Virus record (IMG/VR): IMGVR_UViG_3300005613_000098
Coordinates: 1 to 48,816 of that record
DNA length: 48,816 nt
Strand: one strand, 5' to 3'
Source of the DNA: a virus
In this document: positions 1 to 48,816 of the stretch, piece by piece
Numbering within the stretch: position 1 is the stretch's first letter
Layout of the letters: each line of letters starts with the position of its first letter
Notes under the pieces: model-generated
What the model saw: the letters and a program-made list of their open reading frames with translations, nothing else
Told to the model about the DNA's origin: nothing
Databases searched by the model: none
Position numbers and translations under genes: made by a program

Positions 1-150
1 GTATCGTTGGATACGTGATTGTCGTTGCCGCTCTTGTCGGTCCAAGTGCTGACGGTCGATCCGTTCAGCGAGATGGTGGCGGCGTCGTCGGCATCGAGCC
101 ACAGGGCCAGCGATGCCCCGAGTTCAGCAGGCGTCCACAGTGCCCCCGCG
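1..150 (-). repeat. GC-rich lectin module, copy 1 (inverted relative to copies 2 and 3)
   Basis: On the minus strand this stretch matches about 48027-48180 of the plus strand at high nucleotide identity, roughly 80% by eye. A 23-bp stretch is identical (61-83 against 48103-48125). A third, more diverged copy starts near 48745. The copies encode the WTPxxLGAxLxLWLDAxD...ISLNG segment. Confidence 0.8.
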
Positions 151-182
151 AACTGATACGGGTTGATATAAATGACACTCAT
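1..182 (-). CDS. Lectin-like (LamG-type) adhesin, N-terminal part, cut by window start
   Basis: The frame opens at ATG 182-180 and runs off the left edge, so only about 60 residues are visible. It starts [13 protein letters not shown] and continues with WTPAELGASLALWLDADD and later WTDKSGNDNHV. This is the N-terminal pattern of concanavalin-A/LamG-like beta-sandwich modules common in phage adhesins. The start codon overlaps the stop of the upstream gene (ATGA), which supports it. The visible part is about 59% GC by hand count, while the adjoining 60 bases are about 30%. The same module occurs on the plus strand at about 48030-48180 and again from 48745. Likely a receptor-binding or fibre-tip protein; the function is inferred from fold type and context only. 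Confidence 0.75.
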   Translation of the reverse strand, partial: MSVIYINPYQFAGALWTPAELGASLALWLDADDAATISLNGSTVSTWTDKSGNDNHVSND

Positions 183-693
183 AATTGTTCCAAAGAATAT
201 ACTAATGAAAGGTTGTGTGCATCCATCAATGAAGATACTTCTGCAATTTCTTCACTAGTGAGCATTGCTTGACCGAGAAGTAACCAAATAGCATTTTGCA
301 TGTATGTCTCATTGACCCTACCGCTCAAAGCATCTTGAATATTAGAAACAAATACCACTAATGCTCTGACTAAATCTGCTGTCGGGGGCATTGTCATGAC
401 TTTTTGATAAGTATTACTTGCCAATAACGCTTGGTAGAAATCGAAGTAATTTGGTTGTGGTGGCGGCGGTGCCGGTGGTTCAATCAATTCCCAACCATGA
501 TTCCATATCAAAGTTTCAAGGTTAACTTGTCTTGTTTCTCGTATTGACCACCCTTCCGGTATTTCTGGTTGTTCTTCACGGACAATAGATAAAACCAAGT
601 AACGGTCTGTTAGACCAGAAACAGGTTGATTGTCCTTACGAGGATAAGTTACAACCTGTTCTTTAACGGTATCCCAAAGAGTGTAAACTACAC

Positions 694-697
<4 letters not shown>
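179..697 (-). CDS. Unknown fibre-cluster protein (172 aa)
   Basis: No function recognised. The protein begins [16 protein letters not shown] and carries a segment rich in I/V and E ([17 protein letters not shown]) followed by HGWELIEP and a proline run at about residues 76-82 (PAPPPPQP). The C-terminal half is predicted helical and ends in acidic/hydrophobic stretches. Small proteins of this kind often accompany collagen-like fibre genes in marine T4-like phages. Its start overlaps the stop of the collagen-like fibre gene (ATGA), and its own stop overlaps the start of the lectin-like gene, so the three are translationally coupled. A fibre accessory or assembly role is a guess from position. 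Confidence 0.8.
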
Positions 698-1626
<929 letters not shown>

Positions 1627-1643
1627 TGCTTTCTACCTTAGTA

Positions 1644-2588
1644 TTATGGTTGAACAACAAAGAATTCTCCATCTGATGTTATCAATGCGTCTGAACCAAG
1701 AGGTACAAACACATTATCTGGTATACCAGTATCTATGCCTATATCTGCGTAACTTCCTTCGCTGAATGGATCGATGTCGGTAAAGTCGAATATCGTGTTG
1801 GATTCCAACTGAATTTCGTCGTTCTTGTCGAACGGATCTGATGTTACACCGGCAATATGGACCGTGGTTTCGGTGATAGAAGATACGAGTGCAGTTGCGA
1901 GGCTAGAATCACCAATAATAGTTGTACCGACTTCGAGTGTGCCTGTCACATCATGCAATCGTAAAGTGTTGCCATTCCATGCAGACACAGTTGCTGACGC
2001 ACCGTTTGTGAGAGTAACAGTTTCGTTAGCAATAAATGAACCACTCAAACTGGTAAGTGTAAGATCGTATGCAAAGTCTTTCTTGGTGTCTTCGATACCA
2101 TCGATAACCGACTGATCCGTGTTGAGATCTTCTTGGCTGTATTGAAATAGTTCACAAGACAACTTATATGTGTATAGTTTGCCAACTTGATAGAATGGAT
2201 TTTCGTGTTCAACAAACTTGATTTCAAAAAGACCTCTGGTGAGAGGTAGATAAATGAGATCGCCTTCTCTCGGTCGATCCATGTCACTTTCATACTGAAA
2301 CCGTTTCTTTGCAACGATTAGTTCAACAGTATCACGAATCTCCAAACCAAACTTACTGATGAAGTCACCATCACCACCAAACCCATCGACTGATGCAATA
2401 TACATTTCAATGAAGAAAGAGTCTTCAAAACTGGATATTGTGTCTTCACCAAACAATTCATCTTTATTGTTTACTGTACGAGGAAGATAGATCATGTCCT
2501 TACCGTGAATCTTGATGGACTCTATGGTAAGGTCTTCAATCAGATTTTGCTCTGATGGACGATGATGAAAGTATGAGTTTGTAGCCAT
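1644..2588 (-). CDS. gp14: Neck protein gp14
   Basis: Recognised as the T4 gp14 family in its marine-phage form. It opens MATNSYFHHRPSEQNLIEDL and carries the typical IHGKDMIYLPRTVNNKDELFGED-type segment, then FEDSFFIEMYI, GDGDFISKFGLEIRD and the RPREGDLIYLPL motif, and FEIKFVEHENPFYQVG. In T4, gp13 and gp14 form the neck hexamer that seals the filled head and receives the tail. The C-terminal third (after about residue 165) holds a GSFxxxETVTLTNGASATV-like beta segment. It lies directly downstream of gp13, as in T4. Confidence 0.93.
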   Translation of the reverse strand: MATNSYFHHRPSEQNLIEDLTIESIKIHGKDMIYLPRTVNNKDELFGEDTISSFEDSFFIEMYIASVDGFGGDGDFISKFGLEIRDTVELIVAKKRFQYESDMDRPREGDLIYLPLTRGLFEIKFVEHENPFYQVGKLYTYKLSCELFQYSQEDLNTDQSVIDGIEDTKKDFAYDLTLTSLSGSFIANETVTLTNGASATVSAWNGNTLRLHDVTGTLEVGTTIIGDSSLATALVSSITETTVHIAGVTSDPFDKNDEIQLESNTIFDFTDIDPFSEGSYADIGIDTGIPDNVFVPLGSDALITSDGEFFVVQP

Positions 2589-2597
2589 TTAGTAGGG

Positions 2598-3344
2598 TCA
2601 GCCCGTGAAAAAAGATGGCGGAAATTCGTACATGTCTCTTGCTTCCTGTTCAAGTTTTTCGATTTCTTGGGATGCTTGATCGAAAATTTCTCTACCATTG
2701 AATTCAACACCACCAGGCAACTGAATACCTGTGAACTTGGATAAGTTTGCACCCCATTGCTTCTTGAATAATGCTGGAACATATCTCTTAAGAAACCGAT
2801 CATTGTAAATTTTTGTGTAAGTATCGGGATCGATTACAGCATACGCTTCAACGACAAGATAATCACCTACCGCCAGTTTTTCCCAATCCGTTCTGAGGTG
2901 TAGTTTCATTGTAGATCGAGTGAAGTCGATTTGAAACTCAGGATCGAGCAGTTGTTGCAGCATTGAAACATGTTGCTGAACGATTGTATAGTGTGACAGA
3001 GTACCTGCTGTTCGCAGACCATAAAAATCTGTCAGTGCAAGTTGATATCTCAAGTCAAAAATATTTGTGGTGTTTGCGGAATACGCAAACACCTTTACGA
3101 CTTGAATTACGCTGCTGTCGATGTTTGATATGTCAATGTATTTGTTGTCGATGTCGTTTTGAGTGATCTGATGGCTTAAATACACTTTCTCATACCCATC
3201 GGCATGAAAGTCACCGTAAAACTCCAAAGCATCATCAATCCGATCTTCAAGTTGACTATCATCAACATTAATGTCAATGACGGGATAGCCGAGTTTACGA
3301 AGAGCATAATCCTTGAGTGATTGTCTTGAATTTGGTGAAGGCAT
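2598..3344 (-). CDS. gp13: Neck protein gp13
   Basis: Recognised as the T4 gp13 family. It begins MPSPNSRQSLKDYALRKLGY, with PVIDINVDDSQLEDRIDDAL and a FHADGYEKVYLSHQI segment. The C-terminal half shows YNDRFLKRYVPALFKKQWG and the QLPGGVEFNGREIFDQA motif typical of the family. With gp14 it forms the head-tail connector of the neck. The start at 3344 has a very strong ribosome binding site (TAAGGAGT, five bases upstream), and this site lies in an inverted repeat. The gene sits 9 nt upstream of gp14 in the same block. Confidence 0.93.
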   Translation of the reverse strand: MPSPNSRQSLKDYALRKLGYPVIDINVDDSQLEDRIDDALEFYGDFHADGYEKVYLSHQITQNDIDNKYIDISNIDSSVIQVVKVFAYSANTTNIFDLRYQLALTDFYGLRTAGTLSHYTIVQQHVSMLQQLLDPEFQIDFTRSTMKLHLRTDWEKLAVGDYLVVEAYAVIDPDTYTKIYNDRFLKRYVPALFKKQWGANLSKFTGIQLPGGVEFNGREIFDQASQEIEKLEQEARDMYEFPPSFFTG

Positions 3345-3348
3345 AGAA

Positions 3349-3373
3349 ACTCCTTACATTATGTATAAGGAGT
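3349..3373 (-). promoter_or_regulatory. Inverted repeat covering the gp13 ribosome binding site
   Basis: On the minus strand the leader reads ACTCCTTA, a short spacer, then TAAGGAGT five bases before the gp13 ATG. The two 8-base arms are perfectly complementary, and ACAT/ATGT inside can add pairs. The hairpin would hide the Shine-Dalgarno sequence. Its regulatory role is inferred. Confidence 0.55.
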
Positions 3374-3378
3374 CAATC

Positions 3379-3765
3379 TCATACTGCCGATTCTACTAGT
3401 GACTCCAGATCCGAAAACAAAAACGAAATCGCTTCCAGTTCCTTAATGGATAGTTTTGCATCGACGATATCATCGACAATAATTGGTTCCCATGTTATAT
3501 GAACAAATCGTTGAAGTCTCGCATTCAGAATTGATAGAAACTCGTCGTGTGATTGTTCAGAAACAAGATATGATCCAGATTCGTCTTGTGGATAGTTTTG
3601 CTCTCGAACAATGTTGTTTTGAATATCTGCGATTTCTTGAAAGTGTGGTTGCAACTCACGAACTGCTTCTCTGAGTTTCAAGTTCACTGGCATCGGAAGT
3701 GGTTGTTCTATTAACACTTGAAACACGGGATATGCACGGTAAATTTGCTCTAACGATACTTTCAT
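3379..3765 (-). CDS. Small structural-cluster protein, DUF1617-like (128 aa)
   Basis: No firm function. The overall pattern is that of small phage proteins of the DUF1617 type: LEQIYRAYPVFQVLIEQPLP at the N-terminus, then LKLREAVRELQPHFQEIADI, then SYLVSEQSHDEFLSILNARL, ending with an acidic helix KLSIKELEAISFLFSDLE. The assignment is from memory of the family layout and is tentative. It is mostly helical with no cysteines and no membrane segment. It lies 34 nt upstream of gp13 and one base downstream of the 145-aa gene, inside the minus-strand operon. A role in tail or neck assembly is possible. Confidence 0.75.
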   Translation of the reverse strand: MKVSLEQIYRAYPVFQVLIEQPLPMPVNLKLREAVRELQPHFQEIADIQNNIVREQNYPQDESGSYLVSEQSHDEFLSILNARLQRFVHITWEPIIVDDIVDAKLSIKELEAISFLFSDLESLVESAV

Positions 3766-3766
3766 G

Positions 3767-4204
3767 TCACGCTTCTTTCTTTTTCAGAGACTTTTTGACA
3801 GGATAAATGGACTCGCTCTTTGGAACTTCGTTTGCAATAAAATCCCATAAAGCATTTACTTTATTTATGAAATCTTCACCGAGAAACTCGACAGGATCGA
3901 GTTTCTTCGGTTGTGCTATTGTTGGTTCTCTTTGTTTTGGTGGTTCTGGTTTTTCTTGCTCTTGAAAAAGAATCTTCAGATCACCGAGTCTGGAAATATA
4001 TCGATCGCCGTCTTCCCACGGATATTCACCGGAAATTTGTGAAGCGTCGATGGTATGAATGTGATGGTATAAGCCTTGTTCGTACATTCTCCACGACATA
4101 CCCATCGGTTTTACATAGTCTGGCTCAAGACGAAGAAAAATCTCGTAGGGAAAACGAACACCATTGATTTCGATTGTGTCATCAGTGTTGTGTTTAAAAT
4201 ACAT
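3767..4204 (-). CDS. Unknown protein (145 aa)
   Basis: No family recognised. The N-terminal 60 residues have mixed beta/alpha character (IEINGVRFPYEIFLRLEPDY, then WRMYEQGLYHHIHTID). The middle is proline- and charge-rich (QEQEKPEPPKQREP), and the C-terminus ends in a lysine-rich tail (KKSLKKKEA). The ATG overlaps the stop of the beta-helix fibre gene by one base (TAATG), indicating coupled translation. It is retained as a real gene because it fills the operon without a gap and keeps the operon spacing. Confidence 0.75.
   Translation of the reverse strand: MYFKHNTDDTIEINGVRFPYEIFLRLEPDYVKPMGMSWRMYEQGLYHHIHTIDASQISGEYPWEDGDRYISRLGDLKILFQEQEKPEPPKQREPTIAQPKKLDPVEFLGEDFINKVNALWDFIANEVPKSESIYPVKKSLKKKEA
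3862..3869 (-). promoter_or_regulatory. Late-promoter-like octamer CATAAATA
   Basis: The minus strand reads CATAAATA, one base from the T4 late consensus TATAAATA. It lies 97 nt upstream of the 128-aa gene start and the gp13/gp14 pair. It is inside a coding region, so chance occurrence is possible. Confidence 0.35.
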
Positions 4205-6264
4205 TATGCAATACTTTCGGCAACGATGATATCAGAAGTGGTTCCTGTTGAAGTGTTTGGATTCACTGTGTTTGTTCCATTATCTATGAAGATTGTTGTC
4301 ATATAGTTTGCGTCGATATCCAGACTATTTCCAGTAATACCGGTATCCAGCAATCGAACACACGACTTCATTTCAGCATACACTCCTTCGTTAGTGTTCC
4401 CGACGATTTGACCTGCTGAGTCGGACATGTAAGAACCGTTGAGGTATATGCCACGAACGGAGTTACCAACGCTGGTATCTTCAAGACGAACTGTTCCATC
4501 ATAGACTGATGTGATGCTTGACTGAGTGATACCTGCAATTGCTGCATCAAAAGAACCGCCGTTTGCCCAGACATTGCTTCGATACGCATTGATCTGAGAA
4601 CCGATCGAAAGAATACCGCTCTCACCATTGTAGGAAACAACAGAACCCGACAGATTCAAAGTTGAATTTTGATCTAGACGAATACCTGCTTGTTTGTTGT
4701 GGAACAACCAGTTTCCGTCACGGCTTTGAACAAAGAATCTTCCGTTGTAACCAGTCGTACCGAACGAATATATTCCAAGAGACGCATCACTAGTTACACC
4801 ATATGCTGATGTTGTTCCTGTTAGTTCAACGATAGAACTGTTGGAAAGAATACCATTTGAACCGTTCAATGAAACATTACAATAGTTCATTTCGGCAACA
4901 GAACCATTGTCGAGTTCAATACCGTTTGACTTGTTTGCTGCGATGATAGTGTTCTTTAGTGTGACAGAACTGTTATTGGTTGCGTAGATGCTGGAGTTTC
5001 CCGAGCCTGTGCTGATTGATTCGGCTAGGTGCATTTTACCGTTGTCGCAATACAAGTTGTAGTTATTTGCAGATGCGAATACATGTTCTGCGGTAAGACT
5101 ACCATGATCGATGTGGATTCCTCTGTCGAAACCAGAAACACCAACATTACTTAGAACACAGTTTGCTTGTGGTCCAATGTAAATACCCGTCTTTGTGTTT
5201 GACTCTGGTGCGTATGTTCCACCATTTGCTCCTGCGTGTGCAGGACCACAGAGAACGATGTCTTCGATTCTTCCGATGCTATTCAGAATTCTCAGTCCAT
5301 CTGTTGTATCAAAGTTTAGTCGTGTCTTAAGAACATTCGCAGACAAATTCACATGTCTCTTATCACTTGCGGTAAAAAATGTTTCGCTTGATACTCCGCC
5401 AAATTCAGTATTCGCAGCACCGGTCAGCCCGAGGGTTCCTGAAGAAATATTACCAAGAATCGGTCCGGAGTAGGTGTTTATTAGCGAGCCGTTTGTGTTA
5501 AATATTCCGGATGCAGAAAGAACAATACCCTGTGGTGTGACAAATGCACTTCTGTCATCAGTGGACGATTTTGTATCTTCCCACGGATTGTCGTGCCGCA
5601 CGAACAACAGAAGTGTCGGTGTTGCACTCAGCAGACCATTTGTTGCAACAACTTGGTGTGGACCGGTTGCAAGAGTTTTACGAGAAGTTGCAATCCAGTT
5701 GTCATATGTTTGTCCGGCATTCCCAGAATGTTCTGCTGATCGAACCGCCATTCTTTCGTTTTCAAAGTCAACTTCATAGATGATAGGACCGCCAGTAGGC
5801 TTTGAAGACTCTCTGTAGTTTGGTTCGTGAATAAACACGAAGTCACCAACTGTGATTCCGGAAGAAGCATTCACATGTGCTTCCATGTAGTAACCGCCGG
5901 TTGTTGCAGAGTTTACGTTATACGATGAAATCGATTGGATTGTTACAGGAGTAACCTTTGCTCCGGTGATGACAATTCGTTCTCCATCAGGATGTTCGAA
6001 TGTAGTAGTAGAGAATGTGTGTCTTTCTCCAGCACCAGAAAAGGAAACTGCTCCGGTAATGAAAATAGTAACGGTAACACCATCAGAGATTCTTCTGTTT
6101 GTCAGACTATTCAACGCACGATCTAGAGTCTTGAATGGACTGGAGGATGTACCGGTATTAACAGTGTCGGAACCGTCAGGCGAAACATATAAAGTCGTGT
6201 TTGCTGTGATGACACCGACTGAAGATGCTGCTGAAGATGAAAATGCAACTGCGCTTGAAGACAT
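4204..6264 (-). CDS. Parallel beta-helix tail fibre/spike protein (686 aa)
   Basis: After a Ser/Ala-rich head (MSSSAVAFSSSAASSVG) comes LYVSPDGSDTVNTGTSSSPF followed by KTLDRALNSL. This is the opening motif of right-handed parallel beta-helix proteins (pectate-lyase-like fold). The remaining residues, about 250-650, are rich in short N/S/G-turn strands (for example NNSSVTLKNTIIAANKSNGI, and GNSVRGIYLNGSYM), as expected for stacked helix coils. No catalytic residues can be assigned by eye, so it may bind or cut a surface glycan. It is the third of three large fibre genes between the DUF4815 protein and gp13. Host-range adhesin is the best inference. Confidence 0.85.
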   Translation of the reverse strand: MSSSAVAFSSSAASSVGVITANTTLYVSPDGSDTVNTGTSSSPFKTLDRALNSLTNRRISDGVTVTIFITGAVSFSGAGERHTFSTTTFEHPDGERIVITGAKVTPVTIQSISSYNVNSATTGGYYMEAHVNASSGITVGDFVFIHEPNYRESSKPTGGPIIYEVDFENERMAVRSAEHSGNAGQTYDNWIATSRKTLATGPHQVVATNGLLSATPTLLLFVRHDNPWEDTKSSTDDRSAFVTPQGIVLSASGIFNTNGSLINTYSGPILGNISSGTLGLTGAANTEFGGVSSETFFTASDKRHVNLSANVLKTRLNFDTTDGLRILNSIGRIEDIVLCGPAHAGANGGTYAPESNTKTGIYIGPQANCVLSNVGVSGFDRGIHIDHGSLTAEHVFASANNYNLYCDNGKMHLAESISTGSGNSSIYATNNSSVTLKNTIIAANKSNGIELDNGSVAEMNYCNVSLNGSNGILSNSSIVELTGTTSAYGVTSDASLGIYSFGTTGYNGRFFVQSRDGNWLFHNKQAGIRLDQNSTLNLSGSVVSYNGESGILSIGSQINAYRSNVWANGGSFDAAIAGITQSSITSVYDGTVRLEDTSVGNSVRGIYLNGSYMSDSAGQIVGNTNEGVYAEMKSCVRLLDTGITGNSLDIDANYMTTIFIDNGTNTVNPNTSTGTTSDIIVAESIA

Positions 6265-6284
6265 GTAATCGATTCCTTATTAGA

Positions 6285-8633
6285 TTATTCGACTCGGAAA
6301 GCAAAACCGGTACTGATTGGTTCGGGAAATTGGTGAGGAGTTGTTCCGTCACTGATCGCCGTTCCTTGACCTTCAGAAAATGGGAATTCGTTATCATCGT
6401 CACTAGACCATCTCCAGTAAGCATATACCCAAGTTCCTCGCGGGAAAACATATTGAGTCATGCCAGGGGCGCTTTTCCCTCCAGGCCTGCGAAGTGCTAT
6501 TAGTTTACCAACACTATTGTCGCTACTCGTATTTGGTTTCCAGCCTGCTTCCGGTAGTTTGAAGTTTGAAGAATATGCTCCTGCTTCCAACTGTATCTGT
6601 GCGAGTCCTAACCAATAAGAACCCACACTTATATTGCCGTCAAGTGGAGTTGCCTGGTTGTCTGTTGCATAGATTTGCAATCCAGCATCCCATACCCTAG
6701 AGTTTTGGGTTCTTCTGACATTTCCTGCGGATAGAGCAAATGACACCTTTAGCCCGTATTGACTCGGACCATTAGTTTCTTTGAAGTTCCATTGTTGTAT
6801 CGCATCAACAGGTACTTTAATTTCGTGCTTTGTCCATTGGTTCGGAACCGGTCGGAATTCATCTACGAATCTTCTACCCGCTCTACCGTTTCCTGTCTGA
6901 TTTCTAAACGAAACGGATATGCGATTTGTTTCGTTCAAAAAATAATCTTGTGGCGTCCAAGACCAAAAACTCAATGTAAACCATTCTGCTTGTAACAATT
7001 GAGCGTATTCTCTACCACTAACTAAGAATGATAGTATGTGATATTCGTCGGGGGAAAACAGTGATGTTGTAAGTTGTTGGATTTTTCTAATCAGCAAAGA
7101 ATCACCGGTAATGCCAAATTCTGAAAAAGCACTTGGAACAAAATCGTGTCCTGCTACATTTTCTGTAAGACCTTGATACGAATTTGCTGCATTATGACCT
7201 GGAACCGCACCACCTCTTTCTATTTGAAACAGTCTATCCGTTCCGCCAACACCACCCGATCTTTCATAGTACCATTCATTCGCCGTGTATGCAGCGGTAA
7301 ATGCAGCATCGTTAAATGTGATTCCATTTGGCCACTTATCAAACGCACCGTTTTTGCAATAGTTTACGGTTGCGGTATCGGGACGCATAATGAACTTTTG
7401 CTCTGTTCTGTTCCAAGCAACCAGATCCCCGTTCTTTTGATTGTTACTAGTTGGGAATCCTCTGCTCGTATCGACATCTCTCAGATTGCGAAGATTGACT
7501 GTAATGATTGCTGCGTCTGCGACTGCTCTCGCGCGAATAATCCAGTTTACAACCTGATATGGTGGCATATTGTTGTGAGCAACATTGTTTCCCTGTGCAG
7601 TAATATGAATATCTTGTGTTGCATATCCAAAGTCGTAGTCATCTCCTATGTTTGGAGATAGATATGCTGGCCAGTCATTTGCTAAAATTGGTCCTCTAGT
7701 ATCTATTGGAGAAACAGGAACAGGTGTCTCATCTGGTCCGATATTGACAGTTGGTGCGGGTGATTCAAAAATTCCGTACACATCTCCGTATGTAACATAA
7801 TCGGCTGGGTTTTGTACCAAATCGTCAATATATGCTAAATAACCAGAACCGGTATGGTTGTGTTCAGGCAATTCGCTTATTTGCAATGCGTGGGTTTCTT
7901 CGCCACCGCTACTACCTAACCCCCGTACCGTAAAACTGCTGTTACCACCAACTTCGGGATTTGCACCAAGAGCAAATCTACCCCGTAAGTCTGGAAGTCT
8001 ATACGCTGTTCCACCACCATATGATCTATCAATTGCCGCAGAAAGTTCTGGATACTGGTTTGGGTCGTATTCACTACCATCACAAGGCAACCAACCATCG
8101 GGAATTGTATTTGCTGGTCCACCAAACGGAGCGATCATTCCTACTGGTTGAATTGAACTAATATCAACCAAATCTTCAAGAATATCGCTATTACGAATAC
8201 CAATATAGTTTTGAACGAAACCTATACCATTCGTTGTTGTTTGAATGAAGATTGGTTTTCTTATGCTTGCACCATCTTGTGGTGGTACATTTGTCATCAG
8301 ACCGGGAGTTTCATCGCTTAAGAAGTAAAATTCTCCTTGAGTCGGATTGCCAACAATACCGAGATTGTCTACCGTAAACGAACCGCTTTCAATCTTTCCG
8401 TTCAATACCATTGTAAATGTATCAACGGAAACCGCTTCAACAACACCTATGACTTCTGCGTTTACATCCGCAGAAACGCCATCGAATTCTTTTGCGATTG
8501 CTTTCGTATATTGGTCATTCGTCGCATCATAACGAACAACATTTCCTGCAATGAAACTGTGACCGGGTTGCGTAATGGTTATCCTTGAACCACCGCCGCC
8601 GCCACCAATTCGTCCTAATGCTGTTGAACCCAC
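6285..8633 (-). CDS. Short-tail-fibre-like protein with phage tail collar domain (782 aa)
   Basis: The N-terminus has a glycine run (RIGGGGGGSRITI). Residues about 20-150 form a domain (GNVVRYD... to FVQNYIG) also present in the neighbouring 881-aa fibre. A phage tail collar domain (T4 gp12 type) follows at about residues 160-225: PVGMIAPFGGP, PDGWLPCDGSEYDPNQYPEL, then YRLPDLRGRFALGANP and LPEHNHTGSGYL. The C-terminal third starts NYCKNGAFDKWPNG and is a carbohydrate-binding-like beta-sandwich ending in QIQLEAGAYSSNF. The gene lies in the gp12 position relative to gp13/gp14. It probably acts as a baseplate-attached short fibre with a sugar-binding tip. Confidence 0.88.
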   Translation of the reverse strand: MGSTALGRIGGGGGGSRITITQPGHSFIAGNVVRYDATNDQYTKAIAKEFDGVSADVNAEVIGVVEAVSVDTFTMVLNGKIESGSFTVDNLGIVGNPTQGEFYFLSDETPGLMTNVPPQDGASIRKPIFIQTTTNGIGFVQNYIGIRNSDILEDLVDISSIQPVGMIAPFGGPANTIPDGWLPCDGSEYDPNQYPELSAAIDRSYGGGTAYRLPDLRGRFALGANPEVGGNSSFTVRGLGSSGGEETHALQISELPEHNHTGSGYLAYIDDLVQNPADYVTYGDVYGIFESPAPTVNIGPDETPVPVSPIDTRGPILANDWPAYLSPNIGDDYDFGYATQDIHITAQGNNVAHNNMPPYQVVNWIIRARAVADAAIITVNLRNLRDVDTSRGFPTSNNQKNGDLVAWNRTEQKFIMRPDTATVNYCKNGAFDKWPNGITFNDAAFTAAYTANEWYYERSGGVGGTDRLFQIERGGAVPGHNAANSYQGLTENVAGHDFVPSAFSEFGITGDSLLIRKIQQLTTSLFSPDEYHILSFLVSGREYAQLLQAEWFTLSFWSWTPQDYFLNETNRISVSFRNQTGNGRAGRRFVDEFRPVPNQWTKHEIKVPVDAIQQWNFKETNGPSQYGLKVSFALSAGNVRRTQNSRVWDAGLQIYATDNQATPLDGNISVGSYWLGLAQIQLEAGAYSSNFKLPEAGWKPNTSSDNSVGKLIALRRPGGKSAPGMTQYVFPRGTWVYAYWRWSSDDDNEFPFSEGQGTAISDGTTPHQFPEPISTGFAFRVE

Positions 8634-8645
8634 GGCTAACTCCTA

Positions 8646-11291
8646 TTATCTTATACTACTATCTATGTGATAACTCGAAACATAATTGACGCTACCAGAA
8701 GCACCTCTTTCTGCAAGCACAGAACTACCCGAAATGGTAATGTCCGACAGCGATATAGAATCAAGAGTACCGTTAGTTACGAAATCGGTTCCAACAACAG
8801 TCGTTCCAACAGAAGAACCGCTGATGCCGTGAACATCAATCGAAGGATACAACTCTGCATCGAGTTTCACAATATCAGAAGCGGTTGTTCCTTCGATGAA
8901 GTAACCGTTGAAAGAAACATCAGCGATTGCATAGTATCTTTCACACAATTGCTTCTCGATAGAAAGTGGACGCTCCTCGAATCTTGATCTGTTTGTGCCC
9001 GACTCTAACTGAACGCGGGAAAGATCGAAACCTACACCAGCGTTCCAAGTTGGAGGCAAAATAAACTGAACTTCAAGCCAGTTTTTGTCTGCGTTGATAG
9101 ACGATGAGAATGTGTTTAGTTCGTTTGTTCTAAACCGATTTTGCTTCTGTTGCCATTCACTAGTCACATCGAATGTAGTTCCATCTACGCTGGTAACAGC
9201 ACCATTGATTGCAAAGCAGTTTGTTGCACCAGTATCATAAGTCGAACCATCGAACACCTGAACAACATTCACCTTGAAGTCTGTAGATCCACCACCCATG
9301 CTTGTTCCGCGAATCCAGTAACTCAAGATGATTTCATTCTCACCGGTGACACTTCCGAGTGTTCTCACATTTTCGATTCTCTGTGAGAGAATGACATCAC
9401 CTGCTCCAGATGGACCGCTTTCTACACGAACATAACTTCTTGGTGTGGTTCCACCTGTTGTTTTAATCGCGTTGTCGCCTGTGTGACCTAACTTATGCAC
9501 GATACAGGATCGTGTGTTTGCAGAATCAATCTCAGATGAAAGAATCGCCCACATGTCAGCATGATACCCGGTAACACCTTCACCAAACTCTAAAGTGGTT
9601 CCGTATGCGTTTCCTGTCGGAAGATTGATGTCACCGGTAACTTGAGTACCTGCGATTCCATCATAATCTCTCCATCTTTGCCAGAAATCGAAGTCACCAT
9701 TGATAATCTTGTTTCTGAAAGAGGAGGTGACGATTCTCTGATCGGCTAGTTCAAGGTTATGTGCATCGTATGTTACAAAATCAAAACTCTGTCCAGTATC
9801 AACTTGAACTTCATTGCCGATGTAGTTAACGAAAAGACCGGTATCACCGGTAACACCAATAAGAACTGGTTTTCGTATTCTTCCTGCAATTGACGGTTCG
9901 GTTGCTGTGAAACTTCCAACAGTGTCGCCCAAGAAGTATGCTTCGCCTGGTGCAAGAGTAAAACCACCGGAAACAATCGAAGGCATTTCGGAAAGATCAA
10001 CGAGACCAGTGTAAACTGCTGTGAAGTAATTTGGTGAGTGTGACTTCTCTACTATTGCGACAACTTCAGCATTTGCGGGTGTTGAGTTATCTGCTTTTGC
10101 ATATGTTGCACCGGCAGAACTACTGTAAAAACGAACAAGATCACCTGTGGTAAACCCGTGGGCGGTTTGTTCAATTGTTTTTCTGTTTGTCCACTTATAG
10201 TCAATATGATAACCATAAGTGCTTCCAGAACCGACAGGTGAAGAAGTCGGGACACCGTTGTTTTTTGCAGAATAACTGAATGTGTTTTCAAAAGTAACAC
10301 CACCGGATATTACATCACCATTCAGTTGTGGAATCTGAACGGTTCCTTGTCGAGTTACACGAATACCATCTGCTGTTGCACCGGTTTGTGAATTTGTGTA
10401 ACCGATGCGAATACGCTTTTGTGTGTCTCCAGCCTTAAACGCACCAATTTCAAATCGTTCGTCCACAACACCATCATGCGAGATCGTGATTTTTGTTTCT
10501 GCTGAGTTGTAGCCAAAAATGTTAAACGCATTGGTGTACGCTTTCGCAACATTGAAGTCGATACCAATGTTTGTTTTCCACGCTTGATATGCAGAACTAA
10601 TGCCTGCGTTACTTGTATCGACAACCCATTCTTTATCTCCGGAAAGACCTCGAACAATGACACCAGCACCGTCGATGTTAACATCATTCAGACCTGGTTC
10701 ACCACCATCACTATCACCACTTGTACCCAAGTAAATAACTTTGTCGTCAACGAACAGTTCGGATGAGTTGATGACTGTATATGTGCCATCGAAGTAAATA
10801 TTTCCGGTGAATCTGTGATCCCCGGAGATCGAGTACGGTAGTAGTTCGGATGCTTTGACTCGTCTTATGTCTGCTGTTGCTGTTGAAACATCTGCGAACA
10901 TGAAGTAGTCTTCCGCTTCGACTGTTCCAGTTGGGCCTGGAGTTGCATCTGGAAGACCTGCAATGTCAACCGCAAGAACCTTATGTGAAGTGGAAACATC
11001 CGGATTGTTTGCACCGGTCGCAGACGGATCGTCCAAGAAGCGAAGACCGTAGATTCCCTGCCCAGTTACTCCGCTTAGTGTTCCTTGATACTCTGCATTT
11101 CCTTGACCAATGTTGATGCGAAATGTTTTTGTTCCATCTACCGCACGATATTCGGCAAACCCAAAACCACCATCAACATCATACACATTGATTCGATTTA
11201 CAACATCGATAAGATCGTTGCTGCGCAGATACCATTCGTTGAATGAATCCGAAAGTTGTAATGGTGTTACGCTGTGAAGGGTACTTGCCAT
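8646..11291 (-). CDS. Tail fibre protein with carbohydrate-binding-like C-terminus (881 aa)
   Basis: It opens MASTLHSVTPLQLSDSFNEW and continues YLRSNDLIDVVNRINVYDV, a motif found at the start of many marine T4-like fibre proteins. The middle contains repeated beta segments (TGNIYFDGTYTVIN, LNDVNIDGAGVIVRG). Residues about 385-500 (GDLVRFYSSSAG to LFVNYIGNE) match the N-terminal domain of the collar-domain fibre downstream. From NKIINGDFDFWQRWRDYDGI the C-terminal beta-sandwich resembles carbohydrate-binding modules and ends in the conserved FDLSRVQLESGTNRSRFEER. Likely a long or side tail fibre used for adsorption. Confidence 0.85.
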   Translation of the reverse strand: MASTLHSVTPLQLSDSFNEWYLRSNDLIDVVNRINVYDVDGGFGFAEYRAVDGTKTFRINIGQGNAEYQGTLSGVTGQGIYGLRFLDDPSATGANNPDVSTSHKVLAVDIAGLPDATPGPTGTVEAEDYFMFADVSTATADIRRVKASELLPYSISGDHRFTGNIYFDGTYTVINSSELFVDDKVIYLGTSGDSDGGEPGLNDVNIDGAGVIVRGLSGDKEWVVDTSNAGISSAYQAWKTNIGIDFNVAKAYTNAFNIFGYNSAETKITISHDGVVDERFEIGAFKAGDTQKRIRIGYTNSQTGATADGIRVTRQGTVQIPQLNGDVISGGVTFENTFSYSAKNNGVPTSSPVGSGSTYGYHIDYKWTNRKTIEQTAHGFTTGDLVRFYSSSAGATYAKADNSTPANAEVVAIVEKSHSPNYFTAVYTGLVDLSEMPSIVSGGFTLAPGEAYFLGDTVGSFTATEPSIAGRIRKPVLIGVTGDTGLFVNYIGNEVQVDTGQSFDFVTYDAHNLELADQRIVTSSFRNKIINGDFDFWQRWRDYDGIAGTQVTGDINLPTGNAYGTTLEFGEGVTGYHADMWAILSSEIDSANTRSCIVHKLGHTGDNAIKTTGGTTPRSYVRVESGPSGAGDVILSQRIENVRTLGSVTGENEIILSYWIRGTSMGGGSTDFKVNVVQVFDGSTYDTGATNCFAINGAVTSVDGTTFDVTSEWQQKQNRFRTNELNTFSSSINADKNWLEVQFILPPTWNAGVGFDLSRVQLESGTNRSRFEERPLSIEKQLCERYYAIADVSFNGYFIEGTTASDIVKLDAELYPSIDVHGISGSSVGTTVVGTDFVTNGTLDSISLSDITISGSSVLAERGASGSVNYVSSYHIDSSIR

Positions 11292-11498
11292 TTATTGTCC
11301 TTTGTTTAGCATTTCGAGAAGCAAAACCTTGATATCTTTCAGCTCAGCCTCAAGTGTATTTAGTCTTTGTTCTTCAGAGTTTCTTTTCTCTTTGTCTTTT
11401 AGAAATCTCTCGTAGTCTTCGATATTAGTATTGACAATGCCGTTTGTTTGTAAGTCTCGTTCAAGACCTGGTTCGTTTTTGATTCTCATTCGATTCAT
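11292..11498 (-). CDS. Small coiled-coil virion-cluster protein (68 aa)
   Basis: Begins MNRMRIKNEPGLERDLQTNG and passes through IVNTNIEDYERFLKDKEKR into a heptad-rich helix (RLNTLEAELKDIKVLLLEML) at about residues 45-65, so a coiled coil is likely. Similar small proteins sit next to the DUF4815 gene in marine T4-like phages. The start overlaps the DUF4815 stop (ATGA), and the stop directly abuts the next fibre gene. Possible role: linker or trimerisation factor between baseplate and fibre. Not proven. Confidence 0.82.
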   Translation of the reverse strand: MNRMRIKNEPGLERDLQTNGIVNTNIEDYERFLKDKEKRNSEEQRLNTLEAELKDIKVLLLEMLNKGQ

Positions 11499-14400
11499 AC
11501 GGTAATCGCATATGTTCTCAGATTACGAATCGCCGGTACTGATAGACCATTTTCTGGACCGGTGAGAACAACCTTTGTTGAATACACGGAGAAAGAACCA
11601 GTCGCTGTCTTTGGAATATAAGAGAACTTGTAGAACTCACCGTCATTTGTGTTTGATGGGTTTCTCAGTGTCTCGGTTGTCTTTGTCATTTCGATATATG
11701 GTTGTTTCTCGAAGTCTGTCTTTGTGTCTTCAAGAATCTTGACATAGACTTTGACATCGGTTTCTTCCGGAAGGTTTCCTTCAAACTCTACGCGAATGTT
11801 GTTTGCGGGAATGTCCAGAGTGTTTCTCTTGCCAATATATCTTGCAACACCCTTGTTAGGTTTATCAATCACCACCGGATCTTCTTCGCCTGAAGTGTCT
11901 GTGCTAATGTTATTTCTTACACAGACAAGAGACAACCGATCCAAGTCAACCATAGGTGAGATGTTTGCATCTGGTGTTCCAAGAACCAGTTCCAAAAGAT
12001 CGCCTTCGTTGGTGGAGATTTCGTTTGTTGTGCTTCTTGGATAAGTTCCTGGCTTACCAAGAATCTTTGTTGTTCTGTTCGGAATCAACTCTCGTCTATC
12101 CACAGCGGAGAAGTTGCTTGTGGATGGAAGGAAGCGAACAACTGCATCGGGTTCTTGTTCGATGGTTGCTTTCAGTTCGACATAGTTTATCGTTGGTGTT
12201 GTTACGATATCACCGTCTTGGTTTGTTGCAGAGTTTGCGACACCACGAAGACGAATCTGCTTGGTTTCAGTAGTGTCATACACATTCTTGTTTACACGGA
12301 ACATGAGCGAACGAGTTGTATCTTCGACTCTTGTGCCATTGTTTTGTGGAAGGTACAATCTTCCCACATAAGGTTGCTTGATAACTTCGGTGTTGGTGTT
12401 GAGACCGTCGCCACTAATACCTTTTTCGCCAAGAGTAACAGCCCAAAGTTCATCGTCGCTACTGTTGCTACGAATAACAAGTGCGTATTCTCCGGGTGAC
12501 AGACGGACAGGTGTTGAGAAAGTAAACCGAGTATATTTCGATGAGTCAGGACCAGTAGAGAATACAGTAACACCACTTGCGAGAGAGGTATCACCAGGCT
12601 TTGTGACTTCTGAGAATGCGATGACATGAGATGGATCTGGAACACCGTTTACTACACCACGCAGTTCGATCTTCGCAGGAACATTTGCATTCTTTGCCTT
12701 GTAGTAAATGTCGATGCTTGAACACATGATGCCGTTTGGGTATCGTGAACCATCAACAAAGAATGTCTGAGTCAACGGATCGTAGTAATCTGCTACAGAC
12801 GACAGAATCTGCTTGCGATTTGTTGTTGTTGCATCTTGTACGATTCGATCTTGTTTTGTTGAGTCTCTCTTTGCAAGACTTTCTCGCAGTCTTCCCGACC
12901 CCTGAGTTCTTGAGTTTCCGTCGATGCGAAAAATCATATCGGTTGAAGTTGTGCTTTCCGCAGAAATATTCTGTGTGGAATCTGTAATACGAATCACCTT
13001 GTCTGTTGCAAGGTACTTGTTGGTTGCTGGAATCACGATCTGTCCTGAAACAGAACCGTATTCGTCAGTTACAAGTGTCGATGGGTTCAGATTACGAATG
13101 AAACCATAGTTGCTGTTGTATGTCGGATCATTCTCAGTTTCCAAACCGAGTTTTCTGCCATCAAAGAAAACATACATCTTCGTGAACGGTTTCAGATTGG
13201 AGGCAGAAAAATCAATAGTGACAGCATCCATTCTGAATGTTATGGAGTTGTCTGGTCTACGAAGTGTAATAGGTCGAAGTCTATTTCGTGTGCTTCTTGC
13301 TTTACCCGTTGCGCTATATGAAGCAACAGTATTGCGGAAACCAGTCGTCTTTGAAACTGACTTGTCGCTTGGAACGATTTGTGACCAACGATCATACAAC
13401 ACCTCACGAAGATGTGATGTATTTGTTGTGTTTGACGCATAATCGAGTTCTTCGGTAATGCTTCTATCGTGTTCTGTTCCCCAGTGAACATTCCACCACT
13501 TCCATTGCGTGCCGAAACCGTTTCGCACACCTCTTGTGTTCTTCTTTCTACCAGAAATCCAGTGTGTGTTCTTTCCTCCCTCATTACTATTCACGATAGC
13601 AGGCTTATAAGTGCTTAACCAATTGCTGCTTGAGGGTGTTAACGAAAGAGATCCAACCCAGTTCACTTTCGATGAAGGATTCACTTTTACGGTTGTATTG
13701 GCTTCTAGTGCTACAACCGCCGCTTCTGTGCTTGAAGGTGTAAGACCGATTACATTATCAGCAGACAGTGTAATACCAGTAGGAGATGTTTCGCTTGAGC
13801 GAAGTCTCACATTGACGGCAGATGTGGTAGGACGCAGAGTTCCGGTTTCTTGATCGATAGCGATGGAATGTTCTTCGCTATCGTTATCTGCTGAATCGTG
13901 TGTAGAGAACGAATCGATCACCATTCCGTTAAGGAATGTGTTTGCGAAACCGGAGATGGATGCCTTTGCTTCCTGCTCGTCGTCGGTGAGTTTGGAAAGT
14001 TCTTCAAGTCGAGTGATTCTCTTGTCCAACTCACCAATCATTCTCATGGTATAACGCTGGTTATCGATATACTTGATTTCGACATCCTCTGGTCCGAAAG
14101 TATACGGTTCCACTTTGATCTCGTATAGAACCATCGCGTTTTCGGGGTTGTGTTCTGCTGCGATCGGTTCAAGAGAAGGTCGACCTTCAAGAATCTTGAA
14201 TTCTCTTTCCTTCGTGAGCAAAATTTTGTCGATTCTTGGAAGATAATGTGTGTAGTTCACAAAGTAAAGATTGCCGTCTTCAGGTGTCCATGCACCATAG
14301 ACTCTACCTGCCTCGACTGATGTTACGAGATCCCCCTCGTAAGCAATACCAGGCGCACGAATAGGACGATGATCGATTGCGTCAGACAAACTGAATGTTT

Positions 14401-16903
14401 CGCCGGTTCTCTTGTCTACAAATGGTGGGATCAGACTGTAGTTGAAATCTGTTGTAACACCATCTACTGTAATGCCAACTTCGTGATCGTTATGAAGATA
14501 TGATTGAACTACAATCGGATATGTGATCTGATCGTAATTGCCTGATCCATTGACGCGGTGATCGAAGTATAGAAATTCCACAGTGAAAAGTGCTGCGTCT
14601 TGATTGTTTAACCAACGATCACTAGGACCTTCTTTACCATTCTCGTAACTTTCATCCAGAATGATGCTTGCGTGATCGTACAAGTACGAACGCTGTCCAT
14701 TGTCTAGTGTAAATAACGATGTAATATCTTCGTTGTCGTTAGTTGCGTCTTTCACAGAAAGAAGTTGGTACACATCTGAGAGTTCAAGACTGATTCCATA
14801 ACCTCTTGCGATTGCATTACTAAAAACAATGTTTGAATTACCATTTAGCGTTAGTGTTTTTCTCTTGAGAATCTTCTTACGAAAGTTTGCACCCGTACTA
14901 TCTTCAACACGAACATTCGCAAGAACATAGATTTTTTCGGGAATGGTTTCTTCGTCTGAAAGATCGAGTGTGAGAGTTACTGAAGTGTTTCCGCTGTTGA
15001 CAGATAGTGTGTTTCCGCCGTATAGACCAGAAGTCTCAGGAGACATAGTGTAAATATGTCCATTGACAGAAACAATGTATTCGTCTAGTTCGTCGATGGT
15101 ATCAACATACCCGTCAGAGTTGTTGGTTCCCTGAAACACAGCAGCAGACGGTAAAAAGTTGAACGGATTGCCAGATTCGTTTCCGATGACTGCCTCATAG
15201 ATACCACCACCGAGACTTGTGAGTGTCGGTTGGAAGTCTCGCTGGACATAGTAATCCAAACCCGTTATTTCCTTGACGGTATTGCCTACGGGAACACGAT
15301 AAACAAGAGTCGCATTACCTTTGTCATTTAACGGAGAACCGCCAAGATTGGTGATTGGTTCTGCACGGAACAGTGTCTCTTGTGCTGCGGTATCGTTCGA
15401 TGCAAAGAATGCCACTTCTTCGATTGTGGAGTTGTCGTACTGAGCATTCACACCTGCTTCAGTACCAAATACAATGTCGGCAAGATACAAACGATATGTG
15501 GTGGAACTAAAGTCATTGGGTTGTAGGTGAACTGCATTTGCACAGCCAATTTGGTTTCTTCCAGAATCGAGCAGAGCAAGTTTCTTTTGTTTAGGACCAA
15601 ATACACTGTCTGTGTTTGTAGCGAAGAAGTCACCGAACAGTGGGTTGGTTGTAGTATTTCTTACGATTACATAGTTGCCGAGATCGAATGGTAACAGTTG
15701 CTCGGATTGTGACTGAACATGATCTAAGTCTCTCGCCTTTCTTCCGACAAGATACTCTGTGTTCTGTAGTTCAAACTCATATCCTTGAACATACGCTTTA
15801 CCAGTCTTCATTCCGATTGCAAGGAAACCATCGGGATCATTACGAATATCTTCGGATGGACTGGCGGTTGGATCAAAAACACCACCATTGTTAACATCAT
15901 ACTCCAGAACTTCAATGCCGAAAGGACGAACGGTATAGTGACCAGATTCGTCAAATGTTCTTCGTGCGAGTGTTTCTTCTAAACCTGCATAGTCTGGATA
16001 TTTGAGTGTCTTGAAGGTTTCTCCGTTCAGAATACGAAAGAATTCGATAAAGTTTTCGGTATCAAGATCCGTTCTAAAACCCTCTTCGTTGAATGTGAAT
16101 GCGATCTGATCGATTACCAGATCAATCTTATAACGATCCGCGCCGGGTGCGTTGAAGTTGTAAGAACCCTGCGATGGATCACGAAGAGATGTGTCATCAT
16201 TTACAGTTACAGTTTGACGATTGATTGTAAAACCAACTGCTGTTGTCTGATTTGCAATCGTAAAATCACGAACACCGTTGGTTGTTTTAAATACGGGAAT
16301 GGTTTGTGCATCATTCAGAACAAAGAATCCCTCAAGATAAAAAATACCTTGTTGAATCGAAACGAGAATTGCCTCTCCCGACGCCACAATTCCGGTGTTT
16401 GCTTTGACAATAAGAGAATCCGAACCTTGAGTTGTAATATTCGGATTTGTTGTTTGAAGTGTATTACCAGAAACAAACAATCTTCCGTTGTTCGTGGTAT
16501 CCGTGCTTCCTGTGCCAGTGTACGGTTCATAAAACAAAATAACATGAGGATCGGTTGTGGTTGCTGGTAGGGTTGCAACTACTTTACCTCTTTTTGTAAC
16601 TTCGTTTTCTGTGAAGGTGATTTCGTAGTTCAGAAGTTGTTCTGGATCTGTTGTTGTGGTTTCAAGGCGAACAAATTGTACGCGAGATTCAGAGACGCTA
16701 CCACCTTTAACGATCGAACCGTTTTCAAAGATATGATCGGCAAATCTACCTACTTGGTTGTTCAGAATTGTTTGAAGTTGAGTAAGTTCTCTTGCCTGGA
16801 CAGAGTAAGATGGGCGAAACAGAATCCGAAGAAACTTTTTTGTTTCGTCGAAATCGTCGTAGTATGGTTCGATGTTAAAACGAGACTTTCCTTCTGTTGC
16901 CAT
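11495..16903 (-). CDS. DUF4815 giant virion structural protein (1802 aa)
   Basis: The N-terminus (MATEGKSRFNIEPYYDDFDE, then KKFLRILFRPSYSVQARELT and LQTILNNQVGRFADHIFENG) is diagnostic of DUF4815 domain proteins of T4-like marine phages. The rest is a long series of beta-rich segments. Later parts include GSRYPNGIMCSSIDIYYKAK and SKYTRFTFSTPVRLSPGEYA, suggesting jelly-roll-like or Ig-like modules near residues 1400-1550. No enzymatic motif was seen. It follows gp8, where T4 has gp9/gp10/gp11, so a peripheral baseplate protein that anchors fibres is the natural inference. It is the largest gene in the window. Confidence 0.88.
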   Translation of the reverse strand: MATEGKSRFNIEPYYDDFDETKKFLRILFRPSYSVQARELTQLQTILNNQVGRFADHIFENGSIVKGGSVSESRVQFVRLETTTTDPEQLLNYEITFTENEVTKRGKVVATLPATTTDPHVILFYEPYTGTGSTDTTNNGRLFVSGNTLQTTNPNITTQGSDSLIVKANTGIVASGEAILVSIQQGIFYLEGFFVLNDAQTIPVFKTTNGVRDFTIANQTTAVGFTINRQTVTVNDDTSLRDPSQGSYNFNAPGADRYKIDLVIDQIAFTFNEEGFRTDLDTENFIEFFRILNGETFKTLKYPDYAGLEETLARRTFDESGHYTVRPFGIEVLEYDVNNGGVFDPTASPSEDIRNDPDGFLAIGMKTGKAYVQGYEFELQNTEYLVGRKARDLDHVQSQSEQLLPFDLGNYVIVRNTTTNPLFGDFFATNTDSVFGPKQKKLALLDSGRNQIGCANAVHLQPNDFSSTTYRLYLADIVFGTEAGVNAQYDNSTIEEVAFFASNDTAAQETLFRAEPITNLGGSPLNDKGNATLVYRVPVGNTVKEITGLDYYVQRDFQPTLTSLGGGIYEAVIGNESGNPFNFLPSAAVFQGTNNSDGYVDTIDELDEYIVSVNGHIYTMSPETSGLYGGNTLSVNSGNTSVTLTLDLSDEETIPEKIYVLANVRVEDSTGANFRKKILKRKTLTLNGNSNIVFSNAIARGYGISLELSDVYQLLSVKDATNDNEDITSLFTLDNGQRSYLYDHASIILDESYENGKEGPSDRWLNNQDAALFTVEFLYFDHRVNGSGNYDQITYPIVVQSYLHNDHEVGITVDGVTTDFNYSLIPPFVDKRTGETFSLSDAIDHRPIRAPGIAYEGDLVTSVEAGRVYGAWTPEDGNLYFVNYTHYLPRIDKILLTKEREFKILEGRPSLEPIAAEHNPENAMVLYEIKVEPYTFGPEDVEIKYIDNQRYTMRMIGELDKRITRLEELSKLTDDEQEAKASISGFANTFLNGMVIDSFSTHDSADNDSEEHSIAIDQETGTLRPTTSAVNVRLRSSETSPTGITLSADNVIGLTPSSTEAAVVALEANTTVKVNPSSKVNWVGSLSLTPSSSNWLSTYKPAIVNSNEGGKNTHWISGRKKNTRGVRNGFGTQWKWWNVHWGTEHDRSITEELDYASNTTNTSHLREVLYDRWSQIVPSDKSVSKTTGFRNTVASYSATGKARSTRNRLRPITLRRPDNSITFRMDAVTIDFSASNLKPFTKMYVFFDGRKLGLETENDPTYNSNYGFIRNLNPSTLVTDEYGSVSGQIVIPATNKYLATDKVIRITDSTQNISAESTTSTDMIFRIDGNSRTQGSGRLRESLAKRDSTKQDRIVQDATTTNRKQILSSVADYYDPLTQTFFVDGSRYPNGIMCSSIDIYYKAKNANVPAKIELRGVVNGVPDPSHVIAFSEVTKPGDTSLASGVTVFSTGPDSSKYTRFTFSTPVRLSPGEYALVIRSNSSDDELWAVTLGEKGISGDGLNTNTEVIKQPYVGRLYLPQNNGTRVEDTTRSLMFRVNKNVYDTTETKQIRLRGVANSATNQDGDIVTTPTINYVELKATIEQEPDAVVRFLPSTSNFSAVDRRELIPNRTTKILGKPGTYPRSTTNEISTNEGDLLELVLGTPDANISPMVDLDRLSLVCVRNNISTDTSGEEDPVVIDKPNKGVARYIGKRNTLDIPANNIRVEFEGNLPEETDVKVYVKILEDTKTDFEKQPYIEMTKTTETLRNPSNTNDGEFYKFSYIPKTATGSFSVYSTKVVLTGPENGLSVPAIRNLRTYAITV

Positions 16904-16906
16904 TTA

Positions 16907-18877
16907 TTAGAATCCTAGTAGAATTTGAAACTCTTCGAGTTGTTCTGGACCACGCACGATTGGTTTCATGTTTTGTGCGTAGATCACCTGACCGGTGACT
17001 GGCTTAATATCGGGGTTCTTTATGTTATTTATGCTTGCAACATTCTTTCCGCCGCCAGAAACATCCAATTGTTCGCCAGTAACAAAAGAACCATGAACAT
17101 CCGTAAGAATTAGATCACCACTTGTCAATCCTTGATTCCACCCCAAAACAGTACCATACGCACCAGAACTCACACCGATTAAAATGGAATCGTCGTTTAA
17201 ATTAGGCGCACCCGAAAGTCCAAGAACGGTGGTTCCGTCAAATACAATGTCTGTGGTAACTCTTGGATTTTCCAGAATCGTAACAATTCTTGCCTTTTCG
17301 ATCTTATCGAAACTCCATACTTTACCATTTTGATCGAATTCGACGAGGGGTTCACCGGTAAAGCCAAGATTGAGTGGAAGTCTAAAATCTCCCTGAATGT
17401 TTTTTACCCGGAGCAAACCATACCCGGTTTCATTTGTCGGAAGAAACGAAACGATCTGTGCTGTAGCTTTTGATTCAGAACCGATCACATACCGATTTGC
17501 AGTAAACAGATTTTGTGGAATCGGTGTATTTGTGTTTGACTCAACGATCATATCACGTACTGTAGTCGGATTTGTATTTGCAATCCGAATTGGATTTCCG
17601 AGTTCATCCAGATATTGTGAATCTGTGTCATTGAGTCTTGGATTCAAAATGATTCCGTATTGCAACACATCGTTTCGTGTATCGAGACCTGTGATTCCCT
17701 CTGTGCCTTCGAACCGAACAAGAATAAACAGTTTTGTTGAATCGAGTTCGAGAAGAGGATTTACCCCATGTCCCCCGCTGGGAGGCAAAACTACTGCGAA
17801 TGTGGGTATATCAGGCTGACTATTATACGCATTGTTGAATGCAGAGTTTGTGATTGTCGCGTATGTGTAGTTTTTACCCGGATTCGTTACAACTATTTCT
17901 TTGATAACAACTTTAGTGGGATCAGAGGAATCATACGGAAGCAAAGCAATATGTGCTTTTGCTTCAGACCCATCACCGGTGATGACGACGCCGGGAGTTA
18001 TATGAAATACCGATGTATTTGAAACAAGTTGTGTCAGAGGAGCATCAAGAGTTGCTTCTTTTGTGGTAGTGTTGTACGCGGTAATTCTTCGCACTTGTCC
18101 TGCGCCCGTGCCCGAAACAACATTCAAATCACAATTTGTAAAGTTGCTAGAACCAATACCAGAAGCAAATCTTACGGTATTTACTCCAGCAGCATACACA
18201 GTCAAGAATGTGTTCGTGTTTGGGTTTCCGTTTTGGAACAAAGAAGAATATAAAGCACTTGCAATGTTAACTGTTTTGTTGCTGGTAACACGAATATAAT
18301 CGATGCTTCCATTTACAGCATTTTTTTGCGTATCGTATTGTCTTTGTGTTACTTCATCAAAACTTCGGAAAGAAATAATTGGAACGGGAATGTAATCGTT
18401 TGTAATATACTTGCGAAGTTGCTCAGGAATAGTAAACAAATACTTCCATTTGTAACCATCTGATGTTGTAAATATTCCTGTCGTTACAGTTGATGTTGGT
18501 TTTTTAATAGATTCGCCACCATCATTATTTGAAATGCACTTGTAGACATGGTATTCGTCTGTCATCACATGATAGATTTTATCTGTCAGATCAATAGAAT
18601 CGGAATACTCGTCGTATTTTGTGCCAAATGACCATTCATTTTTGGGAATCATATAATTGATATCGGAAGGCTGAATTGCCTTGTACGCGATGATGTTTCG
18701 CATGATGTCGATATCGTTTATTCTGGTGTCTTCTGGAGTACCGAAAGTAGGACCTTCGCTGCCCCATCCCGTCGTTTTTCCGATGAAGAAAAAGAGATTG
18801 TCAATCTTCTCTGCACTGTTAATAAAAGAACTGACAAAGTATTTCTTCAGAGAACTTTTGATTGGACTGTTGGACAT
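16907..18877 (-). CDS. gp8: Baseplate wedge protein gp8
   Basis: Recognised by features of marine gp8 homologues. The N-terminal region FINSAEKIDNLFFFIGKTTG is followed by INDIDIMRNIIAYKAIQPSD and INYMIPKNEWSFGTKYDEY. The HVMTDEYHVYKCISNNDGGE motif and TSDGYKWKYLFTIPEQLRKY come next. At 656 aa it is about twice the size of T4 gp8 (334 aa), with extra beta domains in the C-terminal half, as in marine relatives. gp8 is part of the baseplate wedge and contacts the fibre-bearing proteins. It abuts the gp7-position gene upstream (TAA directly before ATG) and the DUF4815 gene downstream, consistent with T4 order 6-7-8. Confidence 0.88.
   Translation of the reverse strand: MSNSPIKSSLKKYFVSSFINSAEKIDNLFFFIGKTTGWGSEGPTFGTPEDTRINDIDIMRNIIAYKAIQPSDINYMIPKNEWSFGTKYDEYSDSIDLTDKIYHVMTDEYHVYKCISNNDGGESIKKPTSTVTTGIFTTSDGYKWKYLFTIPEQLRKYITNDYIPVPIISFRSFDEVTQRQYDTQKNAVNGSIDYIRVTSNKTVNIASALYSSLFQNGNPNTNTFLTVYAAGVNTVRFASGIGSSNFTNCDLNVVSGTGAGQVRRITAYNTTTKEATLDAPLTQLVSNTSVFHITPGVVITGDGSEAKAHIALLPYDSSDPTKVVIKEIVVTNPGKNYTYATITNSAFNNAYNSQPDIPTFAVVLPPSGGHGVNPLLELDSTKLFILVRFEGTEGITGLDTRNDVLQYGIILNPRLNDTDSQYLDELGNPIRIANTNPTTVRDMIVESNTNTPIPQNLFTANRYVIGSESKATAQIVSFLPTNETGYGLLRVKNIQGDFRLPLNLGFTGEPLVEFDQNGKVWSFDKIEKARIVTILENPRVTTDIVFDGTTVLGLSGAPNLNDDSILIGVSSGAYGTVLGWNQGLTSGDLILTDVHGSFVTGEQLDVSGGGKNVASINNIKNPDIKPVTGQVIYAQNMKPIVRGPEQLEEFQILLGF
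17026..17033 (-). promoter_or_regulatory. Late-promoter-like octamer CATAAATA
   Basis: The minus strand reads CATAAATA, 123 nt upstream of the DUF4815 gene start and inside gp8. It fits a relaxed T4 late promoter (NATAAATA). Chance is not excluded. Confidence 0.35.
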
Positions 18878-20686
18878 TTAGTATGATCCGAATACGAGTG
18901 TTTGTATTGATGGTGTTACGAGATCGTATTCCGTTGTGATTCCACCATCTGGTTGAACAGGGATATAGAAGAAACTATCTAGAATAACATCAGAGAAAGA
19001 TATACCTGCCGGTATGGTATCTATATTACGAGAGTTCGGGTGTGGGAATATAACCCAATACGAACCGTTATTTGCAAAATCCCCTGCGTCGGCAGTAAGA
19101 CTGATGACATATGCGGCAGAAGCACCCTCTGCCGTCACACCCTGAGACAAATACCACATTGGTCCTGTTGTTCCGGGTTCCCATGTTTCTCCGACGCTCG
19201 ACACATCAAACGCATAAGTAGCACCACCAATTGCAGCAGGCCCGGTACGAGACGCTTCTTCGTAGTATACTTTACCATAATAAATTGCTGGTCTTGGACC
19301 GGTGGAATCATGTGGTGTTGTTCCATTTTCATTAGCAAGATCAGAAGTAACCCCATTGTACCCAAACGGGTATAAGTCAACATCTTTTGATGTGTCTCTA
19401 AGATTTTCTTTGGTATTGAATGTATATGGAGTGTAGTGACCGAGTATCGATATTTCCTTCGCTTCGGCACTTGTTGTTCGACCAAAAGTAATGCCCTGTG
19501 ATTTGCCCTGTACCAATGCACCGAACAGTTTCATGCCAGCAGGATGGATCACATCCAAAATATATTGCTTGTACCGCTCTAGTGCTAGAGACGATCTTAA
19601 CTGGTATGAAAACTCTTGGTAAAAGTAGTTGTCACGAATTTTCTTTACTGAGTTCAGTTTGCCATCGTCGTTGACATAAATGCCTGGATACTGTGATATT
19701 GCACCAACTGTCAATGCGAATGTTGCACCATTCCCCCGGAAAGTGTTTACTGTAAATGTAGGATTGTCGGTATTAAAATAGTTAATACCAGATTCTACAA
19801 GAGAAACACTTTCGATTGCGCCTTTTGTGCTGATCGTATCTACAATCGCCTTTGCACCTTCACCAGAAACACCACCGACTGTAATGGTATCTCCGACTTG
19901 GTACGACGATCCTCCTGTCACCGAATCGATTGTTGTTATTACGGGGTAAACATATGCTTCTTTATCACCAGATGGTAGATTCAATGTAATTAGTTTGTTT
20001 GCTTCAAAGGAACCGTTGATGTTCGACAGAAACAACTCTGCGTGGTGTATTCCACCACGGGAATTTACAATAACATCCTCTACCTTTGCTCTTGCAATCG
20101 CGGAAGAGGATTCGAATTGTGTTACTGTGTTTCCACGAATGTCATGAATGTCGTATTCACTCGACAAAGACACTTTTATTGATCTTGGTAGAAACCATTT
20201 ACCATCTGAGATTGCAAGAATATCCTCTCTTGGATAATAGAACTCAACATAAGAATCGAACAGAATGCGAAACAGAAATTCATATGATTTTTCACTGCCT
20301 TTTGCACGATAGAATTCTTTGATTCTTTTGACAAGACGCTTTCGATCAACTGGTGTTTGTGTTTCTGCATCGATCACAAGATCTTCGGGAAAGCCGTTTA
20401 GAAACTGGTACTTGAAGTAACGGAAAAACTGATCGATTTTAGTGTCATCGATGTCTGTAAGATCCGAAAGAAAGTATCCAACAGAACCCAGATTGTTTTC
20501 TTGCTCAAGCCATTCAAAGTATGCGTTAACAAATGCAACAAATCTCGGATGGTTGCTATCAATAAAATCTGGAAGTTGTTCACGAACCAAAGGAGAAGTG
20601 CGATAATACACTTTGCCTTTGATGGGAAGAATATTTTCAGACGACTGTGTTGCCTGAGTTTTATTGAGAAGGATCAGTAGACTCAT
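18878..20686 (-). CDS. Baseplate wedge protein in gp7 position (602 aa)
   Basis: The N-terminal 180 residues have a conserved layout of T4-like structural proteins: LVREQLPDFIDSNHPRFVAF, then VNAYFEWLEQENNLGSVGYF, FFRYFKYQFLNGFPEDLV, RLVKRIKEFYRAKGSEKSYE and VEFYYPREDILAISDGKW. The later part has a repeat-like region (GGSSYQVGDTITVGGVSG) typical of small beta modules, and a C-terminal domain seen in adhesins. T4 gp7 is 1032 aa; this is shorter. Identity as gp7 rests on position between gp6 and gp8 and on size and structural class, not on detected sequence similarity. It probably forms the wedge core and may carry a fibre-binding extension. Confidence 0.8.
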   Translation of the reverse strand: MSLLILLNKTQATQSSENILPIKGKVYYRTSPLVREQLPDFIDSNHPRFVAFVNAYFEWLEQENNLGSVGYFLSDLTDIDDTKIDQFFRYFKYQFLNGFPEDLVIDAETQTPVDRKRLVKRIKEFYRAKGSEKSYEFLFRILFDSYVEFYYPREDILAISDGKWFLPRSIKVSLSSEYDIHDIRGNTVTQFESSSAIARAKVEDVIVNSRGGIHHAELFLSNINGSFEANKLITLNLPSGDKEAYVYPVITTIDSVTGGSSYQVGDTITVGGVSGEGAKAIVDTISTKGAIESVSLVESGINYFNTDNPTFTVNTFRGNGATFALTVGAISQYPGIYVNDDGKLNSVKKIRDNYFYQEFSYQLRSSLALERYKQYILDVIHPAGMKLFGALVQGKSQGITFGRTTSAEAKEISILGHYTPYTFNTKENLRDTSKDVDLYPFGYNGVTSDLANENGTTPHDSTGPRPAIYYGKVYYEEASRTGPAAIGGATYAFDVSSVGETWEPGTTGPMWYLSQGVTAEGASAAYVISLTADAGDFANNGSYWVIFPHPNSRNIDTIPAGISFSDVILDSFFYIPVQPDGGITTEYDLVTPSIQTLVFGSY

Positions 20687-20687
20687 C

Positions 20688-22550
20688 TCATAGTCCTGTT
20701 ATGATTGAACCGTTTCCTGTGATTCTATTGTTAAGTTGCATGTTTTTTTCTTGGAGCGTTGTTATTGCAACAACTTGCAACGCTTCGCTATCGGTAATAT
20801 CCAAAGTGAGAAGTTGGTTTTCGTTTGCGTAGATATTTTGGTTTTTCGGAAGCACCGTAATTTTGATAACAGATCCTTCGATTGCAACTGGACGGAAGTT
20901 AATCAAAGTTATTCTTCCTTTCTTGTAATCAATGGAACCTGCATTTGAATACACGATCACTCTATTGCCAAATGTGTCTAGTTTGTAGATTCTCAATGCA
21001 CCAGAACCGTCGTCCTCTAAGAATCCACGAAACACCGTGTTGGTATCGTCTTTGTAATCAAACCCCGTAGACGATAATACCGGTGTCTGATACCCGTCGT
21101 TCGGATGGAATACTTCATTGTTGAAGTTCAACGAATAATTGGTTGTTGTGTTTATGGTGGGTGAAAGATACTTTTGAAGTCTTAGTTTAAGTTCAGTACC
21201 AACAACCGAATCGCTGATTTCGTCAACGAGTCCGATCAACTTAGAATAATAAAGATCACCGTCAAATTTTTCAAGGTCTTGATCGACATAGTTTCTGATC
21301 TGAGTGATTGCAAGCGATCGAATTCCATTTGGTGTTTGTGTTGTTCTGCTTTGATCGAAAACAACACGCACATCAAACAGAAGATACAGAGGGTCCGGAT
21401 CTAGTATTTCTGGTACAATCGATACGATACTTCTATTTCGTTTAATGCTTTCTATAATCGATTGCTTGGTAGGAGTATCGAGAGACAGTCCAACCTTTGG
21501 TTTGAGTGCGATAAAAACTTTTCCATACTCTGGCGGATCTTTGTCTTGACCGTCCCATACGATTGCTGTTTCGATGTCTGGAAAGTCGCGTATCACCATT
21601 GTTGCGAAGTCGTTTTGTGTTACTGCTCTATCTTGTGCTTGATAGTTTCTCGGGGCATTGTATTTGATTGAGCGAATAGACTCTGGTGAAGATCCACCGG
21701 CAGATGCTGCAACGGTTTGAACAACAAATCCCTCCAGAGAAAAAGATCTTCTTAGGGTTGTGTCATTTCTTCCGATACCATTTGCGTCGGGGTTTCGTGT
21801 GATTACAAATTGACATATAATAACATTCCTGTCAGCAGGCTTTGCACCAACAATATTATCACCAAAGTATATCTCGAACCTTCCGTTGTCTGTTTCCTGA
21901 AGATGATATACTTTATCAGTGTTTTTAATTTCGTTGAGGTTTGATGCAAGTTGCCACTTGGTGCTAAACCCTGTGCTGTCGGTAATCGAATTTGTTACAC
22001 GAACTGTAAGTGTCGAAGTGTCTGTGTTTTCCGGAAGAATAAATTTTTGGTTTCGGTTGTTATTATTTACGACAAAGGAAAGCGTAGAAAATTCTCCTTC
22101 GTAAATTTTAACATTTTCTGCCACATGTTGAGACCCCGAAAGTTTACTTGTAATATTTTCTTTAGTTACAAAAGTATACGATTCACCAGAAACGCTTGCA
22201 GTAAACGCTCTACCTGCTTCTAGAGAAAACGAACTATTATTTGTAATATTTACAATTGCGTACGGAGAACGAATCGAGTTGGGTGTGTAGCCAAGATGTT
22301 TTGCAATTGACACCACCGAGTCTCGTTTAATTGCGGTGTCCAAAAACATTTCATTTGCTACCATATTAGCATAAAACGATTGGTAGTGTGTGTTGTAAGC
22401 AAGAACATCGAGAAGGTAATTAAGTCCCGAACCTTCAAAGTTATAATCTTTGAATAATTCTTGACCTTGAAGATAAGACTTTAGACTCGCCTTTATGCTG
22501 TCAAAATCCAACTCAGACACTTGTAGATTTTTGTTGAGTTCTTCTGCCAT
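20688..22550 (-). CDS. gp6: Baseplate wedge protein gp6
   Basis: Recognised as the gp6 family (baseplate J-like). It begins MAEELNKNLQVSELDFDSIK and has YLQGQELFKDYNFEGSGLNY, LLDVLAYNTHYQSFYANMVA, NEMFLDTAIKRDSVVSIAKH and LGYTPNSIRSPYA, all typical of T4-like gp6. The central part has APRNYQAQDRAVTQNDFATM, the conserved loop of baseplate J-like proteins. Length 620 aa is close to T4 gp6 (660 aa). gp6 dimers form the inner ring joining the wedges of the baseplate. The start overlaps the gp25 stop by one base (TAATG), as expected for the coupled gp25-gp6 pair. Confidence 0.95.
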   Translation of the reverse strand: MAEELNKNLQVSELDFDSIKASLKSYLQGQELFKDYNFEGSGLNYLLDVLAYNTHYQSFYANMVANEMFLDTAIKRDSVVSIAKHLGYTPNSIRSPYAIVNITNNSSFSLEAGRAFTASVSGESYTFVTKENITSKLSGSQHVAENVKIYEGEFSTLSFVVNNNNRNQKFILPENTDTSTLTVRVTNSITDSTGFSTKWQLASNLNEIKNTDKVYHLQETDNGRFEIYFGDNIVGAKPADRNVIICQFVITRNPDANGIGRNDTTLRRSFSLEGFVVQTVAASAGGSSPESIRSIKYNAPRNYQAQDRAVTQNDFATMVIRDFPDIETAIVWDGQDKDPPEYGKVFIALKPKVGLSLDTPTKQSIIESIKRNRSIVSIVPEILDPDPLYLLFDVRVVFDQSRTTQTPNGIRSLAITQIRNYVDQDLEKFDGDLYYSKLIGLVDEISDSVVGTELKLRLQKYLSPTINTTTNYSLNFNNEVFHPNDGYQTPVLSSTGFDYKDDTNTVFRGFLEDDGSGALRIYKLDTFGNRVIVYSNAGSIDYKKGRITLINFRPVAIEGSVIKITVLPKNQNIYANENQLLTLDITDSEALQVVAITTLQEKNMQLNNRITGNGSIITGL

Positions 22551-22939
22551 TATCGTATTCTTTCTAGCGGGAATGTGAGGTTTGTTGTTGTATTAAATCC
22601 TGTTACCTGAAACAAAATGCCAACTTCAAGGGCGTTTATATCCGGTGATGAAATAATATTTACGGAGCGAAGACGAACTCTAGGTTCATAGTCACGAATC
22701 ATTCTTTCGATGTTGTTGCGAAGACGAATTGCTATAACCGGATTGTAATTCTCAAACAATAAAGTGGTAACATCAGAAGCGATTTCTGGATGAAACGGTT
22801 TTTCAAATACATTTGTTAAAATGAGATTTCGTATTGATCTCTTGACTGCTTCTTCGTCATACTTGAGAACAACATCCTTTGTGACTGGATGTGGCATAAA
22901 GTCAAGGTCAAGATCGACATATCTTTTTTGCTTGTTCAA
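22550..22939 (-). CDS. gp25: Baseplate wedge protein gp25
   Basis: Recognised as gp25: DLDFMPHPVTKDVVLKYDEE, AVKRSIRNLILTNVFEKPFH, PEIASDVTTLLFENYNPV and RNNIERMIRDYEPRVRL, with the EPR motif shared by gp25/lysozyme-like baseplate proteins. It initiates sheath polymerisation and is part of the inner wedge. The start is uncertain. No ATG fits. A TTG at 22939-22937, two bases after the PAAR stop, gives 129 aa (T4 gp25 is 132 aa) and a homologue-like N-terminus; a GTG at 22990 would overlap PAAR by 49 nt. TTG is preferred, although no good Shine-Dalgarno is visible for it. Confidence 0.9.
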   Translation of the reverse strand: MNKQKRYVDLDLDFMPHPVTKDVVLKYDEEAVKRSIRNLILTNVFEKPFHPEIASDVTTLLFENYNPVIAIRLRNNIERMIRDYEPRVRLRSVNIISSPDINALEVGILFQVTGFNTTTNLTFPLERIR

Positions 22940-22941
22940 GA

Positions 22942-23247
22942 TCAGTCTGCCCAAACGGTAGGTGAGTGAGTATTGCAACGAGAACCACACGCGATTGGAT
23001 CGCCTTTACGGGCAATCGATAAACCATTTGCAAAGACAGTCGGAGAACCGGAAACAGTAAAGGAAGTATGTCCTCTTTTGTTCGAGCAACCATGCTCTGC
23101 CCAAGTATCAGACTTACGGTGTACCGCGATACCGTCAGCAAACACATCTGGCGATGCAGAGGTATTTTGTCTTGGTGGGAAACATTCGTGTCCCGTACAG
23201 ATATCGCCTTTTCTTACTACTTGTGGCATATAGTATGTATACGACAT
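22942..23247 (-). CDS. PAAR-repeat spike tip protein (101 aa)
   Basis: Small protein with the PAAR layout: MPQVVRKGDICTGHECFPPR, then SPDVFADGIAVHRKSDTWAE, SGSPTVFANGLSIARKGDPI and a final ACGSRCNTHSPTVWAD. The repeated S-P-x-V-F-A-(D/N)-G-(I/L)-x-(V/I) units and the conserved His/Cys residues (CTGHECF, HGCSNKRGH, CGSRCNTH) fit a metal-binding conical tip. PAAR proteins sharpen the central spike (gp5 in T4) and close the beta-helix end. It lies between the large structural gene and gp25, and starts right after the stop of the former. The cysteine content is higher than usual for PAAR proteins. Confidence 0.93.
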   Translation of the reverse strand: MSYTYYMPQVVRKGDICTGHECFPPRQNTSASPDVFADGIAVHRKSDTWAEHGCSNKRGHTSFTVSGSPTVFANGLSIARKGDPIACGSRCNTHSPTVWAD

Positions 23248-25332
23248 TTACCTGACAAGCACCCATTCATTTGTGCCTCTTTTTCGTAAATATACTTCCT
23301 CGAATTGAATAACTGTCCCTGTGTCCACTCCTGTTTTTCTTATAACCACTTTAATGTCTCCGGGTGCAATTAAAACACTTGATGCGTTTCTGTTGTAAAC
23401 ATGTATTGTAGTTCCAATATCAAACGCGACAACTGCATTTTCTGGAACAGATAATGTCGCACCACCAGATGCGTTAAATGTCACTACTTTGTACGCATCA
23501 GATATATCCAGAGTATACGAAGAGGTTTTTGTGGTTGTTTCTAGTAATCTTAAATCTGTCGGACCAGTTGGACCTTGTTCACCAGTTGGACCAGTTGGAC
23601 CAGTTGGTCCTTCAGTCCCAACACCGGGATCACCACCACCACCACCAACACCACCAGCAGCACGGGAAAACCCTGCTGGTAAAAACTTTGCATCATCAAC
23701 ACTCGATAGATTCGTTGCACCACCACGAATAATCAGATCACCGAGAAATACCGCATTTTCTTTTGTTATTTGTGCTTCTGCAAATGATTCGGTTACAATT
23801 CCGTCGATGGCGTCTGACTTTGAATTGTATTGTGCGACACCATAATAGCAGATCACATCATTTGGAGTATTCGAAAACATAAACAGACGCTGAATCGTCC
23901 ACTGATTATTATTTACTGTCTGAAGAGTACCCGTGTTGTTATCGTATTTGGTTGGATCGATAAACTCATAGAAAGTACCATTGTTGGTGTCAAATGTATA
24001 ACCACCTGATCCGTCTCTAGATAACCTGCAAAACGAAACACCAGTAACCGCAGATAATACCACATTATCGGGATCAAACTGATTTGTTGCGTAATTGCCT
24101 CCGACAACAAGTGCCTCACCAGATGATCTGTCGAATTTTAGATTTGAGTCGTTTGGAGTCAGACGAAGACCAGACTTCTTCATCGGTCCAAACATGTTAA
24201 ACAATTCGGTTACTTTTTCTGCGTAATGATAACCGACGCTTTGTTTGTTTGTTGCAAGAGTAATTGTTGCATTGTCGATGTGACAAATAGTACCAATGAT
24301 TATTTTTGTTTGATAATCTAATTCCGTAAATGGTGTTGTCAATTGGATCAGATCACCGGTATCATCTATGTAAAGATAAGTAAAGTTGTCGGATGCAATA
24401 AAATCCAGCGTCACTCCCTCAAAGTCACTCCATGAAATATATTCACGATCAAAAGAAGCACCGGATGAATTGGCGGTATAGGTAATAACATGACCAATAC
24501 CAGCAGACACATCAAATGTTGTTCCACCGACTTCTGCCGTAATGACACCACCGTAGAGAATTCCGGTTGTTTCTTGTAGGTCCACATTACCATTCGTCCA
24601 CTCGGATGCAACTGGGTCCCATATTAGAACCTCACCCTTTTCTGGGTTCATGTTTGTGTTTACATCTTCAAGTTCCCACAGATTGATTTCGTCAACAGAA
24701 ATACGAATGAAGTCTCGTCGTTCGTTATCTGTGTCGATGCGAATGTTTGAACCGGATACGAATGTAACTACCTTTTCATCGTACAGAATACCGTTTGAGT
24801 TGATCTGCTGTATCGTGGAACCGGTGATTTCTGTGACATTTCTCGGTCCAGATGTCGGCAAGTCCACAATTTCTTGCGATACCTTACCATCGATGGTTGA
24901 TACCTTCGTGGTGGTTTTGATTTGACCACTTTTGTTTGTAAGTGTCGTATGATAGTCGCCAGATATTTTCGATTCGCTGGAGTTTCGAGTGAACACATCA
25001 CCCGCTACCTTCGTCTTCTTCTTTTCAACCTGCGGAAAGTTGATGATCTGAAATGAAACAGGCGTTTGAATGACACTTGGAAGAATTGATGATGCTGGTT
25101 TTCTTTGTGACACAGGAATCTGGTGTTCTTGTGCGACATGATCGCCATTGAACACTACACCGTTTCCGGGGTTTCCTAAACCAAGTGGACGAAAGTATCG
25201 TCTACCTGCAAGATAGATTGGTTCTGCTTCGTTACGAGGACTTGCTTCAAACGCAGCACGGCTGCTGCTGTAAAGAGGATACCAGCCTTCGACAGAATAT
25301 GGACCGTAATCGTTGGTGTTTCGTGTTGTCAT
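23248..25332 (-). CDS. Large structural protein with collagen-like linker (694 aa)
   Basis: It has an N-terminal module with GPYSVEGWYPLYSSSRAAFE, RRYFRPLGLGNPGNGVVFNG and a nearby HVAQEHQIP. A central beta-rich region follows (residues about 200-560). A glycine-rich patch and a short collagen-like linker ([20 protein letters not shown]) lie near residues 585-605, then a C-terminal beta domain of about 90 residues (SSYTLDISDAYKVVTFNASG to NEWVLVR), a type common at phage fibre ends. Its position directly downstream of the Cys-rich gene and upstream of PAAR suggests a baseplate-hub-associated fibre. The ATG overlaps the stop of the Cys-rich gene (ATGA). Confidence 0.82.
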   Translation of the reverse strand: MTTRNTNDYGPYSVEGWYPLYSSSRAAFEASPRNEAEPIYLAGRRYFRPLGLGNPGNGVVFNGDHVAQEHQIPVSQRKPASSILPSVIQTPVSFQIINFPQVEKKKTKVAGDVFTRNSSESKISGDYHTTLTNKSGQIKTTTKVSTIDGKVSQEIVDLPTSGPRNVTEITGSTIQQINSNGILYDEKVVTFVSGSNIRIDTDNERRDFIRISVDEINLWELEDVNTNMNPEKGEVLIWDPVASEWTNGNVDLQETTGILYGGVITAEVGGTTFDVSAGIGHVITYTANSSGASFDREYISWSDFEGVTLDFIASDNFTYLYIDDTGDLIQLTTPFTELDYQTKIIIGTICHIDNATITLATNKQSVGYHYAEKVTELFNMFGPMKKSGLRLTPNDSNLKFDRSSGEALVVGGNYATNQFDPDNVVLSAVTGVSFCRLSRDGSGGYTFDTNNGTFYEFIDPTKYDNNTGTLQTVNNNQWTIQRLFMFSNTPNDVICYYGVAQYNSKSDAIDGIVTESFAEAQITKENAVFLGDLIIRGGATNLSSVDDAKFLPAGFSRAAGGVGGGGGDPGVGTEGPTGPTGPTGEQGPTGPTDLRLLETTTKTSSYTLDISDAYKVVTFNASGGATLSVPENAVVAFDIGTTIHVYNRNASSVLIAPGDIKVVIRKTGVDTGTVIQFEEVYLRKRGTNEWVLVR

Positions 25333-28298
25333 GGACCACCTCCAAATCCGGATGGATCACACCCGCCGCATTTGGTGTTGTCGCATATACCACCAACGTT
25401 ACAATTGCAACTTACTCCGTCGAAGCAACAACCAATGGCGTTTTCATCACAGCACACACCCCCACAACATATTCCACTTTCACAGCAGCTCCCGTTGCAG
25501 CAACACCCCGACGCACAGCATTCTCCATTGCAACATGCTTCGCCTTCACCACAAATATTTCCACCACAACAATCACCTATGTCAACACAAACATAATCAC
25601 CATCTGCGTTGGTGCAGCATTCCTTGTCCAGTGGACAACATGGTCCATCAGGTCCACAGCATTCTCGATTTTCTGGACAGCACACACCACCACAACATAC
25701 ATCGCTAGCGTTTGGACAACACTCGCCGTTGCAGCAAATGTTTTCGCAGCAATCGTCTCCAATATTGTTGCAGCATTCGCAGCAAGTGCCATCACAGCAC
25801 AACGGCTTGTTTGGATCTATGCAGTCACGACTTGTAGCACATTCTGGACAATCTTCGTTGATTGGTGCTGGTTTTCCATCACAGCATCTTTCCGTAAGTG
25901 GATCGATGCACTCGCATGGTTCACCAGCATTATTACCGTTTGGATCTGGACAGCAACATTCCAAATCAGGACCGCAACATGTACCAATTCCTGTAGTTTC
26001 GTTTGTGCAGCACTTAAAGTCTAGAGGGCAGCAACCAAAACCATTGTTGCAATCTACGCTTCCAACAGGACAACCACACTCACAATCCTCTAGAATAGGT
26101 TCGTAACCTCGACATCTATTAGGTCCGAATGGACAGTCGGCAAAATAGTTTCCATAGCATCCAATGGTATTGTTTAGACCACACAGTATATTTATTATGG
26201 AGGGGTTAAACGGATCTTGAGGATTCGTGCATGTGCTTTCGATAACACTGCCTTCTTGGCATTGACAGCAAACATGAGGACAACAACCAAACCCATCACA
26301 GCAAGAACTTCCTACCTCACAGCATGTTGGTTTTCCGTCAGGTAAAACACAGCAATTCTGTCCATCGGGACAACACACATAAGTCTCAGCGAACTCTCCC
26401 TCGCCCGGACATGCCTGTTCGGTACAGCATACAGAATAGTTTTCGAGCCAATGCTGATAGCATTCCCCCGGACAACACCCGTCAGTGTTATTTACGAGAA
26501 TGTTACATCGCAACCCATCTTCTACGCTCGTCAGACAAGACACACCAGAGTCGTGGTCGTGGTATCTCGGCTTTTCGCACTTTTGACAAGTAATGTTTGG
26601 ATTATTGGGACAGCCCGGAAGATCATCGCAATCGCAATCTTCAGGTAATGCACAGACACCATTGCAGCATATTTCGCCTTCAGCACAGCAATTGCCTCCA
26701 CAGCACTCTGTCGGACAACATTCACCACCACAACACGGTGTCGAACAGCAAATATCGTTGCAGCATTCAGAGCCTTCTATTGGGCAACAGCCAGTTCCAC
26801 AGCAGATAGTTCCTTCTGGACAGCACAGAGGATTGCCTTCTGCATCTGTGCAACAAGTGTCATCTTCATTTGGACAACATAAACCATCACAGCATTTTGC
26901 AGACGCACAGCATTTATTGTCGCAGCAACTAGAACCGGCAGGACAACAGGGATTTGTTGGATCGTTGGTGCAGCATGATCTTCCGTTCGGACAACAACTA
27001 CTAGAGTTTGCAGGACATTCAAATGTGCCTTCTGGACAGTCGGAAGGTTCAAAACAAGGAGGACATGTGCCATCGGGACATGGTTGAACACAGTCTGATC
27101 CGCAGCACACCAAACCTGGCGGACAGTCTCCGGTATTATTACAACCACCAACACCAGCACAGTTTACACCTTCGCCAGTTTCTGAGTTAAAACAGATAGA
27201 ACCATCCCCGTTGTAATCACCACCGAAGAAACCACATTGACTTGCCGATACCGAAATGCAATAATCACCGACGCAGCACGCACCGGTTGGTTCGGGATCG
27301 TCACCACAATCGCAGTTTTGACCCGGAGGACCAGGAGGACCAGGCAAACCAGGCGCGCCAGGAGGACCAGGAGGTCCAGCAGGACCAGTTACCGCATCGG
27401 CAAAATCTTCTGGACAACCAGCACCTGCAAGTTCAACTCTTTCAAAATATTCTGCTACTTCGTCGTCCGGTGTACCGTCTTTGATCTGCTTTAGAACATT
27501 TTGTAGATCGGATGTACCGAAGACATTGTTCACCACATCCGAAATGAAAGGATCGGACAACACATCGCTTGCAAGTTTCAATCCGCTTGAATACTTTGAA
27601 AGAAAACTAATCGCTTCACAATAACACAACTCGTCTTTTGGAATGATCTGTTGTAGATCATTGACAATTCCCGGCAGAAAATCTTCGTTCATGCAAGAGC
27701 ATAGTTGTGGGTTATTTTTCACTCTACTGGCAAGTCCAGCGACACCCGAAGTTTTTGTAAATCCTTGACAGATGCCGGTGCTTGGTTGACATCCAGTAGA
27801 ATTGCATATTCTTGTGTAAACATCGGTGCATTCACCGGCAACACTACAAAATACACACGATATCTTTTCGGTGTTTTTGCCTGTTATTGTCTTGAGTGAT
27901 TTGGTGTATTCTGACGCAGCAGAGAATCTTTGAAAAAACTCGTCGATGGTTTCGGGATTTGCTCCCGTGATTCTGTCTGTATGAATGTCGATCAAATCCA
28001 ACTCATACATGATATCGTTGAGTAGAGAAATCGCTTCGATTGTGCATTGTAACGGAATACCAGCACAGGAGAAACAACCAGGCACTTCATTCGGTGTCCC
28101 AGCAGAAATACCATCACGCAATTCCTCAAACTCCGAAATTTGATGAGACACACAACGTTTTGCGGCATCAATCAGATTGCGAGCAGGATTTTTGAGTGCC
28201 TTTCCCTCCAACACAACAAACGCAGCACGTCGCTCTGCGTTTGAAATCGTATTTTCTGGTATGTTGACTGTTGTTGGATCAAAAGGTATCTTCGTCAC
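25329..28298 (-). CDS. Giant cysteine-rich protein with collagen segment and granulin-like CC repeats (989 aa)
   Basis: Residues 1-300 are an ordinary mixed helical domain with about 16 cysteines (for example residues 75-85, 148-177, 225-227). Residues 305-327 are a collagen-like GPA-GPP-GPP-GAP-GLP-GPP-GPP run. Residues 331-989 hold about 150 cysteines by hand count (roughly one in four), largely as CC pairs in short units such as CCPAGSSCCDNKCC, CCGGECC and CCNGECC. This resembles granulin-like or other disulfide-rich modules but does not fit the canonical granulin spacing. No signal peptide or membrane segment is visible. It lies between a small protein after gp5 and the structural gene before PAAR, so a baseplate-hub virion component is likely. 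Function unknown. Confidence 0.88.
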   Translation of the reverse strand: MTKIPFDPTTVNIPENTISNAERRAAFVVLEGKALKNPARNLIDAAKRCVSHQISEFEELRDGISAGTPNEVPGCFSCAGIPLQCTIEAISLLNDIMYELDLIDIHTDRITGANPETIDEFFQRFSAASEYTKSLKTITGKNTEKISCVFCSVAGECTDVYTRICNSTGCQPSTGICQGFTKTSGVAGLASRVKNNPQLCSCMNEDFLPGIVNDLQQIIPKDELCYCEAISFLSKYSSGLKLASDVLSDPFISDVVNNVFGTSDLQNVLKQIKDGTPDDEVAEYFERVELAGAGCPEDFADAVTGPAGPPGPPGAPGLPGPPGPPGQNCDCGDDPEPTGACCVGDYCISVSASQCGFFGGDYNGDGSICFNSETGEGVNCAGVGGCNNTGDCPPGLVCCGSDCVQPCPDGTCPPCFEPSDCPEGTFECPANSSSCCPNGRSCCTNDPTNPCCPAGSSCCDNKCCASAKCCDGLCCPNEDDTCCTDAEGNPLCCPEGTICCGTGCCPIEGSECCNDICCSTPCCGGECCPTECCGGNCCAEGEICCNGVCALPEDCDCDDLPGCPNNPNITCQKCEKPRYHDHDSGVSCLTSVEDGLRCNILVNNTDGCCPGECYQHWLENYSVCCTEQACPGEGEFAETYVCCPDGQNCCVLPDGKPTCCEVGSSCCDGFGCCPHVCCQCQEGSVIESTCTNPQDPFNPSIINILCGLNNTIGCYGNYFADCPFGPNRCRGYEPILEDCECGCPVGSVDCNNGFGCCPLDFKCCTNETTGIGTCCGPDLECCCPDPNGNNAGEPCECIDPLTERCCDGKPAPINEDCPECATSRDCIDPNKPLCCDGTCCECCNNIGDDCCENICCNGECCPNASDVCCGGVCCPENRECCGPDGPCCPLDKECCTNADGDYVCVDIGDCCGGNICGEGEACCNGECCASGCCCNGSCCESGICCGGVCCDENAIGCCFDGVSCNCNVGGICDNTKCGGCDPSGFGGGP
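26189..26196 (-). promoter_or_regulatory. NATAAATA octamer inside the Cys-rich gene
   Basis: The minus strand reads AATAAATA. It lies inside the cysteine-rich coding region, about 860 nt upstream of the next gene, so it is weaker support for a promoter than the other copies. Confidence 0.2.
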
Positions 28299-28307
28299 GA
28301 ATTATCC

Positions 28308-28877
28308 TCAAAGATTTGGTAACTGATCTGTAATTTGCGAGAACTTTGGAAAGTCTATATTCGGAATCAGACTATTTATGTTCGGAAGTCTAGGTACAGT
28401 TTCCAATACCTGCTGATCGATGCTTTCTCCTGCTTCCGTAATTTCTTCGCAAATTTCTGCAAGTGGGTTTTCAATATCAAGAGCATTCAATACATCGTCC
28501 ACCGCTGCAATAATAATTTGCTCTGGATCAATTTCTGTTGGTAATCCTAATGCACGCAAGATGCCTTCGGGATTTGCAAGCGCAGTAAACTCGGGTATGC
28601 CTGTAAATTGTGCAATCGGATCTTCGGGAAAGAGATTAAACACACCTGTACCAGCAATGACATCTTTGATGCCAGGAAAATCAGAAATCGCCCCGGGAAT
28701 GCTTGCAACACCATCGACGCCTTTGAGAAGATTTTTGTCACAGAGAGGATTTCGCTGAAGGAGTCTTCCTGCACCCGCTGCTTGCACAATAGCGGATGGG
28801 TGATCGATCTTGATTAGATCGGGAAACTTTGGTGTGATGCCACTTGGAAGAGGATTGTATCCAGAACGAAAAACCAT
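28308..28877 (-). CDS. Unknown hub-cluster protein (189 aa)
   Basis: No family recognised. It starts MVFRSGYNPLPSGITPKFPD and is unusually rich in proline, glycine, isoleucine and leucine, with AIVQAAGAGRLLQRNPLCDK at about residues 29-48 and an acidic stretch EICEEITEAGESIDQQVLET near residues 141-160. The C-terminus repeats P-x-(I/L)-(N/D)-x-(L/I) (LPNINSLIPNIDFPKFSQI). It starts one base inside the gp5 stop (TAATG) and precedes the Cys-rich gene by 9 nt, so it is co-translated with spike genes. Hub accessory or spike-associated protein is the best guess. Confidence 0.8.
   Translation of the reverse strand: MVFRSGYNPLPSGITPKFPDLIKIDHPSAIVQAAGAGRLLQRNPLCDKNLLKGVDGVASIPGAISDFPGIKDVIAGTGVFNLFPEDPIAQFTGIPEFTALANPEGILRALGLPTEIDPEQIIIAAVDDVLNALDIENPLAEICEEITEAGESIDQQVLETVPRLPNINSLIPNIDFPKFSQITDQLPNL
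28373..28380 (-). promoter_or_regulatory. Late-promoter-like octamer CATAAATA upstream of the Cys-rich gene
   Basis: The minus strand reads CATAAATA, 75 nt upstream of the start of the 989-aa gene. This is a sensible promoter distance for a late transcript beginning in the 28308 gene. Confidence 0.4.
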
Positions 28878-30226
28878 TACCCTATCTCTTTCTTGATTGT
28901 TCGCGGGGTTGACTGTGTTCTTTGTGCGGCTACTCTTGCAGCGTCAGAAACGATGGGTGCGGGTAGTGTTGCACTGGTAGATGTTTCCCCACCAGAAGTT
29001 GGTGCGTTTGGTTTGTTCAAGTGTATTTGAGATGCGTTCATATAAATTGGACCACCACCTGCTCGTACAATATATTGACCATCAATAATCTGTGTGTAAT
29101 TTCCCCTGACATACTGATTGAAGTTTCCATTTACATGAAGATTCAGTGAACCGTTTTCGACTTGGAGGTTTACATCACCCGTTCCAACTTTTGCGTTGAT
29201 GTTACCTTCTGTCACTTCCAGATTCAGGTTTCCTGTTTTTGCAACCTGAATGTCCAGGTCATTGCCTTCTTCGTCTGCGTTTACAAGAATCTTACATGCT
29301 TTATCCACGGTAACATTTTTGAAACCTTCCACATGAACATTATCGTTTTTCATAACAATCGTGTAGTTATTTCTTACAATCTTCTCGACACGATCCCCGT
29401 TCGGGTGGATCTCTTCAAATGTGCCCGAACGATGATACCGATGCAATCGCTCTCTTTGTGGTGTGTCATCAATTTCAATGATGTGCCCGGACTCACTTTC
29501 ATAGACATGATTGTGAGGATACTCTGCACCATATGGAGTCAATGGTTCTGTCCACGCTCCCGCTCGATTCTGTCTTTTCAGTACGGGACTTGTTGTGCCA
29601 TTTGAACCAACTCGTTTTGGTGTTGCGGTGATATCAGCGGTTGGAACAAATCGATCTGCGTTTGCTTTTTTCAGTTCAACGATTGTATCTACTGTGTTTT
29701 CGTTTCTTGCGAGCCGATTTGTGTCCGGTTCTTGCAAGTAACCTCTTTGCGGGTATTTTCTCGCGGAAGGCTCATTGATAATTGCCGCACCCGCACCGTT
29801 TGTTGGGTATTGTTGAACGATAAAACCGTTACCAAGTTGTCCACCCGATCGTGGATCTTCTGCAAGTTGCTCTTGTGTTCTTGGATCAGAAAACCCTTTG
29901 CTGAAATCTGGTTCCTCTTGTGGAATTCCTGCAATCGAACCCATAATCATAGGTTCCTGACAGTCTTCTCCGTCTCGAAAGAAACCGACAACCCACGATC
30001 CTGGCACAAGACCAGTTGGCGACCAGCCTTTTCCTGATCTCGCCGCACTCGTAATTGGCTGCACCGGAATCGCCCAAGGCAAATCTTCTGTGGGTATCTC
30101 GTTTCGATCTTCACTGTGCAAACCAAGACAACGAACACGACATCTACCGATCATTAAAGGATCGTTTACATCTTCAACGACACCCATGAACCAAACGAAT
30201 TGTCCTTTACCAAGAAACTTTTGCAT
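28877..30226 (-). CDS. gp5: Baseplate central spike protein gp5, without lysozyme domain
   Basis: The N-terminal OB-fold (residues about 10-110) shows FVWFMGVVEDVNDPLMIGRC, RVRCLGLHSEDR and GSWVVGFFRDGEDCQEPMIM with GSIAGIP, the gp5/VgrG pattern. A middle region leads to HNHVYESESGHIIEIDDTPQ and the IVRNNYTIVMKND segment. Residues about 310-400 form a series of short strands (GNLNLEVTEGNINAKVGTGD, then GSLNLHVNGNFNQYVRGNYT), the triple-stranded spike beta-helix. The T4 muramidase domain between OB-fold and helix is absent, as in marine relatives. The protein forms the trimeric needle that pierces the outer membrane, tipped by the PAAR protein at 22942-23247. Confidence 0.93.
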   Translation of the reverse strand: MQKFLGKGQFVWFMGVVEDVNDPLMIGRCRVRCLGLHSEDRNEIPTEDLPWAIPVQPITSAARSGKGWSPTGLVPGSWVVGFFRDGEDCQEPMIMGSIAGIPQEEPDFSKGFSDPRTQEQLAEDPRSGGQLGNGFIVQQYPTNGAGAAIINEPSARKYPQRGYLQEPDTNRLARNENTVDTIVELKKANADRFVPTADITATPKRVGSNGTTSPVLKRQNRAGAWTEPLTPYGAEYPHNHVYESESGHIIEIDDTPQRERLHRYHRSGTFEEIHPNGDRVEKIVRNNYTIVMKNDNVHVEGFKNVTVDKACKILVNADEEGNDLDIQVAKTGNLNLEVTEGNINAKVGTGDVNLQVENGSLNLHVNGNFNQYVRGNYTQIIDGQYIVRAGGGPIYMNASQIHLNKPNAPTSGGETSTSATLPAPIVSDAARVAAQRTQSTPRTIKKEIG

Positions 30227-30227
30227 A

Positions 30228-31112
30228 TTAAGTCAACTTATCTGCCATGTCTTTACCAGAACCGAAAATATCTTTTGTTGCTTTTGATTTTGGTACACTG
30301 TTTCGTATCCAGTAAAGTACCTGATCCTTAAGTTCTCCATCGGAAATGATTGGACGACCTGGTTCTTTCAGTTTGAAATACTTGAAGTCCTTGATAACCA
30401 TTCTTCCATCTCTACCATCAAGCGGTTTGCCTGTCTTTGGATCTGTATAGAATACGCTGTGTTTTGCACCCGATAAAATGACATAGAATTCACCATCGAG
30501 TGCTGCTGGCATGTTTCCTTGAATCATGTTATACATGGTTAAAGCAGCACCTTCATGTGTCTTTAAAAGAATGTCATCGGGAACGATTCTGGATCGGGAC
30601 TTGTTTTGCTGGACTGCAATGTGATAGTTTGAGAGTACCCATATAACATGAAGATCCTTTGGATCGTACCCGGCTTGTATAAGCATCTTCACTTCGTTAT
30701 CGAGAATGTCAAGATCCTTGAATGTAGCATCTACAATGATATTTGGCAGTTTGCCAGTCTTTGCTTGACCCAGTAGAAGTTCGAGTGATTTGTCGTATAT
30801 CCCCTTGTCTTTTACAAACATGTGAAGTGCAAAAACATCTTTTGGTCTTCTCAGATCCAATCCACGAATCTCTGGAAACTTGTTCTTAAGTTCTGCCAAC
30901 TTTAGAAATGAAATCTTGAGTTCATCGACATCTCTTACTTTAAATGAACTACTATCGATGAAATTCTTGATTGCGAATCCTTTGCCACTACCACCACCTC
31001 CTGCAAGAAAGATCACCTGTCCGTATCGCTTTCCTTTTCCGGTGATAATAAGTTTTTCGTTAAGTTGTTTCAGTTCTTCTCTTATATGCTGATATTCGTT
31101 AAATTCAAGCAT
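30228..31112 (-). CDS. P-loop kinase, zeta-toxin-like, with capsid-targeting-like N-terminus (294 aa)
   Basis: A Walker A motif lies at residues 38-45 (GGGGSGKG, K44). The residue after the lysine is glycine rather than the usual Ser/Thr. VRDVDELK follows at about residue 60, and LPNIIVDATFKDLDILDNEV is a Walker-B-like strand near residue 150. This layout fits the zeta-toxin/AAA_33 P-loop kinase group. The first residues, MLEFNEYQHIREE, resemble the short targeting peptide of T4 internal head proteins. It lies between the hub gene and gp5, overlapping the hub stop by 8 nt. No antitoxin gene is adjacent. Phosphotransfer to an unknown substrate is inferred from the fold; the target is unknown. 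Confidence 0.82.
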   Translation of the reverse strand: MLEFNEYQHIREELKQLNEKLIITGKGKRYGQVIFLAGGGGSGKGFAIKNFIDSSSFKVRDVDELKISFLKLAELKNKFPEIRGLDLRRPKDVFALHMFVKDKGIYDKSLELLLGQAKTGKLPNIIVDATFKDLDILDNEVKMLIQAGYDPKDLHVIWVLSNYHIAVQQNKSRSRIVPDDILLKTHEGAALTMYNMIQGNMPAALDGEFYVILSGAKHSVFYTDPKTGKPLDGRDGRMVIKDFKYFKLKEPGRPIISDGELKDQVLYWIRNSVPKSKATKDIFGSGKDMADKLT

Positions 31113-32460
31113 TTGTTTCTCCGATTGATGCTGTTGCTACTGGTTCTGGTAGACTATCACGAACAAGTTTCATGGTTGTGGTGTACCCCAACGGATTAAT
31201 TCGGTGCATAACCTCAATAACAAGATATCTTCCGGAATCGGTTGGATCTAGGTCTTCTGTATCTTTATTTATGGCTTGTATTCTTGGTATGTCCAGATAC
31301 ACGATGTCACCGACAGTTACCGAAGAATCACCGGGAACTTCAATTGCAACTTTTTTCGATAGGATCGATTTCAAAAGAGATTTTCTTTTAAGTGACCACA
31401 GTTCATGATAATCATTATCGGTAATACCGTCATGCAAAAAACTGTGTTTTGGAAGGTACATGTAGTTTGCATCAAAAAAACCACTGAACCATTCTCTCTG
31501 CGAATCACTTATCGGATAAAACTTTTCAACATGAGAAGTTTTTTTAAATTCTTCTTGGTATTTTAGTGTGGTTTCTTGGTGTTTTTGTGTAATAATGTCG
31601 TGAGTGAGAATCGTACCGGAAAACCTTCCGCTCATGATTTCACTGAGTCTGTCGCCCTCCTCAAGAAATTCTATTGCAGTAATATTTGAAAATTCGTAAT
31701 TTATGTCACGCGATCCTCGAAACTCTTTTCGGAGTCTTGGTTGACGATAAGTGTATGATTTCTTTGTTGGTTGTTTGATGAGTTTTTCGATAGTACTTAG
31801 AACAAATTCCGTCCTACCAGATTCTGCATTTGATCTTTCAAAGAACAGATAGTTGCACGCATTGATGTTTTCACTTGACAATGATCTTGCACACAACCAG
31901 TTAATTGTGTAGAAAGGATGCCAGTATGGTATGACAAATCTTCTTTCATTTGAGATCGTCGGTGAGTTAATAATAAGTTGTTTTGAGCCGTCGCTTAAAT
32001 AATTCGAAAACACAGTTCCGATCATTGCATCAGTCGGTCCAGAAAAACTCTTGCCCACTTGCTTTCGTAAATTGTAATAGGATTCTGGTGAAACAAGTTT
32101 AATCGTGTAAGTTTGACTTCTGCCAAGAGATGACACAGAACGCTGTGGTATTGCATATGTAAAAAATCGATAAGTCAAAACACCGAACCCCGGCGTTTCA
32201 TATTCGATGTCAACTGTTTCATAATGACCTAGAATTGGAAGATTGCTTTTGAGATTTGACGCATCGATCAGTGTCAAATCTGCGGAAATGGTATTTGCAA
32301 ATAGATCTTGATAAATGTTTACACTACCAAAGACATTTTTCAGATCGAACTGTTCACCAGTGTGAGTGGTAAGAACAAGTTTCTTCAAACGAAAGTCATT
32401 TCCTCCTTTGTAATCATTCGGAGAAGATGGTACTGAGTCTGGGTACTTTGTATCCGTCAC
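31105..32460 (-). CDS. Baseplate hub protein, gp27-like (451 aa)
   Basis: The central part contains LKKLVLTTHTGEQFDLKNVF, YQDLFANTISADLTLIDASN, YETVDIEYETPGFGVLTYRF and IKLVSPESYYNLRKQVGKSF. This is the layout of T4-like baseplate hub proteins of the gp27 class, whose ring-forming domains resemble tail-tube folds. The C-terminal region (VGDIVYLDIPRIQAINK, then SGRYLVIEVMHRINPLGYTT) is also typical. T4 gp27 is 391 aa. It is encoded after gp53 and before gp5, the partner it binds in the (gp27)3-(gp5)3 complex. The start codon is GTG, overlapping the gp53 stop as GTGA, so translation is coupled. Confidence 0.85.
   Translation of the reverse strand: MTDTKYPDSVPSSPNDYKGGNDFRLKKLVLTTHTGEQFDLKNVFGSVNIYQDLFANTISADLTLIDASNLKSNLPILGHYETVDIEYETPGFGVLTYRFFTYAIPQRSVSSLGRSQTYTIKLVSPESYYNLRKQVGKSFSGPTDAMIGTVFSNYLSDGSKQLIINSPTISNERRFVIPYWHPFYTINWLCARSLSSENINACNYLFFERSNAESGRTEFVLSTIEKLIKQPTKKSYTYRQPRLRKEFRGSRDINYEFSNITAIEFLEEGDRLSEIMSGRFSGTILTHDIITQKHQETTLKYQEEFKKTSHVEKFYPISDSQREWFSGFFDANYMYLPKHSFLHDGITDNDYHELWSLKRKSLLKSILSKKVAIEVPGDSSVTVGDIVYLDIPRIQAINKDTEDLDPTDSGRYLVIEVMHRINPLGYTTTMKLVRDSLPEPVATASIGETNA
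31266..31273 (-). promoter_or_regulatory. Late-promoter-like octamer CATAAATA
   Basis: The minus strand reads CATAAATA, 154 nt upstream of the P-loop kinase start and inside the hub gene. Confidence 0.3.
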
Positions 32461-33299
32461 CGAATATCCCTCATGATTCGAGTAAATTCATCGTTTACTC
32501 TTTCCACAAAATCACGCTTTAGTAGTCGTATAACTCTTCTACTGTCGTTAACCTGTTCTTGCTCTTGTGCAATCGTAATTGCAACATGTGTTGATGGATT
32601 GTCTCCATCAATGTAAGAATACAGTATGGTATTCCCAAATGTAACCGCATCGATTGTGTATGGTGCGTCACCTGTTTGTCCAATTACCAATTGTTTTCCA
32701 TCGGAGTCTGGTGGTGTTCCAAGTGGGTTCAAATCTTTTGAACCATCCAACGACTCAAAGTGATCTAAAGCAAATCGATGAATGTCAACAACACGACTGA
32801 TCGTTGCAGTTAAAAGATTTCCTCGGGAATCATAAGAACTGATAATGCTACCTTCGCTCGGTGATCCTGTTTCGTTGTAAATTATCAGTTTTTTGATCGT
32901 CGGGTCCCAACTGTCTACTCTTGCCTTAAAATCAGAAAAGAGAACGAGTTCGTTCTCTATGAAGTTTCCTGTCTCGTTTAATACAAAAAGTGCTTTGCCA
33001 GGATACTTTTTATCGAGATAGTCTGAAAGTTGATTGTCTGACATTGGCCAGTCTAAGTATGGATCAATAACATTATTAAATAACAAAACAATCCAATGAA
33101 ACTTTGGTGAACCATAAAACTTTTCTGATACCATTTCTGGTGTTTCGCCGTCCTGTACCGCATAATCGTTAAATAAAGATGCTTCATCGATTACGCGATC
33201 ACGAAAAGAGATACGTCTTATGATATCTGTCGCAAGACGCTCTGTGCCGTTTTTGCTTATGTCATAGCGTATAAGTGGAAAACGATCAAAGTATGTCAT
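32457..33299 (-). CDS. gp53: Baseplate wedge protein gp53
   Basis: Recognised as gp53: MTYFDRFPLIRYDISKNGTE, LATDIIRRISFRDRVIDEAS, DYAVQDGETPEMVSEKFYGS and PKFHWIVLLFNNVIDPYLDW. The YAVQDGETPExxxxKFYG segment resembles a LysM-like motif of gp53 proteins. The protein is 280 aa against 196 aa in T4; the extra C-terminal part (after about residue 140) is beta-rich and ends in a basic helix. It binds between wedge units and completes baseplate closure. It starts directly downstream of gp48 (TAATATG) and couples to the hub gene by GTGA overlap. Confidence 0.93.
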   Translation of the reverse strand: MTYFDRFPLIRYDISKNGTERLATDIIRRISFRDRVIDEASLFNDYAVQDGETPEMVSEKFYGSPKFHWIVLLFNNVIDPYLDWPMSDNQLSDYLDKKYPGKALFVLNETGNFIENELVLFSDFKARVDSWDPTIKKLIIYNETGSPSEGSIISSYDSRGNLLTATISRVVDIHRFALDHFESLDGSKDLNPLGTPPDSDGKQLVIGQTGDAPYTIDAVTFGNTILYSYIDGDNPSTHVAITIAQEQEQVNDSRRVIRLLKRDFVERVNDEFTRIMRDIR

Positions 33300-33300
33300 A

Positions 33301-34335
33301 TTATTGTCCTTCTACATCTTTGCTCTCAGAATAATGTCTTCTGTCTAGCAGTTCGGTTTCGCTGAACGACATTGTAACTTTGATTTTTGATGGTGAACTG
33401 TTTTTAAGCATTGAAACAACACCGGTTCCGCTATAACTTGTTTCAATGCTAGTCAAAGCGACTCTTGCAAGTTTTGCGATAAATGGGTTTTCTTGTTCGT
33501 TTGATATGAAGTAAAGTTGATACTCTGCGGGATAACGATAAAGTGATCTACCTTCGTTTTTTCTTTCTGGGGAAGAGTAAATCTTGAAGAGATTCATAAT
33601 GTCGTTGATTGCTCTTGTTTCTTCTTCGTTTCGTGGAGCAAATTCATAAGCAAGAGACAATGTTCTATTCACCGGTTCGTTGAATAACATCTCTTTTCGG
33701 GGGTTAAACGCGGATCTATACTGTGCCTCAAAAAGTCGATCTGCATTTTCGATGGTGGAACTTGCAAGTGTTCCTTGTATTTTGGAGAGTGCAGAAGCAG
33801 CAGCAGCAGAAAGGTCTACCCCATTATTTAAGTTTGTAGCAGCGGATATCAATTCCCCGATAAAACTTTTTTTGAAGCCAACCATTTCCCAATTCCATCC
33901 GTCAGAAAAATCTAATGTTTGAGGAAGTGGAAGAACAATGGAGTCTGCTGATCGACTGGTTGCTCTCGATAACACAACACCAGCAGCAGTATTTTCAAAT
34001 TCTGTCCCCAGCGTTGTTATAAGGTTTGAAACATCTACCTCTTCACCAGCATTCGTAACTCTAGCACCTTCAAAAAATCCACCAATTGTTGTTGTCACAT
34101 TAGATGGGTCTCTTTGTTCATACACTCGTTCATTTCTGACACGACTTGTCCACTGTTGAGCGTCATCCCCGGTTCGTACAACCGATCGTTTTGTTGTATT
34201 TACTGACGCAGATTCGTCATCATATATTTCAAACAAGATGTAGTGTTGTGTTTCGGGATTATTTAAAAGATCCTTTGGAAATGAATATATTCCTGCCTGA
34301 CCACCACCACCTACGCTTGTATCGAGTTGATCCAT
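33301..34335 (-). CDS. gp48: Baseplate tail-tube cap gp48
   Basis: Features of gp48-type tube caps are seen: GIYSFPKDLLNNPETQHYIL and FEIYDDESASVNTTKRSV at the N-terminus. A helix-rich middle follows (GFKKSFIGELISAATNLNNG), then RTLSLAYEFAPRNEEETRAI and a tube-like C-terminal domain (YPAEYQLYFISNEQENPFIA, TSIETSYSGTGVVSMLKNSS, KIKVTMSFSETELLDRR). The frame is open further upstream to 34491, but the start at 34335 (MDQLDTSVGG) is chosen. It has an AAGGAG ribosome binding site seven bases upstream, and the longer version would overlap gp4 on the other strand. Length 344 aa matches T4 gp48 (364 aa). It caps the baseplate hub and nucleates the tube. Confidence 0.88.
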   Translation of the reverse strand: MDQLDTSVGGGGQAGIYSFPKDLLNNPETQHYILFEIYDDESASVNTTKRSVVRTGDDAQQWTSRVRNERVYEQRDPSNVTTTIGGFFEGARVTNAGEEVDVSNLITTLGTEFENTAAGVVLSRATSRSADSIVLPLPQTLDFSDGWNWEMVGFKKSFIGELISAATNLNNGVDLSAAAASALSKIQGTLASSTIENADRLFEAQYRSAFNPRKEMLFNEPVNRTLSLAYEFAPRNEEETRAINDIMNLFKIYSSPERKNEGRSLYRYPAEYQLYFISNEQENPFIAKLARVALTSIETSYSGTGVVSMLKNSSPSKIKVTMSFSETELLDRRHYSESKDVEGQ

Positions 34336-34366
34336 GTTTGGCTCCTTTGATACCATACATATGTAG

Positions 34367-34810
34367 GTGGCATATAAAGGCAAATTCCAACCAAAAAACC
34401 CAGACAAATATGCTGGTGATCCGACACAGATCATTTTTCGTTCTCTGTGGGAGCGAAGATTTATGATTTTCTGTGATACCAACAGTAGCATTATAACATG
34501 GGCGAGTGAAGAAATCTCAATACCATACCGCGATCCGGTAACTGGTAAACGAAGAAGATACTATCCCGACTTCATCGTTCAGTATCGAAACACAAGAGGA
34601 ACGGTTGAAACACGAATCATTGAAGTGAAACCAGAAAAGCAATGCAAGCCACCGGTAAAACCAAAACGAAATACTCGTTCGTATATTCGTGAAGTAATGA
34701 CATGGGGAACCAATAGTGCCAAATGGCAAGCGGCAAAAGCATACGCCGAGTCGAGAGGCTGGAAATTCCAACTGATGACAGAAAAAGAACTGGATCTCAA
34801 GAATGATTGA
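34367..34810 (+). CDS. gp4: Head completion nuclease-fold protein gp4
   Basis: Recognised as T4 gp4 (gp50/gp4 head completion): it opens MAYKGKFQPKNPDKYAGDPT, then IIFRSLWERRFMIFCDTNSS and YYPDFIVQ, followed by RIIEVKPEKQCKPP and a basic C-terminal half with AKWQAAKAYAESRGWKFQL. The motif series E-(x)n-PDF-(x)n-E-V-K matches the TnsA-like PD-(D/E)XK endonuclease fold, so catalytic residues appear intact. Length 147 aa agrees with T4 gp4 (150 aa). The start codon is GTG. The gene diverges from gp48 with only about 30 nt between the two starts, so promoters for both must overlap the coding ends or lie inside them. Confidence 0.93.
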   Translation: MAYKGKFQPKNPDKYAGDPTQIIFRSLWERRFMIFCDTNSSIITWASEEISIPYRDPVTGKRRRYYPDFIVQYRNTRGTVETRIIEVKPEKQCKPPVKPKRNTRSYIREVMTWGTNSAKWQAAKAYAESRGWKFQLMTEKELDLKND

Positions 34811-35405
34811 TTACAGCAAGAGTGTTTTCGATCAGATCGAAAAAACCATGATTCTTTCTGGTGTCCTGCGAAAGCGAGGTATTCTAAGTGTATCAATTCG
34901 AGAAGCGATGAAGGAATACAAGACATATATTCGTAGTTCCACCAAAAAGGGGGATGTTCTACGAAAAAATGTTCTCAGAGATGTAAAAAGAAAAGCAGAT
35001 CGAATTCGCATCGGTGAAATGTATTCTTTCGCATACCCTGTTCCAAAATACAAGTCTACACTTCCCTATTTCGATCAGATGCCAGTAATGATATGCACCA
35101 AAATAGATCGTAATGGGTTTGAAGGAATAAACCTGCACTATTTTCCGACAGAACTGCGAGAGGCTCTCTTTGAAAATCTAATGGATCAGAGAACAACCGG
35201 TTCATTCAGTGAACAATCCAGATTCAAAATGCCAATTGATGTGCGATCAGGTTATCGAACATATTTGAAACGAAAAGTGTTTTCGTCGATCATACATATA
35301 AGAGCCACGGATTGGTTTAGTGCTTTGTATTTGCCTGTTGAAAACTTTTATGGTAGAGAAGCAAACAAGGTTTGGTTGGATACAATTAAGGAAACCAGAC
35401 AATGA
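34803..35405 (+). CDS. Conserved T4-like structural protein of unknown role (200 aa)
   Basis: The pattern is shared with hypothetical structural proteins of many T4-like phages: MYSFAYPVPKYKSTLPYFDQ, MPVMICTKIDRNGFEGINLH and YFPTELREALFENL form the core at residues about 78-130. A basic N-terminal helix region (KRKADRIRIGEM) precedes it, and a C-terminal segment includes RKVFSSIIHIRATDWFSALY. No catalytic motif is visible. It overlaps gp4 by 8 nt and ends overlapping the next gene (ATGA). A head-tail joining or DNA-end-protection role is possible by neighbourhood with gp4, but this is unproven. Confidence 0.83.
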   Translation: MIDYSKSVFDQIEKTMILSGVLRKRGILSVSIREAMKEYKTYIRSSTKKGDVLRKNVLRDVKRKADRIRIGEMYSFAYPVPKYKSTLPYFDQMPVMICTKIDRNGFEGINLHYFPTELREALFENLMDQRTTGSFSEQSRFKMPIDVRSGYRTYLKRKVFSSIIHIRATDWFSALYLPVENFYGREANKVWLDTIKETRQ

Positions 35406-35944
35406 GTAATATCTCCGATTTCCTTGCACGATTACAGACTTCTGGTCTACTCCGATCAAATCGGTATCGTATATACTTTTCGGGCACTGGGTTTTCTCAA
35501 GCAAACACAACAACAGAATTATCTGGTATAGAAATGAACCAACTGCTTTCTGATGCGTGTGAAAATGTGTCATTTCCCGGTTCTATTGTTGCTTCAGAAG
35601 CATATCGAATTCATGGACCGCCGAGAGATATTCCATATGAAAGACTATATGAAGGTGATCTTGAAATTACCTTTCGTCTCGATGGTGCTGGAATCATTCG
35701 ACGGTTCTTCATGAATTGGCAGAACACTATCGTCAATCCAGAAAATAACGATATTGGTTATTATGACGATTATACATGTGATCTAACAATTGACATCATA
35801 AACAACAAAGATGAAGTCATGTTGTCAGGAAAACTATATGAAGTTTGGCCTAAAGATGTCAGAGCATTTGCACTGAGTTACGAGTCAAACGATTATTTAA
35901 AACAAGAGATAGCATTCGCCTACAGAAAGTTCGTACAGGAGTGA
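35402..35944 (+). CDS. Tail-tube-fold protein, probable tube initiator (gp54/gp19-like, 180 aa)
   Basis: The sequence has the layout of gp19-type tube proteins: FLARLQTSGLLRSNRYRIYF at the N-terminus, then ACENVSFPGSIVASEAYRIH, GPPRDIPYERLYEGDLEITF and FFMNWQNTIVNPENNDIGYY, and LYEVWPKDVRAFALSYESND near the end. Tube-fold proteins in T4 include gp19, gp48 and gp54. Given its place next to gp26, gp51-like and the tape measure rather than with the sheath gene, tube initiator (gp54-like) is favoured over the main tube protein. It starts by ATGA overlap. Confidence 0.82.
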   Translation: MSNISDFLARLQTSGLLRSNRYRIYFSGTGFSQANTTTELSGIEMNQLLSDACENVSFPGSIVASEAYRIHGPPRDIPYERLYEGDLEITFRLDGAGIIRRFFMNWQNTIVNPENNDIGYYDDYTCDLTIDIINNKDEVMLSGKLYEVWPKDVRAFALSYESNDYLKQEIAFAYRKFVQE

Positions 35945-35947
35945 TTT

Positions 35948-36679
35948 ATGCCATTACCAAAGTTATCTACGCCAACTTATGAATTGAAAATTCCATCCAC
36001 AGGAGAACGATTGAAATATCGTCCTTTTCTTGTTCGGGAGGAAAAGGTGCTTCTTGCAGCACTTGAAAGTGGGAGTTCCGAATCGATTTTGAACGCGATG
36101 TGTGATGTGGTACAACATTGCACAGATGGTAAGATGGACCCAACAAAATACCCACTGTTCGATGTTCAGTATGTGTTTCTTCATTTGCGACTTCGTTCTG
36201 TCGGTGAAATAGTAGAGTTAAATTTGCCGTGCAAGACAGAAGGTTGCGATGCTTCTGTAACTTATAAACTTGACCTAGATAAAATCAAGGTAGAAATTCC
36301 ACCAGTAGAAAGTCGAAAGTTTGAAGTTGGTTCTGGTGTCGGTGTGATCTTTCGCTATCCAACCATTACTGAAGCAAAGAAGTACGATGATGTTGAACAC
36401 ACAAGTGACACAATTTTTTCTCTTATGACTGATTGTATCGAATCGATCTACGACGAGACAGAAGTGTATCAGGCAAAAGATCATACATCCGAAGAACTGA
36501 GAGTATTTTTGGAATCATTGCCTTCTACTGAGTTCAAAAAGATTGTTGATATGTTTGAAAATACTCCAGTTTTGCGACATGAGTTGTCGTTTACTTGTCC
36601 AAAGTGCAAGAAGAAGATTACTTATGTGTTAGAGGGTATGGAGGATTTTTTCGCATATGCCTCATTCATGAATCCTTAG
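35948..36679 (+). CDS. gp26: Baseplate hub assembly protein gp26
   Basis: Matches the T4 baseplate protein family containing gp26: MPLPKLSTPTYELKIPSTGE, RLKYRPFLVREEKVLLAALE, YPLFDVQYVFLHLRLRSVGE and DCIESIYDETEVYQAKDH. Cysteine pairs in LPCKTEGC (near residue 95) and CPKCKKK (near residue 220) flank beta segments and could bind zinc. The C-terminus EGMEDFFAYASFMNP is typical. Length 243 aa is near T4 gp26 (208 aa). It acts in hub assembly and is followed by the gp51-like gene and the tape measure, the partners of the hub pathway. Confidence 0.88.
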   Translation: MPLPKLSTPTYELKIPSTGERLKYRPFLVREEKVLLAALESGSSESILNAMCDVVQHCTDGKMDPTKYPLFDVQYVFLHLRLRSVGEIVELNLPCKTEGCDASVTYKLDLDKIKVEIPPVESRKFEVGSGVGVIFRYPTITEAKKYDDVEHTSDTIFSLMTDCIESIYDETEVYQAKDHTSEELRVFLESLPSTEFKKIVDMFENTPVLRHELSFTCPKCKKKITYVLEGMEDFFAYASFMNP

Positions 36680-36684
36680 AGAGC

Positions 36685-36834
36685 ATGTTGAGGCTGAATT
36701 TTCAAATGATAACCCACTTTCATTGGAATTTAACCGAACTTGAAGAAATGATACCGTGGGAAAGAGAAGTCTACATTTCTTTGTTAATGCAGCATCTTGA
36801 AGAAGAAAACAAAAGAATGCAGGAAAAGAGATGA
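36685..36834 (+). CDS. gp51: Small baseplate hub assembly protein, gp51-like (49 aa)
   Basis: Short protein MLRLNFQMITHFHWNLTELE then EMIPWEREVYISLLMQHLEE ending in basic residues. The LTELExMIPWEREVYxxLLM core is typical of gp51-type hub catalysts of T4-like phages. The open frame continues upstream without a better start; the ATG at 36685 follows the gp26 stop by five bases and has a weak AGAGAG site. The stop overlaps the tape measure start (ATGA). It is shorter than most relatives, so a non-ATG upstream start is possible. Confidence 0.75.
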   Translation: MLRLNFQMITHFHWNLTELEEMIPWEREVYISLLMQHLEEENKRMQEKR

Positions 36835-38633
36835 ATGATTTTGACCGAGTAGAAAAACCCATTGGCGAACAGTTGCAAAGATTTGATAAGATTATGCAAC
36901 GAGAAGGTGGTCGTGTAAGTGCTGGTCTAGAACGAGCAATGCGAGGAACATTGTCGATCGCAGATCGCGCTCAATATGATGTTGCCGTCATGTCGCGTAA
37001 GACAGTCAGTGCGGTAGAATCTGCACTTGCGTCACAAGTTCAACAAGGTATTGTTGCAACAAGTGAGCGAGGAAAATTTCTCGTTGATCGCACCATTGCT
37101 TTGACAAAACAGTTGCTTGATGCTGATATGGCAGAAGCAAAGGCGATTAGTTTTGAATTGAAAGAAATACGCAAACTTTCCAAAGATCTTACGGGAATGG
37201 ACAGAGAAGCGGTTGGAGGAATTTCGCGTGCTGCGACACAGGAAATCAAAGGTGTATCCAACCTCAGTATTCTTAAATCATCTGTGTTACAGAACATTCC
37301 TCGTTTGGAGGATTTCGTCGAAAATATTCTTGGTGGTGGCTTTATCGGAAAGACAGCGGGAACCTTTATTCGTCTTCGCAAGGAAGAGAAACAGCGTAAA
37401 ATCAATTTAAAGGCTCAACTTGCAACATTAAAAGCACAAGAGGCAGCAGTCGATACAAAAGATAAAGTCGATGAATTGAAAGATGATGTTTCAGCAATTC
37501 GAGATTCTTTAGATAAATCCAGAGAAGAATCAGAAGAAGAAAAGCGTTTTCGTGAGAGTCAACTGGAACTTCTCGAACGAATTTCAAAAAGTGAAGGTAA
37601 AGAAAACAATACAGAGGAACAAAAAGAAACAAAATCTTTGTTTGAAAGACTTACCGGTATTGTTTCGGGTATAGGCGGAGCGATTGCTGCTATTGCATCA
37701 AAACTCGGCATTACCGCAGCGGTTGGTGGTGCTGCCAGAGGTCTCGGTGGATTAATTCCTTTGGGTGGGAAAAAACCACCTGGCACGCCACTGGCGACAG
37801 GAACAAAATTCGGAAAATTGGCAAAATTTGGACGCTTTGCGGGTAGAGCCTTTCTTCCTTTAGCAATTGCATCTGCTGGTTTTTCGATGTATAACGAATT
37901 GATGGATATTAACCAGTCCGATCTTACCGACGACGAAAAGAAAAAAGAAAAACAGGTTGCTGTCGCTAAATTTGGTGGGACTTTGGCTGGTGGTGTTGGT
38001 GGTGCAAAACTAGGTGCAATGGCTGGACTGTTAGGAGGACCTTTAGCACCATTGACTGTTCCATTGGGTGCGCTTGTCGGTGGTATTATTGGTACGGTTG
38101 CTGGACCAAAACTCGCAGAGAAAATAACTCGATTCGCTCAAACCGCCTTCGATCAAATCAAAGAATCGTTCAAATATGTCAAGACACTTGCACCATACGC
38201 AATAACCTTCCTGAAAGATAAGATGTTTGAATATGTTACTGACTTCTTTAGAAACGCAACCATATTATGGGATTCACTTGGCGATTATATAAAAAAATCG
38301 ATATACGATGCGATATTCGGGAAACAAGTGTCTCCTGAACAACAACAAAGAAATATAGAAAACAACATTCGTAATCAGCGATCTCCAGAAAGTATGTACG
38401 GCATCCCGGGTGGTAGAATATCCCCGAGTAAGCAGGTAAGAGCAATAGATGGATACATTTCGGAAAGAGACAGAATATTGCAGCGGGAACGGAATGAGAT
38501 GTCTTCCATGCTTGCAGCATTTAGCAACAATATCAATAACTCTGTAACCCAAGTTATCGCACCGAACATTCGCACAAGAAACGATCACAACACACTTGAG
38601 CGAAATGAAATGAGTGGGATAGCATTCGCATAA
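36831..38633 (+). CDS. Tape measure/hub protein, gp29-like (600 aa)
   Basis: The N-terminal 230 residues are helical and charged, with a coiled-coil stretch (LKAQLATLKAQEAAVDTKDK, then VDELKDDVSAIRDSLDKSRE). The middle has two hydrophobic glycine/alanine-rich segments at about residues 270-315 and 375-420 (GLFxR...IGGAIAAIASKLG; AGGVGGAKLGAMAGLLGGPL), which could insert in the host membrane on DNA entry. The C-terminus is hydrophilic with many N/R residues. Length is close to T4 gp29 (590 aa), the tape measure that fixes tail length, so a T4-sized tail of roughly 90-100 nm is expected. It follows gp51-like by ATGA overlap and ends just before a terminator hairpin. Confidence 0.85.
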   Translation: MNDFDRVEKPIGEQLQRFDKIMQREGGRVSAGLERAMRGTLSIADRAQYDVAVMSRKTVSAVESALASQVQQGIVATSERGKFLVDRTIALTKQLLDADMAEAKAISFELKEIRKLSKDLTGMDREAVGGISRAATQEIKGVSNLSILKSSVLQNIPRLEDFVENILGGGFIGKTAGTFIRLRKEEKQRKINLKAQLATLKAQEAAVDTKDKVDELKDDVSAIRDSLDKSREESEEEKRFRESQLELLERISKSEGKENNTEEQKETKSLFERLTGIVSGIGGAIAAIASKLGITAAVGGAARGLGGLIPLGGKKPPGTPLATGTKFGKLAKFGRFAGRAFLPLAIASAGFSMYNELMDINQSDLTDDEKKKEKQVAVAKFGGTLAGGVGGAKLGAMAGLLGGPLAPLTVPLGALVGGIIGTVAGPKLAEKITRFAQTAFDQIKESFKYVKTLAPYAITFLKDKMFEYVTDFFRNATILWDSLGDYIKKSIYDAIFGKQVSPEQQQRNIENNIRNQRSPESMYGIPGGRISPSKQVRAIDGYISERDRILQRERNEMSSMLAAFSNNINNSVTQVIAPNIRTRNDHNTLERNEMSGIAFA

Positions 38634-38666
38634 AAAAACGGGGGAGTGGCATTGCACCACTCCCCC
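38634..38666 (-). terminator. Rho-independent terminator at the gp32/tape-measure convergence
   Basis: A perfect 10-bp stem (38640-38649 with 38657-38666, G/C-rich) closes a 7-base loop. On the minus strand the right arm is followed by C-G-TTTTTTT, a strong U-run, so it ends gp32 transcripts. On the plus strand the A-run comes first and the following U-run is weak, so it would be a poor terminator for the tape measure. Confidence 0.85.
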
Positions 38667-38688
38667 TCTGCATCGTTATGGAGTCATC

Positions 38689-39600
38689 TCAGGACTCGTT
38701 TGCCAATCGTTGGAAGTACGACAGAGCATCACCGGCATCATCATCGACGGTGTTTTGAGGAGACGCAGAATCCCCAGATCGTGTTGGATCACCGTACCGT
38801 TCATTGACAAGACGATCTGTTTCGTCCTCATCCGCATCCGCGGCTGTTTTCGGTACAGTAGATCCGCTACCCTGTAGAACAACATCGAAACGCTTCTTCA
38901 ATTCATCATATGTCTTGAAACTGCTTGGTGCGATGAATTCCTTGAGCGGATACTGTTGCTTCCACAACTTTTCAAGCACTTGATCGTCACCCTTGAACAA
39001 AGGTTCAGGTGAGTCAAACTCAGAACGATCATAATTTACATAACCCGCAACCTTACGAATCTTCAACTTAAAGTTTGCACCGGACCAGAAATCAAACGGG
39101 TTCAGTGGTTCCTCGTCGTCAAACTCAGGATTCATTGCTTCGTTGATCTTGTCGAAGATCTTCTTTCCATACTTGTATAGAAACACCTTTCCTTCGTTTT
39201 CTGGATTCGCAGGATCAGAAATCACAAGAATGTTAGAAATGTAAGAAAGTCTTCGCTTTCGATCCCTTGCAATTTCCTTGTCAGATTCAATTCCACTGTT
39301 CCAAAGTTCACTGTTTCCTTCACACACAGGACATGGAAGACCTAGTGTAGTTGGACAGTTCTCGATGAACCAACCACCCTTACCTTGAAATCCATGATTG
39401 AACAGTCGTGCCCATGGCACATCTTCACCATCAACCGGAGGAAGGAATCGAATTACGGCGTAACCATTGCTTGACTTGTCAAGTTCAGGACGCCAGAACC
39501 GATCGTCCTTGTATGATTCACCACCTTTGGTGATCTTGTTTAACTCTTCAGTGAGTTTTTCTAGGTTCTGTGACTTTTTCTTTAGATCATTAAATCCCAT
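38689..39600 (-). CDS. gp32: Single-stranded DNA-binding protein gp32
   Basis: Recognised as T4 gp32: N-terminal basic helix (MGFNDLKKKSQNLEKLTEEL) for cooperativity, then FWRPELDKSSNGYAVIRFLP. Zinc ligands are visible as H69, C82, C90 and C93 (H-x12-C-x7-C-P-V-C), matching T4 spacing for H64/C77 and the CxxC pair. The core continues to YDELKKRFDVVLQG. The acidic C-terminal tail (TAADADEDETDRL, DDDAGDALSYFQRLANES) is the partner-binding arm. Length 303 aa is near T4 gp32 (301 aa). It coats ssDNA in replication, recombination and repair. It has its own sigma70-type promoter and AAGGAG site (12 nt before ATG) and a downstream terminator. Confidence 0.96.
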   Translation of the reverse strand: MGFNDLKKKSQNLEKLTEELNKITKGGESYKDDRFWRPELDKSSNGYAVIRFLPPVDGEDVPWARLFNHGFQGKGGWFIENCPTTLGLPCPVCEGNSELWNSGIESDKEIARDRKRRLSYISNILVISDPANPENEGKVFLYKYGKKIFDKINEAMNPEFDDEEPLNPFDFWSGANFKLKIRKVAGYVNYDRSEFDSPEPLFKGDDQVLEKLWKQQYPLKEFIAPSSFKTYDELKKRFDVVLQGSGSTVPKTAADADEDETDRLVNERYGDPTRSGDSASPQNTVDDDAGDALSYFQRLANES

Positions 39601-39638
39601 TGTGTTCTCCTTGTACGAAATTTACGGAATTTGCGTTG

Positions 39639-39651
39639 TGTGTTTTACACA
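39639..39651 (-). other. Small hairpin at the 5' end of gp32 mRNA
   Basis: TGTGT-AAA-ACACA on the minus strand gives a 5-bp stem with a 3-base loop, at the expected transcript start. A second weak stem (AAATT/AATTT, about 39618-39632) lies closer to the start codon. gp32 of T4 is autoregulated through its leader; whether this leader works the same way is not known. Confidence 0.35.
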
Positions 39652-39657
39652 TGACAA

Positions 39658-39686
39658 AGTATATCACACAACTTATTTAGTGTCAA
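39658..39686 (-). promoter_or_regulatory. Sigma70-type promoter of gp32
   Basis: The minus strand reads TTGACA (39686-39681), a 17-base spacer, then TATACT (39663-39658), close to ideal spacing and boxes. It gives a transcript start near 39651, about 50 bases before the gp32 ATG. The -35 box overlaps the gp59 stop codon at 39683-39685. Confidence 0.85.
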
Positions 39687-40282
39687 GTGATTCGATTCAG
39701 AATTATTTGCTTGATTTTTTCTCCTTCTATCTTTGGTACGAACGGTCTGTACCGGTCAAGTATAAATGCGTGATCTTTCCACACGAAATCATTTTCTAAC
39801 TTTTGATTCCACTCGGCTAAAAACCCCAGAACACTGTCCATCAAAACAAGAGTCTCTGCTGAAATGCGATTCGACATGTATAGTCGTGCGAGAATAGGGT
39901 GAGAGTTAGTGGAAGTAAAAAGATCGTCAAACGAAATACCGGATCTTTCCATTTCAGATGCGATTGTTGATACATCATCTTTAAACGCTTGCGTGAGAGA
40001 TTGTCTTCGTCGCAGCCAGTCTGTGTATATTTTTTTTGACTCATCGCTCATGAGTTCACCGATCCATGACTTGTGAATGCTGGCATAGTTCGACAATAAA
40101 AATGAGGGATATTCTTTTCCGTACTTTTTTGCGATCTGCTCAAATACATGCTTGTCACGGCGTGAACGAAACGAATCGAGTGTCACACTGGTCTTGCCAT
40201 TGAATTTAAAGAAGTCATATGATTTTTTCGTGAAGTGCAGTTTCAATGCGATGTAGGTTCGGTACACATCGAACCCGTTCAC
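39683..40282 (-). CDS. gp59: Replicative helicase loader gp59
   Basis: Recognised as gp59: NGFDVYRTYIALKLHFTKKS near the N-terminus, then FRSRRDKHVFEQIAKKYGKE, SYASIHKSWIG-type segment and LTQAFKDDVSTIASEMERSG. Near the end come SAETLVLMDSVLGFLAEWNQ and KDHAFILDRYRPFVPKIEGE. T4 gp59 (217 aa) loads the gp41 helicase on forks and binds gp32. The frame is open to an ATG at 40318, but the GTG at 40282 is preferred. It overlaps the gp33 stop (ATGTGA), has GGGGAAG about nine bases upstream, and gives an N-terminus like the relatives. Proteins of both starts differ by 12 residues. Confidence 0.9.
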   Translation of the reverse strand: MNGFDVYRTYIALKLHFTKKSYDFFKFNGKTSVTLDSFRSRRDKHVFEQIAKKYGKEYPSFLLSNYASIHKSWIGELMSDESKKIYTDWLRRRQSLTQAFKDDVSTIASEMERSGISFDDLFTSTNSHPILARLYMSNRISAETLVLMDSVLGFLAEWNQKLENDFVWKDHAFILDRYRPFVPKIEGEKIKQIILNRIT

Positions 40283-40500
40283 ATCGGTAGACTTCCCCCG
40301 CGTGGGAGTAGATTGCATTCTCTTGCCTCACCTTCTACCTTTTCAACTATCGGTTTTTCCAGTAACTTTGCTGCAACTTCTGGTTCAATTTCTAGTTCTT
40401 GACATGCTTCTAAAACCGCTTCCATATAGCCGATACTGTCTGTCTTCACGATCTTTTGAACAAGATCTGAGAATGTTTTCTTGTCATCATATTTGAACAT
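40279..40500 (-). CDS. gp33: Late transcription coactivator gp33
   Basis: Small acidic protein with the gp33 signature of marine T4-likes: SIGYMEAVLEACQELEIEPE, VAAKLLEKPIVEKVEGEARE and a C-terminal CNLLPRGGSLPM (LLPRxxxLP motif, the end that contacts the sliding clamp in T4). The start MFKYDDKKTF at 40500 is chosen because GGAG lies five bases upstream; a longer start at 40518 has no such site. At 73 aa it is shorter than T4 gp33 (112 aa), as in related marine phages. It links RNA polymerase with the clamp for late promoters, matching the TATAAATA elements in this window. Confidence 0.9.
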   Translation of the reverse strand: MFKYDDKKTFSDLVQKIVKTDSIGYMEAVLEACQELEIEPEVAAKLLEKPIVEKVEGEARECNLLPRGGSLPM

Positions 40501-40550
40501 TTTTTCTCCATTATACATAGATTAGTAAGATAAATCGAAAGGAAATTCCC

Positions 40551-41462
40551 TTGAGCAATGCAGATCCAAACCTCATTATAACAACTTCTGATGCGGGTGC
40601 AAGTGTTCGCACAGTAATTGATGTAGCGAGCGGTGTTACCAGCCACTATCAAGCAATGGTTCTTGCGTTTGATGATGGTGCTGCAACTCTTGATATTGTA
40701 ACAGCATCGAATCCATATCCAGTATACCTTCCTGCCACATCTCAAGCCTATCTTCGTATTCAGGAAATTGCGGATGGTTTGACTGCTGTTGCCGGTATCA
40801 CTTCGATGCTCGTCACCTTTACCGATAGTGCAGCGATTACTGTTGATGCGACTCTTGATGCGGTAGTTGGTATTTCGGCAGGACAAGTGATTGGTGTATA
40901 TGGTGTTCCGGGTGCGACTGCAATTGGAATCGCCGGTGTCGCGGGTGCGACAGCAATCGGAATTACTGGTCAAGTAGACCTTGATCCGTCTGCCGTAGTG
41001 GGAATTAGTGGCTCTGTTGGTGTAACCGGTCAAGTTGCTATCGATCCTGCATCAAAGGTAGGAATTACTGGTGATGTGGCAGTCACCGGAGAGGTCGCTG
41101 TAATCCCCGGTGGTGCTTCTCTTGGTGTCACAGGTGAGGTTGCGATCGTCAATGGTTCCTCGACGCTACAGGTGATTTCTGTACCCGCTACAGGTCTCAC
41201 AAACGGTGGGTACAGTGGAAACTTCTCGGTATCTGGTCAACAACTTCCCAGCCATGGTCTTTCTTCCGGTGTTCGTTTGATTGCCGAATCGACGGGAATT
41301 TCTACCGACTATGTGTATGTCGGAGGCTCAACTGCCGGTGGTACTGGTGGCATGTATCCGCTTCGTGAATTTGAAAGTGTGTTCCTTGAAGTGAATAATC
41401 TGAACAAGGTATATTTCTGGCCAGACAACACACAAGTCGTGGTGAAGTATATCGGCTCATGA
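40551..41462 (+). CDS. Virion-like repeat protein (303 aa)
   Basis: The middle third is a repeat of short strands with period about 16-18: VVGISAGQVIG, AIGITGQVDLDPSAVVGISG, VGVTGQVAIDPASKVGITGD, VAVTGEVAVIPGGASLGVTG and EVAIVNGSS. A stacked beta-helix or needle is expected. The C-terminal domain (HGLSSGVRLIAESTGISTDY to NNLNKVYFWPDNTQVVVKYI) is a beta-sandwich seen in phage structural proteins. The start is TTG with GGAAA just upstream; no in-frame ATG is near. It ends by ATGA overlap with the next gene. Probable head decoration or fibre protein. Function inferred. Confidence 0.78.
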   Translation: MSNADPNLIITTSDAGASVRTVIDVASGVTSHYQAMVLAFDDGAATLDIVTASNPYPVYLPATSQAYLRIQEIADGLTAVAGITSMLVTFTDSAAITVDATLDAVVGISAGQVIGVYGVPGATAIGIAGVAGATAIGITGQVDLDPSAVVGISGSVGVTGQVAIDPASKVGITGDVAVTGEVAVIPGGASLGVTGEVAIVNGSSTLQVISVPATGLTNGGYSGNFSVSGQQLPSHGLSSGVRLIAESTGISTDYVYVGGSTAGGTGGMYPLREFESVFLEVNNLNKVYFWPDNTQVVVKYIGS

Positions 41463-42595
41463 CACTACGAGACTCACTAGACGACGCGATACGAAACGAC
41501 GGAAACCAGAGTTCTCGGTTTTTCTCGACGACACAGAATGAATTTCTGTATGCAACAAAAGACACTTGCATCAATCGAGAGAATCCAAACCGATCGGTGA
41601 ATCTTGTTCCTATTCTTGTTGTTGGTTTTGATGCCGATGGTACATTCGATAATCTTGTACCAAATGGAAGCACAAACGGCTTCTGGACACTTGCAACAAC
41701 ACTAATTGATCCAAGCGATTCCGGTGGTTCTGATCGAGGATATCTTGCACAGGCACTTATTGAGTTTGATCTTAACCAATCCACTCTTTCGAATAAAGGA
41801 TCGGTGACGGGCGATGCAGCCGCCGAAAGAGTTGTTCGTGCGCAACTGTCATTGAGTATTGCCGGTAGAAGCATCGATGCCGTAGCAGGACAAGGAATCA
41901 CAATTGACTTTCACAGATTTGCAACGGGTGCTTGTGGAGATTATCCTGCGCCTGCTGGTGTGACTGAAGAATCACATTGGGGTGGTGATGCGACCTGGTG
42001 GGAATGGGATTACAGCGGAAATCATATAAGTAAAGCAAATGGTGCATTGTCGGGAACTGCCACACTAAAACCACTACAGATCAATCGCAATCCCATTGGT
42101 TCTCCGTACATTGCTGGAGCGTATCCGCCTCGTAGAGCAGGTACAAACAACTGGAATCTACAGGGATTGGGTGCAACGGGCGGCGCGCCGGTGTATACTC
42201 CAACAAGAGAGGCAACATGTTCAGATCCATATGCTTATCGGGATGCTGCTGAATACAGTGATTTTCATGAAGGTTCCACAGCAGACATTTTCTACGACAA
42301 CACGAATCTCTATGCGTGTACCGCAAATCAGTTTCCGAGTGTGTTGTTGACACCAACAATGAAACAGATCAGCCTTGACATCACCGATGCAGTACGAAGA
42401 TCATTCATTGGTTACGGTGGTTATCTTCGCATTCTCATTCGTCTGAGAAACTCAGAGGTGTTTGATTACAACGAAGAAGACGACATTCGTGCATGGGTTG
42501 CGTTTCACTCTAGAGAATCTGTGGAATCTGTGCCGACGACGCCAACTACGAGGCGGGAAGGATTAGCACCGGCAATCGAGATTCTTTACTCTTGA
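41459..42595 (+). CDS. Beta-sandwich structural protein, DNRLRE-like (378 aa)
   Basis: No exact family. The core has ALIEFDLNQSTL, VVRAQLSLSIAGRSID and ITIDFHRFATGACGDY, then ESHWGGDATWWEWDYSGN and DITDAVRRSFIGYGGYLRIL. This is the pattern of DNRLRE-type and related carbohydrate-associated beta-sandwiches: hydrophobic strands framed by a W-x-(x)-G-A/D-A-T-W region. No signal peptide is present, so the protein likely belongs to the virion. It is coupled to the preceding repeat protein by ATGA, and its last 10 bases overlap the convergent gene on the other strand. Possibly an adhesion or head-decoration protein. Confidence 0.78.
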   Translation: MTLRDSLDDAIRNDGNQSSRFFSTTQNEFLYATKDTCINRENPNRSVNLVPILVVGFDADGTFDNLVPNGSTNGFWTLATTLIDPSDSGGSDRGYLAQALIEFDLNQSTLSNKGSVTGDAAAERVVRAQLSLSIAGRSIDAVAGQGITIDFHRFATGACGDYPAPAGVTEESHWGGDATWWEWDYSGNHISKANGALSGTATLKPLQINRNPIGSPYIAGAYPPRRAGTNNWNLQGLGATGGAPVYTPTREATCSDPYAYRDAAEYSDFHEGSTADIFYDNTNLYACTANQFPSVLLTPTMKQISLDITDAVRRSFIGYGGYLRILIRLRNSEVFDYNEEDDIRAWVAFHSRESVESVPTTPTTRREGLAPAIEILYS

Positions 42596-43203
42596 TTGTT
42601 GCGAATTCGTTCTAATTGCTTTCGACGTTGTTCGCACCGGACACAGCCACCTTTCTTTTCAATCTCAAACTCTTCGTTTACACGCTGAATCTCATCTTGT
42701 GGAACCGCTCCGTCGTGTTGTGCAGAGAGTTCCTTCAACTTCTTTTTCTTATTCTGACACGCAGGACACGGTTTCTTTGGTTCTTCCGGTGTCTGTTCTT
42801 TTTCCTTGAGATTTGGATGGACTGGTTTTGCCAATTCACTTCTCATCACATCATCTCCAATTTTGATTTCGATGAGTGTCTTTCGACTGTCTCCACCTGC
42901 CTCATAATTTGAGAACCCAGGCATCTTTCTTGGACAATTGAGGTATGGGTGATCTAGTTTGCCATATTCCTCGTCGTCCATGTTGAGCCATGTCGCTCTG
43001 CGATCTCCACACCCACATTCGCCACAGAAAAACTTTCCACGCTGCTCCTTACTTGCACGAAGACCGGGACAGACTGGAATGTTTTCACCATCACCAAAAC
43101 AAGATAGTAGTCTCAAGTCTTTTGTGGTGACATCTGTTTTTTTTGATGTCATACCCTTAGACCACTTTGCCTTGAGATAACTTGCAACCATTCCGAAATT
43201 CAT
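42586..43203 (-). CDS. Cysteine-rich zinc-binding-type protein of unknown function (205 aa)
   Basis: The start at 43203 (MNFGMVASYLKAKW) is chosen because it overlaps the stop of the exonuclease gene by one base (TAATG); the open frame extends 96 nt further upstream but would overlap it. An N-terminal cysteine group (LRLLSCFGD, VCPGLRASKEQRGKFFCGEC with CGDRRATWLN, then YLNCPRKMPGFSNY) and a C-terminal pair of CxxC motifs (CPACQNKKKKLKEL and CVRCEQRRKQLERI) suggest bound metal. The C-terminal half is helical and basic. Similar arrangements occur in unannotated marine T4-like proteins. No function known. Confidence 0.82.
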   Translation of the reverse strand: MNFGMVASYLKAKWSKGMTSKKTDVTTKDLRLLSCFGDGENIPVCPGLRASKEQRGKFFCGECGCGDRRATWLNMDDEEYGKLDHPYLNCPRKMPGFSNYEAGGDSRKTLIEIKIGDDVMRSELAKPVHPNLKEKEQTPEEPKKPCPACQNKKKKLKELSAQHDGAVPQDEIQRVNEEFEIEKKGGCVRCEQRRKQLERIRNNQE

Positions 43204-43865
43204 TATTGTGCCTTTCTGTAATTCTGAATCGTATTGTATAAAGAACCCACGAAGCGTATTGGTGATTCCACAAAAACCTGAGAAGTTCCATCGTCGCATG
43301 TAATAAGTACGACAATTGTATTTATCGGTTCACCCGTTCGTTCTTGCCACATCAGGGCGTACGCTGTTGCCTGCTCAAAGTAGTTTTGAATGTCCTCTTT
43401 TGACTTTTGACGCTTACTCGTTTTGAAATCTATTACCGAAAGTTTCCCGTCAAATTCTGCAATACAATCTACTCTGCCGGCAAGACCGACTGCTTCTGAC
43501 CACAGTGGGACTTCCTGAGCCCGAATGTTGTCGATGCGATCGATGTCACTCTTGAGAGACAGAAACAGATCCAGTAGGTTCGGAGTGTACCGTTCCTTTA
43601 GGTCGTCCTTGTTGTTGATGTAGTCTTCCACCAAAGAGTGAAAACGAGTGCCTCTTGTAGAGACTCGTCTTGATTCTTCAGGATTCTTTCTTCGCCACTC
43701 TGCGAAGAAATGACGCTTTTCCCAACCAACGACAGTAGTGACACTTGGAAGTTTGGTTCCCTGTGGTGAAATATAGTAACGAGTGTCGTTTTCTTCTATT
43801 CGTTCCAGATCTTGTAGATCAGGTGGAGTCAGATGGGTAAAATTTTTGTATTTTCTACTGTCCAT
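43203..43865 (-). CDS. PD-(D/E)XK exonuclease, RecB/MGME1-like (220 aa)
   Basis: Motifs of the family are visible in order: PSVTTVVGWEK near residue 40, GTRFHSLVEDYI with H76, E118 (AQEVPLW), LAGRVDCIAEFDGKLSVIDF with D133 and D146, K148 in DFKTSK, and the QATAYA motif at about Q165. This is the RecB-like nuclease architecture of the MGME1/Cas4 group, with all expected catalytic residues. It likely degrades or trims DNA ends in recombination or genome maintenance. It sits between an unknown gene and the Cys-rich protein in a five-gene minus-strand operon containing an HNH nuclease. Confidence 0.88.
   Translation of the reverse strand: MDSRKYKNFTHLTPPDLQDLERIEENDTRYYISPQGTKLPSVTTVVGWEKRHFFAEWRRKNPEESRRVSTRGTRFHSLVEDYINNKDDLKERYTPNLLDLFLSLKSDIDRIDNIRAQEVPLWSEAVGLAGRVDCIAEFDGKLSVIDFKTSKRQKSKEDIQNYFEQATAYALMWQERTGEPINTIVVLITCDDGTSQVFVESPIRFVGSLYNTIQNYRKAQ
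43319..43326 (-). promoter_or_regulatory. NATAAATA octamer upstream of the Cys-rich gene
   Basis: The minus strand reads GATAAATA, 116 nt upstream of the 205-aa gene and inside the exonuclease gene. Candidate relaxed late promoter. Confidence 0.25.
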
Positions 43866-43871
43866 AATATA

Positions 43872-44252
43872 TCATTTTTCCCGTGTGATGGAAAGAATTC
43901 TTTCGATTTGGAGTTGGCACTTCGCTTCACGCTCACGACCTTTCCAGTGGATATAATCACGATCGGGGTTTTTCTTGAGGTGCATGAGCAGAGGAATTAC
44001 TTGACGCTCCAGTTCCTTGAGTTTGGCTTCCATCAATTGCTGATATTGATTGCGAACAGCAGTTGCGCCTTCACATGTGCTGTTCATCTCAATGATCGCA
44101 TCGAGTTTCGATTTGATGTCCAGAATTTCGTCTGGTGTCGTTGTAGCCGCACCAACCTGCAAAATGCCATTCAGTTCCTCTTCGTTTACACTGGAGAAAC
44201 CAAAATCAAAATCGTCGTCAAGGTACTCTTCTGGAATTCCAAAATTGCTCAT
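43872..44252 (-). CDS. Unknown acidic/helical protein (126 aa)
   Basis: Starts MSNFGIPEEYLDDDFDFGFS, with an acidic N-terminal segment followed by helical parts (LDIKSKLDAIIEMNSTCEG, EAKLKELERQVIPLLMHLKK) and a basic C-terminus (HWKGREREAKCQLQIERILS). Similar small proteins occur in marine T4-like genomes near replication or head genes, but no function is known. Its start overlaps the stop of the FmdB-type gene (ATGA), which supports the start, and its stop lies 6 bases before the exonuclease start. Confidence 0.8.
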   Translation of the reverse strand: MSNFGIPEEYLDDDFDFGFSSVNEEELNGILQVGAATTTPDEILDIKSKLDAIIEMNSTCEGATAVRNQYQQLMEAKLKELERQVIPLLMHLKKNPDRDYIHWKGREREAKCQLQIERILSITREK

Positions 44253-44593
44253 GTTTTTCTCTTTCGTACATGGGAGTTGCTTTTTGAATCTGATGTGCTT
44301 TTTGTGCCAAGTCTTCCGCCTCTATTCTCAACGGCGGCATCGATGTTATCATGAAATCGTTTCGGTACTTGACCAGAGTGCTTCACTCGTTCCATGATTT
44401 CCTTGAACTCAGATGACGGTTTGACATTCATATCATAACCGACTGTCGGAAAAGACTCAAACCTTTTACTGACACAACCTTCTTTACCACACGCAGGACA
44501 TGGTTGTAATAATGGTTTGTTTCTACTATCAATACTTAGATACTCGTCAAATTTTTCATTGCAAGCATTGCAAATAAATTCATAAGTTGGCAT
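44249..44593 (-). CDS. FmdB-type zinc ribbon protein (114 aa)
   Basis: The chosen start is ATG 44593-44591 (MPTYEFICNACNEKFDEYLS), one base after the HNH gene stop; the open frame reaches 44659 but that would overlap it. A CxxC at residues 8/11 and CPAC at 32/35 form the FmdB-family zinc ribbon, followed by FESFPTVGYDM. The remaining 65 residues are helical, then basic and disordered (KSTSDSKSNSHVRKRKT). FmdB-type proteins are small nucleic-acid or transcription-associated zinc ribbons; the function in phages is unknown. Confidence 0.85.
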   Translation of the reverse strand: MPTYEFICNACNEKFDEYLSIDSRNKPLLQPCPACGKEGCVSKRFESFPTVGYDMNVKPSSEFKEIMERVKHSGQVPKRFHDNIDAAVENRGGRLGTKSTSDSKSNSHVRKRKT

Positions 44594-44594
44594 A

Positions 44595-45128
44595 TCAATC
44601 GCTTTCAAATGTGTAACCGATCCATCTACTCCATAGTTGTTTGCCGTTTTCATCGACACCGACTAGTTTCATAGCATAGATGTTCGGTCGCTTTGGTTTC
44701 TTGTTTAAGTTCATGTTGCATTCCTTGAGTGTTTTGTTTCCTTTTTTCTGGTTGCAACTCGTACAGGCACAGACAAGATTGGTCCATCCGGAATCACCGC
44801 CTTTTGATTTTGGTTTGATGTGATCCACTGTCATGATAGATTTATCTTTCGATCGTCTACCACAATATTGACATGTCCAATCATCGCGTCGAAGAATGTT
44901 TGTTCTGGAAGGTTGAAACTCTGTGTGCCTGACATGAATGTATTCGATTAACATGACAGCAGCAGGTAACTCATACACGCCACTTGTCGTGACGATCTCA
45001 TATGTTTCTGCATATCCGTATGGTCGTTTTACTTTTCCGGTGAGTAGGAGTTTGACCGCTTTTTTCCAATCAATGACTTTTAGTATTTCCTCACTTGCGT
45101 TTAACAGAAGAACCTTCTTCTCTGACAT
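44595..45128 (-). CDS. HNH endonuclease (177 aa)
   Basis: The core starts after an N-terminal domain of about 75 residues: LRRDDWTCQYCGRRSKD with C86/C89, VDHIKPKSKGG with D102-H103, then WTNLVCACTSCNQKKGNKTL with N117 and the second zinc cysteines C122/C125. These are the HNH motif and its zinc knuckles. The N-terminal part (VLLLNASEEILKVIDWKKAV, then TGKVKRPYGYAETYE) matches stand-alone phage HNH proteins. It is preceded by a strong AAGGAGGAG site and by a TATAAATA element. It may act in packaging, recombination or DNA exchange. It heads the minus-strand operon. Confidence 0.88.
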   Translation of the reverse strand: MSEKKVLLLNASEEILKVIDWKKAVKLLLTGKVKRPYGYAETYEIVTTSGVYELPAAVMLIEYIHVRHTEFQPSRTNILRRDDWTCQYCGRRSKDKSIMTVDHIKPKSKGGDSGWTNLVCACTSCNQKKGNKTLKECNMNLNKKPKRPNIYAMKLVGVDENGKQLWSRWIGYTFESD

Positions 45129-45145
45129 CCACTCCTCCTTTCGAT

Positions 45146-45153
45146 TATTTATA
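45146..45153 (-). promoter_or_regulatory. T4-type late promoter (leftward) for the HNH operon
   Basis: The minus strand reads TATAAATA exactly, the T4 late consensus, 18 bases upstream of the HNH start codon. It overlaps a plus-strand copy of the same octamer. Recognition by a gp55/gp33-type system is inferred. Confidence 0.7.
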
Positions 45154-45157
45154 AATA
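45150..45157 (+). promoter_or_regulatory. T4-type late promoter (rightward) for the 624-aa gene
   Basis: The plus strand reads TATAAATA exactly, 30 bases before the ATG at 45187, with a CGGAGAG site just before the start. It shares its central bases with the leftward copy. Confidence 0.72.
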
Positions 45158-45186
45158 CGACATATCATACCATATCGGAGAGATAA

Positions 45187-47061
45187 ATGAAAGATTTTTC
45201 TGAATATTTGTCAGAGCAAAAGATCACCGCGGCAGACTTTGAAAACTTTATTACTGTTGCTTTTAATGGTGGTCCAAACAAGGACAAGGAAACACCGATC
45301 AAAAGTATGGAAGCATACAACGCTGCAAAGCCTGCTCTCAACAAAATCGTGAATGCGTTAAAGTCTGAGGGATTTCGTGGAAGAATGCAACAAACTGGCA
45401 GAGCAAGAGGTACACTGAATCCGAATTGGATGGGTTCTGATACCACACCAAAAGCCGATATGATTGTTGGTAAAAGTGGCATATCTTTGAAGAAAAAAGG
45501 TGGCTCACAACTCATGTCTGCAAAGAAAGACGAAACTCTCTCCACTTTCTATGCTGCCGTTGACTTCATGAACAAAGAGTCGAGTGAAGCAACACGACTC
45601 GCAAACAAATTATCAAAGGTCATGAAAGAATTTGCCGTTCCACAAAAACTCGGAACCATTGGTGATTTCACTCTCAAGGCAAAGAAGGACTACAGCAAGA
45701 CAAGAGGTGCAGAACGACAATTGGCTGACGACTATCTAACCAAATCGAATTTATTTCCTAAACTAACCAAAGAGATTCGTGAGTTCTTCGAAGATAATCC
45801 GATCTTTCATAAATTCTTTATCTACGAAGCGGCAACTGGTGCATACAAGTTTCAACCAGATCCAGCAGCGGCAGCAGATTACATCGTAGCATTTGATGAA
45901 GCGGGAAACACAAGTATTCATCGTATCTCAAATGGGTATGGAAAGCCAGGAAAGTATATTAACAATCTCGCTCGGGATGTTTCCATTCGCATTTCATGGA
46001 AGACACATAGTAGCCGTTCACAAAAGACTTTTCCTTCGTTTCGTGCCGATGTTCGTGAAAACGCATCGATCAAGACATTTTCGGAGATGTATGAAGACTT
46101 TACAAAGGAACTGACAGAAAACTGGTTCACAGATGCAGCAAAGAGAGTCATGGGTTTCGTGGGGCGTGTTGTTTCATATCTCATGGAACTTGCATCAAAA
46201 GGAATTTCTGCTATACTATCTTTCTTTGAGTATCAACCAGACAACATCAGCGTTTCCAGTGTCATTATAGAAGATGTGTATAAGAACTCTGGACTTGGTG
46301 CGTGGTTTGGTAAAGGCGGAAAGGGCGGAAAGTCCGAAGGTGGTTGGGATCGTTACAACGAGAAAGGCGAAAGAGTAGGTAAGTGTGGTGATGCGCCCGA
46401 AGGAGCAGCATATGCTGCATGTCTTTCCGCAGAGAAAGCAAAGAAACTAGGCAAGGAAGGTATCGCTGCATTTGTCAAGCGAAAGAGAGCAGCACAGAAA
46501 AAAGCCGGTGATGCGAAAAAAGGTGGCGAAGAAAAGAAAGGTCAAAAGCCGGTTTTCGTGAAAACCGGAGTGAATGAATCGGAGAACGAACCAACAAATC
46601 CCTCTCTCTGGAAGAAAGCAATCGCAAAAGCAAAACAAAAGTTTGATGTTTACCCAAGTGCCTATGCCAACGCTTGGGCAAGTAAATGGTACAAAGAACA
46701 AGGTGGCGGCTGGAGAAAAGCAACCAAAGAAAGTGTGAATGGATGCACTACATGTGAAGAAGTATCATATGCAATCATTCGTGAGGAAGATGGTAAGAAA
46801 AAGAAAGTGAAACTGAATGATCCGTTCCGAACACCCAGCGGTCCAAAGAAGTTTGCCGTGTATGTAAAAAACGATAAAGGAAATGTGGTTATGGTTCGTT
46901 TCGGAGATAGCAGTATGGAAATCCGCCGCGATGATCCGGAACGCCGAAAGAATTTCCGAGCGAGACACAACTGCGACAACCCTGGTCCAAAATGGAAAGC
47001 ACGATACTGGGCGTGTAAGACATGGGAGAAAGACAAGACAGTAAAGGATGTTGTCGGATGA
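45187..47061 (+). CDS. Multidomain protein with capsid-targeting-like N-terminus, nuclease-like, DUF5872-like and basic C-terminal domains (624 aa)
   Basis: Residues 1-10 are MKDFSEYLSE, like the cleaved targeting peptide of T4 internal head proteins. Residues about 85-112 (TPKADMIVGKSGISLKKKGG, then SQLMS) could be a PD-(D/E)XK-like motif: D91 and K102 with a basic run; this is tentative. Residues about 385-435 (GGWDRYNEKGERVGKCGDAP, EGAAYAACLSAEKAKKLGKE) fit the DUF5872 type. Residues about 475-510 (WKKAIAKAKQKFDVYPSAYA, NAWASKWYKEQGGGWR) form a module recurrent in phages and large viruses. The C-terminus (SGPKKFAVYVKNDKG, RFGDSSMEIRRDDPERRKNF, GPKWKARYWACKTW) is a further conserved domain. 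Likely a packaged internal head protein or scaffold component. It ends by ATGA overlap. Confidence 0.83.
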   Translation: MKDFSEYLSEQKITAADFENFITVAFNGGPNKDKETPIKSMEAYNAAKPALNKIVNALKSEGFRGRMQQTGRARGTLNPNWMGSDTTPKADMIVGKSGISLKKKGGSQLMSAKKDETLSTFYAAVDFMNKESSEATRLANKLSKVMKEFAVPQKLGTIGDFTLKAKKDYSKTRGAERQLADDYLTKSNLFPKLTKEIREFFEDNPIFHKFFIYEAATGAYKFQPDPAAAADYIVAFDEAGNTSIHRISNGYGKPGKYINNLARDVSIRISWKTHSSRSQKTFPSFRADVRENASIKTFSEMYEDFTKELTENWFTDAAKRVMGFVGRVVSYLMELASKGISAILSFFEYQPDNISVSSVIIEDVYKNSGLGAWFGKGGKGGKSEGGWDRYNEKGERVGKCGDAPEGAAYAACLSAEKAKKLGKEGIAAFVKRKRAAQKKAGDAKKGGEEKKGQKPVFVKTGVNESENEPTNPSLWKKAIAKAKQKFDVYPSAYANAWASKWYKEQGGGWRKATKESVNGCTTCEEVSYAIIREEDGKKKKVKLNDPFRTPSGPKKFAVYVKNDKGNVVMVRFGDSSMEIRRDDPERRKNFRARHNCDNPGPKWKARYWACKTWEKDKTVKDVVG

Positions 47062-47549
47062 AATCATTCAACCAGTTCATAAAAGAATCAATAAATCAAC
47101 CGTATTCGTGGAGAATGATTTATAGTCCATCCGATCGTGTTATCGCAAAAATTAACGACACCATCAGCGGTTCTCCCATCATATGGGATTACAGTTTCGT
47201 GACATCAGACGGCGACACAATCGCGGTTGATATCAAATACGAATACAGAGATCGAAGTATCACCATTGGATTTGCATTGGTTGAAAATGGGGACTATATC
47301 GAGGATCTCATTGGTGCAGGCGATTCATTTCGCGTATTTGCAACTGTCATCGATATTGCCAGACATTTCGTAAAAACTGCGAATTTTACCATCAAAAAGA
47401 TCAAGTTTTCTGCATCAAAAGGCGAGGGATCAGGTAGAGCAAAACTTTATCACCGATTCGCAAAACGATTTGGCATTAATTCGGGATACGGAAAGATTGA
47501 TATAAAAACATACAGTCACGATGTAGAATACATACTATCAAAGGGTTAA
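47058..47549 (+). CDS. Predicted internal head protein with capsid-targeting-like N-terminus (163 aa)
   Basis: The start at 47058 is chosen because ATG overlaps the upstream stop (ATGA) and gives MKSFNQFIKES, almost identical to the T4 targeting peptide pattern M-K-x-(Y/F)-x-x-F-I-x-E. The rest is a compact alpha/beta fold: IIWDYSFVTSDGDTIAVDIK, DRSITIGFALVENGDY, and KIKFSASKGEGSGRAKLYHR plus FAKRFGINSGYGKIDI, a segment seen in phage acetyltransferase-like or structural proteins. An enzymatic role is not supported by clear motifs. Proposed to be cut after residue 10 and packaged in the head. Confidence 0.82.
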   Translation: MKSFNQFIKESINQPYSWRMIYSPSDRVIAKINDTISGSPIIWDYSFVTSDGDTIAVDIKYEYRDRSITIGFALVENGDYIEDLIGAGDSFRVFATVIDIARHFVKTANFTIKKIKFSASKGEGSGRAKLYHRFAKRFGINSGYGKIDIKTYSHDVEYILSKG

Positions 47550-47551
47550 AG

Positions 47552-47800
47552 ATGAAATCATTCAACCAATTCATAAACGAAGATACCATGCCAGGTGGTC
47601 TTGCAGACAAGGAAACTGTCGAGAGTCTTGCAAAGAAGCATGGTGTGTCTGTGGATCAGATCAAGTCACAGGTGGAAAAGGGAACGAAAGTCGAGATGGA
47701 ACACACAGACGATCCAGATGTAGCAAGAGAAACCGCGATGGATCATGTGTTTGAAGATCCGAAGTATTACGATAAGTTAGCAAAGATGGAAAAGGAATAG
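47552..47800 (+). CDS. DUF5661-type small protein with capsid-targeting-like N-terminus (82 aa)
   Basis: Starts MKSFNQFINEDTMPGG, the same ten-residue pattern as the gene before it. The rest matches the DUF5661 layout: KHGVSVDQIKSQVEKGTKVE then MEHTDDPDVARETAMDHVFE and DPKYYDKLAKME. The protein is helical and acidic/basic mixed, with no catalytic motif. It starts two bases after the previous stop. With the two preceding genes it forms a run of three predicted targeted proteins under the plus-strand TATAAATA promoter. Confidence 0.85.
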   Translation: MKSFNQFINEDTMPGGLADKETVESLAKKHGVSVDQIKSQVEKGTKVEMEHTDDPDVARETAMDHVFEDPKYYDKLAKMEKE

Positions 47801-47802
47801 GT

Positions 47803-48660
47803 ATGGCTTGGAAAGAAATACCCGGAAATCCATATTGGTATTGGAATAATGATCCTCCTGCGGACGGATTGACGAACGAGGCGGGTATTCGTACGAAAGG
47901 ATTAAGTCAAATCTTTTCACAGGTTCGAAGATTCGATGATCCTGAAGATGCAAACCGAGGAGAAATTAGTGCTACCTACTGGAATGCAAAGGTAGGTGTG
48001 TATGGTGTTCAGGATGCTGCTTACTATGCGGGTTTGCCGTCAGAAACTTGGACGCCTGCTGATCTCGGGGCTGCTCTGGCTTTGTGGTTGGATGCCAACG
48101 ATGCCGCCACCATCTCGCTGAACGGCTCCAACGTGAGCCAGTGGAACGACAAGAGCGGTAACGGCAATCATGTCTCGCAAGATACGGCGTCAAGTCAACC
48201 CTTGTACACGGCAAGCGGTCTAAATGGTAAATCTGTCGTCACATTCAGCGGCGCTCAACTCCTTAATTCCATATCGAATACGACGTTGGGCGAAACTATT
48301 GCAGCCGTTTCTCAACGAAGTGATAGCTTACAACCTGTTTTTGAATTGATTCCTGCCAGTGGGTCGCGTGGTTATCTGGGAAACGTTTCCGGCTTCCAAA
48401 CTCACAATGAATACCGTGCAAATGGCGGAACTACGATAACTTCCATATTTCCCACCACTCTTCTTAATGTTCCTGCGCTTTCTGTCGGCACAGACAGAAG
48501 GCTTACGATTGCTATAAAATATGCAATCGGACATGGGACTCCTGGGTACGCCCCTTTAACCGGATTTATTTCTGAGATTGTATCAACCACTACAATCTTA
48601 TCAACTGACGACCGCCAGAAGCTCGAAGGCTACCTAGCGTGGAAATGGGGAGGCATCTAA
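47803..48660 (+). CDS. Lectin-like (LamG-type) adhesin (285 aa)
   Basis: Residues 1-80 are a unique head (MAWKEIPGNPYWYWNNDPPA, then ISATYWNAKVGVYGVQDAAY). Residues about 82-285 are a LamG/concanavalin-like module: WTPADLGAALALWLDANDAA, TISLNGSNVSQWNDKSGNGN, SGLNGKSVVTFSGAQLL and the terminal FISEIVSTTTILSTDDRQKL with EGYLAWKWGGI. The module DNA around 48030-48180 is more GC-rich than the preceding genes and nearly repeats the minus-strand sequence at 1-150. The usual family ending (AWKWG-L-x-x-x-LP-x-x-HPY) is cut here after WGGI; the missing piece appears at the start of the next gene. Likely a host-binding fibre tip. Confidence 0.82.
   Translation: MAWKEIPGNPYWYWNNDPPADGLTNEAGIRTKGLSQIFSQVRRFDDPEDANRGEISATYWNAKVGVYGVQDAAYYAGLPSETWTPADLGAALALWLDANDAATISLNGSNVSQWNDKSGNGNHVSQDTASSQPLYTASGLNGKSVVTFSGAQLLNSISNTTLGETIAAVSQRSDSLQPVFELIPASGSRGYLGNVSGFQTHNEYRANGGTTITSIFPTTLLNVPALSVGTDRRLTIAIKYAIGHGTPGYAPLTGFISEIVSTTTILSTDDRQKLEGYLAWKWGGI
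48027..48180 (+). repeat. GC-rich lectin module, copy 2
   Basis: Inverted partner of 1-150 with about 80% nucleotide identity by eye and 23 identical bases (48103-48125). It encodes the N-terminal half of the LamG-type module. Confidence 0.8.
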
Positions 48661-48816
48661 ATGGCACTAGAACTCGTAAACAAACTACCCTACGACCACC
48701 CCTACCGATGGGACGGCACTGCTGTTGGCGGTAAGAAGCTATGGCGACCTGATGAGCTTGGCGCATCACTGGTGCTCTGGCTCGACGCGGAGGACACGCT
48801 TAGCATCTCGCTGAAC
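48661..48816 (+). CDS. Second lectin-like adhesin, cut by window end
   Basis: The ATG follows the previous stop directly (TAA ATG) and has GGGGAGG seven bases upstream. The N-terminus, MALELVNKLPYDHPYRWDGT, matches the usual C-terminal end of a LamG-type module (NKLPxxHPY). It is followed by AVGGKKLWRPDELGASLVLW and LDAEDTLSISLN, the start of a new module. So the gene seems to begin inside the tail of module 1 and run into module 2. Likely a fibre-tip protein; the C-terminus is outside the window. Confidence 0.75.
   Translation, partial: MALELVNKLPYDHPYRWDGTAVGGKKLWRPDELGASLVLWLDAEDTLSISLN
48745..48816 (+). repeat. GC-rich lectin module, copy 3 (partial)
   Basis: The segment encoding RPDELGASLVLWLDAEDTLS matches copies 1 and 2 at protein level and in part at DNA level (catctcgctgaac is identical in all three). 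It is cut by the window end. Confidence 0.75.

Follow-up and report, generated by a model that had tools for sequence, protein, structure and literature searches.

What is the function of a phage protein that joins a short collagen stretch to a long cysteine-rich body, and whose gene lies among baseplate genes? The question is raised by an open reading frame (ORF) in the IMG/VR virus record IMGVR_UViG_3300005613_000098, all 48,816 nucleotides of which were analyzed (the window).

A cysteine-rich gene in a baseplate cluster

The ORF covers positions 25329..28298 on the minus strand (GTG start, stop included) and encodes a 989-amino-acid (aa) protein with 167 Cys. A preliminary description had reported a 989-aa frame with about 165 Cys, close to one Cys in every four residues between residues 331 and 989 and many of them in CC pairs. 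The frame exists, with the correction that it is read from the minus strand; the plus-strand reading of the same positions is full of stops. Residues 331-989 hold 151 Cys (22.9%) and 54 CC dipeptides, compared with 34 expected when this part is shuffled at its own composition and with a maximum of 50 in 2000 shuffles. The other 22 ORFs of the window's cluster have a Cys content of 0.35% (36/10,242). Codon use is similar to that of the neighboring genes for many amino acids and differs at Cys, Ala, Leu, and Pro.

The gp5 and PAAR neighbors mentioned in the preliminary description are also present. The gp5-like central spike protein, with an OB domain and a C-terminal part, is encoded at 28877..30226 and the PAAR-motif protein at 22942..23247, both on the minus strand. 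Between gp5 and the Cys-rich gene, in the window as in most relatives, is a gene for a 189-aa companion (28308..28877, minus), which begins MVFRSGYNPLP and has no family match. On the other side, a 694-aa partner protein is encoded at 23248..25332 (minus). The gp25-like (22550-22990) and gp6-like (20688-22550) baseplate wedge genes, on the same strand, mark the baseplate cluster, which further baseplate and tail genes fill out. The cluster also contains a gene for a P-loop kinase-like protein (FLAGGGGSGKGF; phrog_5268) at 30228-31112 (minus), which is found directly before gp5 in relatives as well.

The carrier is an uncultured T4-like phage lineage. In its best long alignments to isolates, the window gp5 does not exceed about 41% identity, and the capsid protein of a 134.8-kb relative (G003) shares about 60% identity with its counterparts in Methylophilales phage Melnitz, Pelagibacter phages, and cyanophages. 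A search for the host through homologues in Genome Taxonomy Database (GTDB) genomes found none. Cellular CC-repeat proteins that were found by their pattern include exported-looking ones and two from Planctomycetota, and they do not identify the host.

A close relative, L002, is 82% identical in the best segment and 83% over the alignment. Comparison of the two genes gives dS 1.12 and dN 0.115 (ratio 0.10) over the whole gene; for the Cys-rich part, dS is 1.37 and dN/dS 0.103. The two proteins agree at 163 of the 166 aligned Cys positions, and three are changed. The L002 protein is 25 aa longer, yet each protein has 167 Cys; the single long insertion is one 12-aa unit with four Cys, in L002. 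The preliminary description had allowed for a misassembled or contaminating frame, and the extreme composition might also suggest a shadow reading frame, but such an artefact is ruled out for practical purposes by the dN/dS of 0.10, by a Cys framework that is conserved over independent contigs, and by synteny. Because this ratio indicates selection and the Cys framework persists in homologues of 30-45% identity, the ORF is a real gene.

Family, domain plan, and cysteine framework

The family is present on at least 16 IMG/VR contigs besides the window, a lower bound since the list is complete only for the search patterns used. Profile searches raised the count to 15 contigs, and a survey of gp5 loci added L196. 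Among the matches listed, a search by CC pattern gave mostly noise, plus L008 and L035, which have homologous N-termini; most CC-pattern matches in viral contigs are short low-complexity frames and were rejected. Other viral Cys-rich ORFs of about 250-306 aa with CC repeats (L016, L027, and L067) lie on contigs without a gp5 match. No member was found among 50,697 phage records or in GTDB genomes. Searching INPHARED by tblastn with the whole protein, the N-domains of two members, and the Cys-rich part gave no match, where the low-complexity filter weakens the Cys-rich queries and leaves the N-domain queries unaffected. A search of NCBIfam returned only insignificant HisB matches, and our literature search found no paper on such a Cys-rich collagen-bearing phage protein.

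As far as the contigs reach, the members share a common plan in which the N-domain is followed by a short Gly-X-Y stretch, then by a GACC module, and finally by a CC-rich body; in the second L150 copy, the GACC start comes later. In distant homologues, the identity at Cys positions is 0.88 compared with 0.30 for other residues, while Cys within the N-domain are less conserved (0.47). Moreover, L133 and L134, which are 70% identical, have 158 Cys each with three Cys substitutions, and only two of the 28 indels between them touch a Cys. The largest Cys count in one chain is 269 (L135).

The N-domain (residues 1-304; 27387..28298, minus) is conserved in all members, with a length of about 290-335 residues. 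Its AlphaFold model (pLDDT 75.5, pTM 0.71) is almost entirely helical. In Foldseek, this model matches viral DUF7217 models with E 5e-4 to 5e-3 and probability 1.00, at TM scores of up to 0.51-0.58 and low sequence identity; against the PDB it has no match. By sequence the likeness is weak. The best member, L136, matches PHROG_2114 with E 6e-4 over 46 residues and Pfam DUF7217 with E 9e-4 over 45 residues (19.5 bits, below the cut-off of 29); L196 has a DUF7217-type match at E 0.004, and hhalign aligns the N-domain to DUF7217 with E 3e-4 over 24 columns. No member reaches the curated DUF7217 cut-off across the whole domain. DUF7217/PHROG_2114 is a virion protein of Ackermannviridae and is also present in Felix O1-like phages. 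It corresponds to ORF129 of LIMEstone1, whose presence in virions was confirmed by mass spectrometry on the basis of two unique peptides (PMC3296691). The N-domain remotely resembles DUF7217, whose LIMEstone1 member is a virion protein, and this is suggestive of a virion-anchoring domain, as judged from sequence and model. The known DUF7217 members that were examined differ in being stand-alone proteins of about 240 aa, encoded elsewhere in the genome, without a collagen stretch or a Cys-rich tail.

Residues 305-328 (GPAGPPGPPGAPGLPGPPGPPGQN; 27315..27386, minus) follow as a run of Gly-X-Y triplets. The preliminary description was right about a GPP-type collagen run and one short in its count, as there are eight triplets rather than seven: GPA GPP GPP GAP GLP GPP GPP GQN, with Pro in Y in 6/8. 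The run is short, and its Pfam Collagen match (E 0.0019, 18.4 bits) is under the 27.2 cut-off; homologues also carry a short Gly-X-Y stretch. The sequence makes it likely that this stretch forms a collagen triple helix and acts as a trimeriser. Short Gly-X-Y runs are known from other phage tail proteins, such as the PHROG collagen-like minor tail proteins and the collagens of Escherichia coli O157 prophages (PMC3368898), and the window has other collagen genes. One of these, at 694-1626 (minus), contains 42- and 78-bp tandem DNA repeats; its product is a second collagen-like tail protein, in which GATGPTG/GETGPTG repeats occur. What sets the present protein apart is that eight triplets are followed by about 660 residues at 23% Cys.

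This Cys-rich part starts with a GACC-x4-C-x7-C-...-C module (residues 339-380; 27159..27284, minus), in which the Cys are invariant in the family. It continues as a CC-pair body (residues 381-989; 25332..27158, minus) with loops of mostly three and five residues, the predicted shaft. The AlphaFold model of residues 305-560 has short beta-hairpins at middling confidence (pLDDT 71, pTM 0.35). Foldseek finds no significant match for this model; its weak list consists of EGF, follistatin, granulin, knottin, and other disulfide-rich extracellular proteins. The granulin-like character of the repeats named in the preliminary description comes down to a likeness. CC pairs, short loops, and a predicted beta-hairpin ladder are common to this body and granulin/progranulin, but there is no Pfam granulin match at E up to 1, and granulin structures in the PDB are matched at E 0.53 and 1.6 by sequence and at about 7-8 in Foldseek; membership of the granulin family is therefore less supported. 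The pattern CCxGxCCPxGxxCC is also found in cellular CC-repeat proteins of Streptomyces, Nonomuraea, Acidobacteria, Phycisphaerae, and Diapherotrites, which were chosen by that very pattern, while GTDB genomes lack a homologue of the N-domain. Bacterial proteins of this kind (L166, L179, L180, and L165) have Tat-like or lipoprotein-like N-termini.

Because the weak fold list is made up of disulfide-rich extracellular proteins and the Cys framework is rigid, the body probably forms disulfides. After the GACC start, the Cys counts are even in the four split members, in which the partner is a separate ORF (150, 150, 142, and 142), which fits pairing, although these members are two pairs of relatives; the counts are odd in three fused members. 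The main alternative for this part of the protein is a metal-binding shaft, in which the acidic CC-rich body binds iron, zinc, or copper in place of forming disulfides, and stiffens or delivers metal to the host. The 151 Cys and the strong acidity (98 D+E vs 18 K+R after the GACC start, and a pI of about 4.05 for residues 331-989) agree with such a role, as does the finding that the virus records searched, which are mostly fragments, gave no match to thioredoxin or glutaredoxin. (Prolyl hydroxylase gave none there either, and neither the window nor G003 has a tRNA-Cys.) However, CxC and CxxC spacings, which are typical of metallothioneins and of zinc and iron-sulfur sites, do not dominate here, with seven CxC and four CxxC making up 11 of about 150 gaps, and the nearest folds, none of them significant, are the disulfide-rich ones. 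Hence, we consider the metal-binding shaft improbable.

The partner gene and the position after gp5

Nearly all members with enough sequence have the order gp5, a companion of about 190 aa, and the Cys-rich gene; the companion is missing from L135, and its place in L150 is taken by a 254-aa gene. The gene that follows is closely coupled. In the window, the partner start overlaps the Cys-rich stop (ATGA); the junction in L002 is the same except that the partner starts with TTG, and in L133 and L134 the overlap is one base (TAATG). The partner has a junction domain (FQIINF ... FVSGSNIRIDT) followed by middle and C-terminal modules of tail-fiber/minor-tail type. A partner domain is fused into the Cys-rich ORF in G002, G003 (twice), and G010 (E 1e-13 to 8e-20), the partner is a separate ORF in G001, G008, and G009, and both L150 copies carry an FQ[IL]VN[FY] junction motif. 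The split members form one group in the N-domain tree; therefore, splitting, or fusion, needs one change there. Tandem Cys-rich copies are found on two contigs, G003 and L150, and the two paralogues of each genome (L137 9983-18657; L150 9992-19226) have their own distal parts.

The distal ends match tail-fiber PHROGs in L137 (E 9e-10; second copy 8e-5) and L150 (E 3e-5); no tail-fiber match was found for the tips of L135 and L136 or for the L133 and L134 partners. The window partner matches the tail fiber of Stenotrophomonas phage DLP_6 (E 1e-22), and also tailspikes of Streptomyces phages and minor tail proteins of Gordonia phages. Tail-fiber tip modules are, in other words, found in the polypeptide itself or in its direct partner. 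Since relatives carry the Cys-rich protein joined to fiber tips, it is probably the shaft of a host-attachment fiber, and on this sequence evidence it quite likely belongs to a receptor-binding fiber, that is, an adhesin.

The T4 long tail fiber (gp34-gp37) has its proximal and distal halves encoded by adjacent genes. The present family is similar in that proximal and receptor-binding parts are adjacent genes or one chain, and in that some ends match tail-fiber PHROGs. In contrast to T4 fibers, a Cys-rich body behind collagen serves as the putative shaft and the gene is located after gp5. No match of the family to gp34 or gp37 was found.

Where would such a fiber be attached? Among the 80 gp5-like loci listed, eight have a Cys-rich ORF at or directly after gp5; at a ninth flagged locus, L265, the Cys-rich ORF is far away. 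In L210, a single 1380-aa ORF (3450-7592) comprises the gp5 OB and needle domains (Pfam E 2e-29 and 4e-4; T4 gp5 structures E 5e-52), two collagen runs, a middle domain, GxCC modules, and a tip that is 41% identical to the L137 tip over 166 aa (E 8e-26). Downstream are genes for a GASRAAS protein, PAAR, gp25-like, and gp6-like proteins, in the order seen in relatives; this fusion is known from one contig. A different but equally Cys-rich ORF starts at the gp5 stop codon in L215 (= G007; L193 10156-13296) and L264 (8206-10938). The N-termini of these ORFs are unrelated to the N-domain; the site next to gp5 is thus filled by Cys-rich proteins that differ in their N-terminal parts. The main split is the same in the family tree as in the gp5 tree. 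That the fiber attaches to gp5 is a possibility for which we see slightly less than an even prospect. A PAAR protein is expected to cap gp5, and the PAAR gene in the window complicates attachment at the end of the spike.

The preliminary description had proposed a needle, a sheath, or an adhesin. As a needle, the protein would extend or harden the envelope-piercing gp5 spike, and adhesion would not be its chief role. The constant position after gp5, the gp5 fusion in L210, and the nearby PAAR gene are in line with this reading. It is nevertheless as improbable as the metal-binding shaft, given that tail-fiber type ends are fused in L137, L150, and L210, that the window partner has adhesin-type modules, and that the two tandem copies of some genomes are easier to reconcile with alternative receptor binders than with a single axial needle. 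The adhesin option gains from the relatives, which run from N-domain through collagen and Cys body to the partner and in some cases on to tail-fiber tips, and from L210, where gp5, collagen, GxCC modules, and a homologous tip are joined; the needle is less supported.

A proposed fiber shaft and its implications

Collectively, we favor, with some reservation, the reading that this protein forms the shaft and proximal section of a receptor-binding fiber that is associated with gp5 and becomes disulfide-locked after release. The N-domain would anchor the fiber to the virion, with the gp5 central spike or its vicinity as the most likely site, and the collagen stretch would make the fiber trimeric. 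While still in the host cytoplasm, the CC-rich body would remain reduced; after the virion has left the cell, oxidation would turn its cysteines into a dense disulfide ladder, giving a stiff, protease-resistant shaft. The translationally coupled partner next door would carry the host-binding tip. In its most specific form, a trimeric collagen-disulfide fiber on a T4-like gp5 spike that is made reduced and hardened by oxidation as the virion exits, the model is tentative and taken as a whole rather unlikely.

The receptor-binding fiber has to be weighed against a role outside the virion, with the protein acting, either secreted or inside the cell, as a Cys-rich effector or decoy that is released at lysis and whose gene is in the baseplate operon by chance. 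Some cellular CC-repeat proteins, with their Tat-like or lipoprotein-like N-termini, are probably exported, but no signal peptide is visible by eye at the N-terminus here, the position is fixed and coupled with baseplate genes across the family, the protein is fused with tail modules and gp5, and the N-domain resembles a proven virion protein. Such a role is very improbable.

Known phage fiber shafts are beta-helices, coiled coils, and collagens. The sequences suggest a new family of adhesin shafts that are rich in Cys and bear collagen; the fusions give good support to fiber membership, while we infer the disulfide locking and the attachment to gp5. The family is known solely from metagenome contigs, and none was detected in the isolated phages searched. 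It would also be easy to miss in proteomics, as there are 18 Lys/Arg in about 650 residues and few tryptic peptides would be released if the protein is oxidized. A mechanical analogy, with no homology claimed, is offered by the cnidarian minicollagens of nematocyst capsules, in which a short collagen is joined to Cys-rich domains that polymerize via disulfides (PMC4863159); their Cys-rich domains are small, whereas here there is one long CC-rich body. If the proposed role is true, a shaft with one Cys in four residues would be a building material of a new kind, produced in a reducing cytoplasm, which raises the question of how a virion protein remains reduced until release. Should the redox-locked adhesin be true as well, it would be a new type of phage fiber shaft and, in material design, a viral counterpart of the cnidarian minicollagen.
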